Below are positions 1 to 64,000 of a DNA stretch of 64,000 nt, piece after piece (position 1 is the first letter of the stretch; every line of letters begins with the position of its first letter). The position numbers were made by a program, and so were the translations under genes. Origin of the DNA: Rhynchonema sp. JSB1_4 (Eukaryota > Nematoda > Chromadorea > Monhysterida > Xyalidae). The stretch lies in the NCBI GenBank assembly GCA_030248065.1, contig JASAMV010009122.1, forward strand, positions 22,214 through 86,213, read 5' to 3'. The notes under the pieces are model-generated. The model ran no database searches, was not told the DNA's origin, and saw only the letters and a list, made by a program, of their open reading frames with translations.

Positions 1-70
1 CGTTTGGTCCAAGTGAACGTAATGACACAAACACAAGACAATTAAAAAGCAAATTATTCCATGCTCTCAG

Positions 71-956
71 CTTCATCCAGCACAAGAGCAGTCATTGGAT
101 GACACGGAAACAGACCGACATGTGAACGGTGGGCAACCATGTCCAAAAGTAGCCACCGTAAACGATCACGTCAAGTACATCATCCAGTTCTTTGATGAGC
201 TGATTAGCAGCTTCACAAGCACGGCTGCGCGCGGCGCTTCAACTGGTGAGCATAATCAAAAATGCAATCGAATGCGTGGGCCTCACCACGTTTGTGACTA
301 GTTTAACCAATATACGATCTCTAAGCTGATATCGCCAACTTGTGCTGGAATCAAACATTTGCTCTTCGATTGATGGAAATCGGTCGAAAGCACTCGAAGC
401 TGCGTGCTACATTCAACGTTCGTGCGGCAACGTGGGACCACTTCGGCGACTGTGCTGTTGAGACAATGATATACTTGGATGGCATACGACAGCATAAAGA
501 ATGTGTCCGCGCATGGCGTATACTGAGTACGTTATTGTTACGACGTTGACTACTGAGCGTCTGCTGATCAAAGTATAGGTACCTCAAATGCTTTCGTATC
601 TACTGTAGTTGCTGCAATGACCGACGAGTTACGTGCCGGTTTCGAGGTAGGATGTCGACGTCGTGCTTCTCACAATGATCAGATGATGAAGCAACAAAAC
701 GCACAGGTGATGAACAACATGAAGTATTCGAACGAATGACTAAACTGCATTGACCTCCGATTCCAGCTCAAAAGTTGACCACTTTCAGGTCGTGCACGAG
801 TTCAAGCAGCAGCAACGAATAGAGCGTTCCATGAACCATCGGCGTCCCTCACCGGCGTTGTTGCAGGATTTCTTCTTTGGCGATGAAGGAGCGTATCGTG
901 GCAGAGCAATGAGCGTTAATCCGTTGCCCTACAACACGCAGGACACTGATCTATAA
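71..956 (+). CDS. 3' part of an unrecognised multi-exon gene
   Basis: Four exons join in phase: 71–245, 326–526, 579–706 and 789–956 (stop TAA). The introns are 52–82 bp with GT-AG ends. The gene enters from the left edge, so its 5' end is missing. The visible product is about 224 residues. It begins with an acidic/polar stretch, then a helical-looking segment around FFDELISSF, a Trp/Cys-containing middle (ANLCWNQTFALRLM, ATWDHFGDCAVETMIYL), then Gln-rich and Arg-rich sequence and a polar tail. I see no signal peptide, membrane helix or catalytic motif that I recognise. All junction phases agree, and the reading frame stays open only in the chosen exons, which is the main support. Function is unknown. 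Confidence 0.5.
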
Positions 957-2376
957 TTAATGACCTATACATATACATACATCCATGTCTCCTTTTTGGT
1001 AAAATACTACATAACTTTTGTTTTTTAACAATGGTGAGCGCATGCACGTTCCAAAATCCTTCGTGAACATAAAATGCTTTCTTCGACCGGGATTCGAAGC
1101 CAGGTCCTCCGCCAAACCGGGGCAAACTCATATTGCTTAAACTTTTGCTTACATGTATAGCCACTGTATACACACAACACATGTACACATGCAGGTATAC
1201 GTACTGTATGTGTTCACATCCAATTAATGATATAGTTGGTCATATTCATACGACTATCAGTGCGTTTCGGTCTCTTTAAATAAATATCCTGTCACAGGTG
1301 GACCTGATGAATTGGTGGGGCCGGATCAAGTGAGCCCTTACCAAGTGTGACCTGGACTAAACTATAACCTACTGTAAGTTTGGCCTTACAAGCTTAAGCT
1401 TAAGCATAATTTAACCTGCATCCAAGCCATAACCTAGCCCCAAAAGCCCAAGTAAAAAACCCATTTGGATTGGGTCCCAGCCGACGGGGCCAAACTGGCC
1501 CTCAGATGCCGCGCTCAAACGTAGTGTAGCCTGAGTGTTCGCATTTAATTGAATGATAGCGGGTTATATTCATACGATATCCAGTGCGCACTGCCTTTGT
1601 TAAATGACAGCTGCACCCATGATTTTCATTAGTCAGGCTTACTTTTTATGGCAACCTTATAATCATGCACAGACGCCTATTCGACTTGACAGTCAACCTG
1701 TGCGGTACCTGTAATTGGGCTGACTGCGCGGCGAAGCCTATAGGTGTAACAGCACATATGCATATCACCCATCTTCAGAAACAAAGCAGCATGCACAGCT
1801 ACATGTGTGTGTATATGCAATTGCCTTCCGTCAAGCATACCTATGTAGTTCCTGCGGACTGTTTCCGCTTTTGTACATGCCACTGAGGGTAACGTTCTGC
1901 GTGAGCAATGTGTGTAATGTGAGATCTATGTGGGTTACATGAGAGAAAAACAAAAACGCACCGTGTAGGACAACCTGAACCGTCAGCTGAAATGCGTATG
2001 GTCAGGACAGACGGATTGACCGACAAAACGCTCGCAGTAATTACATATTTGTGTCGCGCCTGCCCAAGTGATCCAATAAAGCATGCACCGCATGAGCAAG
2101 CGTCAAGCGGAGCTAAAAGACAGGCGGTTTCGCGCATGTCTGACGGCCCTACAGTCGTACCTGAAAAACACCGTGTATATACTAAACGGAAATAATCGTA
2201 AAGTCAGGTTTCTCAGTGTCGGTCATTTAACGACTGCTGGAAGCCATTTTCAGTAGTCTGGCTTATCCATATTTAAGGAACATTGACTACTCTGTCCTTA
2301 CGATCACTTATTAGTTTCACTTCACACGCACTGTATAATGTTCTAGTCACCGAGACACGAGAAACAAACGAGAAAT
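957..2376. other. Intergenic stretch without a supported gene
   Basis: Between the two plus-strand genes I see no exon chain that holds a frame. Two imperfect direct repeats of about 48 bp lie at 1221–1268 and 1547–1595; both carry a core like ATATTCATACGA followed by CAGTGCG. They bracket a segment rich in CCTAACCT-like and AAGCTTAAGC-like words, possibly the remains of an inserted element. A T-arm-like string (TTCGAATCCCGG, minus strand, near 1088–1100) has no matching rest of a tRNA. Confidence 0.35.
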
Positions 2377-2583
2377 ATGCCTGATTCTAACCTGAAGCAT
2401 CCGATTGTGAATGACGGTGATCATTTGAGCATTGGCGACATGTGGTCCAATTTCATCGACACTACAATCGCTGTGACGGCCATACGCGACCAGGTGACGG
2501 TGCTGCAAAACTACATGTTATGGATGAACGTGCTGCAATTCGTCATACTCGTACTCATATTGGCCATTCTTCTTATAAAGTAG
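2377..2583 (+). CDS. Small single-helix membrane protein (68 aa), hypothetical
   Basis: An uninterrupted ATG-started ORF of 68 codons ends in TAG. Residues 1–45 are polar and mixed in charge. Residues 46–67 form one strongly hydrophobic helix (NVLQFVILVLILAILLIK) at the extreme C-terminus, the layout of a tail-anchored or small single-pass membrane protein. I chose the ATG at 2377 because no in-frame extension with an acceptor was evident; it could instead be the last exon of a longer gene. No family is recognised. The clean hydrophobic C-terminus followed at once by a stop is the only positive evidence. Confidence 0.4.
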   Translation: MPDSNLKHPIVNDGDHLSIGDMWSNFIDTTIAVTAIRDQVTVLQNYMLWMNVLQFVILVLILAILLIK

Positions 2584-2803
2584 GTGGTTGCTTGTTTAGT
2601 GTCCATTTGCAGTCATCCATGAAAATAAGACTGTTTCAGGGCGTGGTCAATGATGAAATGCAGTGAAATTGTGGTAAATCTGGGCAACAGCCGACGTCGT
2701 TATTCAGAAGTGGCAACAGTAGAAGAGGAACTGACAAACGAAAAACAATTGGTTCGGTTTTTAATTTCATGGCAGACCACAGCAAGGACAAGAGATACAT
2801 ACC

Positions 2804-3169
2804 GTATAGTCCAACCACGTGCTCATGAGACGACTCTTTTTAAAGCTTGCTTGGCCAGATTCAAAAATGCGCCGGTTGCACGGGTTTTCGCAAACAAAAG
2901 AAAGAGATTGGGCCGAGAGACATGATGACAAGTTCCAGCTGGCTGACCTCAATTTGTTGCGTGCTTACGCGAACAGCAACATCGTTCAACACACAAATGT
3001 TTTGGGAGTCAAAAGGGAATTTACGCACCGAAGTGGAGAGCGTGTTTTTAAAAAAATACATGCATTTCTCTTTCTTTCATTTCCGAAATACGTGGAACCG
3101 GAACATTATTGGATCCGTTCAAGTCAACTTCAAAATAAGTCGTCTCATGAGTTCGTGGCTGGACTATAC
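2804..3169. mobile_element. MITE with ~33–50 bp terminal inverted repeats (GTATAGTCC family)
   Basis: The left end (GTATAGTCCAACCACG...) is the inverse of the right end (...CGTGGCTGGACTATAC), with a shared CTCATGAGACGACT block; similarity fades after about 50 bp. There is no transposase ORF. TA occurs at both edges, so a TA target duplication is possible. The interior (about 2925–3030) is related, in inverted orientation, to 16000–16110, so the family is dispersed in this window. It lies just upstream of the 3247–4012 gene. Confidence 0.75.
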
Positions 3170-3246
3170 ATTGATATTTTTAGCTCCACAACAAGGTCAA
3201 GCAACTGACAAAGACACCGTTGAGCAGCAACAGACCTAGCAGTCGT

Positions 3247-4012
3247 ATGGAGTTGGAAGAAGACCGAAACCTATTAGTAATACCTATAGTGTGAAACGTA
3301 GTTTTGCCTAACTTCGGTTAACTTCGCCCGAATGTACTGCTTATTCAGACAAGCTACCCTCACGTACATGTCGGTGACAAGAGAAGAAGCGGGCTCATGC
3401 AGAAAAGCGGCACAGCATTTGAACAGCCTGCAAGCTCGCCCAGAGCGAGCAGTCGTCGGCTTCCTGATACAATCGAAAACGTGGAACCAAGTGCTGCAAA
3501 CAACAAGCTCTTTGCCGATATACAGAAGGTCTGTCAATTTTCTGACCATCACATGTCGCACTTTCTACGCTCAACATTAACTGGTGTTGCAGACTTTGAC
3601 TCAAATCAGTGCCGGTGACCAGTCGGTTGTGTCATTTCCGCTTAGTCAACACCCGACAACGGCCTCGTTCCGAGCAATCCAGGAGACACGAGAGTCAATC
3701 GACAGCAGTATCCTGCCTACCAATTCATTACCAAAAGAGGGGTCCAAGTTGAAGTGCAGCCAACCAACAGATGACTGTTCATCAACGAAAAAGACATCAG
3801 CCAAATTGCTACTAAGCGGTGACGAAGAGGCGCCAGGAAGACTGGTGACCCGCCGAGGAGGCAAAGTACGACAAAGTAAACTCATGAAACGGCACAAATG
3901 GGGCGGTGGCGTGGCTTCGAAATGGGTGCGAACATATTCTAGACACAGCAAGAGGGACACGCCGAAAAAGAAGCTGTCGACGGTCATGGATCCCATGCAG
4001 TTTTCAATGTGA
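3247..4012 (+). CDS. Basic Ser-rich protein, hypothetical
   Basis: Three exons join in phase 0: 3247–3276, 3349–3528 and 3593–4012 (stop TGA). They encode about 209 residues starting at ATG 3247 (MELEEDRNLL). The frame is open upstream to 3184, after an acceptor-like TTTTTAG, so a further 5' exon is possible; one candidate ATG at 2770 (MADHSKDKRY) could not be joined in phase. The product is hydrophilic and Ser/Thr-rich. Its C-terminal 50 residues are very basic (RRGGKVRQSKLMKRHKWGGG, then KKK near the end), suggesting nucleic-acid binding or nuclear localisation. The second donor is GTCTGT, a weak site. No known domain is seen. The gene ends 198 bp from the convergent receptor gene. Confidence 0.45.
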
Positions 4013-4125
4013 TTGTTTATTAGTGATATCTGATATGTCCTATGAAGGCAATGTCACAGTTGATACTTTGAATGAAGTTTGAACGCATGAAGTAGCGCAC
4101 TGTTGTGGTATCACAATACACTATG

Positions 4126-4131
4126 TTTATT
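4126..4131 (-). terminator. Poly(A) signal of the lectin–mucin receptor gene
   Basis: AATAAA on the minus strand, about 80 bp past the stop codon at 4210, in the usual position for 3'-end formation. Confidence 0.6.
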
Positions 4132-4209
4132 CATAAATCATTATCGAATGAAATTGTCACAGTCATCAAAATCTTTGTACACCTGTTGCTCTCGTCGCCT
4201 TGTAGCAAA

Positions 4210-7200
4210 CTATGGCTTGTTGCACAAACGTCGCTTCAACCAACTCCACAAGCGCTTGAACATTTTTTGAACCTGAATGAAAAACCACTAAGCTTTTTAT
4301 ACTGATATATTAGCGCGATCATAACCATTGCTTCACCACAATGAGCATATGAACAGATAATGCAAAGTCTGAAACTCACCTTGGGGTTGCCGAGAGTGTG
4401 GAAGGAAAAGATGGAACAGCCAAGAGCTATATTCAACAGCAGAACGGTTGAGAATAGCACTAGGTTCATGTAGTAAATCGCGATACTCCCAACAAGAAAT
4501 GTTGCAAGATTCAGTGGCATTAGAACCAGCAACCCAAATCGGTTCGCCCTGTGAAATTGAGGAACAAGTTAGGAAGAATTTCTTGGATGTTTGTGAACGT
4601 TTGTAAAACAGAAAAGGCGAAAAGCCACTGACCACGCAACGGGTTTTTGTGGTGATACGTTTTTCGAGAACGATTTCTTGGTTCGAGCATCCATGCCAGC
4701 AGCCTCCAAGAGAATTGTCGTCAGAATGCAAGCTCCTCCAACGGGAACAATCGTGCCCATGAATAAATGCCTTGAATCCCCGTAGTTAAGCCAACATCTG
4801 AATACAGTTATTGACGATTGTTAGCATCCTTTTAATTAGAAGAAAACGTTAGTTGATCTTTATACACTGTTCACTAACGTCCAAATTGAAGGATACTCGT
4901 TACTCGTAGCAGCAGCAGTTAATGCAGTCACAACACCGCCGATAGCATAGGCCACCACTTGATTCATCGGCCTGGACAACAGTCCACCGCCAGGAATTAC
5001 GTTCGCGGCGATAGCGTAGATTTGCAAAGCTTCTAACACAAAAAATGTAAACATCGCCGTGAAGAAGAACTGGCATGTCGCTGCACCCACTTTGCACAGG
5101 AACTAAAATACATCGTCAGTATGCAGTGATTAAGGCGCGGCACAATAATATGAAGGTAGACATTCCACAAACTAACATCGTTGTCTATTTCGTTTCGCAA
5201 CATCAAAATTGACATGTGTGCCAGAAAGAGGCTTATTTCTTCGCCCATGTGCAAACAACGTTCATGTGAAAAGTCTCTGCAACTCAGATTCTTTGCGTTC
5301 AATTTTTGTTTTCTTTAAATACTCGTGACAAGTGATTGTGACATCCCAAAGCTATTTATCACCGTCAGAACAACTATTAGCCAGTGGTTAGCGGCACTAA
5401 TATGCATATTCAAAACTATGCTTTGCTCTGGGAAGGAAAAATAACAAAGAACTGTTCTGGTACGTATGGCGAACTGAGACGAAAGCGTTTTGAGGGAAAT
5501 GACTTTTAGGGCGCACCTGATGACAATATAAATGCCGACAGTACCGCCGACGATGATTAGAAGGTACGTACAACCAATGGCTTGCATTACCGCTGCTGCA
5601 GCTTGTTCGGCCTCGCTCATGGGAATCGGGGGTCGCAAAGTGGTGGTTGCCACGATGGTCGTTGTCGTATTGAAGTATCTGGTTGTTGATGCCGTTGCGT
5701 TTGGCGTTGTACTGCTGGTCGATATTGTGGAACCACCTGTGCAAAAAAGTAACATGCACATATTTGCTGAGTACATGAAACCGAAATGTGGCTCTCTAGC
5801 TAACTGGGAGGAACAGTTGTAATGAGATCATTCACTGTAGTACTGCTCAGTACGGTATAAGATAACATAGAAGTCGCTGTTGCTGATGTCACTGGAACTG
5901 TTGCTGGCAATGTTGTGGATGGGACTGTTGCCGTTGTTGTCATGTCAGGTGTCACTGGAGCTGGACTAGTCGCAGCCATTGGTGAACTTTCTGCAGAGGT
6001 CACACTCGTCGTTGCTGCGGTGATATCTGACGACGGAATTACCGATGCGCTTGGTACTGATGTTTGCGCAGTTGTCTGAGCTTCTGTTGCAGAAGTCGCG
6101 GTTACCGATACTGTAGAAGAAGTAGGTACTGTCCCCAGTGTTTCTGTAGTTGCAGTGATTGTAGGCAAGGTTGCTGTAGCTGTGGTTGGTGCTGCTGCAG
6201 TTGTTATCACGGTTGGCGCTGGCGGCGTTGTTGCTGCGACAGGTGCGGTCGTGACTAGTGCTGTAGTTGGTGACGCCGTCGTCGTGGTTGATGTTGGTGT
6301 TGTTGTCAGGGTAGTCGGTGCTGTCGTCGCTGCCGTTGTTGCAGTCGTAATCGGTGTTGTGATAGTTGTCGGTAAAATAGTAGCGGTCGGTGTTGTTATC
6401 GTTGCTGTTGTGGTTGGTGTTGTTGTCGTGGTTGGTACTGTTGCTGTCATGGCTGTTGTTGTTATCGTTGTCATCGTGGTTGGTGTCATTGTTGTGGTAG
6501 CTCCTGTTGTTGTCACGGATTGTGTTGTTGTAGTGGTTGGGGCTGTTGACGTCGTCGTCGTTGGTATTGTTGTTATAGTAGTTACAGTTGTCGTAGCTGG
6601 CACTGTTGATGGCGTTGTCGTATTATATGCTGTTGTGGCAGCTGGTGTTATTGTTGTAGTTGGCGTTGGTGTCGTTGTCGCGGTTGGTGTTGATGTTGTG
6701 GTCAGTGTTGTGCTTGCCGTTGGTGTTGTGATCGTTGTACTTGGAGTTGTGGTGGTTGTCCCGGTAGTAGTCGGCGTTGTTGTTACTGTTGTCGTAGCAG
6801 TGGCAGCTGTTGTTGTTGGTTCTGCTGTTGTTGTAGTTGGTGTTGTTGTCGTTGTTGCTGTAGTTGGTGTTGTTGTCGTGATGAATGTTGTTGTTGTCGT
6901 TGGTGTCGTGGTAGTAGCTAGTGTTGTTGTTGTCGTCGTAGTCGGCGTTGTTGTTGTAGCTGGTGTTGTACTTGTGGTAGGCAGTGTTGGTGTTATTGTG
7001 GTAGATGGTGTTGTTGTGGTGGTAGCTGGCGCTGTTGTTGCAGTCGGTGTAGTTGTTGTTGTGGTGGTGGTGGGTGCTGTTGTTGTTACGGTAGTTGGTG
7101 TTGTTGTGGTTTGAGTTGTGGTGGTGGTTGACGTTGTTGTTGTAGTTGGTGTTGTTGTCGCAGTTGTTGTAGTCAGTGCGGCAGTCGCGGCTGGTGTTGT

Positions 7201-10200
7201 TGTCGTGGTTGGTGTTGTTGTCGTGGTAGTCGGTGCTGTACTTGTTGTTGTTAGGGTAGTAGTGGCAATCGGTGTTGTAGTCGTTGTTGTTGTAGTTGGC
7301 GTCGTTGTCGTAGTCGGCGTTGTTGTCGTGGTTGGTGCTGCTGTCGTGGTAGTCGGCGTTGTTGTAGTTGTTGTTGATGTGGTCGTGGTAGTCGGTGTTG
7401 TGGTCGTTGTCGTGGCTAGCGTTGTTGTCGTGGCTGGTGTTGTTGTCGTGGTAGTCGGTGTTGTGGTCGTTGTCGTGGCTAGCGTTGTTGTCGTGGCTGG
7501 TGTTGTTGTCGTGGTAGTCGGTGTTGTTGTTGGTGTAGTCGTGGTAGTCAGTGTTGTTGTAGTTGGTGTCGTTGTCGTGGTTGGTGCTGTTGTCGTACTG
7601 GTCGGTGTTGTTGTTGTTGTAGTTGGTGTAGTCGTAGTGGTCGGTGTTGTTGTCGTTGTTGTTGTAGTTGGTGCCGTTGTCGTGGTTGGTGTTGTTGTCG
7701 TGCTGGTCGGTGTTGTTGTTGTTGTAGTTGGTGTAGTCGTAGTGGTCGGTGTTGTTGTCGTTGTTGGTGTCGTCGTTGTTGTTGTCGTTGGTGTGGTCGT
7801 GGTAGTCGATGTTGTAGTGGCTGCCGGTGTTGTGGTGGTGGTGGTGGTTGGGACAGTCGTTGTTGTCGCTGGAAAATTAAAACGCAAATTTATGTCAAGA
7901 TTTCTCCATCAAGTGTCGGCAAATGAGGAGCCCTCTTACAGCTGCGAAGATCAGATATGTATGCTGTCAACTTGGTGTCGGGCCTATTTAGTGGTGCGTC
8001 AGTAACATTGCCATAATTAAAAAGGTTTTCTTGCTAATTATTTTTCTGACCATTGGTACTGAATAAAAGTAACTCACTCGTAGTGGATGTTGTGACTCCC
8101 GGGCAGGGAACGTCAGCTGTATCTGCAATGATTGCATCAATTTTACATGCACAGCGATTATTGAAAGCATTAGGAGTTAGACGTACTGCCCCACTGGCAA
8201 ATGTAGTACAGCGTTGTCGAACAATCCTCACGCGTCCATTTATCATAGTTATTCTTGTCAATTTTCATGCACTGCTGTGATACACTTCCCGTGACTGAAA
8301 CATCAGTCGGTAACACATGAGCACAGCTGAACGCTCCATCGTAGAACCAATTCCCACTGAGATTCTGCTGAACGCCGGCTGAAAGTCATGAACGATGAAG
8401 TTGAGCACACATAATGAACGGATAAGTGTGTAGTGATTAACAAACCAATCCAGGTGTGATCTCCGCCTGAAACCCAAACATTCGTCTCGACAAAGCCATG
8501 AATACCATCCGACGTGAACTTGCATAAGCCACCGTAATCAATGCCTGCTGGTGTTTGACCGGCACAATCGTCATCCGCATCAGTGTATGTTTTTTTCGTG
8601 TTGAATCTGAACATTTCGAGAACAACACTGATACCTCTTTTCATAGTATCCGGGTGAAGTGGTTCGAGTTAAAGGGGGCCTTTCGCATTTCAAACCCCCT
8701 TCAAACTTCGCATGTGTTTAGACAGCGGTCAATGCGTCATAAAAGTCAAACACACCGGAGGTCTAACGTTCAGCATGCGGCCAGGAGATGCCTTTCAAGA
8801 GGAACATCCGCGAACAAAATCAATAATGTGGACCAGCCCAATTTCTACCTGCGCATTCAGGCAACACGCCTGATGACAAAGGCGGTCAACGCGTAGAATG
8901 TTTCGCACTATATTTGCCCCTGCCTCACTATAGAATTTCGCTTTTCTTTTTATTTCGAATTACAACGAATTGTTCATGCGTGGCTGCTAAATGTTTCAAG
9001 GTCTGCTTGTCGCGCTGGAACAATTCGTTGAAATTCGAAATGTAAAGAAAAGCGAAATTCCATAGTTAGTGGTGTTGCACGTTTCATGCGAAACATTCAT
9101 TCGCCTTGACACCTTTTTGATCAAGCAGTTTGCCTGAATGCGCAGGTATAAATTGGGCTCTCCGCGGCACACTTTGTTCCCGGACGTTCTTCTTAAAGTG
9201 CATCTCCTGGTCACATGCTTGAGATTGGGTTGTTGGTGCGTGAGAGTTTAATAACGCCCTGAACAATATTCAAATGCGTGCAAGGTTTGAAGGCGGTCTG
9301 AAATGCGAAACGCCCCCTTTAAGGGCAGAACATTGCATTTAACGACAACAGTATGAGCTGCGACAATTTTGCTTGCAAAATATAGTCCCACATTCTTCAG
9401 GGGTCAGCGATTCCATCAGCTTGAAGCTTTGTGTCTTTAAAGTGAGTCTGTAATGAATGTTTGGCGGCGTTTGTTTGCTGCCAGTTTATTCAGAAAATGG
9501 AGACTACGCATCACAAACCTAGATTTATGAACAATATTTTTAATTGGTTGCTTTGGGGGTGTTTCACGGAGCCCATACATTTTCACAGGAGGTGAAAAAT
9601 TACAGAAGGTTGAGGCCGGCCTGTGCAAAATACAAGGTAATTAAATCTAAGATATTTTCAGTTTTATACTCAGACATTTCTCTGTGGAACGAGATTAAGC
9701 GCTGTACGAAACGCCATGTGTGATAAATGATAAACGAAACGTTCTAAAAAGCAAACCTTTCTGAAGCACCCTTTTACTCCAGGTTACTTTTAGGCATCTG
9801 TGGTGAATGAATATAGTCGTCGATTCAAATAAAAATCCGTTAATTGTTAGCTCCCGATGCTGTGCTTTTCATTTTTCAACACCGTGCACAGCTCACACAA
9901 TGTTTTACATAATGCGCAAACCACCATTGCAAACACCCGCGCGAACTCTGCTGGCCGAAACACTAAACTCCCAGCTAGGCTACGTGTTGTCGCTGTGCGC
10001 GCGTGCACGCGATGGCTGGCTTGCACATGAAAGGTTATGTGAGCTGTAGGGTTTCAAAAAATGAAAAGCACATGATTCGGAGCTAAAAATTAGAGAATTT
10101 TTATTGGTAACCGACGACTAATTTCATGGACCACAAAAATATAACTCTTAAATCTAGGTTTCTGATGCCTAGTCTCCATTTCAGAAACAAGCGCAGCTAA

Positions 10201-10526
10201 AGATTCTTTGCAGACTCACTTAAAAAATGTACATAGATTTTACGTTGCTCTAATCTGATGTATAGTTATCGTGAAACAATCAATCACGCAAAGCATAACC
10301 AACAAACGCGCTTCAACCTCGAGCACCACGAGCTCATTCCAGCAAAATAGAAAGGGCACAACTAAGCTCAGGGACAATGCTATGCGCACCTCTTGAAGCA
10401 CTGATCCGATCCCACGTCAAATTGGCCACCTAGCGAGCCGCAAGTAGCCACGTCCATCACAGCAGCGAAACCAAACCACGTTAATGCGCAACATAGTGAT
10501 ATTGTCAATAAAGCTTTAAAAAACAT
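4210..10526 (-). CDS. C-type lectin–mucin–adhesion-class 7TM receptor (GAIN-less), ~1179 aa
   Basis: Eleven exons join in phase: 10526–10390, 8606–8446, 8378–8187, 8122–8078, 7868–5805, 5736–5517, 5276–5177, 5102–4879, 4797–4633, 4548–4380, 4272–4210. Residues 1–22 are a signal peptide (MFFKALLTISLCCALTWFGF). About 30–172 are a C-type lectin domain (QCFKRFNTKKTYTDADDDC, HTWIG, KWTREDCSTTLYYICQWG); no EPN/QPD calcium motif is seen. About 173–905 are almost pure Thr with Pro/Ala/Ser/Val. About 918–1160 hold seven helices of class B/adhesion type, with the TM3 Cys (FLCKVG), the loop-2 Cys-Trp (TCWLNY), TM6 LLVLMPLNLATFLVG and TM7 ending FSFHTLGNPKVQK. A short basic tail ends at KP. No GAIN domain or GPS lies between stalk and TM1. 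The fold calls are firm; the donor at 4632 is the least certain junction. The first intron (1.8 kb) carries a fold-back transposon. Confidence 0.85.
5805..7868 (-). repeat. Thr-rich mucin-like coding repeat (single 2.06-kb exon)
   Basis: This one exon encodes 688 residues, mostly runs of 4–8 Thr broken by Pro, Ala, Ser or Val. It becomes more varied toward its C-terminal third. Threonine is spelled with all four codons, so the run is maintained at protein level and is not a simple DNA microsatellite, although local blocks (for example around 7395–7510) look like recent tandem copies. Dense O-glycosylation would make it a stiff extended stalk. The Val-rich frames on the other strand are only its complement. 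Confidence 0.85.
8669..9322. mobile_element. Fold-back element with ~310 bp inverted arms, TTAA at both ends
   Basis: The left arm from 8669 (TTAAAGGGGGCCTTTCGCATTTC) matches the reverse complement of the right arm ending at 9322 (...GAAATGCGAAACGCCCCCTTTAA) over about 310 bp, with scattered mismatches and a short central spacer near 8975–9020. There is no ORF. TTAA at both edges is the target site of piggyBac-type elements, but the TIR itself does not let me name the superfamily. It lies inside intron 1 of the receptor gene. Confidence 0.8.
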
Positions 10527-11951
10527 TGGAGTGGCATGAAGACATAGCTTCAAAAGTATCTCAAACAGCAAGTAATACTTGCACACGTCGTCCAGTCGTC
10601 AAGCACATACCGTTCAAGTTCAGAGAAACCAAAGTATTACATTTTGAAGGATAGGAAATTCGCGTAATGTATGTGTGGTTAGGATTTCGGTCAAAATTAT
10701 TTTCGTTGCTATGTATGAATCGACATATTTGCATCAGCAGATATCCAGGCAACACTTGTAATTCGTAAGCATCTGCATGAATAAGTAACGGCAAATAATT
10801 ATCAAAAATTAGTCGGATTGTGCGTGTTCATATCCACGGTTTGTGCAGCTTGCAGACGACTAAATTAAGCGTAAAATTTGTTATTGTGTTGTCGAAAGTC
10901 TGTAAAAATAATCATACAACGCGAAAGTACTACATAAGTACAGTATACCAGAATTCACACAGCGCAAACACTTCACTATATCAAACTGACGATTGGACGC
11001 GTTGTACGCAGGATATTAAGCTCAAGTTTTAAGCAATCAAATCGCTTAGGACGAAACTGCAACCGCTGCACACTACAGCAATCGATTGGTGTGGTCACAC
11101 AAGCAAGGGTGAATTTCTGTTCAAGGAACCAATACGGAAGTTTGAGGCGAATTACTCGTCACAATTTTACGCCTGAATAATTTACGTTGCCATGAAAAAA
11201 CATGAATCGCACCAAATGGCTGCATTGTCAGGAAACAATGGGCTGAAACGTGTTTGCATTGAACCCCATAAATAAGTAACCAAACCAGACAAATTAAGCA
11301 AGCGCAAGTATACATCAGCAGAATGATATTGACTGTTCATCAATAATATCAAAGTTCAATAGGGCTGACAGCTTGTTTTAATGTGTTATTCCCTAATTAC
11401 TTAACAGCATATTGTATGGTGAAAGCAAAATTACAGGACTAGTAATAATCGTTATAATTTTCCAACTCTAGCGAATTGAATGACGCACTATGAAATTCTG
11501 TATAATTTCTGACATTGATGTTTGCGTACCAGCAGCCATTAGCGCGCAGTGCGTTACAACAAATCACACGAAGCCCGACGAGCTCAGCGCACGGCTGCAA
11601 AGCAGATCGAAAAAAATTTCCGCTACCAAGGAAGATAAATCTAAATAAACATACGATATCTCTGTCTCTTTGTGACGTGACATAGTTTGCACACCATGAC
11701 AAATCAACTGGTCTGGAGCACTGTTCGGAACTCGGATAAGATGCAAACGATGCGCTGTCTGATAGTGGTCGAGGGTTTAACGTTTTTAGTGCTGTAAAAT
11801 ATTTCAGATGGAGTAATACTATATATTGGTCGCACAATGGCTATATAAGCATGATGGAGTAATACTATTTCACAACCAACCACAAACACAAAACAAAAAA
11901 GAAACCCCCAAAAAAAATATCACAGCATTCCGTTGAAGCTCATGTTAAAAT
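10527..11951. other. Spacer between receptor and DOMON gene
   Basis: AT-rich sequence between two co-oriented genes. No exon chain found. It should hold the receptor promoter or 5' UTR next to 10527 and the DOMON 3' UTR next to 11951. At 11819–11843 a string around TATTGGTCGCACAATG matches parts of the non-LTR retrotransposon fragment at 37890–37920 and 38157–38182, so a small retrotransposon piece may lie here. Confidence 0.4.
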
Positions 11952-14184
11952 TTAACCTTTGCTGTCCGTTGTGCATTGATCAAGACAAACCGTTCGGCTT
12001 CTCGGGTTGCTGTAATGTTTTTGGTCGATAGAGCCACCGCTGAAGGGAAACTGGAACAGATCTCATATTAATGCGGTTGGTTCACCAAACCAAAGTTTAC
12101 CCAACCTGCCACTCGGCACATCCGTACGAACTTAGTCGTGTATTTGCAGTATTGCTTTTCGTTATCAACGAACGTCCAAACTGTGCCTTCAGCACACCTT
12201 GATCGTAGGATGAAGACAACAACTGCAAATCATCGAAGGATGTGCGTTCGTCGTGCACTGTCGAGCGGGTGTAACCGGTGATTCGTTTGTCCCGCAACCG
12301 GACGATTCCGCTTCGAACGGACAGCTCGATGAAGTCAAGGCGATCCTTAGGTGTAATATAATTGTGTAAGCAAGCACAGCTATGTATGTATTTCGGAACA
12401 GAAAGATGATAAATATTGTAGACAAGTACCCGACCATGGTAGGCCCGAATCCCACACCAGTCCAAGACCAATCCGGCAACTCATGTGCCAAATCAAACAG
12501 CACCACGTCATCCAGCACAGCCCATCGAAGAGTGTAGTTGTCTCGTTGATACATGCAGTTAGCGCGCGTCTCAAATCTATGTCCGCGCACCACTATGTGG
12601 TCTCGAGGCTTCGCAGTTGTTGAGGGTGGCCGTGTCATGTAATATGGCAATGCTGTAGTAGCACGTGCAAATAAAGGCGATATCGCGTTGGAAAAAGGCC
12701 GCATGACCATCCATATTGATGAACTTGTGGTGGTGGGTGTCGGTTGAGCGTTCACACGTGGTATGAAGTAGGGCACAGTGGTCGGGTAGTTGATGAGCGC
12801 TTTTCCTGTAGAAAACTAAAGTTTTATGCCCAAAACGACTTTCAGGAGTAAGTACGTTCACAACAGACCCTTGTTACTGCACTGCTCCAATCGGCATACG
12901 CGTCGGCTTTCAGGTGTACGTCTGTGCTTGACACCGAGGGAACCGCCCGTAACCGGGAACTGAAGCAGCGGCCATGATACATTGAAATTTATCTTGGTAG
13001 TTAATTTATGGTTATAATGAAAAGGATGTTTGATCATTAACAGACCTGCCAAGTGGAGCACGAATATGGGTTGAGAGCAGCGAATTCAGCCATGCTCGGA
13101 CTCAACGGCCGGCGAAATCGAACTCTGAGCACACCGTTCGCGTACCGAGAATACAACAAACGGGTGACCTGCCGAGCATTCATGATGGGTGGCGTGTATC
13201 CGATCGTCACTTTGTCCACCAAGCGGACAGTGCCCTTTCGAACCGACAACTCAACGAAGTCGAGATTGTACTGGAAACATAGCAGTGGACTGAACACCTT
13301 GCGGACCATAAATCCCGCGGATCCAGCAGTGCGACAGAAACCAACCATTGATTCGCCAAAAGCTACTCCAGTCCACGAACCATCGGCGATTTTGTGCCGC
13401 ATATCGAACATGATATCGCGATCTCTGTTCACCAGTTGCCATCTTAGCACGTAATCACCGTACGAGAACACGCACTGGCTGTGTACTCCTGAAAGTCCGA
13501 CTCTGGCAATTCCTTGTCGTGTGATTATTTCGGCATTAAGGGCGGACTTAGGTTGAACACGGAAACCGGAACACGGAAATATTTCCGTGTTCCCGGAAAA
13601 ATTTGGAAAAACACGGAAACCGGAAAAAATCCCCTTTTCCAAATTTTAAAAAAAAACAAGAAACAGAAAAAATTCCCCCCCACGAACACCGCAAAAAACA
13701 CCACACAAAAAACGCAGTGATGATGACAAAAGCCAGCGTGCTGACGTCAAAAGCCCGCGTGTTGACGCAAACAGCAACAACTATTCACACGGAAATATTT
13801 CCGTGTTCCGTGAAAATAAAAAAACACGGAACACGGAAACCGGAAATATTTCCGTGCCACGGAAATATTTCCGTGCGCGGAAATCCACGAAACTGGTTTG
13901 TATGTAAATTATTTCCGTGTTCCGGTTTCCGTGTTCAGCCTAAGTTCGCCCTAAGAGGGACCTAGCCCATAGGCTAGCCGCTTGCATTCGGCAACGTGGC
14001 ACGCACCAAAGTAAGCAAATCTATGTGGACAAAAGCGAGGAACACAGCTACGGGCTACATTTACATCGATTTTAGTGTTCGATGTTAAACTGCGGTTGTT
14101 ATACTCATGGACTCCAAGCATAACTAAACCTGAGATTCCGATGGATAACAGAACACAGAGCGATCCAATATCAATTGTATCCAT
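11952..14184 (-). CDS. Secreted protein with two DOMON modules, ~463 aa
   Basis: Seven in-phase exons: 14184–13962, 13488–13346, 13270–13046, 12959–12869, 12805–12435, 12345–12106, 12050–11952. Residues 1–24 are hydrophobic (signal or anchor). Then comes a small Cys cluster (SCVPRFCPHRFAYFGACHVAEC). DOMON 1 runs from QCVFSYGDYVLRWQL through GSWTGVAFG to LDFVELSVRKGTVRL. DOMON 2 repeats the pattern (NCMYQRDNYTLRWAV, WSWTGVGFG, LDFIELSVRSGIVRL). After each comes FP(V/F)(T/S)GGS and an RxVC...QC Cys pair. A Pro/Thr linker separates the modules. Both modules are split by introns at the same place, so the gene arose by internal duplication. DOMON domains bind haem or sugars and act outside cells or in secretory compartments; the ligand here cannot be told. 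The donor at 13961 (GTCCCT) is weak. Confidence 0.8.
13537..13954. mobile_element. Inverted-repeat element in DOMON intron 1
   Basis: The ends are inverse copies of each other over about 30 bp (AGGGCGGACTTAGGTTGAAC against AGGGCGAACTTAGGCTGAAC). The interior consists of repeated, mostly palindromic words such as CACGGAAATATTTCCGTG. Confidence 0.7.
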
Positions 14185-14426
14185 TTCGTCATTTATCCTC
14201 AATGCGCATAGCATTCGTATACTGTATCTTGCAAATCTGATGGATAGTTCGAGCACAATACTATAAGTACCTACGCCTGCACATCGTGTTTATTTATTTA
14301 AGTGTTCATTTTAAAGTTGTAAGAATTGAAAGTGAAATTAACATTGATTTATACATTGAAAGTGAAATTGACTTTCAGTGTGAATCTTTATTGTCAATCA
14401 AATACAAAAGAAATAACGGTGACTGG

Positions 14427-14807
14427 CACTAGCGGATCCAGGGGGCTACAGGGGCATAGGCCCCCCTTTGGTCAAAGTGGCTCCTAATGGGGAGGCACCA
14501 TTTCGGAGGAAAGAAGGTAAAAGGAGCCCTAAGTCGCAGGATTTTCACTCTAAGGCACTTCAAAAGTCCAAAAATCGCGCGCCAGATACACCCATATCAT
14601 TGAAATTTGGCCGTCGCGCGTGCAAAGTGCAAAAATTTCACGCGCTACGCGCGCATGCTTATATATAGTATGGTATTTCGCTCAAAATCGCCCAATTACA
14701 AACAAGCACGGGATAAAAACGAGCTTTTAAAAATGAAACGTGCACTAGATAAGAGTTACTTTTGGGATTTGCCCACCCCCCTTGGCCGAAAACTGGATCC
14801 GCCACTG
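14427..14807. mobile_element. hAT-like non-autonomous element with exact 8-bp target duplication
   Basis: The left end is CACTAGCGGATCCAG and the right end the inverse of CAGTGGCGGATCCAG. GTGACTGG flanks both sides exactly (14419–14426 and 14808–14815). An 8-bp duplication with such ends is the hallmark of hAT elements. There is no transposase. A diverged relative lies near 58799–58985 (shared TCGCAGGATTTTC block). Confidence 0.8.
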
Positions 14808-14936
14808 GTGACTGGCCCAGTTTGTCACAGAAGCTGAGAACAGTAAATAAATTCGATGAACTGTAAACCGAATAGAAAAGCTTGAGAGTGTACACGGGAT
14901 CATTTAGTGCACTTTGCGCAAATAAACAACATGTGT

Positions 14937-15269
14937 GTATAGTCCGTCCACCAGCTCATGGCACTTTGCGTTGCTGCTGGCTGGTTTGTTCGCTTCCTCC
15001 ACGTTCTGATGAAAGAGAAATTGGGTGTGACCGATTTTGCAAAAAAAACTAAAAAAATAGCAGAATGTGTCGAAAAAGATTGAATTCGATCAAATTTAAA
15101 ACTAAATTAAATTAAAATCGATAATACACGTCGATTTCATAAAAACCATAAACTAGGAGCAAAATAATTTTTTTCGGAAACTCAATTTCTCTTTCGTTAG
15201 AACGTGGAGGAAGGGAACAAGTTGGCCAGCAGCATCACAAAGTGACATGATCTGATGGACGGGCCATAC
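14937..15269. mobile_element. Fold-back MITE, ~85 bp inverted ends
   Basis: Sequence 14937–15025 (GTATAGTCCGTCCACCAG...) and 15269–15180 read inward are inverse copies, including CTTCCTCCACGTTCT and GAAAGAGAAATTG. The terminal GTATAGTCC resembles the element at 2804–3169. It lies between the DOMON and glutaredoxin genes; nothing else is seen in 14185–15657. Confidence 0.7.
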
Positions 15270-15657
15270 AGTATTCCTGAAAGCAAGTAGCAAAAAAGTT
15301 AAACAAACAACGCTGTATTTTAGGTTTGCTGTGGCTAGCACATTGTCTTGGCAAACCAGAAAGCCGTCACAACAAAGTAAAAAAATAATGTCAACTTTAC
15401 TTATCGACATGCGAAAGCCATACAACAATGCGAGAAAGTTATCACAGCTCACACTGGAACATTCCACAAACAGAAACAAATTCACATATCAAATCAAGCA
15501 AGTTAAAAAATTGAAAACGAGTCACTCTACACCCCGTCACAATTTTGACCACTCAACAATGCAGTTCAGTGATGTTTCACACCTGCTATTCATACTCTGG
15601 CTAAGTATGAATCACAGTGATGGAATAACTGAACTGCGCTCAGTGCAAATGCTGATA

Positions 15658-18600
15658 TCAATCGTCTTTGCTGTTGTTACCCCAGTCATAGTGCATGTAG
15701 CTGACACGTGGTGTGCCAGCAGCAAGCAAAGTCAACAGCTCATCCTTCTTCTGACCGTTGCCGATGTGCTCCGATATCCACTTCAGCGTCTGCAACGCGT
15801 TTCACGTGTAATTGTTGGATGGTGGTGTTACACTTGAAAACATAGTGGTCTTTGGTGTAGGTTGAGTGAGGAAAATATTGCCAAACAGCAACGAAAATGG
15901 CCAAGATTCTGGAAAGCGCCATCGTCACCGGGGGCGGTTGCGAAACAGTGTATTTGATATATGTATCTTACGGTCTCCACATCGGTGCGTAAATTCCCTT
16001 TTATTCCCAAAACATGCGCGTGCGTTAAAAAACACTGCTGTTCGCGTAAGTACGCAACGAGGTCAGCCAGCTGGAAGGCTGGAAGTTGTCATTATTGTGT
16101 TTGGGGGCGCAACCACCCCCGGTGGCTGTTGCGCTTTCGAGAATTTGGGTCAATAAGATCCAGTTGCAAGCCAGTAGATAGGTTCCATAGATGTTGCGCT
16201 CTGCTCCAGGGTTTATAAATTCGTTGTCAGGGTATCGAAACTGCACAATGCACTGACTGGACTGATGACAGACTTTTTGTTTTCTGTGAATGTGACCCGC
16301 CACCCAACAACCACACGTCAACCAAGTCACTAAACCAATCAAAACGCACCGATTCATTCGTCCCGCCAAAGTCCTCAGCGTACCATTTGAATATCTGTGA
16401 CAAATTGACAGTCGCGTTTACTGCGTCAATGTTGATCGCTTCGTCAGTTTCGAGGAATGCCTCCGCAGCCACCTTCAGCTCGTTGTTGACGCCCTGAATT
16501 GTGTCCATGTACTCCTCGTAATAGATTTGCGGAACGTAAAAAAATTCTTGTTAGTTTTGTTGCGAAGAACTTACAAACAGTGAATTAAAAAATGCAGCAT
16601 TGAAGCAAGGTTTGTCGAATGAAATTATACCTTGGCCGAGTAGCTCTTGATCGGCGGGCAACTTTTGGCGCCACAATTCAATGCAAAATGGATTAGCGGC
16701 TCGGCTTCTGTCAGCGCTGTCTAAACAAAGAAAAATGATCATATATGACACACATTTTGATTTCTCGAGAGTGACCTTCAGTCTGGCATCATTCTTGCCA
16801 AACGGTCTCCACAACATGCCGACACCTTTGCGATTCGCACGCAGCACTCCGTTCTCAATGTCCTGCAGCGAATACGTCTGACCACCGATTATGTAACTGA
16901 CCGTGTTGAAGAACTGAAATCATCACCAAACGTAAAATGTTCATTGTGTGCGAAGATTAAAAGCACGAAATCACGCACTTTCCATCGTTGCCACAAATTC
17001 GTGGGTGGTCCCAGTTTGACATTGGCATGAACCACGAGCGCATTGTAGATATTGATGAAAAATGCCAACGTCTCTTCACGTGTTGTGTTTATCACATCAA
17101 CACGATGCAGTTGCTGAGTGAGCGTCAGGTACTTGGCAAAATCTGACGATTCGGACATGCCTTTGTAGTCGACACTCTGGAATCAACTAATAAATCCTTC
17201 ACGCTGGCCGAAATTAGTGCTATCGCAAAGTGCGGGTCCCACAAGATTTGCCCATGCCAAGTCGTCGCACTCAAACCTAAGTCGTGGTCGCAGCACTTGC
17301 CCGCAAAGTTGATACGTGGAACAAGCTGACTTCAAATATGACTACCAGACCTTTCCATCGGGTGACAAGTGTGCGCCGTGTATTTTGAGAATCAATTTTC
17401 GCATCGTTTCGCCCAGTTCAGCAGCGGGCAGCGGGGCACATTCCGATAAGGGACCGGCGTTTAATGCACGTGAATCGTCGTCCTCCAGCAGACGATAGTA
17501 TCTGGTGAATTAGGAATATTAGTGCTCGGCGTATCAAGGGCAGGATGGCTTTTCATCTGAGCAAGTTTCTGATGGAAAATGGCAATTCTTCCAAATGTTT
17601 CAACATGAGTGATAAGTATAGTAAATTTCCAAATTCGCAGCCGCACACTAAAGTACGCCCCGTAGTTAATGTCAGGTTCTAAACCCGAAAATCAACTTGT
17701 GAAACATTCGGACAGCCAACACACACGCAGCTTGCCAGCCAGCCAGGCAGCTGCGCGCTGTTTCAGAACCGCGCATGGTTAGCGTTCGGGTTTATAACTT
17801 GACATTAACTATGGGGCGTATTTTACTGTGCGGCAGCCAATTTGGAAATTTACTATACACGTTAATTTGAATCACTTGTAGCCTAGCCCCAGATCACACA
17901 CAAGTACTCTTAGAATAATGGGCACTCACTTTTCCGGATCAAACTTTTCATCGGCGTGACCAGAGGTCGCGTGCCCGAAATTACGTGCGATCAGTTCTTG
18001 TCCCATGTCAAGCGCTCGGTCCGTGGCTGCACAATAATGAATTGCGTGCGAATTCTGTGCTTTTCAGTCAAACTTCAATGAAATGCACCAACGTATTTGT
18101 TTGACATTATTGAGCCAATCGATGAACTCCTGTCCTCTGAACGACGCCCTGTGCACCTTGAAACAACTACGATGGTCACGTATCAGATTGGCACTTTTCA
18201 TTTCGTGCACCAACAATGCGTACTCGTCTGGCTCGCATACGAAATCACCAACTGCATTGTGATGGGAGTAAACATGGGTCAGATGAACTTTTCGCAGCTG
18301 TTCTTGATCAGATGAACGGGAGCGTCCTTTGCACTATTCGAATGCAGCGCATCAAGTGCATCACACACAACAGTAAGATCCACAGCAACCACGATAAACT
18401 CCTCTTCCGTTCGCGTCGACGAATGCCAAAGGCTGGACGTCACCTCTCCGCGGTGCTCGCTATGAACGCCGATGCCGCCGTGCGCAATTATGGAAGCGCC
18501 GGCCAACGACTTCAACCAGCATTTCAACCACGGAACTATTGCATTCCGGGCCCCGAGTGGTACCACATTGGGCCACTTTCACATCCGGTTTTGTATTTAT

Positions 18601-19290
18601 TTTCATGTCCATAAATTCCTCTCCCGGTCTTGAAATTATGCTTGTTACACTTGATCTTCTTCTATTATGTATTATGGAGTTGGTGTGCACGCAACAAGAC
18701 AAACAACAATGCCAACACGGACTAATAAGCTGTATTCCCAGAGCTCAACCTATTGGATAACGTTCAGCGTGTGCCCCCTTCAATCGAACCTGTCCGATTT
18801 CCGTCGAGTGCAGTTGACGGATCAGGCGGCATCGGTGCTGAATCATCCGGCTCGTTGTCGGTCACAAGCTGCACCAATTTGCTGAACTCGGCTTCGTTTT
18901 TGACCTGTGGTGACTAAGGAACGTTGCATAATCATAACGTTGGTACCGCGCTCATAAACAGGTCACGTTACTTAGTAACAAAAAAGATGAACACCAACCA
19001 TCTCCTGAAGCTCACTGTTGCCACCGATGTGTACGCCATTGAAGAAAATCTGGGGCACCGTTGTTTTACCAGTGCGCGATTTTAGATCTTCACGGACCTC
19101 AAGAAAAAGGCCACTTTGGGCAGCTCACTTGCATTTGGAATCAAGTTTCGCGAAAAGAGGAACCCACTTGAGCAGGATAGTTATCCACTGGCACCTCCGT
19201 GTAAGTCAGACCCAATTCGCCTAACTTGCTCTTGGCCCGCAAACAATGCGGACAGCCCGTTATAGAGTAGATCAAAATGCGACCTTTCAT
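15658..19290 (-). CDS. Glutaredoxin–DEP–DUF547 fusion protein, ~506 aa
   Basis: Eleven in-phase exons: 19290–19168, 19097–18999, 18904–18790, 18326–18093, 18026–17930, 17501–17351, 17176–16979, 16913–16776, 16720–16631, 16493–16350, 15789–15658. Residues 1–75 are a glutaredoxin fold with the redox motif CPHC (GRILIYSITGCPHC), then TVPQIFFNGVHIGG, the cis-Pro and glutathione-binding region. About 125–240 form a DEP domain (HEMKSANLIRDHRSCF, GQEFIDWLNNV, ALDMGQELI). About 285–500 form DUF547, with NIYNALVVHA, YSLQDIENGVLR, HFALNCGAKSCPPI, FKWYAEDFGG and the C-terminal VSYMHYDWGNN. This domain order occurs in nematode proteins; a DEP domain suggests membrane or GPCR-pathway recruitment. The biochemical role is not established. 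Introns hold at least two MITEs. Confidence 0.88.
15895..16160. mobile_element. Palindromic MITE relative in last intron of the Grx–DEP–DUF547 gene
   Basis: Two inverse arms (about 15898–15950 and 16095–16160) share ATTCT..GAAAGCGC and CACCGGGGG. The interior 15980–16110 is the inverse of 2925–3030 in the element at 2804–3169 (GTGCGTAAATTCCCTTTTA). Confidence 0.6.
17621..17853. mobile_element. MITE with long TIRs, copy 1
   Basis: The ends GTAAATTTCCAAATTCGC... and ...TTTGGAAATTTAC are inverse over about 70 bp, including ACGCCCCGTAGTTAATGTCA. TATA occurs on both flanks. The core has GCCAGCCAGCCAGGCAGCTG. It lies in an intron. Copy 2 is at 26147–26381. Confidence 0.85.
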
Positions 19291-19556
19291 TGTCGTTAAA
19301 ACGATCTGAAAAGTAACAAACAAGTCTGGAAAACTGTTAGTAGCACATCCAGGAAGGACGTTACACGATTAGAGGCAAACTGCGCAGAAAAAAGTAAACA
19401 CAGGATGGGATGTGCAAGTTGCTAAGCGACGTTCAGCACCTTGTGCTGCAAATAGACATGGCCAGAAATATGTACACAGTAATTGGATACTGCGAGACGC
19501 ACACGCAGCAGCGAATACATGCAGTGAACAAGAACTGTTCTGTATTCCTGATAACA

Positions 19557-19562
19557 TTTATT
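19557..19562 (-). terminator. Poly(A) signal of the CCDC130 gene
   Basis: AATAAA on the minus strand about 63 bp beyond the stop at 19625, inside the 334-bp spacer before the glutaredoxin gene. Confidence 0.6.
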
Positions 19563-19624
19563 TTGTTCGACGTGGTAATAAATTATGCACAAGTCAGTCA
19601 AACAGTAAATACGAAGAAACAATA

Positions 19625-21435
19625 TCAAGAGGAAGCATTGCTGGAATCTGAGTCCGACGCATAGCCAGCTAGTGCAGCCAGACCGGAATTTGTTCCTGTG
19701 TCCACTTCGGATTTATCAGTTGTCAACTCGACATCAGCACGTTCTGTATGATCACGAGGACTTGCGCTGGACGTCGTTGCACTGGCCGCACTGCTCGTAC
19801 CAACAGCAAGACTCGTTGTGTCTTTCGCCTTTTTGGTCACGACTAACGGCGGCGAGTGAACATTTGATGATGTTCGTTTCTGGCCTGGTTTCACCACAGC
19901 AGCACTGGTTTTCAGTCGATCGATCCAGTTGGATTTTGCTTCGTTTTTGTCAGCTGCTTTTGACATGAGCAGATTGCTGCCGACATCAGGGGTCCCCTGT
20001 TTGCGTGATTTGCGTCCAGAGGATGCACTGGGTGATGCAAAGATAGATTCGGACGTGATACGGCCCCGTCGTTCGCGCTGCTGTTCCTCCGAGCCTACAA
20101 TTACAGAAAAACATATCGCTTTCACAAAGAAATTAGGAGGAACAAGCTAAAAATCTCAATATTGAACCAGACAGCATTCTGAAGACCAACTTTTCACTGT
20201 TCGGTACTGCGCCAACAACGAAGCCAACTTTTTATCGTCTTCGTGTTCCTTTACCAATTGCAGTCCGCTGCCATCCAGTGAACATTTGGCCAGTAATTTG
20301 TTGTCGCTTTCTTGTTCGGCCTGCTGCTCTTTCTTCAGGGCCTGTAATATTAGTGCCTAGCGTATGGACAAACATAGAGAGCGTCCCAGACGCACAAAGA
20401 TCATCAGAAAAAGTCCATAAACAGCAGTCAGAATGCCAATAGCGACTAACTCTAAATTTCGATCTGAGATATCGATTGACAGCAAAATCGTCTTCCATTC
20501 GATGTTGTATTGATTCGATATGTTCAATTCTGGGTGTCTCACTCGACACCTTATTCTTGTCGACTTCGACATGTTCCAACTTGTACATGGCATCGGCAGC
20601 CAATCTGGCCGATTCAGACCGATCGTGCACTCCATGACCAGCGTATTGGGACGGATCCCAGCGTTTCTCCTGCCGACGACAACCCTCCACAAGCTCGTAG
20701 TCGAAATTCTGCGAAAATTAGGTTGAATGATTTTGTGGGACTGATGTAAGCTGGTGACGAACTGGTTATTTAACTGGTTATTTTAGCTGGTGATCGGTCA
20801 GGGCCAATATATTGTTTTCGTAATCGTTACTGCAATTGTATGAGAAACAAAAAGCTATTTCGAGATAAGCCGGTGCCACTAGTTTCCCAGCTGTGACAGC
20901 TGTTCGGGAACAATACAAAGATCACCCCCGATTAAAACGTGTGAGATTAGTACAGATCCTGAATGAAAATACCCCTTGAAAACGCAAAACAGTATCGATT
21001 ACGCCAGGTTTGATTCTGATTCCAACTGACAACTCCAGATCACAAACCTTGGGATCAGTGCGAATGATGAAGTAATTTTCGCACAAATGACATCGCATCT
21101 TGAACTCATAGATTGGTGTGGTGAAGTAGTTGCCAACTTTCTTCTTCTCCGAGTTGTATCGTACGCCCATACCAACGTGGTTCCCACAGCCTTCGCACCA
21201 AATATTGAACGGCATCTCGAATCTTAATTGGGGGGGATTATATTTTGCCAGAAAGACTGTCAATAAGCCAGCCATAAAACAGAAACACAACGTACCTAAT
21301 GATGAGAATGCCCTGGTCAATCTTGGCAGCCCGTTCCCGCAACGCGTGCGTGCCATGGTACCGATTGAGGTTGCCATGTTTGGCTGGGTCGAAATCCGGA
21401 GGGTAATACTTGTTCTGACCCTTGCGCTCACCCAT
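19625..21435 (-). CDS. CCDC130/CWC16 (Yju2-like) splicing factor homologue, 397 aa
   Basis: Five in-phase exons: 21435–21296, 21222–21048, 20708–20451, 20341–20191, 20094–19625. The N-terminus MGERKGQNKYYPPDFDP, then HGTHALRERA, GILIIRFEMPFNIWC, the Cys pairs WCEGC and RCHLC, and TTPIYEFKMRC are the signature of the CWC16 family. These are zinc-ribbon proteins that join the spliceosome around the first catalytic step. The middle is a charged coiled-coil region (ALKKEQQAEQESDNKLLAK). The C-terminal 150 residues are Ser/Thr/Lys-rich and end in an acidic Ser tail. CCDC130, rather than CCDC94/Yju2, is preferred because of the YYPPDFDP and KHGNLNRYHG region. Length fits the family. The neighbouring aldo-keto reductase ends 413 bp upstream on the same strand. 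Confidence 0.92.
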
Positions 21436-21848
21436 GATTTGTTTCTGTGAACGAATAACATATTTTTGCCAAAGACCCTGTCAAACTGTGGTATTTGAAT
21501 GACGGTAGGCTCGGAGAACTCCGAGATCGGAACAGTTCTGACCGGATTTATGTAAGAAAATAACAAAAATAAAAGTATCACAGATTTTATTAGTACCAAC
21601 AATAATTGCACCAAACAACAGTTGGAATGACAACAGGTTAGCACGAAATTGATATCGTATCGGTCGACAAAATGAATGTGTTGAAAATATGAAGGATTTC
21701 GAGATCTAATAGTGCAGCTAGCGCTCTCGTATTATACAATGTGCGCAACATATAAAAAAACAACTGTGCAGATCTTGCACTGCTACTCGGTACATAAAAG
21801 CTAGAAATTGAAAAAACAACAAAAAATCATACATCCGTTTTTCATGAC

Positions 21849-23403
21849 TCAAAACGGTTCACTAAATGGATAGTGCGGATGTTTCAAATCACGGTCGAGC
21901 GTCAGAATGCGCCAATTTCGATCCAGTGAGTCGATTTGTTTCATTTCACCGTTGCTCAGCTCAAAGTCGAATATTTCGAAGTTCTGTTTGATTCTCAACT
22001 GCGACACCGACTTCGGAATAACGACCACGTCCTTCTGGATCGCCCAACGCAACGCCACTTGCGCTGCGCTCTGCAAACCGTTTTGTGGCTAATTAATGCA
22101 GATCTTCATAGTTTATGTCTGAATCAACTTTGATGGGTGAGTGAGCTGCATACCTTCGAATGTTTGTCGGCAATCTCACACATGATCGGTTCATCCAGCA
22201 AGTTCGGCTGTCCGTCCTGTCGGAACATGTGCGTCGGATTGGCCAGTGGACTGAATGCCGTCATGACAATATTGCGTTCGGCGCACCACGCTCGATATTG
22301 CGATTGTGGAAAGTACGGGTGCATCTCAACCTGGCAATAATTTGCCAACGAAATTAATTTGTGATGCCTTCAATTGGTATTGCAAACAGCGAGTGCTAGT
22401 GTTTTTAAGATTACGTGACCACCGTGCAGTGGGACTGGCTCTTCGATCTCGTACAGCAGCTGTCTGTGAAAATAGGTCTCAACGGAAGGCAAAAGCTCGA
22501 AGCACAAATCAAATTTCCGAACCCACCAACCTGAAGATAAACCGGCTTAATGGTGCAATTGTCAATAACTCGTTGCAACTGCTTGTGATTGAAGTTCGAT
22601 ACACCGAGTGAACGAATTTTGCCCGCTTTGGCTTTCGCCTCCAGACCTTGCCAGGCAGTCAGATAGTCCTCATCAGAATTGATCATCACACCGTTTTCGT
22701 CCTGTTTTAGTAAATTTAGAACTTTGGTGCCATAACAAAAATTTTACACACTATTTGTCGAAACAAAGACTTGTGCATGTTTGTTGTGTGAACACAACAA
22801 AAAACATGAATATACGACGGTTCAAAGATTTGAGCAACAAACCGTACACATGACAAACCTTTGGGAACATGGCCGCTTTTTCTTTATAACCCTGAGGCCA
22901 GTGAATGAGACAAAGATCGAGATAATCGAGCTGCAGATCAGACAGGATCATATCGACGGCGCGTTTCGACTCCTCCAACGAATGAAAGGTGTTCCAGATT
23001 TTGCTCGTCACAAAAAGATCCGCTCTGGTGACCTGAAGCAATCAATATTTGTTGCGGTCATTCAGGCATTACAAACAGTTACGAATTCGAGAAATAAATC
23101 ATACTCTAAAAGGAAGGAATTATCCGATTACCGTTCCATTCTCGACACAATGTTGGATTCCACGCCCGACTTCAGCATGATTTCCGTATGCCATTGCACA
23201 ATCAATATGGCGATATCCTGTTTCAATTGCGGTCACAACGGCTTCTTGAACCTAAACGGTTGCTCTGATCCCAATATTTTGACAGAAACCAGCAACAGCA
23301 AACACAATCCCACCTCCCCAGGTTTGCTCAGCCAAGTTCCAAGCCCAACTTTGGGAATGTCAAATCCGGTTGATAGTCTTGCTGCTGGCACTTTGGCCGC
23401 CAT
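21849..23403 (-). CDS. Aldo-keto reductase (AKR1-like), 317 aa
   Basis: Six exons, all phase 0: 23403–23314, 23251–23132, 23032–22859, 22701–22531, 22330–22154, 22070–21849. This is an NADPH-dependent cytosolic carbonyl reductase of TIM-barrel fold. The catalytic tetrad is visible: Asp and Tyr in [12 protein letters not shown], Lys in FVTSKIWN, His in LCLIHWPQG. Family blocks follow: [37 protein letters not shown] (cofactor end) and LDRNWR. Length equals the family norm and every block is intact, so the enzyme should be active. The substrate cannot be inferred. The ATG at 23403 gives the usual N-terminus just before the first strand ([12 protein letters not shown]). Confidence 0.93.
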
Positions 23404-23985
23404 TTTGGCAAGAATTTGTGATAACAAGCTGAAAAAGATTAATTAAGGTTCATACTTATAATGGGCATGGGCACATGCACACAAGCACGAAGTAAGTGCC
23501 CATTTCACCACAATAGGTACGCTGCACCGGAGCGTGGTAAGACAGACCACTGCCATGCCAGGAAACAACATCAGTACAAAATTGATATCGATTTTATGCA
23601 CATACTAAGTTCTGTACAATATTTACAGCCCGGACAGCACTTGGCTGCGTCTTATCAGTGTTTGACACAGTCCCGGAGTCAAAATGAGCCGATGAATGAA
23701 ACGACAATATAATAACAATGAACATAAAACATCTCACGGCTGAGAACGTAAACCTGTATCCAGCGTTGCAACAGAAGAATTTTTTTTAAAAAGTGCTTGT
23801 TTTTTTAAAATTAAGCATATGATATTTTCACTTTTTTGTGTCCAGAACGCACGAAATCTGCCCAATGTTCGCCCCAAAATGCAAAAATTTTCTCCCGAAA
23901 GTAATTTGTAACTACACTTTGTCACTTGTGCTCTATTCCAAATACGTTTAGTGAACTTGTGGTTCAGTTTTCTATCTGTACAGAC

Positions 23986-24377
23986 TATAGTGGCGGAAAA
24001 ACCGGCTTTTTTATATTTCGTGAAAAAAACCGAAAAAAACGAAAAAAAACCGATAAAGAACCGCAGTGTATAAGGGTAGGGGAAGCCCAAATAAGGTATT
24101 TTTGACACATGGTAATGTTAGACACAACAGTGGTGCCTATGGTGTTTCTGATGCTCATTGTGACTAAAATAGTAGCCACATTGACATTTCCCGCGCTTGG
24201 CCAAAGTTGTCCTGAACGAAAATATTTCCCAACTTTGTCTAAAATTTGAAAACTTCGTGAAAAAAGACCGATGTTTCCCGGAGGTGGAGGTTTTTTCGGT
24301 TTTTTCACATCCCAGATGAACCAGGTTCTTTTTCGTGTTTTCGTGAAAAAAAACGGTTTTCTTCATCCGCCAGTATA
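23986..24377. mobile_element. Purine-rich MITE, 8-bp target duplication GTACAGAC
   Basis: The ends TATAGTGGCGGA and TCCGCCAGTATA are inverse; GTACAGAC flanks both sides exactly. The interior is full of AAAAAACCG / CGGTTTTTT runs. Same family as 42310–42769. It lies in the spacer between the PCGF and AKR genes. Confidence 0.75.
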
Positions 24378-24606
24378 GTACAGACACTTTCCTTTCATTT
24401 TTTCTTCGATACTGGAAAAAATTCACTTCGCCGACTTTTGCACTCAGTAGATCAGCACTTTGTGACAAAAAACAAAAAAAAATAATTTTTCTTCTTTTTG
24501 AACGCTACCTGTATCGTGTGTCATTGAACCGACGTGAAAGAATCATAGATGAGCCAATGAAACACAGAAAAGTAACAAACAGGCAAGCATTCATAATATT
24601 AACGTC

Positions 24607-26074
24607 TCAGAAATCGACATGAGTCCGATACTGAAGCTCCAACGGCGGGGCCTTGTTACGCCACCTGGTCCGATGGATGAACTTGAGCGAATGATCTTTG
24701 CCCATCAGTTCGTCGTTGCAGAACATGTCGAATTCCATGAATCGATCGCAGTCGAAATGCAGTTTTAGAGCGAGGTATTTCTTGAGATGCGTGATCGTGG
24801 CGGATGACGAACAGCGAATGAACGGACGACGTAGTTGTTTGAGGTGCGGTTCATCGTTGCACAAATGGATGTTCACCTGCGATGTTGGCACACACGTGTA
24901 TGAATATGAATAGCCGGCGCTTCACTCTCACTGCCAGTTAGAAAATATAGTTGTCTTGTCAGGAACACTTGTGTTTTTCTTTAATGTTGTGAGCTACTTT
25001 CCGGGTGTCACACCCACACCAAATAAATTGCCTGCAGATGTTAATGTCGACCTCGCTGCACCAGCCGGACGTCAAGTCAGCAGTTGACTGACAACAGCGT
25101 GTGCTACGTTTATATGCGCAGGACACAGTGTAGTTCCTGGGGGGAGGGGGGCCCCCTAAGGTACACTAACCGCTGCGACCAAGGTACACTAGCACACTAA
25201 CCGCCGCGCCAGGTACACTAACCGCCCCAATTTTTGCCTAAAATCGGCATTTTTAGGCCTAAAATGGGCATTTTTAGGCCTAAAATGGGTGATTTTTAGG
25301 TCAATGATGTCAAAAGTCATCAAAATACCTTTTTATGGAGAATTGTTTCCAAAAAGAGGTAAAAATCGGTCAAATTTTCTACCTTAAAAAGCGACTTTTT
25401 CCTGAATTTGGGTCTTCCCCCCCAGGGAGGTACACTAACCGCCGCACGGAAAAAAGGGGTAGGTACACTAACCGCCGCGCCGGACCAGGAACTACACTGG
25501 CAGGACAGGAACCAACAGTCAGTTCACAAACAAAAACAACATCTCACCTGTTCATCTTTGCGATGACAATCAGGATCGTCATTATTATTAGTCGTGTTCT
25601 CATTTTCGTTCGGTGCTTCCTCATCATCATCGTCATACGCCAATCCACGATCGCGATGGAATTCCACGCGTCGTCGACGTTCTTCGCATTGCAGATTCGG
25701 CACCAGTTTGTGCACCAAGTCCTCAAATGAATTGGAACGTCGCGAAATTAGAATTGATACGTTGGTGTTGTATCTTGTTACTACGCAAATACGAACGACA
25801 AATAGAGTATTCTTGCTTCGTTTGTGAGCGCCCGCAGCAAGCAACCAACCTGCATGGTGCGATCGATGCTGACGTAGTGTGCAGGATGGGACTGATGAAT
25901 CAATATCTCGCATTTCGGACACGTTGGAGACGACTCGAAATGTTGCAACAGACAAGATTTGCAGAATGTGTGTAAACAATCCAGAATTGTTGTGGCGTCA
26001 ACGAAATATCCACCACACAAATAGCACGTTATGTGGTCGTTCACTGCTGTCATTTTCACGCGAATATGATCCAT
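24607..26074 (-). CDS. Polycomb group RING finger (PCGF) protein, ~222 aa
   Basis: Three exons, phase 0: 26074–25850, 25721–25548, 24876–24607. Residues 15–60 are a C3HC4 RING (CYLCGGYFVDATTILDCLH, TFCKSC, CPKC) of the PSC/BMI1 type. IDRTMQDLVHKLVPNLQ and RRRRVEFHRDRGL follow as in PCGF proteins. After an acidic/Asn linker comes a RAWUL ubiquitin-like domain (RRPFIRCSSSATITHLKKYL, FMEFDMFCNDELMGKDHSLK). It should act in a PRC1-type complex with a RING1 partner to mono-ubiquitinate histone H2A in the nucleus. The short length points to the PCGF3/5 or PCGF1 branch rather than BMI1, but I cannot decide. Intron 2 carries a hAT-like element (25126–25499). Confidence 0.9.
25126..25499. mobile_element. 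hAT-like MITE (CAGTGTAGTTCCTGG family), TSD GCAGGACA
   Basis: The terminal repeats CAGTGTAGTTCCTGG / CCAGGAACTACACTG are flanked by an exact 8-bp duplication GCAGGACA (25118–25125 and 25500–25507). The interior repeats GGTACACTAACCGCC near both ends. The same family recurs at 30304–31105 and 40117–40507. Confidence 0.85.
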
Positions 26075-26146
26075 TATTTGAGGTTGTGGCCGACGAAACA
26101 GAGATTAAGACGAAGCCTAAGAAAGAACCAGAGTGAAGTTGGTATG

Positions 26147-26381
26147 GTAAATTTCCAAATTCGCTGACACACAGTGAAATACGCCCCATAGTTAATGTCA
26201 CGTTCTAAACCCGAAAGTTAACTTTTGAAACATTCGGGCAGCAGACGCGCGTGCAGCTTACCAGCCAGCCAGGCAGCTGCACGCAATGTTTCAGAACTGC
26301 ACGTGGTTAGCGTTCGGGTTCAGAACGTGACATTAACTACGGGGCGTATTTTATTGTGCGGCAGCGAATTTGGAAATTTAC
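26147..26381. mobile_element. MITE with long TIRs, copy 2
   Basis: Same orientation and full length as 17621–17853, with roughly 10% differences by eye, starting GTAAATTTCC and ending GGAAATTTAC. It lies just upstream of the PCGF start codon (26074), so it could affect that promoter. Confidence 0.85.
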
Positions 26382-27783
26382 TATAACAGTGCTGCGGCTA
26401 CTTCTTGGGGAATATTGTACCCTCCATCTGACAACTTTCGGGGAAGACTCAATTTGGGGGGGGGACGGGGAGAGAGGAAGATTTTTTGAGGTGAGATACT
26501 GATATTACTTTCGTTGGGTGTTGGGTTAAAATGTGCACAATTCGCGTGCCTTTACAGCCAGTGTTGGAGGTACTCTGGAGGGGGGATACGGATACATACT
26601 GGTACCGGATTCAGAGAGAGGGATACCTACTGTACCAGAGCCGATGGTCGGGAGGGGGGGGTTGGTACGTGGGGGGCACTGTAGTGGCAGGCCCGTGTGT
26701 GGGAGGTAAGTATGATGCGGGGTTGGGACCGGAGGCGGGAGAGGTATGATTTTGGTCACTCAAAAAGGCAAAAAAAACACCGTTTTTGTGATACAATTTT
26801 GGCGAAAAAAATGAGGTAAAAATGGTACTTTTCCCAATTTTTCGCCGAAAATCGTCTAAAACACGTACTAATTAGTGGGGGGTGGGCGGTCCCCCCAGGT
26901 ACAGTAGGTAGGTAGGTTGACGCTCCATCCTGGTACAGTGGGTAGATCGCCGCCCGACGGCTGGAACAGTAAGTTGCGATTTTTGGCTCAAAATGGTATA
27001 AAATCGGTACTTTTCAGTCCAAATAGGTAGGGATCGGCGTCGGTCATGTGGACCGACACCGACCCTTTTTGGAAAGTACCGACACCGACGAAAAAACACG
27101 CCGACACCGACAGTTCAAATTTCCCCGACACCGATTTCGATTGTTTTTTCGTCGAAAATTTGCAATTTTAGCGCAAAATTTGGATATTTAGCGCATTATT
27201 AGAGGACACAGAATAATTTACATAAGGAAATTGCTGATTTCGGAAATTTCCTTGCGCACTTTTCCTAGATAAATTAAATTAACAAAAGTTTTTACAGCAG
27301 TGGTTTGGTGCCCGGTGTGCTGCTCCTCTTGGGGGGATTGGACAATGAGTATAAAGTATGGCGCGGCGCTCAAATTGTTAGAAATGCTTTCGCACGCGTA
27401 TTTTTTGCTCCGAAAAAGCTCTAAAGCTGCTTGGCAGTGAATTCGTTGTCATTTGCAACCGAAATTTTTTTTAATTTCGGCCCTTTCATTCAAGCGCCAG
27501 TGGGCCATTTCTTAGCACGCATCGACCAAATTTCGTATTCCTTATGTTGATATTTCGTTGCACTGAATAACGAATACGAATATGCGAACAACAATTGCAA
27601 AGATCTTCATTGAATACAAAAAATTTTGCAAACTTTTTTTATCTGGGAAGGAAAATTGTGGTAAAAATTGGCCTGTTTGATGCTAACATGGGGTCAAAAA
27701 GTTGCCTACCGACACTACCGACACCTGAGAAAAACCGACACTTTTGGACGCCGACACCGACACCGACATGTACCCACATTGGC

Positions 27784-28211
27784 AGGCGGAAAAAAACCAG
27801 TTTTGTTTCCGGAAAAAACCGAAAAAAACGTTTTTTTTCCGAGACCCGAATACTTTTCCACTTATTTTTCCGTGTGTATCTTTTCGGTTTTTGATCGGAA
27901 AAATATCGGCACTTTATTCCAATTTTGCCAAAAAATTGTAATGCAAAACTGATGAGTTTTTCGATTTTAGTGAAAAATTGGCTCGAGCACGAAAATTAAC
28001 CGGCCCAAAATGGGCCAAAAAACGTGTAAACCAAGTGTTTTCGACTGACTTCAACACTCTTCAAGAACACTCTCGCCACTTCGAACAAATTTTGCACTGA
28101 AATTGTTATATTTTTCGAAATTACGTTCTTAAGTACTGGAAAAATACTTTTAAAAAAAACGAAAAAATTTTTTTTCCACGAACAATACAAAACGGTTCTT
28201 TATGACAGTAT
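27784..28211. mobile_element. Purine-rich MITE remnant inside CGACAC repeats
   Basis: Inverse orientation of the 42310–42769 element: it starts near GGCAGGCGGAAAAAAACC and ends near CGGTTCTTTATGACAGTATA. The left terminal bases are degraded. Confidence 0.55.
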
Positions 28212-29109
28212 ATACCGACACCGACATTTTTCCAACACCGGCGCCGATCCCTACAAATAGGCGAAAAATCGCGCGCGAAATTAGCGTTTCAGCACGTTTT
28301 CATCAATATTCAGCCCTAAAAATTATTGTTCCCCCACCCCCTAGCTCGGCCGGTACAGTAGGTTGCCGCCCGGCCTGGGTAGCTACACCACTGGTAACAT
28401 CCCCTACACAGTGGTGTATTAACGCTTGATAGTGCTGCACAGGTACATTTATGCACGTGTGTTTTGTTAATTCAGAGCACATAATACGCCTCTTATTGAC
28501 GAATAGACACGAATAAATGCGATTACAAGAGAAGAAACATCCTTTCAAACCCCTTTTTAGAGATTTTCGGGGCTATTTCTGGGAACAATTTTTTCAGGTT
28601 CGGGTCAGTGAATTAATAGAGGCCCCCGGAATAAAGCCCCCCGTAATAGATCCCCTCAAAATGGGGTCAGTGAGTTAATAGAGCCCCTTCTACCGTAAAA
28701 ACCTAAATACAGCCCCCCGGAATAGAGCCCCCCTCCGTAATAGCCCCCCCCAAAAGGGGTCAGGGAATTAATAGAGCCCCCCCCTAAGTAACGTCCCCAA
28801 TATAGTGGTGTATTAAGGCTTGATAGCGGTGTACAGGTACATTTATGCACGTTTGTTGTTCGTTCAGAGCACATAATACGCCTCTTATTAACGAATAGAC
28901 ACGAATAAATGCGATTACAAGCGAAAAAACATCCTTTCAAACGCCTTTTTAGGGGGTTTTGGGGGTGCTTTTGGGAACAATTTTTCAGGTTCGGGTCAGT
29001 GAATTAATAGAGGCCCTCCAGTGAGTTAATAGAGCCCTCCCCCTTCCATTTAGGTTTTTACGGTATTTAGGTTTTTACGGTACCCGCCCCGCAAAAGTAG
29101 CCACAGCAC

Positions 29110-29729
29110 CAGTGCAGTGGCTGGAGGGATGGGGGGATTCCTCCCTAAGGAGTAGGTACCTAGCAGTTGCTTGCAACCACCCCTTGGGGGATGGGGGGAA
29201 GGGTAGGTACCTTGCAACCATCCCGGAGGGTACCTTGCAACCATCAATTTATGGTTTTCATAGGCAAAAATGGGTATTTTCGACCTCAAAACCCCAAAAA
29301 TCGCTTCGCGCGCAAGCCCCCATATAATTGCTCTTTTGAGCAAATTTTCGGCCAAAATACAAAAAAGTACCATTTTTCGGCCAATTTTGCAATACAATGC
29401 ATGCAAAAAACACCTTTTTTCGGACCCCAGGGTACCTTCCAACCTTCCTGAGGCTGGGTAGAGGGGTACCTTGCAACCATCCAACCAACCAATCCGTTTC
29501 TGGACACCTGACCATTCAAATCGCAAACTGTGAGACTGAACTGCGATAATCACAAACGTTTTATTGCTAGTATAAGGTTATGCGATCCATTTTATCAATG
29601 ATTATATTGATGTTGCGCATATGCCTTGTGGTTATAACCATGAAAAGTAAAACGAAAAACGAAACGAAACGAACCATCTGGATCCATCTCCCAAGGGTAC
29701 CTTGCAACCATCTGCCTGCCACTACACTG
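29110..29729. mobile_element. hAT-like element, CAGTGCAGTGGCTGG ends
   Basis: The left end is CAGTGCAGTGGCTGG and the right end TGCCACTACACTG. The 8-bp flanks CACAGCAC and CACGGCAC match at 7 of 8 positions. The interior carries repeated GGTACCTTGCAACCATC. Confidence 0.65.
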
Positions 29730-30303
29730 CACGGCACTGATTCCAAATAGGCGAAAAATCGCGCGCCACGCGCGAGATTAGCGTTTAAGAGTACATTTTC
29801 ATCAATATTTAGACCTAAAAATTTTTGTTCCCCCCCCTAGCTCGGCCGGTACAGCAGGTAGGTTGCCGCCCCACATTTTTGGTGGTTAGGTTGCCGCCCC
29901 GCCTGGGTAGCTACCGTATTGTCGGAAATAGAACCCCTCATTAATTGACCCCCCATCAATTGAACCCCCTAAATGGCTCGAAATCAAAAATAGAACCCCC
30001 CATTAATTGACCCCCATTAATAGAACCCCACCCCCAACCTTCACCGTACCACAGATTAGTGGTATGGTAGGGCTGTGTTGTTGTGTCAAACGTTGTTTAA
30101 GCTTGCGTACACAACAGAATACAGCTTTTTAAGCATAGTTGCCGCTGTTGGAGTTAGAAAATACCGAAAACAAGCCATTTTTATGGGCATTATTAACAAT
30201 GATTTTTTTCGTCGAGGGGCCAAATGAAAAATATAACCCCCAATAATTGACCCCCATAAACTGAACCCCCAAAATGACCCCAGTGAAAAAATAGACCCCC
30301 CGG

Positions 30304-31105
30304 CAGTGTAGTTCCTGGGCGGGAGGGGGGTCCCCCCTAAGGTACACTAACCGCCGCGACCAAGGTACACTACAACACAGTGTAGTGGCAGGCAGATGGT
30401 TGCAAGGTACCCTTGGGGAGGGGTGGATCCAGATGGTTGCAAGGTACCCCCCTACCCAGCCTCCGGAAGGTTGCAAGGTACCCCTTGGGTCCGAAAAAAG
30501 GGCGTTTTTGCATGCATTATACTGCAAAATTGGCCGAAAAATGGTACTTTTTTGTATTTTGGCCGAAAATTTGCTCAAAAGAGCAATTATATGGGGGCGA
30601 TTTTTGGGGTTTTGAGGTCGAAAAATACCCATTTTTGCCTATGAAAACCATAAATTGATGGTTGCAAGGTACCCTCCGGGATGGTTGCAAGGTACCTACC
30701 CTTCCCCCCCATCCCCCCAAGGGGTGGTTGCAAGGTACCTACCCCTCAGGGGGGAATCCCCCCCATCCCCCCAGCCACTACACTGCTAGTACACTAACCG
30801 CCGCGCCAGGTACACTAACCGCCTCAATTTTTGCCCAAAATAGGTATTTTTAGGCTTAAAATGGGCATTTTTAGGCCAAAAATGGGTGATTTTTAGGTCA
30901 ATGATGTCAAAAGTCGCCAAAATACCCGTTTTATTGAGAATTTTTTTGAAAAAGGGGCAAAAATCGATCAAATTTTCTGCCTCAAAAAGTGACTTTTTCC
31001 TGAATTTGGGTCTTCCCCCCCTTCCCCCCAGGGAGGTACACTAACCGCCGCACGGAAAAAAGGGGTAGGTACACTAAGCGCCGCGCCGGACCAGGAACTA
31101 CACTG
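30304..31105. mobile_element. hAT-like element nested in 29914–31136
   Basis: The ends CAGTGTAGTTCCTGG and CCAGGAACTACACTG, with near-identical C5GG flanks on both sides (7 of 8 bases). Its own left part is interrupted by 30378–30785. Confidence 0.75.
30378..30785. mobile_element. hAT-like element, third nesting level
   Basis: The ends are CAGTGTAGTGGCAGG and CCAGCCACTACACTG. The interior (GGTTGCAAGGTACC repeats) is the inverse of 29120–29720. The flanking octamers match only 6 of 8, so it is older or altered. Confidence 0.65.
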
Positions 31106-31828
31106 CCCCCGGGTTCTTCTATTTCCGACGATACGGTACACCACTGAGTCAAGTCAAGTCTTTATTGAGCTATTCGCAAAAGCCTGTTTGTAGGCTGGGA
31201 AATTTACAATATGATGCTTAAATGTGAGCAGGAAACGAAACGAACAAGAACAACGTGGAAGAACGGTAACTAGACACTTGTTGACTGTAAACAACTGTAC
31301 AAAACACGGGGTGGCGTTTTGTACGCTTGTTGACTGTGTGACAAAAATGAATTAAGCACAGTTAATGCATGCGTCAACAAGTGTACATTACAGCACGACT
31401 GTATTGTACGCTTGTTGACTCTATGACATTTATGACAATAATGATTTGTGCAATCAACAAGTGTACAAAACAACACGACCGTGTTGTACACTTGTTGACT
31501 GTTTGACAAAGGTGACATTTGTGACAAAAATGTTTTTGATATGTCGTCGTTGTCATTATTTTGTTTTTGTGCACATTGTCAGCCAAAACAGCCAAGTATA
31601 TGTAGGCAAATATAGTTTTTGTGATTCCCGATCAGTAAAGAGCGGGAAAACACAATTTCAAAAGCGCATCGATGTTTTGGGTTGTTCGTTCCGCCAAGTT
31701 AACGTAAAAACCTAAATACAGCCCCCCCCGGAATAGAGCCCCCCCCCCGTAATACAGCCCCCCCAAAAAGGGGTCAGTGAATTAATAGAGCCCCCCCCGG
31801 AATAGAGCCCCCCCATAACATCCCCTAT

Positions 31829-32124
31829 CAGTGGTGTAGCTACCCAGGCGGGGCGGCAACCTACTGTACCACCCAACATGTGGGGCGGCAACCTACCTAC
31901 TGTACCAGCCGAGCTAGGGGGGGGGTCGTACCACTTGGGGGGGGGGTCATCTGGAAACCGAAATTTTTTATGTCTAAATACTGAAGAAAATGTGGCCTAA
32001 AACACTAACTTCGCGCGCAGCACGCGATTTTTCGCCTATTTGCAGACAAATATGCTAATTTTATGCAATTTTAAGCCAAAAAATGAAAGGGGAGACCCCC
32101 CCCTCCCCTCCAGCTACACCATTG
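31829..32124. mobile_element. hAT-like element, TSD TCCCCTAT
   Basis: The ends CAGTGGTGTAGCTACCC and CAGCTACACCATTG. Exact octamer TCCCCTAT on both sides (31821–31828, 32125–32132). Confidence 0.85.
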
Positions 32125-32136
32125 TCCCCTATACAG

Positions 32137-32545
32137 CAGTGGTGTAGCTACCCAGGCGGGGCGGCAACCTACTGTACCACCCAAAATGCGGGGCGGCAAC
32201 CTACCTACTGTACCGGCCGAGCTAGGGGGGGGGGGTCGTACCACTTGGGGGGGGTCATCTGGAAACCGAAATTTTTTATGTCTAAATACTGAAGAAAATG
32301 TGGCCTAAAACACTAATTTCGCGCGCAGCGCGCGATTTTTCGCCTATTTGCAGACAAATATGCTAATTTTATGCAATTTTAAGCCAAAAATGAATGTTTT
32401 GGGTGAAAAGTTAGGTGGGGCGGCAACCTACCTACTGTACCAGGGGAGGGGCGGCAACCTACCTACTGTACCAGGCGAGGGGCGGCAACCTACCTACTGT
32501 ACCTAGGGGGGGGACCCCCCCACTCCCCCCTCAGCTACACCATTG
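32137..32545. mobile_element. hAT-like element, TSD CTATACAG
   Basis: Same ends as 31829–32124 and nearly the same interior. The exact octamer CTATACAG lies at 32129–32136 and 32546–32553. Its target overlaps the duplication made by its neighbour. Confidence 0.85.
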
Positions 32546-32613
32546 CTATACAGTAGTGTATTAACGCTTGATAGTGGTGCACAGGTTCATTTATGCACGT
32601 TTGTTGTTCGTTC

Positions 32614-33426
32614 CAGAGATCGGAAACGGGCCGGGTAAAGTCGGCCCGGCCCGGTCGGCGAAAAGTCCGGCCCGGCCCGGCCCGGTGGAGGGCTGCAGGT
32701 CGGCCCGGCCCGGCCCGTTTTGGCTTGAGGTCGGCCCGGCCCGGTCAGCCAATTTTCAAGGGCTGAAAACTAAAAAAGTCCAAAAAGCTGAAAAAAATTC
32801 CAAAATTTTCTGCAGAATACTTGTTTTCACTGGTTGGTACAGCTGGGGGGAAGGGTAGGTAGGTAGATTGACGCGCCATCCTGATGCAGTACGTAAGTCG
32901 CCACCCCGGTTGGTACAGTAGTGTAGTAGGTATGGTATAATTTTTGGCTCAAAATGGTTTAAAATCGGTATTTTTCACTCCATATAGGCGAAAAATCGCG
33001 CTTGACGCGCGAAATTAGCGCTTAAGAGTACATTCTCATCAATATGTAGACATAAAATTTTACATAAATTTTAAAATTTTACTACCACAGTAGGTAGGTT
33101 GATTGCAGGCAGGCTTTTTTTGGTGGTACAGCAGGAGTAGGTTGATTGCTGCAAAGCAAGGGCCTGGGTGTGGGTAGCTACTGCTTCTTTCTTCAAAACG
33201 ATGACTGAAAAGATCAAGAACTAGGAAATCTTATTGCGCGAAGCGCAAAAATTTTGAAAATTTTGGTTCAAAAAATGGTAATTTCGTTCAAATTTAGGCA
33301 TACCGGGCCGGGCTGCGGTCCCCCCAAATCTCCGGCCCGGCCCGGTCGACCAACTCCAAAATCGCGGCCCGGCCCGGCCCGTGTACCGGGCCGGGCCGGG
33401 CCGGGCCAGCCCGTTTCCGATCTCTG
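32614..33426. mobile_element. hAT-like element with GGCCCGGCCC repeats, TSD GTTCGTTC
   Basis: The ends CAGAGATCGGAAACGGGCC and inverse. The exact octamer GTTCGTTC lies at 32606–32613 and 33427–33434. The unoccupied target word TTGTTCGTTCAGAGC is present at 28855–28869. Both subterminal regions are arrays of GGCCCGGCCC. Confidence 0.9.
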
Positions 33427-33948
33427 GTTCGTTCAGAGCACATAATACGCCTCTTATTGACGAATAGACACGAATAAATGCGATTACAAGCGAAAAAAAA
33501 CATGCTTTCAAACCCCTTTTTGGGGGTTTTTGGGGGTACTTCTGGGAACAATTTTTTTCAGGTTCGGGTCAGTGAATTAATAGAGGCCCCCCGGAATAGA
33601 GCCCCCTCGTAATAGAGCCTTCCCAAAATGGGGTCAGTGAGTTAATAGAGCCCCCTTCTATTTAGGTTTTTACGGTATGTGTTCGCGCAGTTTAGCTGTT
33701 ATAATTCACCAGAGGTCGCAATGGGGCCGGGTTTGGCCGGCCCGGCCTGGCCCGACCCCCCAAATCTCCGGCCCGGCCCGATTTTTTGGCTCAGATTTTA
33801 ACCCAATTTTTGTCATAATTTTTGCGATTTTTGAATCTATTTTTTGGTTGAAAATAAATTGTTTTCAATGGTGTGGCTGGGGGTCCCCCCTTAGGTACAG
33901 AAGGCTGGTAGATTGACGCGCCATCCTGGTACAGTAGGTAGGTAGCCG

Positions 33949-35070
33949 CAGGGTAGTACTTGGGGGGGGGGGGGGGGGGGGGGCCCCCCCAAATTCATCT
34001 ATCTATCGTCAACACTTTTTGATTTCATCTATCTATCGTCAACACTTATGGGCAAATCTATCTATCGTCAACAAATTCTGGGAACAATCTGGGTGGGGTC
34101 GAAAATCCCGAAAAAAAAATCCCGAAAAAAAAAATCCCGAAAAAAAAATCCCGAAAAATAAAAATCCCGAAAAAAAAATCCCGAAAAGCAAAAATCCCGA
34201 AAAATGAAATTGAGGAAAAATACAAAGTTTAAGGTGCAGAAAGGGGTATTCATGTAGTTGGAGTCCATAATTTGGGCAATAGATCAGTTGGGGCTCAAGA
34301 TATTGAAATTCTCGCTCGGTCATGTCTTCCTGGCTGGCAGCCTAAGCCTAAGCCTAACCCTGAATGAAGGCCTGGGCGTTGTATTTTTGTGGATAGTTCC
34401 TTTACGTGGACAGGTCTTCCTGGCTGGCAGCCTAAGCCTAAGCCTAAGCCTGAAATAAAGCCTGAGCATGTGTATTTTTATTGATGTTTTCTTCGTATGA
34501 ACAGGTCTTCCTGGCTGGCAGCCTAAGCCTAAGCCTAACCCTGAATGCAAGCCTGAGCACCAGCTACATGAATGCCAACTTCTGACAAAAAATTTGGTCC
34601 ATTTCTACACCTTTTTATTTTTCGGGATTTTTTCGGGATTTTTGCTTTTCGGGATTTTTTTTTCGGGATTTTTCGTTTCGGGATTTTTTTTTCGGGATTT
34701 TTTTTTCGGGATTTTCGACGGCCACCAACAATCTATCTATCGTCAACACATTTCGACCCCAAAATGGGCATTTTTGCCTCAAAATGGCTCAAAATCGGTA
34801 TTTTTTGTCCCAAATAGGCAAAAAATCGCGCGCTACGCGCGGATTTAGTACATCTATACACATTTTCATTAATATTTACACATTATTACCTACTTAATGC
34901 ACTATACTATACCTTGATTTTTGGCGACCCCCCCCCCCCCACCATCTATCTATCGTCAACAAGTTTGGGTCGACCCCCCCCAGATTTCGGACTTTGGTCA
35001 TCTATCTATCGTCAACACATTTCGGGTCCCAATCTATCTATCGTCAACACCCTGACCAAGTACTACACTG
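33949..35070. mobile_element. Nested element, TSD GGTAGCCG, with tandem ATCTATCTATCGTCAACA ends
   Basis: The ends CAGGGTAGTACTTGG and CCAAGTACTACACTG are flanked by exact GGTAGCCG. Inside, ATCTATCTATCGTCAACA is repeated three times on the left and four on the right. Next come inverse arms of (A)nTCCCG repeats (34100–34205, 34615–34715). The centre is a three-unit tandem repeat. A run of more than 20 G begins at 33962. Confidence 0.85.
34323..34568 (+). repeat. Three ~92-bp tandem units carrying TTAGGC-type (GCCTAA) hexamers
   Basis: Each unit starts GTCTTCCTGGCTGGCAGCC and continues with two to four GCCTAA copies, the complement of the nematode telomere hexamer TTAGGC. A second cluster of GCCTAA/GCCTAAGT hexamers lies at 36594–36690. 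Confidence 0.8.
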
Positions 35071-35256
35071 GGTAGCCGGCCTCCGGCTGGTACAGTAGGT
35101 GGCTATTTTTGGCTCAAAATGGTATAAAATCGATATTTTTCACTCCAAATAGGCGAAAAACCGGCCCGGGCCGGCCCGATTGCGACCTCTGTAATTCACC
35201 CAATTGCTGAATGCTGCGTTATTTGTCATAAATGTCATTTTTGTCACACAGTCAAC

Positions 35257-35657
35257 CAGTGTAGTGGCAGGCCCATGTGTGGGAGGTAAGTATGATGCGG
35301 GGTTGGGACCGGAAGCGTGAGAGGTATGATTTTGGTAACCCAACAAGGCGAAAAAACACCGTTTTTGTGATACAATTTTGGCCAAAAATTGAGGTAAAAA
35401 TAGTACTTTTTCAAAATTTTAGCCGAAAATCGCCTAAAAATAGGTATTATGGGTGGGTTTGCGCGCGAAGCGCGCGATTTTTGGGAAAATAAGGTCGAAA
35501 AACACCGATTTTTGCCTTAAAAGGGTATAAAATTGCTTGTGAGAGGTATGATTTGGAGTTGTGAGAGGTAAGTACTCACCCCCCCCAACCCCCCTCGGGT
35601 TTTGTGGTAGGTAAGTACTGAGAGGGGGGCCCAATCCCCCCCCCAGCCACTACTATG
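35257..35657. mobile_element. hAT-like element, TSD CAGTCAAC
   Basis: The ends CAGTGTAGTGGCAGG and CCAGCCACTACTATG. Exact CAGTCAAC at 35249–35256 and 35658–35665. The left part matches 26685–26900. Confidence 0.8.
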
Positions 35658-35706
35658 CAGTCAACAAGTGTACAATACAGTCGTGCTGTTTTTTTGTTTG
35701 TTTGTA

Positions 35707-36143
35707 CCGTAAAAACCTAAATAGAAGGGGGGGGCTCTATTAACTCACTGACCCCATTTTGGGGGGGCTCTATTACGGGGGGGGGCTCTATTCCGGGGGG
35801 GCCTCTATTAATTCACTGACCCGAACCTGAAAAAATTGTTCCTAGAAATACCCCCAAAAACCCCTAAAAAGGGGTTTGAAAGGATGTTTTTTCGCTTGTA
35901 ATCGCATTTATTCGTGTCTATTCGTCAATAAGAGGCGTATTATGTGCTCTGAACGAACAACAAACGTGCATAAATGTACCTGTGCACCACTATCAAGCCT
36001 TAATACACTACTGTATAGGGGATGTTACTTTGGGGGGGCTCTATTCCGGGGGGGGGGCTCTATTAATTCACTGGCCCCTTTTTGGGGGGCTGTATTACGG
36101 GGGGGCTGTATTCCGGGGGGGGGCTGTATTTAGGTTTTTACGG
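35707..36143. mobile_element. TA-type element (CCGTAAAAACC ends)
   Basis: The ends CCGTAAAAACCTAAAT and ATTTAGGTTTTTACGG are inverse with TA on both sides. The interior block 35873–35985 (beginning AAAGGATG) recurs in inverse orientation at 28440–28560, 28820–28945 and 33430–33515. Confidence 0.75.
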
Positions 36144-36472
36144 TACACTTGTTGATTGCACAAAACATTATTGTCATACAGTCAACAAGCGCACAAAACA
36201 GTCGTGCTGTTATGTACACATGTTGACGCGTGTGACATTTATGACAAATATGACATTTATTATTTGTCATACATTCAACAAGTGTCCACACACGGGAAGA
36301 ACAACGAGAACCTCTACTGGGACCGTGCAAAAATCAAGCAAAAATCAGAAAAAAAATTGGAAAGAGAACAAACGAACCAAAAATAGAACGGTAGCACCGG
36401 TCAACGCAGGACGAGACGGTTGATGGAAGACTCATCACTATTGTAATCAGTTTATCCTGCAGAGGCTCTGGC

Positions 36473-37008
36473 GGGAAGACTCATTATTTCTTTGAAAATA
36501 AAACGGATTAAACGGAATCCCCGTAATGAGTTTCCCCCAGGGCCGTTTCCCAGGAAGACTCATTATGCATGTTGTATGTGTCCGGCGTGTATTCTAAGCC
36601 TAAGCCTAAGTTTAAGCCTAAGCCAAGACTGAAGCCAACATATAGGCCTAAACGTGAGCATAAGCCTAAGCCTAAGCCTGAGCTCAAGCCTGAGCCCAAA
36701 CATTGGTTCAGGACCAAGTTCCAGCTGGATTCCGTTTAATCCGTTTTATTTTCAAAGATCCGTTTAATCCGGTTAATCCGTTTAATCCGTTTTATTTATA
36801 GTGTTTCCGTTTTATAACAGTCTAGAGGCGTTATACAGAAAATGTTTCAACGCCTTGAAAACAGCAGTCATCGTGGATGATAACCAGCAGGTCGACAACG
36901 TGGCTCGAAACATGCGTGTTACTTGATGGCTGCTGTTGCGATGAAACATTTGCTGTATACTTTGTTTGGACCGAGAATAAAATGAAAGACTATATAATGA
37001 GTCTTCCC
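36473..37008. mobile_element. Inverted-repeat element, GGGAAGACTCATTA ends
   Basis: GGGAAGACTCATTA and TAATGAGTCTTCCC form the ends. Inside, TTGAAAATAAAACGGATTAA and its inverse form a second pair. The core carries degenerate GCCTAA hexamers. Confidence 0.65.
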
Positions 37009-37351
37009 GACACACGAAACGCGACACAGCGATGTTTGATTGATAAATCGTAAGACAAATCCAAATATTGGGATTTTTGACCAGGAAGTACTCGCGACGG
37101 CGAACCGACGCTCGCCTGCACTGCCGGAGACTTTACATCGTGAAAAATAGGCATTCACGTTGCTGTCTTCCCCAAACCGACGGCGCAGACGGGTTTCTGA
37201 ACGCCGAAGACGATGGGCATCCCGTGACCAGGTGGGGAGGATGCCAGAAGCTGAGGAGATGCGCCCAATGGGAACAAAATTCTTGATGCCATCTGGCAGG
37301 CTAATTTAATAGCAAGCCAGGTGTACTAAGAACTTCGCCCCAAGGCATGCA

Positions 37352-38330
37352 CTAGAGCAAAAAGGATTCAATATCGTCCCAATTGGCTTCAGACCAGTTT
37401 TTGAATTTGGTTATTTTGCGAATGGGTGAGGTAGAATAACCAGTAGGAAGCCAAATCGGGCGATGATCGGTGGCAACATCTCCTAAACTATATCTGACAC
37501 TTCCACCTGGCCCAATTTGAAACCATGTGGCGAAGATAAGGTCCAAAATGTTTTTGCCACGAGTTGGAAGGTGGACCAATTGAGAAACACCTAATAAATT
37601 TACCGTGTACAGAAAGTCTCTCTCGAGGGGGGAAACTGCTAATTTACCAGTTGATGGAGGGGAAGTTAAAATCACCAGAAGTAAGAGAACCTGAGGGCGG
37701 TAAACGACAGTGACACCCAATTTATTACCAGGAAAGGTTAATTGAAGGGCCAGAACCTCAAAATTGGGGGTGGAAATGGTCAGATTTTTGACAATTTTGA
37801 AATTTAAACCTTTGGAAATCAGGGCCCCAATACCGCCACCTTTGTTGTCCGTCCTATCCAACCAGTGGACTTGAAATGTCCCTCCAACAGATATATTGGT
37901 CGCACAATGACTATATGAGAATCCATCCAAAATTTTTCCTGAATTGACAAGCCAGAAAATTCAAATTAACATTGCGCGCCAACGTGTAATCCCTATAAAC
38001 TATGCAGTAAGCGAAATGTTTCAGCGATTAAAAACGTGGTCGACTGGCTGGTTTATTTTCAAATGAAAATGTTTTGTAAGAAATATAAATAGCGCAGTGG
38101 TTAAGCTTGGCTCATATTTGGAATCCTGAAGATCAAGGTGGTTTTGGGTGGATTCTCATATGGTCATTGTGCGACCAATAGAAGAGTTGAGTACGGTGGG
38201 GTCAAGCCAAGTTTCGGTCAAGAGATACACCACGTTGCCGCGCGTGAACTGCCTCCTCGAGCATGAGTCGATTGTTTGAAGTGGCCAGCGATCGCACATT
38301 GAGATGACAGAATCTGATACCTGTGGGGCA
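37352..38330 (-). pseudogene. Non-LTR retrotransposon endonuclease fragment
   Basis: A 192-codon minus frame (37930–37352) has blocks of an APE-type endonuclease: HWLDRTDNKGGGIGALI, TVVYRP, DFLYTVNLLGVSQ, ILDLIFAT and DHRPIWL. The preceding part (38330–38170) continues the domain start with FCHLNVRSL and TETWLDPT, but with frame breaks and a duplicated boundary around ATTGGTCGCACAATG. The reverse transcriptase is missing, so it is a dead 5' fragment. ORF1-like sequence lies upstream at 38980–38400. Confidence 0.75.
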
Positions 38331-38399
38331 AGCAAGTATTTTTGATAATTAGGGTATTGGTGTTGTCTTTTTGCTTTGCCAAAAAGCTGCTAGCCTATT

Positions 38400-38980
38400 T
38401 GCTGTTATTTGAATCACGAATATCACCCTCATCCTTATCATTCAGCAAATTCAAATCGAACGGAACATCATAATCCAATGGATCGCACACGACGACTGAA
38501 AAAATCGACCATTTTTTCGGTCTTTTCAAAAACCATTGGCCTACCTAAGTCTTTTAAAACACGCAACACAATAATTTTATTTTTATTCACACGTTTAGCA
38601 CGAAGACGAGACAGCACCGAAACAGATTTGTGGTGAATTGAGCGTTGCAGTTCGGTCAGGTCATTCGCAACCTGACAGCAGGTGCAGTCTGGTGCAAAGC
38701 TGACACACCAGATTTACCCATCAGCATTCGTTTTGTCCAACTGCTGGTTCATTTCATCATAACCTTGATTGGTCGGCCCTTCTTTCCAAACGATTTGCCC
38801 ATACGAAACACAGCCACCACCGACGATGCGTCGCCACCCAAACTGCGCAGGATTGAACGCAACATGGACAGTTCGGTGCTGTTAGCCGGGCCAGTGCGCT
38901 TAGCCACAGTTTGCCAGCGGCCTTCATCTGACCAACCGTAGATCAAGCGTTGTTCGATTGGCCAATGGCCATTGGCCATT
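38400..38980 (-). pseudogene. Probable ORF1 remnant of the same non-LTR element
   Basis: The minus frame around 38979–38749 reads SLGGDASSVVAVFRMGK followed by GRPIKVMMK. This layout (VVAVFRMGK ... RPIKV) resembles ORF1 proteins of non-LTR elements. Stops and frame changes follow. Position and strand fit an ORF1 ahead of the endonuclease fragment. Confidence 0.5.
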
Positions 38981-40116
38981 GTTCATCGGGCCAATGCTTT
39001 TCAGGTCATCAATTAAATCCGATTGTTTTTTGACGGTTTCGGTCTGCTGTTGAACAATAGCGAATAGATTGTCGTAGTCCTCTCGGCTGACCCTGCGCCC
39101 GCGTCGTGGTCATCGTGGCACGCCGCTTGCCCTATGATCTCTCGATAAAAAAACGACCGTGCCAGAAAAAATGGTCCTCGGAGTTCTCCACTTTGAAATA
39201 CAAGAGAAATGAGAGAATTTTGGTCCTGCGCAGTGCTGTGGCTGGGGGGACGAGCGACTAGGTAATTAATTACCGTAAAAACCTAAATACAGCCCCCCCG
39301 GAATAGAGCCCCCCCGTAATACAGCCCCCCAAAAAGGGTCAGTGAATTAATAGAGCCCCTGCTCCCGGACGTTTTTTTAGGGTTTCTCCGGATCTTAGGT
39401 TTTGGGGTGAAAATTTTTCATGTGTTTATTATGTGTGGAATCGTGTGAAAACGTAGTATTTGCGCGCGTAGCGCGCGAATTTCGGGTAATTTGGGGTAAA
39501 AACCACTGATTTTGCACTAATTTCGGCCATTTTGGTCAAAAATTGGCACTTTTGGGGCAAAATCGGGGGGATACCTACTGTACCGGGGTGAAAATCGGGG
39601 GGGATACCTACTGTACCATACCAAACATCGGGGGGGATACCTACTGTACCAGGCGAGGGGGATACCTACTGTACTCAGTGTAGTTCCTGGTCCGGAGGGG
39701 GAGATAGCGGACCCTCCGTTTTTTTCGGAGGGGGAGATAGTGTACCCCCGAGGGGGGAAGGGGGGGAGACCCAAATTCGGGAAAAAGTCACTTTTTGAGG
39801 TAGAAAATTTGACCTATTTTTGCCCCTTTTTGGAAAAAATTCTTCATAAAAAGGGCATTTTGGCGACTTTTGAGAACATTGACCTAAAAATCACACATTT
39901 TTGGTATAAAAATGCCCATTTTAGGCCTAAAAATGCCTATTTTAGGCAAAAATTGGAGGCGATAGTGTACCCGGAGGGGGAGATAGGGGGATAGTGTACC
40001 ACCTGAGGGGGAGATAGTGTACCCGAGGGGGGACCCCCCCAAACCCCCCCCCCCACCTCCAACACTGTTTGACACAACAACACAGCCTTACCATACCACT
40101 AATCTATGGTACGGTC

Positions 40117-40507
40117 CAGTGTAGTTCCTGGTCCGGAGGGGGAGATAGCGGACCCTCCGTTTTTTTCGGAGGGGGAGATAGTGTACCCCCGAGGGGGGGG
40201 GAAGGGGGGGAAGACCCAAATTTGGGAAAAAGTCACTTTTTGAGGTAGAAAATTTGACCTATTTTTGCCCCTTTTTGGAAAAAATTCTTCATAAAAAGGG
40301 TATGTTGGCGACTTTTGAGAACATTGACCAGAAAATCACACATTTTAGGCCTATAAATGCCCATTTTAGGCCTAAAAATGGCCATTTTAGGCAAAAATTG
40401 GGGGAGATAGTGTACCCGGAGGGGGAGATAGGGGGATAGTGTACCACCCAAGGGGGAGATAGCGTACCCGAGGGGGGACCCCCCCTCCCCCCCCAGGAAC
40501 TACACTG
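40117..40507. mobile_element. hAT-like MITE, TSD GTACGGTC
   Basis: CAGTGTAGTTCCTGG ends with exact GTACGGTC at 40109–40116 and 40508–40515. The interior resembles 39676–40060, a second copy lacking a clear right end. Confidence 0.85.
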
Positions 40508-40613
40508 GTACGGTCACGGTGAAGGTTGGGGGTGGGGTTCTTTTAATGGGGGGGGGGTCAATTAATGGGGGGTTCTATTTTTGATTTCGAGCCATTTGGG
40601 TGGGGTTCAATTA

Positions 40614-41058
40614 CCGTATTGTCGGAAATAGAACCCGGGGGGTCTATTTTTTCACTGGGGTCATTTTGGGGGGGTTCAATTTATGGGGGGGGGTCAATTA
40701 TTGGGGGGTTATATTTTTCATTTGGCCCCCCGACGAAAAAAATCATTGTTAATAATTCCCTTAAAAATGGCTTGTTTTCGGTATTTTCTACCTTTAACAG
40801 CGTCGATTATGCTTAAAAAGCTGTGTTCTGTTGTGTACGCAAGCTTAAACAACGTTTGACACAACAACAGAGCCCTACCACTAATCTGTGGTACGGTGAA
40901 GGTTGGGGGTGGGGTTCTATTAATGGGGGGGTCAATTAATGGGGGGTTCTATTTTTGATTTCGAGCCATTTAGGGGGGGTTCAATTAATGGGGGGTTCTA
41001 TTTCCGACAATACGGTATGGGGGGTCAATTAATGGGGGTTCTATTTCCGACAATACGG
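40614..41058. mobile_element. TA-type element (CCGTATTGTCGG ends), inverse of 29914–31136 outer parts
   Basis: The ends CCGTATTGTCGGAAATAGAA and CTATTTCCGACAATACGG; TA at both sides. The interior 40800–40900 matches 30050–30130 in inverse orientation (GTGTACGCAAGCTTAAAC). Confidence 0.65.
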
Positions 41059-41235
41059 TACACTAATTTCCCCTCCGAAAAAGTAGGGAGGTACACTAAT
41101 TTCCCCGCCGGACCAGCCACCAGGAACTACACTGCCTTAGTTAGCCGTACCCGAAACCCTACCAGCCCCGCCAAAGTAGCTGCAGCACTACCAGCGCAGA
41201 TATGTTTGGTTTACAGGTCGATCGAATCCCACACT

Positions 41236-44200
41236 ATGTCCAATCCCGATTACCGCATAAAACGTTCATTCGCTGTGTCCGGCGCGACAGATGATAACGA
41301 CGTTGCCGCCTCTTCGTCGTCCGTTCCTTCGTTGAGTTTCTCACTCGGTGCCTTTCTCAATCAAGCGGCCAAGGAGGATGCGCTCACGAAAAAGAGCAAC
41401 AACGTCGTACGTGCTGACGGTTGGTGTTTTGGATCTGAATACTTTCTCATGGGTTGGGTCTGTGCGAGGACGCGAATGTTCGAGTGCCGAATAATAATGT
41501 CCAGCATCAGAAATTCAAAACAAACTTGGATTGGTGGACGAAATAGTTAATCGTCGAGTTGTGTTTGAATTTGATTCGATTTGATCGAAATTGTTGGACT
41601 GCAACACCGATTGTGTAATTTTTGTTCTTCATCGAATTTGTACGCCATTTCAGATTTTATCGCAGCCAAGCCACGTGGTCCCCGAGGTCTGTTAGACAGC
41701 GGTGCTGGACCGAGAGGCGGTTACCACCGTGGTCGTGGTGGTCAACAGACATTCGACCGCGGTGGCAGTGCACGCAGCGCCAGACCCGCGTACAACCCAA
41801 TGCCAAGTCGGCCATTGGCTGGGGCTGGTGGGGCGTATCAGCCAATGCCAACTAGACCGCACGGACGCGGGGGTGGTATGCAGCAGAACATTTCCTTTTC
41901 AACTGAGCCGAAATTTTAATCATAATCGTGCTGGTCATTTGTGAGCCAGAAATTGTTCTGCTTCAGCACAACATCTTTGGGCAACAACAGACTGTTGTTT
42001 GTTCATTTTCAGGCATGTCCGATCGTGGTGGCGGGGAGTTTTCATCCGGCGGTATTGGGCCGGATCGACGTTCGTCTGGTGGCATCGTAGGTGGAGGAGG
42101 TCCAATCGACCGAGTTCAGCAACCACCGATGAGTCTTTTTGACATGGATACCACCCAGCCATCAGCATCTTCATTTGGTCGAAATGATTTCGGTCCGCCT
42201 TCTGGTCGCGCGCCGGACCGGTTCGGCGCAGACATTCACTTCCGACGCGGTCCACCGGCACCGGAGCCAGGTTATACATTTTTGACATTTGGTAATAATT
42301 GGAGCCAACTATACTGTCATAAAGAACCGTTTTTTATTTTTCGTGGAAAAAAAACGGTTTTTTTTCCGAAAAAAAACCGTTTTTTTTCCAAATACTTTTC
42401 CAGTACTTAAGAACGTAATTTCGAAAAATGTAACAATTTCAGTGCAAAATTTGTTCGAAGTGACGAGAGTGCTCTTGAAGAGTGTTGAAGTCAGTCGAAA
42501 ACACTTGGTTTACACGCTTTTTGGCCCATTTTGGGCCGGTTAATTTTCGTGTTCGAACCAATTTTTCACTGAAATTGAAAAACTCATCAGTTTTGCATTA
42601 CAATTTTTTGGCAAAATTGGAATAAAGTACCGATATTTTTCCGATCAAAAACCGAAAAGGTACCCACGGAAAAATAAATGGAAAAGTATTCGGGTCTCGG
42701 AAAAAAAACGGTTTTTTTTCGGTTTTTTTTCCGGAAAAAAAACCGGTTTTTTTTCCGCCTGCCAGTATAGAGCCAACTTATTTAGCACTCTTGAAAGGGG
42801 TGGCCGAGGTCGGCACCAATTGTGTCTATGTGCGCTTCTATTTCGTCCACGTGTTACTGAACTAGTTTATACTTGCGTATTTTTCCGCAAAATATATTTT
42901 TGGAAAAAAAACGTCTTTTTTCGGAAAAAAACCGTTTTTTTCCAAATATTTTTCCAGTACTTAAGGATACCCATGGTCCAAGAACGTATATTTTGGAGAA
43001 AATTTTGTCGGGAAATGGCCTGAAACAGGCTAAAAATGCACTTGGAGATTAAAAAGTGCTCATTTTGAACTGTTTAGCACCGATATACATTGGTTTTGAC
43101 AACATCCTTTCGCAACCTTTGAAAATATTTCGGAAATTTTTGAAAAAAAACCGTTTTTTTTCAAAAGTTGCCACTTGGAAAAATTTCCGGAAAAATAAAA
43201 ACGTATTTTTCCGGGCCTCGGAAAACAACGATTTTTTTCGGTTTTTTTCGGGAAAAAACGGTTTTTTTCCGGCCCGCAAGTATAAACTAGTTAACTCAGA
43301 TTTCTTTTGACCTACTGTTACTCTCAGATCTACTGTAACTAACGGTAAATTAAGTATTAATGCACGTTCAGGTTACGGTCGACCGCCACCGTCCTTGTTG
43401 GATCGTGCTCCTAGTTCAAGTGGACGGCCACTGCTGCGACAAAGTGGTGAAGTGGACATTGACATGGGTTACGGCAATGTGGGCATGAATCGAATGACCC
43501 AACCACCGGCGACGTCCGTGCCAATCTTTGGTAACACACAAGCTCCACGCGCTCCCGGTATGCTTGAGGCATACGCGCAGTCTCTTGAACAGCAACAGCC
43601 GACACAACAACAACAACAACGACAGCAGCAACAACAACAACAACAACAACGACAGCAACAACAGCAACAACAACAACAACAACAACAGCAACAACAGTCA
43701 AGTTTGCACATGGACACAAATGAGCACAGAGGATCGGATAGGTTCAAACAAAAAGTGGAGGAGCAGCTGAAGGTCAGCAAGTTACATAGAAATCTGTGTG
43801 TGGTGAATTCTAATTAGTGATCAACTTGTTCCGGGTGGCTGACACAGATAACTGGAGAGGTCCAGCTCTGTAGGCAGACATACGTACAGTAGATAGCTGG
43901 CCGGATCTGCCGATTTGTGGTTATGATCCAGAGCTCAAAATTAGGGGTATAAAAATAAAATTTCATTTTATGTCTCCATTTCATGAAAAAATGGGCCAAA
44001 ACAAACGCTGTCAACAATCAATTATTTACTGCCTTTAAAAAACTAATATTAATCAGTCAACATGTGAGAAAATTCGCCCATTTTGGGCCATAAAATTGCC
44101 ATTTTGGCACTGAAATTAACACCTCTTGACTTAGTGTCCGGACGTGGTAGGCGTTGATAGCTGGGTTTGTGTGGTATTGAGTTTTCGGTAGACGTATACA

Positions 44201-47200
44201 TATCCATGGCTGCTGACCCAAGTTTGGGGTATTACCACATCCCCCCTCCCAATTATTTCACCGAAACATAAATTAGACATTATTTTTTATGAAATCGCGG
44301 TATGTCTTCCTGTCTATCTGCACAATAATGTTTCAGGCCCTAAACAGTCTGCGTGCCGGTCTGACTGATCATTTGGCTTCGCTAAATCAGGAAACGGTGC
44401 GCAACGAACCCTCCCAACCGCAACAACAGCAGCAGCGGCCACGTAATTATGACGAGGACTATTTTGTCGAACCGACGCCTCAGCCAACCCAACAGATCAT
44501 TGAAACATCTGATAGCCTTGGAGATTCGTCTGCTGCTGTCGGCGACGAAGAAGTACGTTCCTGATTTGTCAATCGGGGAATGGGCTTTGTTAATATTATC
44601 CTCAGAATATAAATAGAATATGTTTTTCTAGACACCAGCACCGACAGCCCAAATACTCAACAACGCGGTCGACCTAATGAAAGTGTTATTGGACCGATTT
44701 GGCGAGGCCCCACCATCGGACCTGTTTGCCAAAGGCGCCGAGTTCCAGGTCGATCGAAAGTCCGGCCTGCTGGAAGCACCACCAATGCAGGTTAATTATG
44801 ATGTCATGACGATAGATATTTTAAATATGTGGGTCGGCTCTATTCTGAGCTTTTTACAATTCGTTGTGATTTGGCGGGCGCCACTGGTACATATTCAGTC
44901 TAACGCACCATTAAATAAGTAACAGTTTGCAGCGGCGATTTACGGGCCCATCATACGGGTCGGATAACTCTCTTCAGATTTGTAAGCAGTCACGCAGGCA
45001 GCTATTAGTCTTCCTGCAATAAAAATATGGAGATCTGTCAAACAAAATGCACACGTTGCAGTCCAACTTCAACAAGCATTTGTCATCATTTTTATTCGAC
45101 CGACGGCCCGATCAGGATATGGTGCCCGAGATGGATTTCTCACCTCAGAGCCTGATGGTGCGACGCCCGCCACAGCCGCTCACGAATATCAGCGTGGATA
45201 ATGCTGGTTAGGTTTTGTTGTTTATATTACACTTGCGGGCCCAAAAAAACCGTTTTTTTTTCCGATGCCCGGAAAAATACGTTTTTATTTTTCCGGAAAT
45301 TTTTCCAAGTGGCAACTTTTGGAAAAAACGGTTTTTTCCAACAATTTCCGAGATATTTTCCAAGGTTGCGAGAGGATGTTGCCAAAACCAATGTAAATCG
45401 GTACTAAACAGTTCAAACTGAGCACTTTTTTAATTTCCAAGTGCATTTTTAGCCTGTTTCAGGCCATTTCCCGACGAAATTTTCTCCAAAATAGGCGTTT
45501 TTGGACCATGGGTATCCTTAAGTACTGGAAAAATATTTGGAAAAAAACAGTTTTTTTCCAAAAATATATTTTGCGGAAAAATACGCAAGTATAGTTTGTA
45601 TATCTTTTGGCTTGTTGTAATTTAGGTATTTTTGTTGCGGTTTTGTTGCACATGCCGCTCACACATACTTGCTGATCCCTGTTCCGGACAGGGATAGAAG
45701 TCCATTTTTTATATTTAGGCAACTGAGATCCCAAGTTTGTTGTGTAACTTTCAGCCGAGTACATCATGGCCGGTGTAGCACCTTCGAATTCGAGCTTTGG
45801 TCGACCACCGCCCTTGTTGCCACGCGTAGGGCCTGACCCGAATGAACGGCAACCGTTGTTTGGTTAGTTTGTAGTTCGATATTTATTTATTTAGATCAAT
45901 GACTAAGTTGTGCTCTGTTTTTTATTAAAGGCCCCGCTGGTGCATTGATGGGTCAGGAGCCTACTGTTGCTGCCTACCGTCCGCCTCCCTCCGAACTATG
46001 GCTGGGTATTTATGAGTCTTTCGATCAGGTTACTGTATTCACATATTTTTGTGTTTCTTTTCGTTTCTTGCTTTCTTAATTTCCTTTTTATAATTCAGGG
46101 AGAATTCGGAACTCTCTTCGACAGCGGCCTGTCACTGGCGCTGTTTGACAAATCGTACGAAAATTCGATTTGGGATTACGATCCCAAGTTCACATGGGAT
46201 TACTTGCCTGACTCGAAAAGGGGAACCATCAAGAAACTGATGGGCTTTGTGTTCGACAGGAATTATGTGGATGAAGAATTCAAGTGGAAACAGTGGGAGA
46301 CCAAGGTTATTGCTGTGAAGTCACACAGAGTCTTCCCATCGTTATGTTAATCCCACTAATCGTGACTTATATTTTTATGCCTCCAAAATTGTTCTTTTTG
46401 ACATGCGACTCGACCAAAGGCCAGGGCATGTTTTTTCAGATCGATAACGTCTGGCGCAATAACTTCGTGCCTCGATTATTGGAGCAACAGGAGCGAATCA
46501 AACAAGGCCTGCCGACCCCGGGAATTGGCAAATTGATGGTCGTATTCTCTTGCATTGTATTGTTATGCTGCCTTAATTTTAAAGGAGAGAAAATTTATTA
46601 GGCAATGGACCAGCCAGGCGAACGTGCTGTGCAGTATTTCGAAGAGAACGTGGGTGGCGTGCCAGATGATTTTTGCACACCAGAATATTGTGGAATGTTA
46701 GTCAGTTTTTCCTTCGGCTGTGATCAAATAATATGATTTTGAAGTGATCGTACCCATAAACGATTTTTTTAAATTCTACAGTTGTGATGTTGAGTTCCGC
46801 AGCGTGATGCCGTCGGTAACGCATTATTTGGACGCGGCGACTTCGAAACACGACAAGAACGTCTGGAATTACTTCGCTCGACCGTTGATCAAAGCTGGCA
46901 AAATGAAGGAAGGAGAAATGGACAAAGAGAAATCAGAGAATATCATTCGACGACTCTGTAAAGTGAGTGTCTCAGCCTTTAGTAACGTAGTGGCATGGTT
47001 TTGCATGGTTTTTTTAGTTCAAAATTTTCCAGGTGCTGTTTGCACCCAAATGACAGTACTTTAGGTCAGTGATGTAGTTGGTCCGAGCAAGAAATCTAGC
47101 TAGCTGGAGGGGTCCGGCGCAAGAAAGCTAGCTAGCTAGCCGGGTACCCCGATTTGGGGGGGTATTGGTCCAGAAGTCAAAAACAGGGGTATAAAAATTG

Positions 47201-48520
47201 GTCGAAATTATGCTAAAATAAGCCTTAAAATGCGTATTTTTGTGCACGTGTGAGAAAATTTGAACGAATTTGACCATTTTGGCCCATAAAATGGTCATTT
47301 TGGCACTAAATTCAACACTTTTTATACTTGGTGACCGGAGCAAGAAAGCTAGCTAGCCAGTTTGGGGGGGTATGGGTTTCGGAGCAAGAAAGCTACCTAG
47401 CAGTTGGGGGGTAATACCCCCCATACCCCCCAACCACATCGGTGCAGGTGCAAATTGATATGCTTTGTGCTATTTTAGGCACTTCAGGTTCAAAATATGT
47501 AAACTCTGGAAGTAATTTGCACGTAACAACTGTGTAAAAATACTATTCATGGTTGGTACCAAAAACTTGGCGATGGGCAATCAATTGTAGACATGTAGCC
47601 GTTTCGATCAAACGCTCCATGTAGTTGGGTGGTAGAGCGCGTCGTTGCCCAATCATGATATGCTCTGTCAAATACACTGTTCGTACATGTGACGTGACAC
47701 TTGCATTCAAACGGCACCCACCAATGCAGATGTACAAGACGCGACCGGCCGAGTGGAAGTGTGTGATATGCAGCGTCGGCATCACGTCATTAGTGATCGC
47801 TAAATCGCATTTCCAAGGCGCAAATCATCAGAAACGGGTGAAGGCCATGCAGCAACAGCAGAATCCACAACAACAACAGCAACAGCCGCAGCAACCCAAG
47901 GCCAAAAAACGCGGTTAGTGCGTGCGTAGTTTTCATGTATGTGCAGTGTGAGCTTGCACCCGACATCTAAGAAAATAGTCGACACCCAACGGTTCTAGAA
48001 ATACCCGTAACCGACACCAAATTTTTGGACGAAAAACAGGCAAAATTTTGCTTATTTGCCTCATTAATGCAAATTTTTTGCTCAGTTTACTGAATTCAGG
48101 TGTTTTTAAACAAGAACTTCAAACCGCCGCATTCTGCGCCTTCGAAAACGTTTGGTTCGAAAAAAATTTCCATCAACGTTCTTCTCTCAGCAACCTTGAT
48201 GTTTTGAACCAGAAGAGTCGGGTGATGGGTCCCAAAAAATCCCGACATCTGGAGGCACCCGACATCGCTCTAACCTTCATTGTAATTCGTGACCGTTGCT
48301 CGATTACATATGTACGTGTTCTACTTACAGATGTGTTCCAAATGTTTCAGCAGCTGCACCCAGCCCCGGGCGTGGTGGTCGAGGCGGTGCGCCAACAACA
48401 CGAGTGATGCGCGTGCAAATGCAGTCATTTGTGCCCTCGAGTGCAGCGGGCAGTGGCGCCAACACCATACCGCTGGCCAGTGTGAGACGAGGCGTTGGTG
48501 GAGGAATTATTAAAAGATAA
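41236..48520 (+). CDS. Gln/Gly-rich protein with U1-type C2H2 zinc fingers, ~908 aa
   Basis: Fifteen in-phase exons: 41236–41419, 41654–41875, 42013–42270, 43372–43772, 44337–44552, 44632–44790, 45062–45206, 45755–45862, 45931–46028, 46099–46305, 46440–46538, 46602–46696, 46782–46962, 47730–47913, 48351–48520. The N-terminal third is disordered, with RG/GG motifs (PRGPRG, HRGRGG) and then poly-Gln. The middle is a Trp/Tyr-rich globular region (ELWLGIYESFD, FTWDYLPDSKRG, KWKQWETK). Two U1/JAZ-like fingers follow: YCGICDVEF...H...H (about residues 729–760) and WKCVICSVG...SHFQGANHQKRV (about 800–826). The tail is RG-rich. RG motifs plus U1-type fingers suggest an RNA-binding nuclear protein. 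I could not name the orthologue. The acceptor TTTACAG just before the start may be a trans-splice site. E1/E2 and E13/E14 joins are the least sure. Confidence 0.75.
42310..42769. mobile_element. Purine-rich MITE in intron 3, TSD GAGCCAAC
   Basis: TATACTG... and ...CAGTATA ends with exact octamer GAGCCAAC on both sides. The interior has long A-runs with CCG and T-runs with CGG. Confidence 0.85.
42868..43284. mobile_element. Second purine-rich MITE in intron 3, TSD AACTAGTT
   Basis: The ends TATACTTGCG and CGCAAGTATA. Exact AACTAGTT flanks. Same family as 45228–45593, which is in the opposite orientation. Confidence 0.85.
43589..43700 (+). repeat. Poly-Gln coding CAA/CAG repeat
   Basis: Mostly CAA with CAG and two CGA (Arg) interruptions, inside exon 4 of the zinc-finger gene. 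It encodes about 37 residues, nearly all Gln. The mixed codons make it less unstable than a pure repeat. Confidence 0.85.
43830..44160. mobile_element. Decayed relative of the 47067–47444 element
   Basis: Shares AGGGGTATAAAAAT and CATTTTGGCACT(G/A)AA with 47067–47444 in the same order, but the termini are not recognisable. It fills intron 4. Confidence 0.45.
45228..45593. mobile_element. Purine-rich MITE in intron 7
   Basis: The ends TACACTTGCGGG and CGCAAGTATA; flanks GTTTATAT and GTTTGTAT match 7 of 8. Inverse orientation of 42868–43284. Confidence 0.75.
47067..47444. mobile_element. Element with AAGAAAGCTAGCTAG repeats in intron 13
   Basis: The ends CAGTGATGTAGTTGG and CCAACCACATCGGTG are inverse with two mismatches. 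Repeats of GAGCAAGAAAGCTAGCTAG occur near both ends. No clear target duplication. It explains most of the 767-bp intron. Confidence 0.6.
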
Positions 48521-49967
48521 ATAGGCTGTGGTTTAGTCCTCTGAAATCGGTCAACCTATTGTTATTACAGTCGATAGTTTCTGGTTAGGTATGGTCGTTA
48601 TTTTTCTTCATATGTACATTCTGAATATCAGCACCGCGCATGCAGGTTTACAACTCACTATTTTACAAGTTTCGTGTAAAGTGTCAGTTTCAACTGTGGC
48701 TCTCGGTATGACTACGCGCGCGGTACTGAATGTCAGAATTTATCATACATGTGTACAGTATGTCATAAATGTGCGAAAATCTTCTTAGTCTTTTTCTAGA
48801 GGATTCTGTTTTCTGTTAATTTCGTATTGTTCTGTGGATATACCTGGATAACGGCTTTGGTTTTTTTGCGGATGTTGTGGTGATGCATTCATTGTCATTG
48901 TTTCCCAACTTTCTGCTGTATTTCGTGATTGCGCTCAATAATAAATGGTGAATTGCTGACTTGATGTGTTTAAACCAGGAACCAGTTTCAGATTAAGATC
49001 AGTGGAACCAGGGATTAGGTCGTTCGTTGCACAAACTTGTGACAAGATGAAGGGCAACTTATTTCAGCATATCAAAGCGTACGTAATGCATTCAGGTGAC
49101 ATGAGCCAACTTGACAAAGCAAAGGTTCTACGCCCTGTGCAGCCATTCCTTGAATGGCTTTATTCTGCTAACACATCTCGCTGTGCTGTTGTCTTCGCTG
49201 GACTTGTTATTGGCCTGCGTGGTCATGGCGTATTGTATCAAACCTTTTTGTTAACAGCGTTGTTTTTCTCTTGCGGTTTGTTTCTTATGACGTTTTCGTT
49301 ACATTAGCATTAGTACCGATTGAAGGATAGTTGCCACGCCTGGTTATCTGGCAAGAGATTTGTTTATAAAGTTTGCCGCTTGTTTTCGGCGTTCATCTAA
49401 TCATAGGCAACATGTGTCGAAATTTCGCACGCTACACTATTATGTATTTCTTCCAAGCGCTTGGATAATAACATGGTATGGTATGTATATCTTGATCCGA
49501 CATAAACCCGGGCCGGCGTGCGCAAACATCGCGTGAAAGAACCCCGAAACAGCGACCGAAAGGAAATTGCATTCTTCCGATACCTACACTGCTCTTCACA
49601 GCTCAAGCTGCATTATATAAATGCGGTTTGCGGCTCCTTGCCGCAACCGCAGAGCCCGCATTTCAACTGCTTTTGCGTTTTGCCGTTTGCGTCACTTGAG
49701 GTCAGTGGGCTGGAAGTTGTCATGGTCACCATGGCCGCAAAAGTGGTTATATAAATGCGGGTTGCGGTTGCGGCAACGAGCCGCAAACCGCATTTATATT
49801 ATGTAAATGCCGCCTAAGACGCGCACCTGCGACCTTCAGGTGGCTACAAGGAAGCCAGATCCTGTTGCTTTCATGTAATGCTTGAGCAAACGTTTTTCCC
49901 TGATTTTCTTTTTTTGTTAATAATGATCCAGGAACCTGTTTCTTGTGAACTGCATGCCGAATATACA
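48521..49967. other. Spacer with one palindromic element
   Basis: The 3' flank of the zinc-finger gene and the 5' flank of the globin gene. At about 49612–49808 an inverted repeat (TATATAAATGCGGTTTGCGGC and inverse) looks like a small MITE. A 113-codon frame at 48966–49307 has no recognisable domain and no splice context. A good acceptor with a pyrimidine tract (GATCCAG|GAACC, 49930) precedes the first proposed globin exon. Confidence 0.45.
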
Positions 49968-52900
49968 ATGAGCTCCCATCCACGCGTGTCCTCGACGCAA
50001 TCTGTTGATCTGGGCGCTGGTGAAACATCATTGGGCAATGTCACCCCACGTCGCACTGGGTCTGTCTATGAACGCTATGCCAAAATGGCTATCGGGTTGG
50101 TTGTTTACATACACATTGCATACAATGATGACCCATGACTTGGTTGATTTGTGACTTGATCTGGCCGAAAAGTTCATCAGGTAAGATTTATCATGTACAT
50201 TCGTCATGTAGCTGCGTAACGGAGTTTTCCACTTCCGCCCCGAATAGAGCCATCGGGGCCTCTAGGGAACTTTTCGACTTAAGCCCCCGGGGATCTAATT
50301 AGTTTATTTGTTCTGGAGCAGTCCAAAATCCTTCGACCACGGTGCGGAATTCGAGACCCAAATTACTCTATAGTATCGAGCTTTTATGCAGTTTGATCAG
50401 GTTGGGGCATATTTCTGTCTTGTATGTATACTGGTTCTATGTAAAGCCGAGGGCCCTATTCGGAAAACGAACGAAAATCGGCCAGACCTCCCGCAGCTCT
50501 ATGATTTCATGACACAAGGAAATCGTCGCTAGCGTTGTCGAATGTTGTCACAACCGTATCGTACATATAACAGTTTTTGCAGAAAAACGGGCGAAAATGA
50601 CCTGTTCATGCCCTCTCGTGTGAAAAACAGAACTTTGCTTTTTTTGATTTTCGGGTAACTTTTACCCTAAGAGCACACAAGGCCCGATTCGTGGCTCTAT
50701 GGAAAGCTCCGGTATGCACTGATGTTTCACCACACATTTCAGAAGCAAGCATCAGCGCAGCCGACCGTCCAGCGTGACACCGGCCGCTATTCAGGAACAA
50801 GACGAGCAAACGAAGCTAATTTCACGCGGACGTTAGTGGACAGTTGTTTCGACGGACCAAAATAATCCCACCTCGTAACATGCGTGCCTATCAAAGGAGA
50901 CCATTTATTTCAATGACAGGAGTTTTGACTTATTGATGGACGTACAACGTATCCTCCTGATTCCTGCTTCCCTCCATGGGGAACATCAATGCCTTAACCT
51001 GCTTGCCTGATGTTTTATACATTAATTCGTAGCGTAGCAGTTATCTGTCAATTAAGGCTGCTGCTGCTGCTCCGATGCAGTCGCAACGTGTTCAGAATCA
51101 CAAAATATCCAAGGTGTCCACTTTTTGGGAAGAAATTGTGATTTCTTAATCTTAGATTGAATGTCGCGGAAAATCTGCATGTCAAGGACAGTACAGCAGG
51201 TGTAAAACCGCAGGCGACAAAACAGCTGGGGTGTCGAACACACCAACCCAGTACAATTCGGTGCGGCCAAATTTAACGTGTGCTGCCGCTCAAAAGAGGT
51301 TTGCGCTGAACCTGGATCGTGAATCCCCGCTGCTTTGTCACCCGCTGTTTTACAATCCGCTGATTTCGTGCCTGCTGTTTTCGCCTTTACTGTTCAATAG
51401 CTGTACCCCAAGCCTCCCTCCCACACAACTTGCATCCCACTGTCGGTACCTGTGAGGAACGCTGTTGTCACACAGCTGCTAATGAATAGCTTTGTTTTCT
51501 AATCTGTCGGTTTCTCCTTCAAGTTTTTGAAACATATTGTCTTCGAATGCGAATTTCGAACACAAAGCACAGGTGTGTGCTCTCCGTGCTTGAAGTACGT
51601 GGAACCCAAAAAGAGATGGACCACATTTCCCGGCATCTTGACAATGTGACACTAACGATTTTGTACGCCGAGAGTTCATGTCCATGCAGTGCCATGATCA
51701 CATGGGCATGTTACGTCAGTCAATCGGCTTTTGCATGAAGCACGCAACAGCGTTGCTTGTTGTCAGCCTTTACGCGCGAACATTGCTTGTATTAATTTCC
51801 GTATTGTTCTGAGCACAATTCTGTTTTCCTGAGTAAAAAGGGGCGCACTATGAACTTCAGGCTAATTGTTTAGTCATCAACACAATAGCTGCCCTGAATG
51901 AGCGCGCGAATTTTACACAAGGCATTAGTGCGGTGACGATCTGAGCTGACGACATGAATATAAGCCGAATTCCATTCCCAATCCTGAGTATCTGAGTGCA
52001 AGTTGCATGTTCCTGTGGTGCACGGTGTATGCATATGTCCAAAAACAGAACTTCGAACTCGGAAGGGTGGGACGCCATGGCGCCACTAGCCTGCGGCATC
52101 TAATCTGTTATGCAATCTTAAAGGGGTTTTTTTCCCAAGACCCTTCCACATTAATTCTCTTCACTAATATTACCCTAAACTTTTCCAATCTTAAGCTGTT
52201 CGCTACTCTATTACAGTTTTAGCTATGGCACATATACAGGGTACACCAGTACGCAGAATGTACCCGTGTCTTACAACTTTTGTTAAAATGCAAAAAACGT
52301 GTTCCTGAGATACTATATGTATAGGTACTGTATGTATGTACTGGTGTCAGAAAAATAGTGCTTATCACCCGAGATCCATGTCTACACGTTTATTTCCACG
52401 TGGTTTTTCTCTCGGTTAGCGGATACTCAAATTACCGGCTTGCTGTTAAAATGCAGCCACTGGGTCAGTTAAAGTGCTCCCTTTAAGGCCCATTTTTTCA
52501 AGCTTTGTTGACATTTCAAATTGGATAATGCGATAGAAAGCAGAGACTATCATGTTTCGCTGTTGCAACACCGGGATCCGGAATCCGTTTATACGGCGCG
52601 TTCTTCTTTGGATCACTTTCCTGCATTTTTTCAATTAAACAAGCTGTTTTCGACGTTTCTTTCAGGCAATTTCAAGTGCTTGCTTCTTTTTCTGAATGCC
52701 TCTCCATTCAACAATGTGCATGCTCATTCAACAAATGATAATAGACCACCGGTGTTCGATACCATTCAGGGATATTACGTTACAAAACATAGTCGATAGG
52801 ATCATGTGTTTGACTTTAGCTCCACCCCGCACAGATATGAACAAGTCCTCAAGCAGCTAGGAATTGGAATTGGTACTTGGACATTATTTTGTTCCTTTTA

Positions 52901-55900
52901 TCGATTTCAACTCTTTTATTGTAGGGTGTTGGCCTATAAGCTGGCAAGTTGGAACTGGAACGTGTGTTATTCATCAGCGCATCTCTTAGAGTTATTTGTG
53001 TCCGGCCTGTCTTACACGCAATTGACTTTAAATGTCACCAGCCAAGCCAAGCCAAACACGAATGAATACGACCAATTTAACCATATATTCACATGTCAAC
53101 TGCACACATGCCCTTATGTGACGGTGACCAAGTTAATGAAAGTTTGAGCTCATGAATGGACTAGCAGCTTGTGTACCTTGTCCTGTCTCGCACACCAAGA
53201 TGACGTATACACACACACGGGGGCACACCCTCGGGGCAAGCAGGCATCCATTCCTTCAATGATGTGCATTGTTGCTGTGTTTTCCAAACTTTCGTGCATG
53301 GACTGCATCCCGTGACCAATCCGGCTATGCGATTTTGTTAATGTTCGCCGTTACTTGAATTCAATCATGTGCTACAGGGATGCTTGTAGGACAGAGCGAT
53401 CATAGTTTTTTTATCTGGACTAATCATGCAAACTACCTAAATGTACCTGCCAAAAATGTCAATTTATGCAACCTTCAAATGCCAAAATTCTCCTCGCACA
53501 TGTCATTTCTCATTCTCATGCGAATTTTTTTTGCTGGCAGGTGTCTGTTATCGTGTCCATTGAGTTAGTTAACATTAAAATAATCGTAAAAAGTTGAAAT
53601 TAAAAAACACGGCTTATGTTGCAAGAGTCAACTCAAGTGGTCACGTCGTCAACTCACTTTGTAGAGTCGTCAGCTCACCCCGAATACCATGTATTGTTTC
53701 TCGCGTTCACTCGGGGCCGCTGTGTGTTGACGAAGTGATTTAATTACTTGTGTTGACTACTGTGATATTAGCCAAAAACACCAATGAATGACGTGCTCCA
53801 AGCAATGTTTTTGACAAGTGTACAGCTGTATTCGTGTCAGAATAACGCGTGGGCTCCGGATCGCGTGCCCTTGCAACAACGACTCTTTTCAACAGTGAGA
53901 TTCTGGGTGCTCTGTTTCGTTTATTCGAGTATACTACATTACCGGCAATTGTCATTAAGTAACATGTACATCACCAATATTTTTCCCCTTGTCCATCAGT
54001 AGGTACATACATACTGTATATAATGCTTCACTCCCCAGAGGAAAGCTTCGGAAATCAGTTTTTTGCATGCGCCTAAAACCCGGAAATGAACTCATTGTTC
54101 TCATTAGCATAGTTATCAAACTTACATTTGTATTTTATATTTATATGCACTTCACGGCTTACCGCTCGCATCAAAATGTCAACTTAAACCGGGCATACCA
54201 ATACGTACAGAATGTTTGCTCCGTCAAGGCGTACACAGTCTATACTCCGGGACCTAATCGACTTTTGTTGCATACAGCGTTATGTACTGCTCATTGTTAT
54301 GCATGCAAAAAGCCGCCCATGTTACAGCAAATATTGTGCAAAACCTGCTCAGGAACTTATTTATACCTTGCTTTCGGTTAAAACAAGAGCATCAAAACAT
54401 TCTGGCGCTGCACCCAACATTTTTGAAACCTCGAGGCCACCTGCCGGCATGTGCTTGTGTTTCGATGTGACTCGCACCCTGAAGGCATTAGGTGTACCTA
54501 AAATGCCTTGTTTCTTCGTGCCCTGTTTGAGGTGCATAACGTCACTTCGCAGTCCTCCGTCTAAATAGTGAAACTACCGGAACGTTTCAAGACCACTCTT
54601 CACAGTTGGGAAAGGAAAGATCCCCAAGTAATTCCCACGAAACCAACCATTGACGGATCAGGTCCAGAATCATGGGATCGTTCACCTCGGTCACCGCATG
54701 AGGATCTCAATGGCTGTTTACCTACTATGTATATCATCGAACTGAGTGACTCACTTTTATCGACTGTCACTTTTACGAGCTGGCACTACCGTTTTTTTGT
54801 ATAAAAAGTCTGTTCTAAGCTTCACGCCCACTACGTGATGCCACACTAAACACACTCACTTGGTTACTCTCGTGTCGTGATAATTGCATGGTCATGCAAT
54901 GGGTTATCACCCTGTCAAACCCACCACAAGTTGTTTCTGCACATAAAACTAGGCCGCATTACGGAGTACGCCAACCAATAAGTAGCTAGTAGTTCCGTCA
55001 ACCTCAATTACGCTTGATACTCACCTTGTCATGCAATCACCACAACGCAATTGAAATGAACCTGTTGTCAACTTTTGCGTGTGTCATCTGGTGGTCCAGT
55101 GAGCATCTTATCCCCTTGGTCTTTGCAATGGCATTTGGCCAAGCATTTAACAGTTATGTATATGCGTTACGTACAGGTCATTGACTTGTACAAGGAAGGA
55201 GGAACTGCCAGAAAAGTTCAAACGTCATGAATTTTTGGTTCGGAAACTTATGCACATGCATTAGGTGGCGGTGCAAAAAAGCGAAGTCATAGATACTAAT
55301 CGTATTCGACGTAGCCCTAAGTGAGCTGAAAAACATGCTTTAATGGCAGGCGTCGACTGCGAATGTGCGACTTGCGTCAACGACACTAGAATAACCCAAT
55401 TCTCCAACAACCTATTAATTTTTTTGTCAAGTTTCTTTTCACCACCGTACTTTTTGACTGTTAATCCAGTGGTAATGGCCTCGTTGACAGCGTTGCATGC
55501 GGTCAATTCATTCTTTAGAGCTATTAAATTGTTGGTATTCGTAATGCTCGTCCCCAGACGGTGGTGATTTAGACTTACGTACCTGCACAGCCTGCATTCA
55601 AGACCGACGCTGCGACGTTTAAGACCAATCAATGACCTTAGGTCCAGAGGTTAAGCCAGTGATATCTAGCCATTGTGGACGAACTTCTCAAGCACCCAAC
55701 TAAGTCAATTTCGCTGAAAATTTTTTTTTGGAATTATATGCTTAATAACTTATGAGAAACCCCTGCAGTAGTCCGATAAGCAGGAGTTAGAGTTAGTCTT
55801 TGTGGCATAATCGGCAAATTTCAAAACTTTTCTTGAGCTGCAAAGCCGTTATGGGGCCATTTCCGCTTCCGGAACACATAAGTAATTTTGCGGTTCGTTT

Positions 55901-57978
55901 ACGCACAATGCGGCTCGATCATAAGTACCTATGGCACTTATTCATGCGCTACATGTAAAAGTTGGGCATTTGGTGACAGCACTAATGTCATAGAAAGTCA
56001 CCTGTCTCCCTGGTTTACTCACTGCATGCGCGTTGTTCTGAACTGTGTGCCATATAAAAGCGCCAGTGCCAAAGCGATTGAGACCACCCAAACGCACAAG
56101 CAAGTTCAAAAACAAAACGCCGCGCGTTAACAAAATGCGTCGTCAACTTTCGGCACGTACACATAACCGCAATAATCCTACAGCATCGGTGGAGCACGGA
56201 GGCAATCGGTATCGACCTCTATCAGCCTGTGGTCGAAAGTGGTCAAGCGTGCTGGTCGAGGATCCAACGATGCCTGCCGCTGGCAAACCCGACAAGATAT
56301 TCGCTAATCTCACCAATTCGCAGGTGAATCTGTTGAGGTAAGGAACGGGACACTGAGGTAAAGTTATGATCAATTTTGTTGTTGAAACATCTGCTTGTTG
56401 TGCACACATAACGACGTGAACTCATGGAATCGTGTGACATTGTGCAGACAATCCAAGACCATGCTAATAATGTTCAACAGTGCTTCCTTGGTTGCCTCTG
56501 TGATGTGTTTTCACGGACGGGTGGTGCACTATAAATGGTGGGCCCCAAGAAACACACGATCTTAGCATACTAGGTGTTAGGCTCGCTTAAAACATGATTT
56601 TATCTGATCGTTAATTTGCCAGACAATCATGGAACATTCTGTTCGCGAATCGCGAGCGTCACGGCAAGAACATCATGAAACGGACGGAGACGAAACGACC
56701 GGAAACGTCCAATCTGTTCTGCAAGGCGGCCGTCATCGGATGGCTATCGAACAGCACACATCAGTTGACCATTGATGACGCGCCTGCGGTTAGATTGGCA
56801 ATCACTTGCACTCTGCCATACAGCGCATGATGGATGCACCACGATTACGCGATATGTGCACGTCAGTGCTGCACACCGTAAACCTTCTTCGACACGTTCC
56901 GCAACGTGTTGTAAGCTGGTAAAACCGGAGCCCGGTTTATAATTCTGAGAGAGTATCCCTGCCCTTGGGTATCCTACAAAAACAGAAAGGGGCCAGCACT
57001 TCGGGGCAGTGTGCAGAGTTGGCTTTGGCTGATGTTGGCCACAAACCCTTGTCGTTTGCCGTTTCGGCTAAGATTAGGGTTCATGGATCAAAACACCACG
57101 GTTATGACACAATGTCATTTTTGCTGTCGTGCGCCTGGTGGCCTGTGAGGTGGAAGAAATCTTATAAACACAATGCAGACCATTGTGCCTAAATGAAGAG
57201 AAGTCATCCGACACATTTATACCTATCGCAGGCTCAATCCAACGGTGCCGTTGCACAAGGAGCACCAAGCGGGAGTCGCAAAGGTTCCTCACCGAGCACA
57301 CCCATCGTCGCGTTGCCCCGCAATGTCGGTGGCAGCACCTACAACGATCACACTCGTCTGTTGATCACCATGTTCGACTTTGTCGTCAACAACGTGCGCG
57401 ATGCAAATCGCGTCATTGGATATTTGAAGGTAAGTTACTCGAATAATTCAGCCGCACAATTTTTTTCGGAGAATACATATTTACACGTTGCGCTCACGCA
57501 GCGCTGTGCATTTGCGAAGATTGCAAAGTCTGGTCCTATCGGGAGCATTGCACATACTGTACATTGTATGCCACTCAAAGTTCATATGCCCATGCAGTCT
57601 TATGCCATAATCTCACGATCATTGAGTTCATACTGTTCAATTTGCCAAACCTTGACGTTTCGTTTTTCACACTCAAATGTGCAGGAGGTGGGCGCGCGTC
57701 ACGCACCGATGCGGGAGCCCGGGATGCAACCAGCCTACTGGGAGTCGTTCGGTGAGGCGACAATGGAGATCGTTGGCTCAGCAGATGGCGTGCAACAAAG
57801 CAAGGAGACGGTGAAGACCTGGCGTCTGGTGATTGCCGGCATCACGCATCAGGTGCGATTGGGCTACGAAAGTGAACTGAGACGTCAACGCGAACAGGCC
57901 AACAGTCGACGAAACTCACTGACTGGACAGAACAATGGTCAATCGTCATCGCGACGGAATTCAAGTGAGAATAGGTGA
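49968..57978 (+). CDS. Nematode-type globin with long N- and C-terminal extensions, ~381 aa
   Basis: The core is certain: 56135–56337, 56623–56788, 57232–57429 and 57685–57978 join in phase. They give helix A/B (LTNSQVNLLRQSWNILFA), the C–E region (NLFCKAAVIGWL), helices E–F (DHTRLLITMFDFVVNNV, RVIGYLKEVGARHAPM, where the His is the likely haem-binding F8) and G–H (AYWESFGEATMEIV, VKTWRLVIAGITHQVRLGYE). A basic Ser/Arg tail follows. Two upstream exons, 49968–50095 and 54606–54728, with exon 3 extended to 56101, fit in phase and are polar and Ser/Pro-rich like globin extensions, but span a 4.5-kb intron and are less sure. If they are wrong, the CDS starts at ATG 56135 (286 aa). Such extended globins in nematodes are often neuronal and sense or signal through oxygen or redox rather than store oxygen. 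Confidence 0.75.
50096..54605. other. Proposed 4.5-kb first intron of the globin gene; no other gene seen
   Basis: No exon chain with family motifs is visible on either strand. The sequence has no obvious transposon ends, unlike the other long introns. It may hide regulatory sites or the boundary between two genes, if exon 49968–50095 belongs to something else. Confidence 0.35.
54729..56100. other. Second proposed globin intron
   Basis: A 123-codon minus frame (55632–55261) is open but shows no recognisable domain and sits in intron sequence. Nothing else supported. Confidence 0.35.
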
Positions 57979-60090
57979 TATTTTAACGCTATCGCTGACG
58001 TTAAATGGTGTCATTTATATTGATCTTGGCATTTGAAATGCGTATGAACAAAATATATATGCAAATCACATTGATTTACGTCATGTGTCTCAACGTAAGG
58101 TTCCATTGTGTTTTGTTAAATTGAATTTTTTAAACTATATGTACAGTAGATTTAACTTTTTAAAAAACTTGGGGTGCACATTCACAATATTTAAGACTAG
58201 CAGCACTACCAGTAAACCTGTTTTGATGAACAGTTTCCTTTTTATTATAGTAGAAACTAAAAGTTTTAATTCAATCGGGTGGGATATTTGTTTGCAACGA
58301 TAACCGAACTTTTGTCATTCTCATATTATTACGTGTACATACTAACAGTTGCAATTATTGGCTCATCGAGGCCTCAACGGACGTACATAGCAAATGCAAA
58401 ATGCTGAAGTGGTTTTACAGGCAGCACAGCATCCACGGGCTGCTCATGCACGTGTACATATGTACTTCTGTAGACGCCTTCAGGCTTTGCGGAAGCACCA
58501 TTCTGTGCCCCTGACCTCTTCAACACAATGCATTTCACTGCATCCGCCAAGGCTGAGTCTGTGATGTTCTGTTTGTGTCTTTGCAGGCACAAGCTAGACG
58601 CATGAATGCGCCTTCATTCACTTCAGGCTCAGCCCTCAAGCAGCTAATTAATTGCCGCTGGTGCTGTAACTTTGTCTAGTTTTCATTCTGACTAGCTTTC
58701 TTTCAAGTTTAATTCAGTTGATGTGCTCCGTTGGTCTTAAACACACCACAAAGGTAAATTTCTCTCAGACTTTTGCTATAGTAGATTTAGTTCTTGGCAA
58801 GGGCGGATTCAGTGGCCACTGGGGCCATGACCCCCTTGGTCCATTTGGCCCCTGAATGAGGGACCACCGTTTCGGAAAGAGGAGGAAAAAAGAACCCCTA
58901 AATCGCAGGATTTTCGCTCTCATACACTTCAGAAGTCCAAAAGTCACGCGCTTCGTGCGCCGAGATTCATTCATTTTCAATGAAATTTGGTATTTGTGCG
59001 CGTAACGGCGCCCTTAGTCATAGTGGAAAATGGAAATGGAAATGCAAAAAATATTCTATGTCCAAGTTTTCCATTTCCATTTTCCAATATGACTAAGGGC
59101 ATACTGGAAAATGGAAAATGGAAATGAAACAAAACATTTTCTGCGTGAAATCTGACCAATCAGCGGCCGAGAAATGAGTGGAACAGAAAATGTTTTTGTC
59201 ACATGTCAAAACATGGCTGCTGCAGTAAATGTTTTATTTCATTTCCATTTTCCAGTATGCCTTTAGTCATATTGGAAAATGGAAATGGAAAACTTGGACA
59301 TAGATTATTTTTTGCATTTCCATTTCCATTTTCCACTGGTTCTTGACATCAATTTAATTTTGTTTTGCATTATGATAAATTTGTCATTTTATGTATAATC
59401 CTGCCGGTGCATAAAGCAGCGTTTCTTCGAATAGAGATCAAGTTTCAGAGTTCTACATATGTCATAAAATCCTACACAGTGTGAAAATCACACTAAACTA
59501 CAGTATGTATGTACAATGTAAACTACCAGCTGCAACTCTGCGTATTCTGCATGTACGCGTGCGTCCGCATGCACGCATCTCTGACGCCTGCGGGCCCTAT
59601 GTATCGTATCACCCACCACCCAGTGGTGCACGCGCAGTGCATGCATACGCACGCGTGCACCGCATGCACGCTTTTAACCCCTTCAGCACTGTGCACGCGG
59701 TGCATGGTAGCGCATTCTGCCTCCTATACTGCATGCGTGCTGCACGCGCAAAGGCACATTTCACCCAGCGTTGCAGCTGGTATACAGTGTCGAATACCTC
59801 TTGTATATCATCAATGAAACCAAACGTCTTTGATGTGACCAGCTCCAACATACTTTGCAGGCGAACTAAAAAAACCGGCTTGAACCCGTAAGTACCCTCT
59901 GGAATCGGTTAACATCGTTTGACCGCAACGTTCATGCTTCGTTGATTGTGTCGATCAGTAAGAATCACCCAACAAAGATTCGATCCTATCTCTTCGCGCA
60001 CCACAACGTCCATAACGGCCGAAAGCGGGTCGACGGTGCTCGACAGATGCATCTGTAGGAGTGTGAAACATCATAATCATTTTGATTACA
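57979..60090. other. Spacer between convergent globin and F-box genes
   Basis: Contains a decayed relative of the 14427 hAT-like element (about 58799–58985), the palindromic element at 59019–59339, and a GCATGC/ACGCGTGC-rich block at 59560–59745. No exon chain. Confidence 0.5.
59019..59339. mobile_element. Double palindromic element made of GGAAAATGGAAATGG repeats
   Basis: The whole segment is an inverted repeat: 59019–59092 matches the inverse of 59262–59339. The inner segment 59099–59256 (CATACTGGAAAATGGAAA ... TTCCAGTATG) is a second inverted repeat. It looks like one palindromic MITE inserted inside another of the same type. Confidence 0.75.
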
Positions 60091-61772
60091 CTATAGAATT
60101 TCATAAAAGTGCCCTTGCACGATGTATAGGCTTCGGACATTAATGTGAGGGGCCACACATTGCGTCCACAACGCGCTTTCTGTGCGCCACTAATCACCCG
60201 AAATTCGCGTCGAAACATAGATTGTTCGAAGTTGTAAAACGAAAAATCACCCAAACCTGTCGCTGTATGGGCCACCAATAAATATTGATCTGATGTGCAG
60301 CCAGTGACCAGAACCATTCTGACATCACGTCCACCAGCTGATCGGCGGACATCGGACTTTTGTGCACGTAGTCACAGCGGAGAAAGGCCAACTTCGGACA
60401 CAAATTCGGCAGACGGAGTAGCCAGTCGGTGGATTGGTTGCCGGTGATGCGCAGGTTGAATTCTGGGTGATAATTGTTGCGTTTGAAGTAATTTGCGCAA
60501 CAAAATTTCTTTAACAGACTTCATTACTACTTTTCCCTTTTTTAAAAATACTAACCGAGTTCTCGCAGCTCAGCCACAACTTCGGGCAGGATTTCGTTCC
60601 AAAACTTGCAAAAATCGATTCCATCCCCTGCCGGCGACTGCAGCCGTAATCGATGCAAACTGCGTGGTGCTGCTGAATTCACCAGTTGCACGATCGAGCT
60701 CAGATCGGTTGGTGTGTACTCGCTTTTCAACTCGAAATCTTGCAGTTTTGTCAGATTCGGCAACGTTTTTGCCAGAATACCGTAAATGTCGTCCATGTCC
60801 ATCGCATCTGGGTGATCGGCCCAGTCGCCAATGGCAAGACTGAAAAACTGAACAAGGATTTTGTTATCATTTATTAAAGCCAAATTTGCAACAATGGGAA
60901 TAAAACTGCAGAAAAACCAACCATAACCGTCTGACCGAAACACAGTTAGACAGATGCTGAGCGAATAGAACGAAGTTCTCACGATTTTGAAAGTGCCGCC
61001 ACAAAGTAAATAATCGAATTTCACGCAACGAGTGCTGTAGATGGTGAAGCACGGTTTGGGGCACTGAAATGGAACAGATTGTTAAAAGCGATAATTATAT
61101 TTTGTGTCGTTAAAATCAATTTATTTACATTGCAGCAGGTAATGCAGTATCTGTACCTGACAGTTCGGCGGGCAAGCCCAACAACAGTCCTTCGAACGTC
61201 GACTCACGAAGTCGGCCGAATTTGTGCTTTTGCAGCAGAGAAAGCAGAATGGACCAGAATTTATCAGGAGAACTGAAACCGTGACATCGTAGTGAAACGA
61301 AATCATTTTATTTTTATAAGCAGACCAAGCTCACCTAAAGTTTTCATAGAATGTCTCATTGCGTCGTTTCACCTTGCTGCTAATCACCAGTTTGTGGCAT
61401 TGTGCTGAATAGTGTGTAGGTAGACAATCACGCAAAATAGAATCAACAATTTAGCAAGCGAACTGTCTGTTTGTGCGCGTGCACGATGTGGCCATGCAGG
61501 CAATTAACGTGAGCCAAAACATCGCGAATGTGGACCGGCAAGAAATTTGCTGTTGCAACGGCCATGGAATGACTTGGACAAACGACGACGATCGTTAATC
61601 ACAATAAAATCAGCACCAACGTTTCAACATTTGTCCACGCACTGCAAAGCTCCATCGCACACCAAAACTGATAGTTGACGAGTCGAAGCGCGAGTTTGTA
61701 TCGACATTGATCAACGTAGGAGAAGATTTTCGCCAGAATCATGTCCGGCAGTGCGCTAATTTTTGTCTTCAT
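60091..61772 (-). CDS. F-box/LRR-like protein, ~346 aa
   Basis: Seven in-phase exons: 61772–61643, 61404–61335, 61272–61157, 61063–60928, 60839–60556, 60462–60257, 60189–60091. The N-terminus SALPDMILAKIFSYVDQCRY followed by LALRLVNYQFW fits the F-box pattern (L-P, helix, hydrophobic spacing). The rest has leucine-spaced segments (LTKLQDFELKS, LHRLRLQSP, LPNLCPKLAFLRCD, NVRSLYIVQGHF) like irregular LRRs. It would be a substrate adaptor of an SCF ubiquitin ligase, a family that is greatly expanded in nematodes. The exon 1 donor (GTGCGT) was chosen because it alone keeps the phase. The last exon is less sure. Confidence 0.7.
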
Positions 61773-62916
61773 ACTGTTAGTTCACCGGAACAACGGAGGA
61801 ACTTTATCTGATAGATATAAGAAAACAAGAGCGCAGTCGAACAAACAATGCATGCGGTGTTCGGCTAAACTGGGTTGACAAAAGTAGAAAAGTTGAGCAA
61901 CCACACAAGGGTAGGTACATACATCACTTTTCAAGAGCTTCTTTGCTCAACAAAAACAAGTCCGTCCAGGCAGCAGCTGCATCCAGTTCACAGGCTGAAG
62001 TGCTGCCAAACAGCAAACAGTGACGTCAAAAGAGCTTTGCCCCCAAATGGCAGACTTGCTTTGTGTTAAATGTCAAGAACGTGTCAGCTGTAAAAACGCA
62101 TTCGTTACACATTCCAGTTCAGCATATCAGTTGGTCAAAATGAAGATATCGATGTACGGCGTGTACCAGGCTTCTGTGGAAACAAATGGAACATTAAAAA
62201 AATGCACGGGGTGTGATCCTCGATCATTGGGCTTCACCGGAAACTCAGGAAAAGGTGTCAACGCAGAATAAAACAAACAAAAACGAATGAAGACGAGTGC
62301 AATACCCGAATAGTGCCTCATATCCGGGGCCGGAAGATTTTTCAAATAGAGCCCCATGGGGCTGTGTTTGAGATTTAATTTTCTGTTGTTTGGTACCGAA
62401 TTTTGTTCAAAAAATGGCCGTCTTTTCTGAACAAATTTGCTATTTTCTTCACTAAAGCAGCCTGCAATTATGTTGTTCAGTTGTTTTATAGGCATGTATG
62501 CATTATCGATGTAAATTAAATGACTCAAAATAACATGGATCGGAAACTTTATCAGAGATTGGTACTTTGATGATTTCCGAAAACTCCAGGACTCCATTTG
62601 GGAAAAACATTCTTGATAAAAAGTCGACATTTCGCACATTTTCCAAATAGAGCCCCCGGGGCTCTGGACGGAAAACTCCGGCAAGTACACAAGGGTGTTC
62701 AAAACGTGAAAAAGAACAACAGAGCAAGCACATGCGCACGTCATGGACCACAAGCTGATATCACTCATAAGGAGTGGTGTTCGATAACTTTTCCGAAGAA
62801 GATTCATAGCCACACGCATATGCCTTGATAATCTTTTGGCCAATCTCAACCAGTTTAAAGCCAATTGATTGGTCACAAATCAAAGTTCATGATGTTTAAG
62901 ATGATGATGTTTCAGA
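61773..62916. other. Spacer with a long unassigned open frame
   Basis: The minus frame 62876–62127 is open for 249 codons but shows no domain and has no splice context. It contains repeated words around GGGGCTCTATTTG(A/G)AAAA at two places (62341–62359, 62640–62665). It may be a repeat or chance. No other gene seen. Confidence 0.3.
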
Positions 62917-63648
62917 TTACGTCCCTTCCAGCTCTGAGTCAGCGGGAGCAACTTTATTGGAACACAGTCGTGTAATCAGAATTTGACGCATGGATTGGCA
63001 ACATTTATTGCCCAGCTGCCTGTAGTGAGCGTTGGTGAGCAGAACGATGACTATCGTCAAACTGCTGTTCACCAAATGGATGGTTTGAGTTATCGGCGCT
63101 ATAATTCCGATGTATGCTGCAAAATAAAAATGACTCTAGGTTAAATGATTGAATGTGCTCTAATTATTATGCACACGGACATCACATGAACAGCGTTCAT
63201 GCACAACGTCGGTTTTGCGCCGACTTTCAAGCACTTATGTATGTATGTTTGACATGGGCTAGCTTGATTGGGCTTGTGCAGACGTACAATGTGCCTAGGC
63301 TACACGACACCCAGAACTAACCAATTCCAATATGACCCAATGATATGAGCAAGAGCACGCTGTTTGGTATTGCGACCATCACAAATGTGCTCAGCACAAT
63401 CACAATGGCCGTCTTGCACATGGCGTACTGTTTGATGCGTTGCTGGAACGTGACTATGCAACTTGAAGTGAAATTCGATTAAAGCGTTTAAAGAAAAAAG
63501 TTTTAGTTTGAAAAATGTTAAGCATATCTTCATCATGCATACCTGGTTGAACGTTAATATACTGAGAGCACGACGCATTGTCACAAATGCGATTACCGTA
63601 ACCACTGACCCAACAGTGGCGCATACAGCTGTCAGCGTGTACAGGTAG
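62917..63648 (-). CDS. 7TM receptor of nematode serpentine type, 3' part
   Basis: Three in-phase exons: 63648–63543, 63442–63322, 63116–62917 (stop TAA). The 5' end lies outside or was not found, so the gene is partial. Three hydrophobic helices are visible: TLTAVCATVGSVVTVIAFV, then after a basic loop (RRALSILTFNQQRIKQYAMC) AIVIVLSTFVMVAIPNSVLL, then IGIIAPITQTIHLVNSSLTI. A basic cytoplasmic tail follows (QILITRLCSNK). The layout fits TM5–TM7 of chemoreceptor-type GPCRs, including the basic loop before TM6. The exact family is not clear. Confidence 0.6.
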
Positions 63649-64000
63649 CTGAAAGATGAAAACGCGCTAATAATTTTTACGTAATATCGGAGCTAGCATG
63701 GTAATGCTAAGCGACATGGTTCATTCCTTATATTGCGTGAGTTGAAAAATTTAAACTCACGCCATTTTCACAAGACTTAACTTGAGAAGCCCAAACTTGC
63801 ACACAACTTGTACGGCGTGGACTTCTAGGTCCACACAAAATTTCATTCCGCTGCGTGCCCACTCGCGCGATCGCGGGCAAGATACAGGTGAAATTTTTGT
63901 AAAAACGTTCTTTCCCTTTTTTTTTCCACAAAAAACTAGTCAGGGCCCAGACGTTACTGAACACCAGAAATGTTAATATCGCATATAGGGTTTTCGCACA

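Follow-up and report, generated by a model that had tools for sequence, protein, structure and literature searches.

Exons from signal peptide to cytoplasmic tail

The window, i.e. the whole stretch of 64,000 nucleotides from Rhynchonema sp. JSB1_4 that was analysed, contains on the minus strand (positions 10526-4210) a gene which combines a C-type lectin-like domain (CTLD), a threonine-rich stalk, and a region of seven transmembrane helices (7TM). Its 11 exons, all given below for the minus strand, join in phase to a predicted product of 1179 residues. The 10 introns are all of the GT-AG type with consistent phases, and the sole stop codon is terminal; this bears out the coordinates, the strand, and the exon number proposed by a preceding sequence-only reading. 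Exon 1 (10390..10526) supplies the start codon, a signal peptide with a hydrophobic N-terminus, and the first cysteine of the lectin-like domain; its donor is in phase 2, as is the corresponding donor of C1251, a paralog described below. The middle and the end (ICQWG) of this domain are encoded by exons 2 (8446..8606) and 3 (8187..8378), which both match the Pfam profile Lectin_C and are conserved in C1251. Exon 4 (8078..8122), whose splicing is phase-consistent, starts the stalk and contains the only stalk cysteine. Exon 5 (5805..7868) encodes the Thr/Pro-rich, mucin-like part; 687 codons were counted, and both ends are in phase 1. Exon 6 (5517..5736) comprises the end of the stalk, the juxtamembrane stretch RPPIPMSEAEQ, and TM1, without a GPS.

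The remaining helices are distributed over four exons: TM2 (RDFSHERCLHMGEEISLFLAHMSILMLRNEIDND), which is identical in C1251 at 23 of 33 residues, lies on exon 7 (5177..5276); TM3 with its cysteine and TM4, up to EYPSIWT, on exon 8 (4879..5102); the Cys-Trp pair of loop 2, TM5, and the motif EAAGM on exon 9 (4633..4797); TM6 and TM7, followed by FHTLGNPK, on exon 10 (4380..4548). Exon 11 (4210..4272) adds a short basic cytoplasmic tail and the stop codon, and 79 nt past the latter AATAAA (4126..4131, minus strand) reads as a polyadenylation-type signal. Two other exon choices were discarded. The stretch 5425-5330 was dropped as the TM2 exon, because the translation of 5276-5177 is conserved in C1251 and recognisable in a further locus, C1669; the exchange raised Pfam and PDB scores (7tm_2 from 20.7 to 36.8 bits). 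An end of exon 8 at 4897 was rejected, as the conserved EYPSIWT places it at 4879. Scanned for Rfam families and tRNAs, the window gave no matches. Genome-wide, 698 TTAGGC 24-mers were counted and none of TTAGGG, which makes a nematode origin likely, although the listed TTAGGC places are inside contigs and often paired; an exact SL1 was not found in the genome.

The stalk amounts to 742 residues, 59% of which are threonine and 11.6% proline; by this composition, O-glycosylation is putative. The coding frame of exon 5 contains no stop codon, whereas the other two forward frames contain 31 and 4; cytosine occupies the second codon position in 593 of the 687 codons, and all four threonine codons occur. 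As the exon is repetitive, with tandem arrays, the openness of its frame alone is weak evidence. Its phase 1 at both ends means that it could be skipped without a frameshift.

Paralogous loci and the integrity of the gene

The paralog C1251 of the same genome also possesses signal peptide, lectin domain, Thr-rich stalk, and 7TM, with a stalk of 45 residues; its last exon extends past the end of the piece examined. Eight of its nine introns match the window gene in phase, the stalk intron differing (phase 0 in C1251 versus 1). Its 7tm_2 score is 29.5 bits, and Lectin_C reaches 20.9 bits, which is below the cut-off of 22.6. In the 7TM, the two genes are 61% identical, with 97/50/167 differences at codon positions 1/2/3 over 269 codons; from the signal peptide to the end of the lectin domain, identity is 38% (74/70/113 over 159 codons). 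In both parts, third-position changes are in excess. At the third locus, C1669, a CTLD (42.2 bits) is combined with a Thr linker and a 7TM; its best outside matches are the C353 copies. The fusion of lectin, stalk, and 7TM has survived duplication.

These loci bear on the question whether one gene or two are present. Two adjacent genes, one for a secreted lectin-mucin and the other for a bare 7TM receptor, might have been misread as one: the mucin exon, if read beyond its donor, hits an in-frame stop at once. However, a single exon encodes both TM1 and the last part of the Thr-rich stalk in the window gene (exon 6) as well as in C1251 (exon 5), the entire order repeats at C1251, and CTLD, Thr linker, and 7TM occur together again at C1669, which makes a pair of genes very improbable and argues for the single gene proposed earlier. 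A decaying or mis-assembled gene has hardly any probability in our view; the assembly is fragmented (5747 contigs) and the stalk exon repetitive, but 11 intact exons with GT-AG introns throughout and no internal stop, together with the excess of third-position changes relative to the paralog, speak against it.

The lectin-like head, the 7TM class, and the search for a GAIN domain

With the lectin part alone, Lectin_C scored 28.6 bits (cut-off 22.6) and covered profile positions 2-106 of 107; in a longer construct of the gene product, the score was 25.4 bits. Among PDB sequences, the domain matched tetranectin weakly (E 0.003). EPN/QPD and WND are the classical sugar/Ca2+ motifs of C-type lectins. 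EPN/QPD is also named in a passage of PMC9085898. An inspection of alignments by eye found neither EPN/QPD nor WND-type motifs in the lectin domains of the window gene and C1251, and KWTREDC occupies the place where a WND-type stretch is expected. The suggestion of the sequence-only reading that the receptor reads glycans is consequently unsupported.

The 7TM matched 7tm_2 with 36.8 bits (E 3.3e-9, cut-off 20.6, profile positions 4-240 of 250). Used as a single query against PDB, it gave 14 matches at E<=0.1, all of them adhesion GPCRs, the best being ADGRL3 (1.7e-10); a profile of nine sequences gave 35 matches, and 21 adhesion GPCR sequences ranked above the first one of the secretin class. 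In the alignment with ADGRL3, the TM2 histidine, the cysteine and glutamate of TM3, and the loop-2 Cys-Trp are kept, and in TM6 a phenylalanine stands where ADGRL3 has a tryptophan. CTLD and the 742-residue stalk provide the long adhesive ectodomain by which adhesion GPCRs are recognised. By its profile and PDB matches, the 7TM falls within class B GPCRs of the adhesion type (B2), as had been proposed. A Pfam scan of the product with shortened stalk identified 7tm_2 and Lectin_C only, HRM and Methuselah-type domains being absent at E<=0.1. Signal peptide, single CTLD, Thr-rich stalk, and 7TM are confirmed by gene model and profiles.

Adhesion GPCRs are explained by a self-cutting GAIN domain that hides an agonist. 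In a 188-residue stretch spanning the stalk end and TM1, no GPS or GAIN was found at E<=10, and GAIN was also missing from the profile matches of the product, which included lectin C and 7tm_2. The equivalent pre-TM1 stretches of two other receptors of this genome, C5345 and C4238, served as positive controls and scored 34.1 and 33.6 bits for GPS. The genome was searched exon by exon, and the top candidates (17 for GPS, 3 for GAIN) were scored: GPS was found at 8 places and GAIN at 3, none of them on the contigs of the window gene's group, to which C5599, the contig of the window, belongs. The GAIN model locates fewer places than the GPS model and is for this reason a weak detector; the GPS model also gave a below-cut-off match in one archaeal control genome. 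A tethered agonist such as TSFAVLM was not found before TM1, where the sequence is TTTLRPPIPMSEAEQ; at the respective position, C5345 carries LTSFAVLMD and C4238 LTSFTVLMD. The introns 3' of the lectin exons measure 64-240 bp and are too short to conceal a GAIN domain, which counters the objection that an unseen exon might supply one. As neither GAIN nor GPS was found and no room is left for them, autoproteolysis of the known kind is not expected. The earlier proposal of a receptor without GAIN/GPS that signals without autoproteolysis is upheld in these respects; signalling itself is suggested by the class of the 7TM.

The lack of a built-in ligand invites a different view of activation. Secretin and Methuselah receptors are class B receptors without GAIN. 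Following this precedent, a soluble or peptide ligand might act directly on the 7TM, whose pocket has no ligand of its own without GAIN and tethered agonist, and the lectin head would merely tune the location. We regard this as unlikely, given the absence of HRM and Methuselah-type domains and the fact that adhesion GPCRs are the only PDB matches of the single sequence. It is also rather unlikely, if less so, that the protein is a scaffold, decoy, or adhesion anchor, in which the 7TM is a membrane anchor retained because it serves trafficking or G-protein-independent output, and the working end is the lectin-mucin part, e.g. as a surface coat. The missing tethered agonist, the very long mucin-like stalk, and the very short cytoplasmic tail of the window copy would fit such a role; on the other hand, the 7TM is more strongly conserved than the N-terminal part (61% versus 38% identity to C1251) and retains the TM2, TM3, and loop-2 residues shared with ADGRL3.

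A GPS-less receptor group and its possible mode of action

Seven more distant GPS-less 7TM loci group with the window gene, some of which adjoin Sushi, EGF, TSP1, or CTLD-like stretches. In a tree of 14 sequences, which are partly hand-joined and partial pieces with long branches, the 10 GPS-less sequences are separated from two GPS-bearing and two B1-like receptors (ultrafast bootstrap 91, FastTree 0.93); the grouping of the window gene with C1251 and C1669 has a support of 81. We accordingly place the window gene in a GPS-less receptor group of its own genome, which most likely originated by GAIN loss in one ancestor and subsequent shuffling of ectodomains. Beyond the genome, a protein search with the single 7TM (still including the rejected TM2 piece; 3674 candidates) and one with the 7TM region of C1251 (5604 candidates) revealed no homologue. 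The nine-sequence profile, with the best 7999 candidates scored, detected P0001 and P0002 (fish adhesion GPCR); P0001, a 209-residue entry with the source label lgn from a 1214-base contig, matches in TM6-TM7 with 50% over 56 residues. The single-7TM and profile searches covered proteins shorter than the full receptor length, and all three required shared 5-residue words, so that relatives may be missed.

Among known systems, ADGRL3 (latrophilin type), ADGRE5/CD97, and ADGRD1, which are among the adhesion GPCRs matched by the 7TM, share with the window gene the cysteine and glutamate of TM3, the loop-2 Cys-Trp, FH after TM7, and a long ectodomain; in the window gene, a C-type lectin-like head and a Thr-rich stalk of 742 residues stand in place of GAIN, GPS, and tethered agonist, none of which was found. 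Adhesion GPCRs of the EMR/CD97 type likewise carry adhesive modules on a mucin-like Ser/Thr-rich stalk, but these are EGF modules, and a GAIN/GPS lies between the stalk and the B2 7TM. Polycystin-1 and the group XIV CTLD proteins (thrombomodulin, CD93) resemble the window gene in displaying a CTLD on a long or mucin-like surface ectodomain; however, polycystin-1 has GAIN and 11 helices, and the proteins of group XIV span the membrane with a single helix. C-type lectin-like domains on a B2 7TM are reported for amphioxus adhesion GPCRs (PMC2246102) and for Bu_11124 of Bursaphelenchus xylophilus, which, unlike the window gene, retains a GPS besides its two CTLDs (PMC9085898); the passages describing these receptors mention neither a mucin stalk nor GAIN loss. 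In the sponge Amphimedon, 12 of 40 adhesion GPCRs have, like the window gene, a 7tm_2 without GPS; some of these have a short N-terminus that lacks modules, and incomplete models are considered possible by the authors (PMC4302439). Hence, the statement of the sequence-only reading that no receptor family with this order is described goes too far, as lectin-bearing and GPS-less adhesion GPCRs have been published separately; the combination of lectin, giant mucin-like stalk, and 7TM without GAIN was not found in the literature searched.

With a probability of roughly 60%, we consider the locus a single intact gene for a lectin-headed, mucin-stalked receptor with a B2 7TM, in which no GAIN, GPS, or tethered agonist was found and whose 7TM would be switched in an uncleaved chain by capture at the head. 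The receptor would remain one covalent chain, and the O-glycosylated rod would hold the lectin-like head tens of nanometres or more off the membrane. There, the head might capture a partner, either a protein or, by a non-classical mode, a glycan; tension or clustering on the chain could then shift TM1 and switch the 7TM core. In this way, the receptor would signal, or scaffold, with no release of an N-terminal fragment. Its reach would be set by the rod, which might be shortened if the stalk exon, with phase 1 at both ends, is skipped.

In this case, an adhesion-type 7TM with a large adhesive ectodomain, for which the self-cutting device was not found, would be represented by an intact, duplicated, and constrained gene with GPS-less relatives and not by a truncated orphan. 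More tentatively, and at clearly less than even odds, the at least 10 loci may constitute a class B2-type clade in which a single loss of GAIN/GPS was followed by shuffling of ectodomains (C-type lectin-like, Sushi, EGF, thrombospondin-1, and mucin-like stretches), giving an array of non-proteolytic, stalk-tuned GPCRs for surface recognition. If this is true, the adhesion 7TM can work with a variety of adhesive heads and needs neither autoproteolysis nor a tethered agonist, the machinery regarded as defining the family. The gene would offer a natural test of what a 7TM needs for being switched on, and the stalks of 742 and 45 residues in two paralogs a natural test of whether stalk length tunes the 7TM.

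A receptor gene of eleven exons

The gene on the minus strand at 10526-4210 consists of 11 exons. All 10 introns are of the GT-AG type, the phases are consistent throughout, and the sole stop codon is the end of exon 11; an AATAAA hexamer follows 79 nt past it. The product comprises 1179 residues and has a hydrophobic N-terminus. According to Pfam, it contains a Lectin_C domain (28.6 bits) and, if scored with a shortened stalk, a 7tm_2 domain (36.8 bits, E 3.3e-9). The intact frame and these matches bear out, at the level of sequence, the order proposed by the sequence-only reading, which had placed a lectin, a Thr-rich stalk, and an adhesion-class 7TM domain in one gene.

The stretch 5425-5330 was rejected as TM2 exon; 5276-5177 is conserved in C1251, a short-stalked paralog of the same genome (23 of 33 residues), and recognisable in the third lectin-type locus, C1669. 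With TM2 encoded by 5276-5177 and exon 8 ending at 4879, the 7tm_2 score rose from 20.7 bits for the 7TM part of the earlier model to the 36.8 bits of the product with shortened stalk. Among solved relatives, ADGRD1 ranked first at 3e-6 with the rejected TM2, and ADGRL3 at 1.7e-10 then took its place; the corrected 7TM matched 14 PDB sequences at E≤0.1, all of them adhesion GPCRs.

The stalk consists of 742 residues, among which are 59% threonine, 11.6% proline, and one cysteine close to its start; it is presumably glycosylated. Its exon has no stops in the coding frame versus 31 and 4 in the other two forward frames, carries a C at the second position of 593 out of 687 codons, and uses all four threonine codons (ACA 226, ACC 59, ACG 73, ACT 60). 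Since it contains imprecise tandem arrays, stalk length may vary among individuals. Moreover, the exon is in phase 1 at both ends, so the frame would be kept if it were skipped.

Several further features were noted. Intron 1 (10389-8607) is 1783 bp long and contains, at roughly 8670-9330, inverted look-alike stretches, which by eye may be a small mobile element. Upstream of the gene, on the minus strand, are two nearby DOMON-type stretches at 13040-13645 (46.5 bits, above the cut-off) and 12192-12815 (16.9 bits, below it). A piece of a Saf4/Yju2 splicing-factor gene is located at 20925-21731 (minus strand, 114 bits), and a globin-like stretch at 57193-57975 (plus strand) scores 21.0, just below the Pfam cut-off of 22. 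TTAGGC 24-mers occur at 698 exact places genome-wide; many of those listed form pairs 30 bases apart within contigs, which would suit an interspersed repeat. The TTAGGC repeats point to a nematode as the likely source, but an exact match to SL1 was not found.

Further copies of the fusion

C1251 encodes a signal peptide, a lectin domain, a stalk of only 45 residues (60% threonine), and a 7TM domain; its last exon shows no stop before the fetched piece ends. Pfam scores are 29.5 for 7tm_2, which is above the cut-off, and 20.9 for Lectin_C, which is below the cut-off of 22.6. The window gene has one more intron; eight of the nine phases in C1251 equal their counterparts, the stalk intron being in phase 0 versus 1. 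In both genes, the stalk end and TM1 are encoded by a single exon. Both halves show constraint: identity is 38% across 159 codons for the N-terminal portion that ends with the lectin domain (74/70/113 differences at codon positions 1/2/3) and 61% across 269 codons for the 7TM domain (97/50/167). Without the signal peptide, the N-terminal comparison gave a local alignment score of 236 versus at most 52 in 500 shuffles.

A further copy of the 7TM half, at the start of contig C1646, is probably the other haplotype. C1669 combines a CTLD (42.2 bits, Pfam), a Thr linker, and a 7TM domain; ahead of this CTLD is a second CTLD-like stretch without Pfam match.

GAIN/GPS and the relatives without it

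Ahead of TM1, the window gene reads TTTLRPPIPMSEAEQAAAAVMQAIGC; the equivalent position is occupied by CECDHLTSFAVLMD in C5345 and CVCSHLTSFTVLMD in C4238, two receptors of this genome whose GPS is recognised by Pfam with 34.1 and 33.6 bits, respectively. In the stretch before TM1 of the window gene, Pfam found neither GPS nor GAIN even at E≤10, in line with the earlier reading. The introns 3' of the lectin exons measure 64-240 bp. Genome-wide profile searches listed 8 places with GPS and 3 with GAIN, one of the latter below its cut-off; none of them is on the receptor's own contig (C5599), on C1251, C1646, or C1669, or on the contigs of the GPS-less relatives described below. Because these searches were performed exon by exon and only top candidates were scored (17 for GPS, 3 for GAIN), the evidence for absence is strong but not absolute.

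The 7TM domains of C4701, C4226 (with C3685), C353 (three copies), C2789, C3206, C5234, and C446 resemble that of the window gene in the TCW motif of loop 2. They also share EA[AT][AGT]M after TM5; C446 has EATG, then the piece ends. In a tree of 14 sequences, 10 GPS-less ones are separated from two GPS-bearing and two comparison sequences (L042 and L045 on C145 and C4278, judged B1-like, i.e. secretin-type, by eye) with support of 91 (IQ-TREE) and 0.93 (FastTree). Support for uniting the three lectin-type loci is 81; as lone query, C1669 is matched better by the C353 copies than by the window gene.

Judging from order and strand, ectodomain modules may share transcripts with the neighbouring 7TM domains. 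These are a CTLD-like stretch for C4701 (22.2 bits, just below the cut-off of 22.6), Sushi and EGF for C5234 (22.4 and 22.7, above cut-off), and EGF for C3206 (27.1, above). Between C353 copies 1 and 2 are TSP1 (47.3, above) and Thr-rich stretches; a C353 EGF stretch remains below cut-off (17.1). Two further C4701 stretches and a Sushi-like one of C3206 gave no match above a Pfam cut-off; for C2789, C4226, and C446, the ectodomain was judged by eye alone. The C353 copies (L034-L036) are similar and in tandem; an additional stretch rich in Thr separates the second copy from the third. On C4226, the receptor exists in two inverted copies (L031/L032) with the entire 7TM in one open frame, and it is also present on C3685.

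The observation is stronger than initially claimed, since the fusion is retained in a duplicated copy and the gene sits within a GPS-less group. An exon-wise 7tm_2 search of the whole genome (Pfam, E≤0.01) gave 32 matches, among which neither the window gene nor C1251 appeared; the group could consequently escape routine annotation.

Known receptors and a possible mode of action

Outside this genome, three protein searches yielded a single fish adhesion GPCR and one fragment, P0001, which shows 50% identity across 56 residues in the region of TM6-TM7. Adhesion GPCRs that bear a lectin domain have been described from amphioxus (PMC2246102) and, with GPS, from B. xylophilus (PMC9085898); for a 7tm_2 subfamily, a 2014 table lists Lectin_C with DUF3497 among the domains at the N-terminus (PMC8687355). 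Sponge adhesion GPCRs without GPS are reported (PMC4302439), and GAIN is ascribed to most, not all, holozoan ones (PMC12716839). No report of a CTLD, a mucin-like stalk, and a 7TM domain without GAIN was found in the literature searched, subscription papers being mostly outside its scope.

The suggestion that the receptor perhaps reads glycans is unsupported, as no classical sugar motifs were seen by eye in the lectin-like domain; the partner is therefore as likely to be a protein, or a glycan contacted in a non-classical way. With the GPS missing, the receptor should neither be cut nor release a fragment, nor should it carry a tethered agonist of the known kind. Most likely, the lectin-like head would capture its partner far from the membrane, and load or clustering would travel along the covalent rod to TM1; G-protein output may follow.
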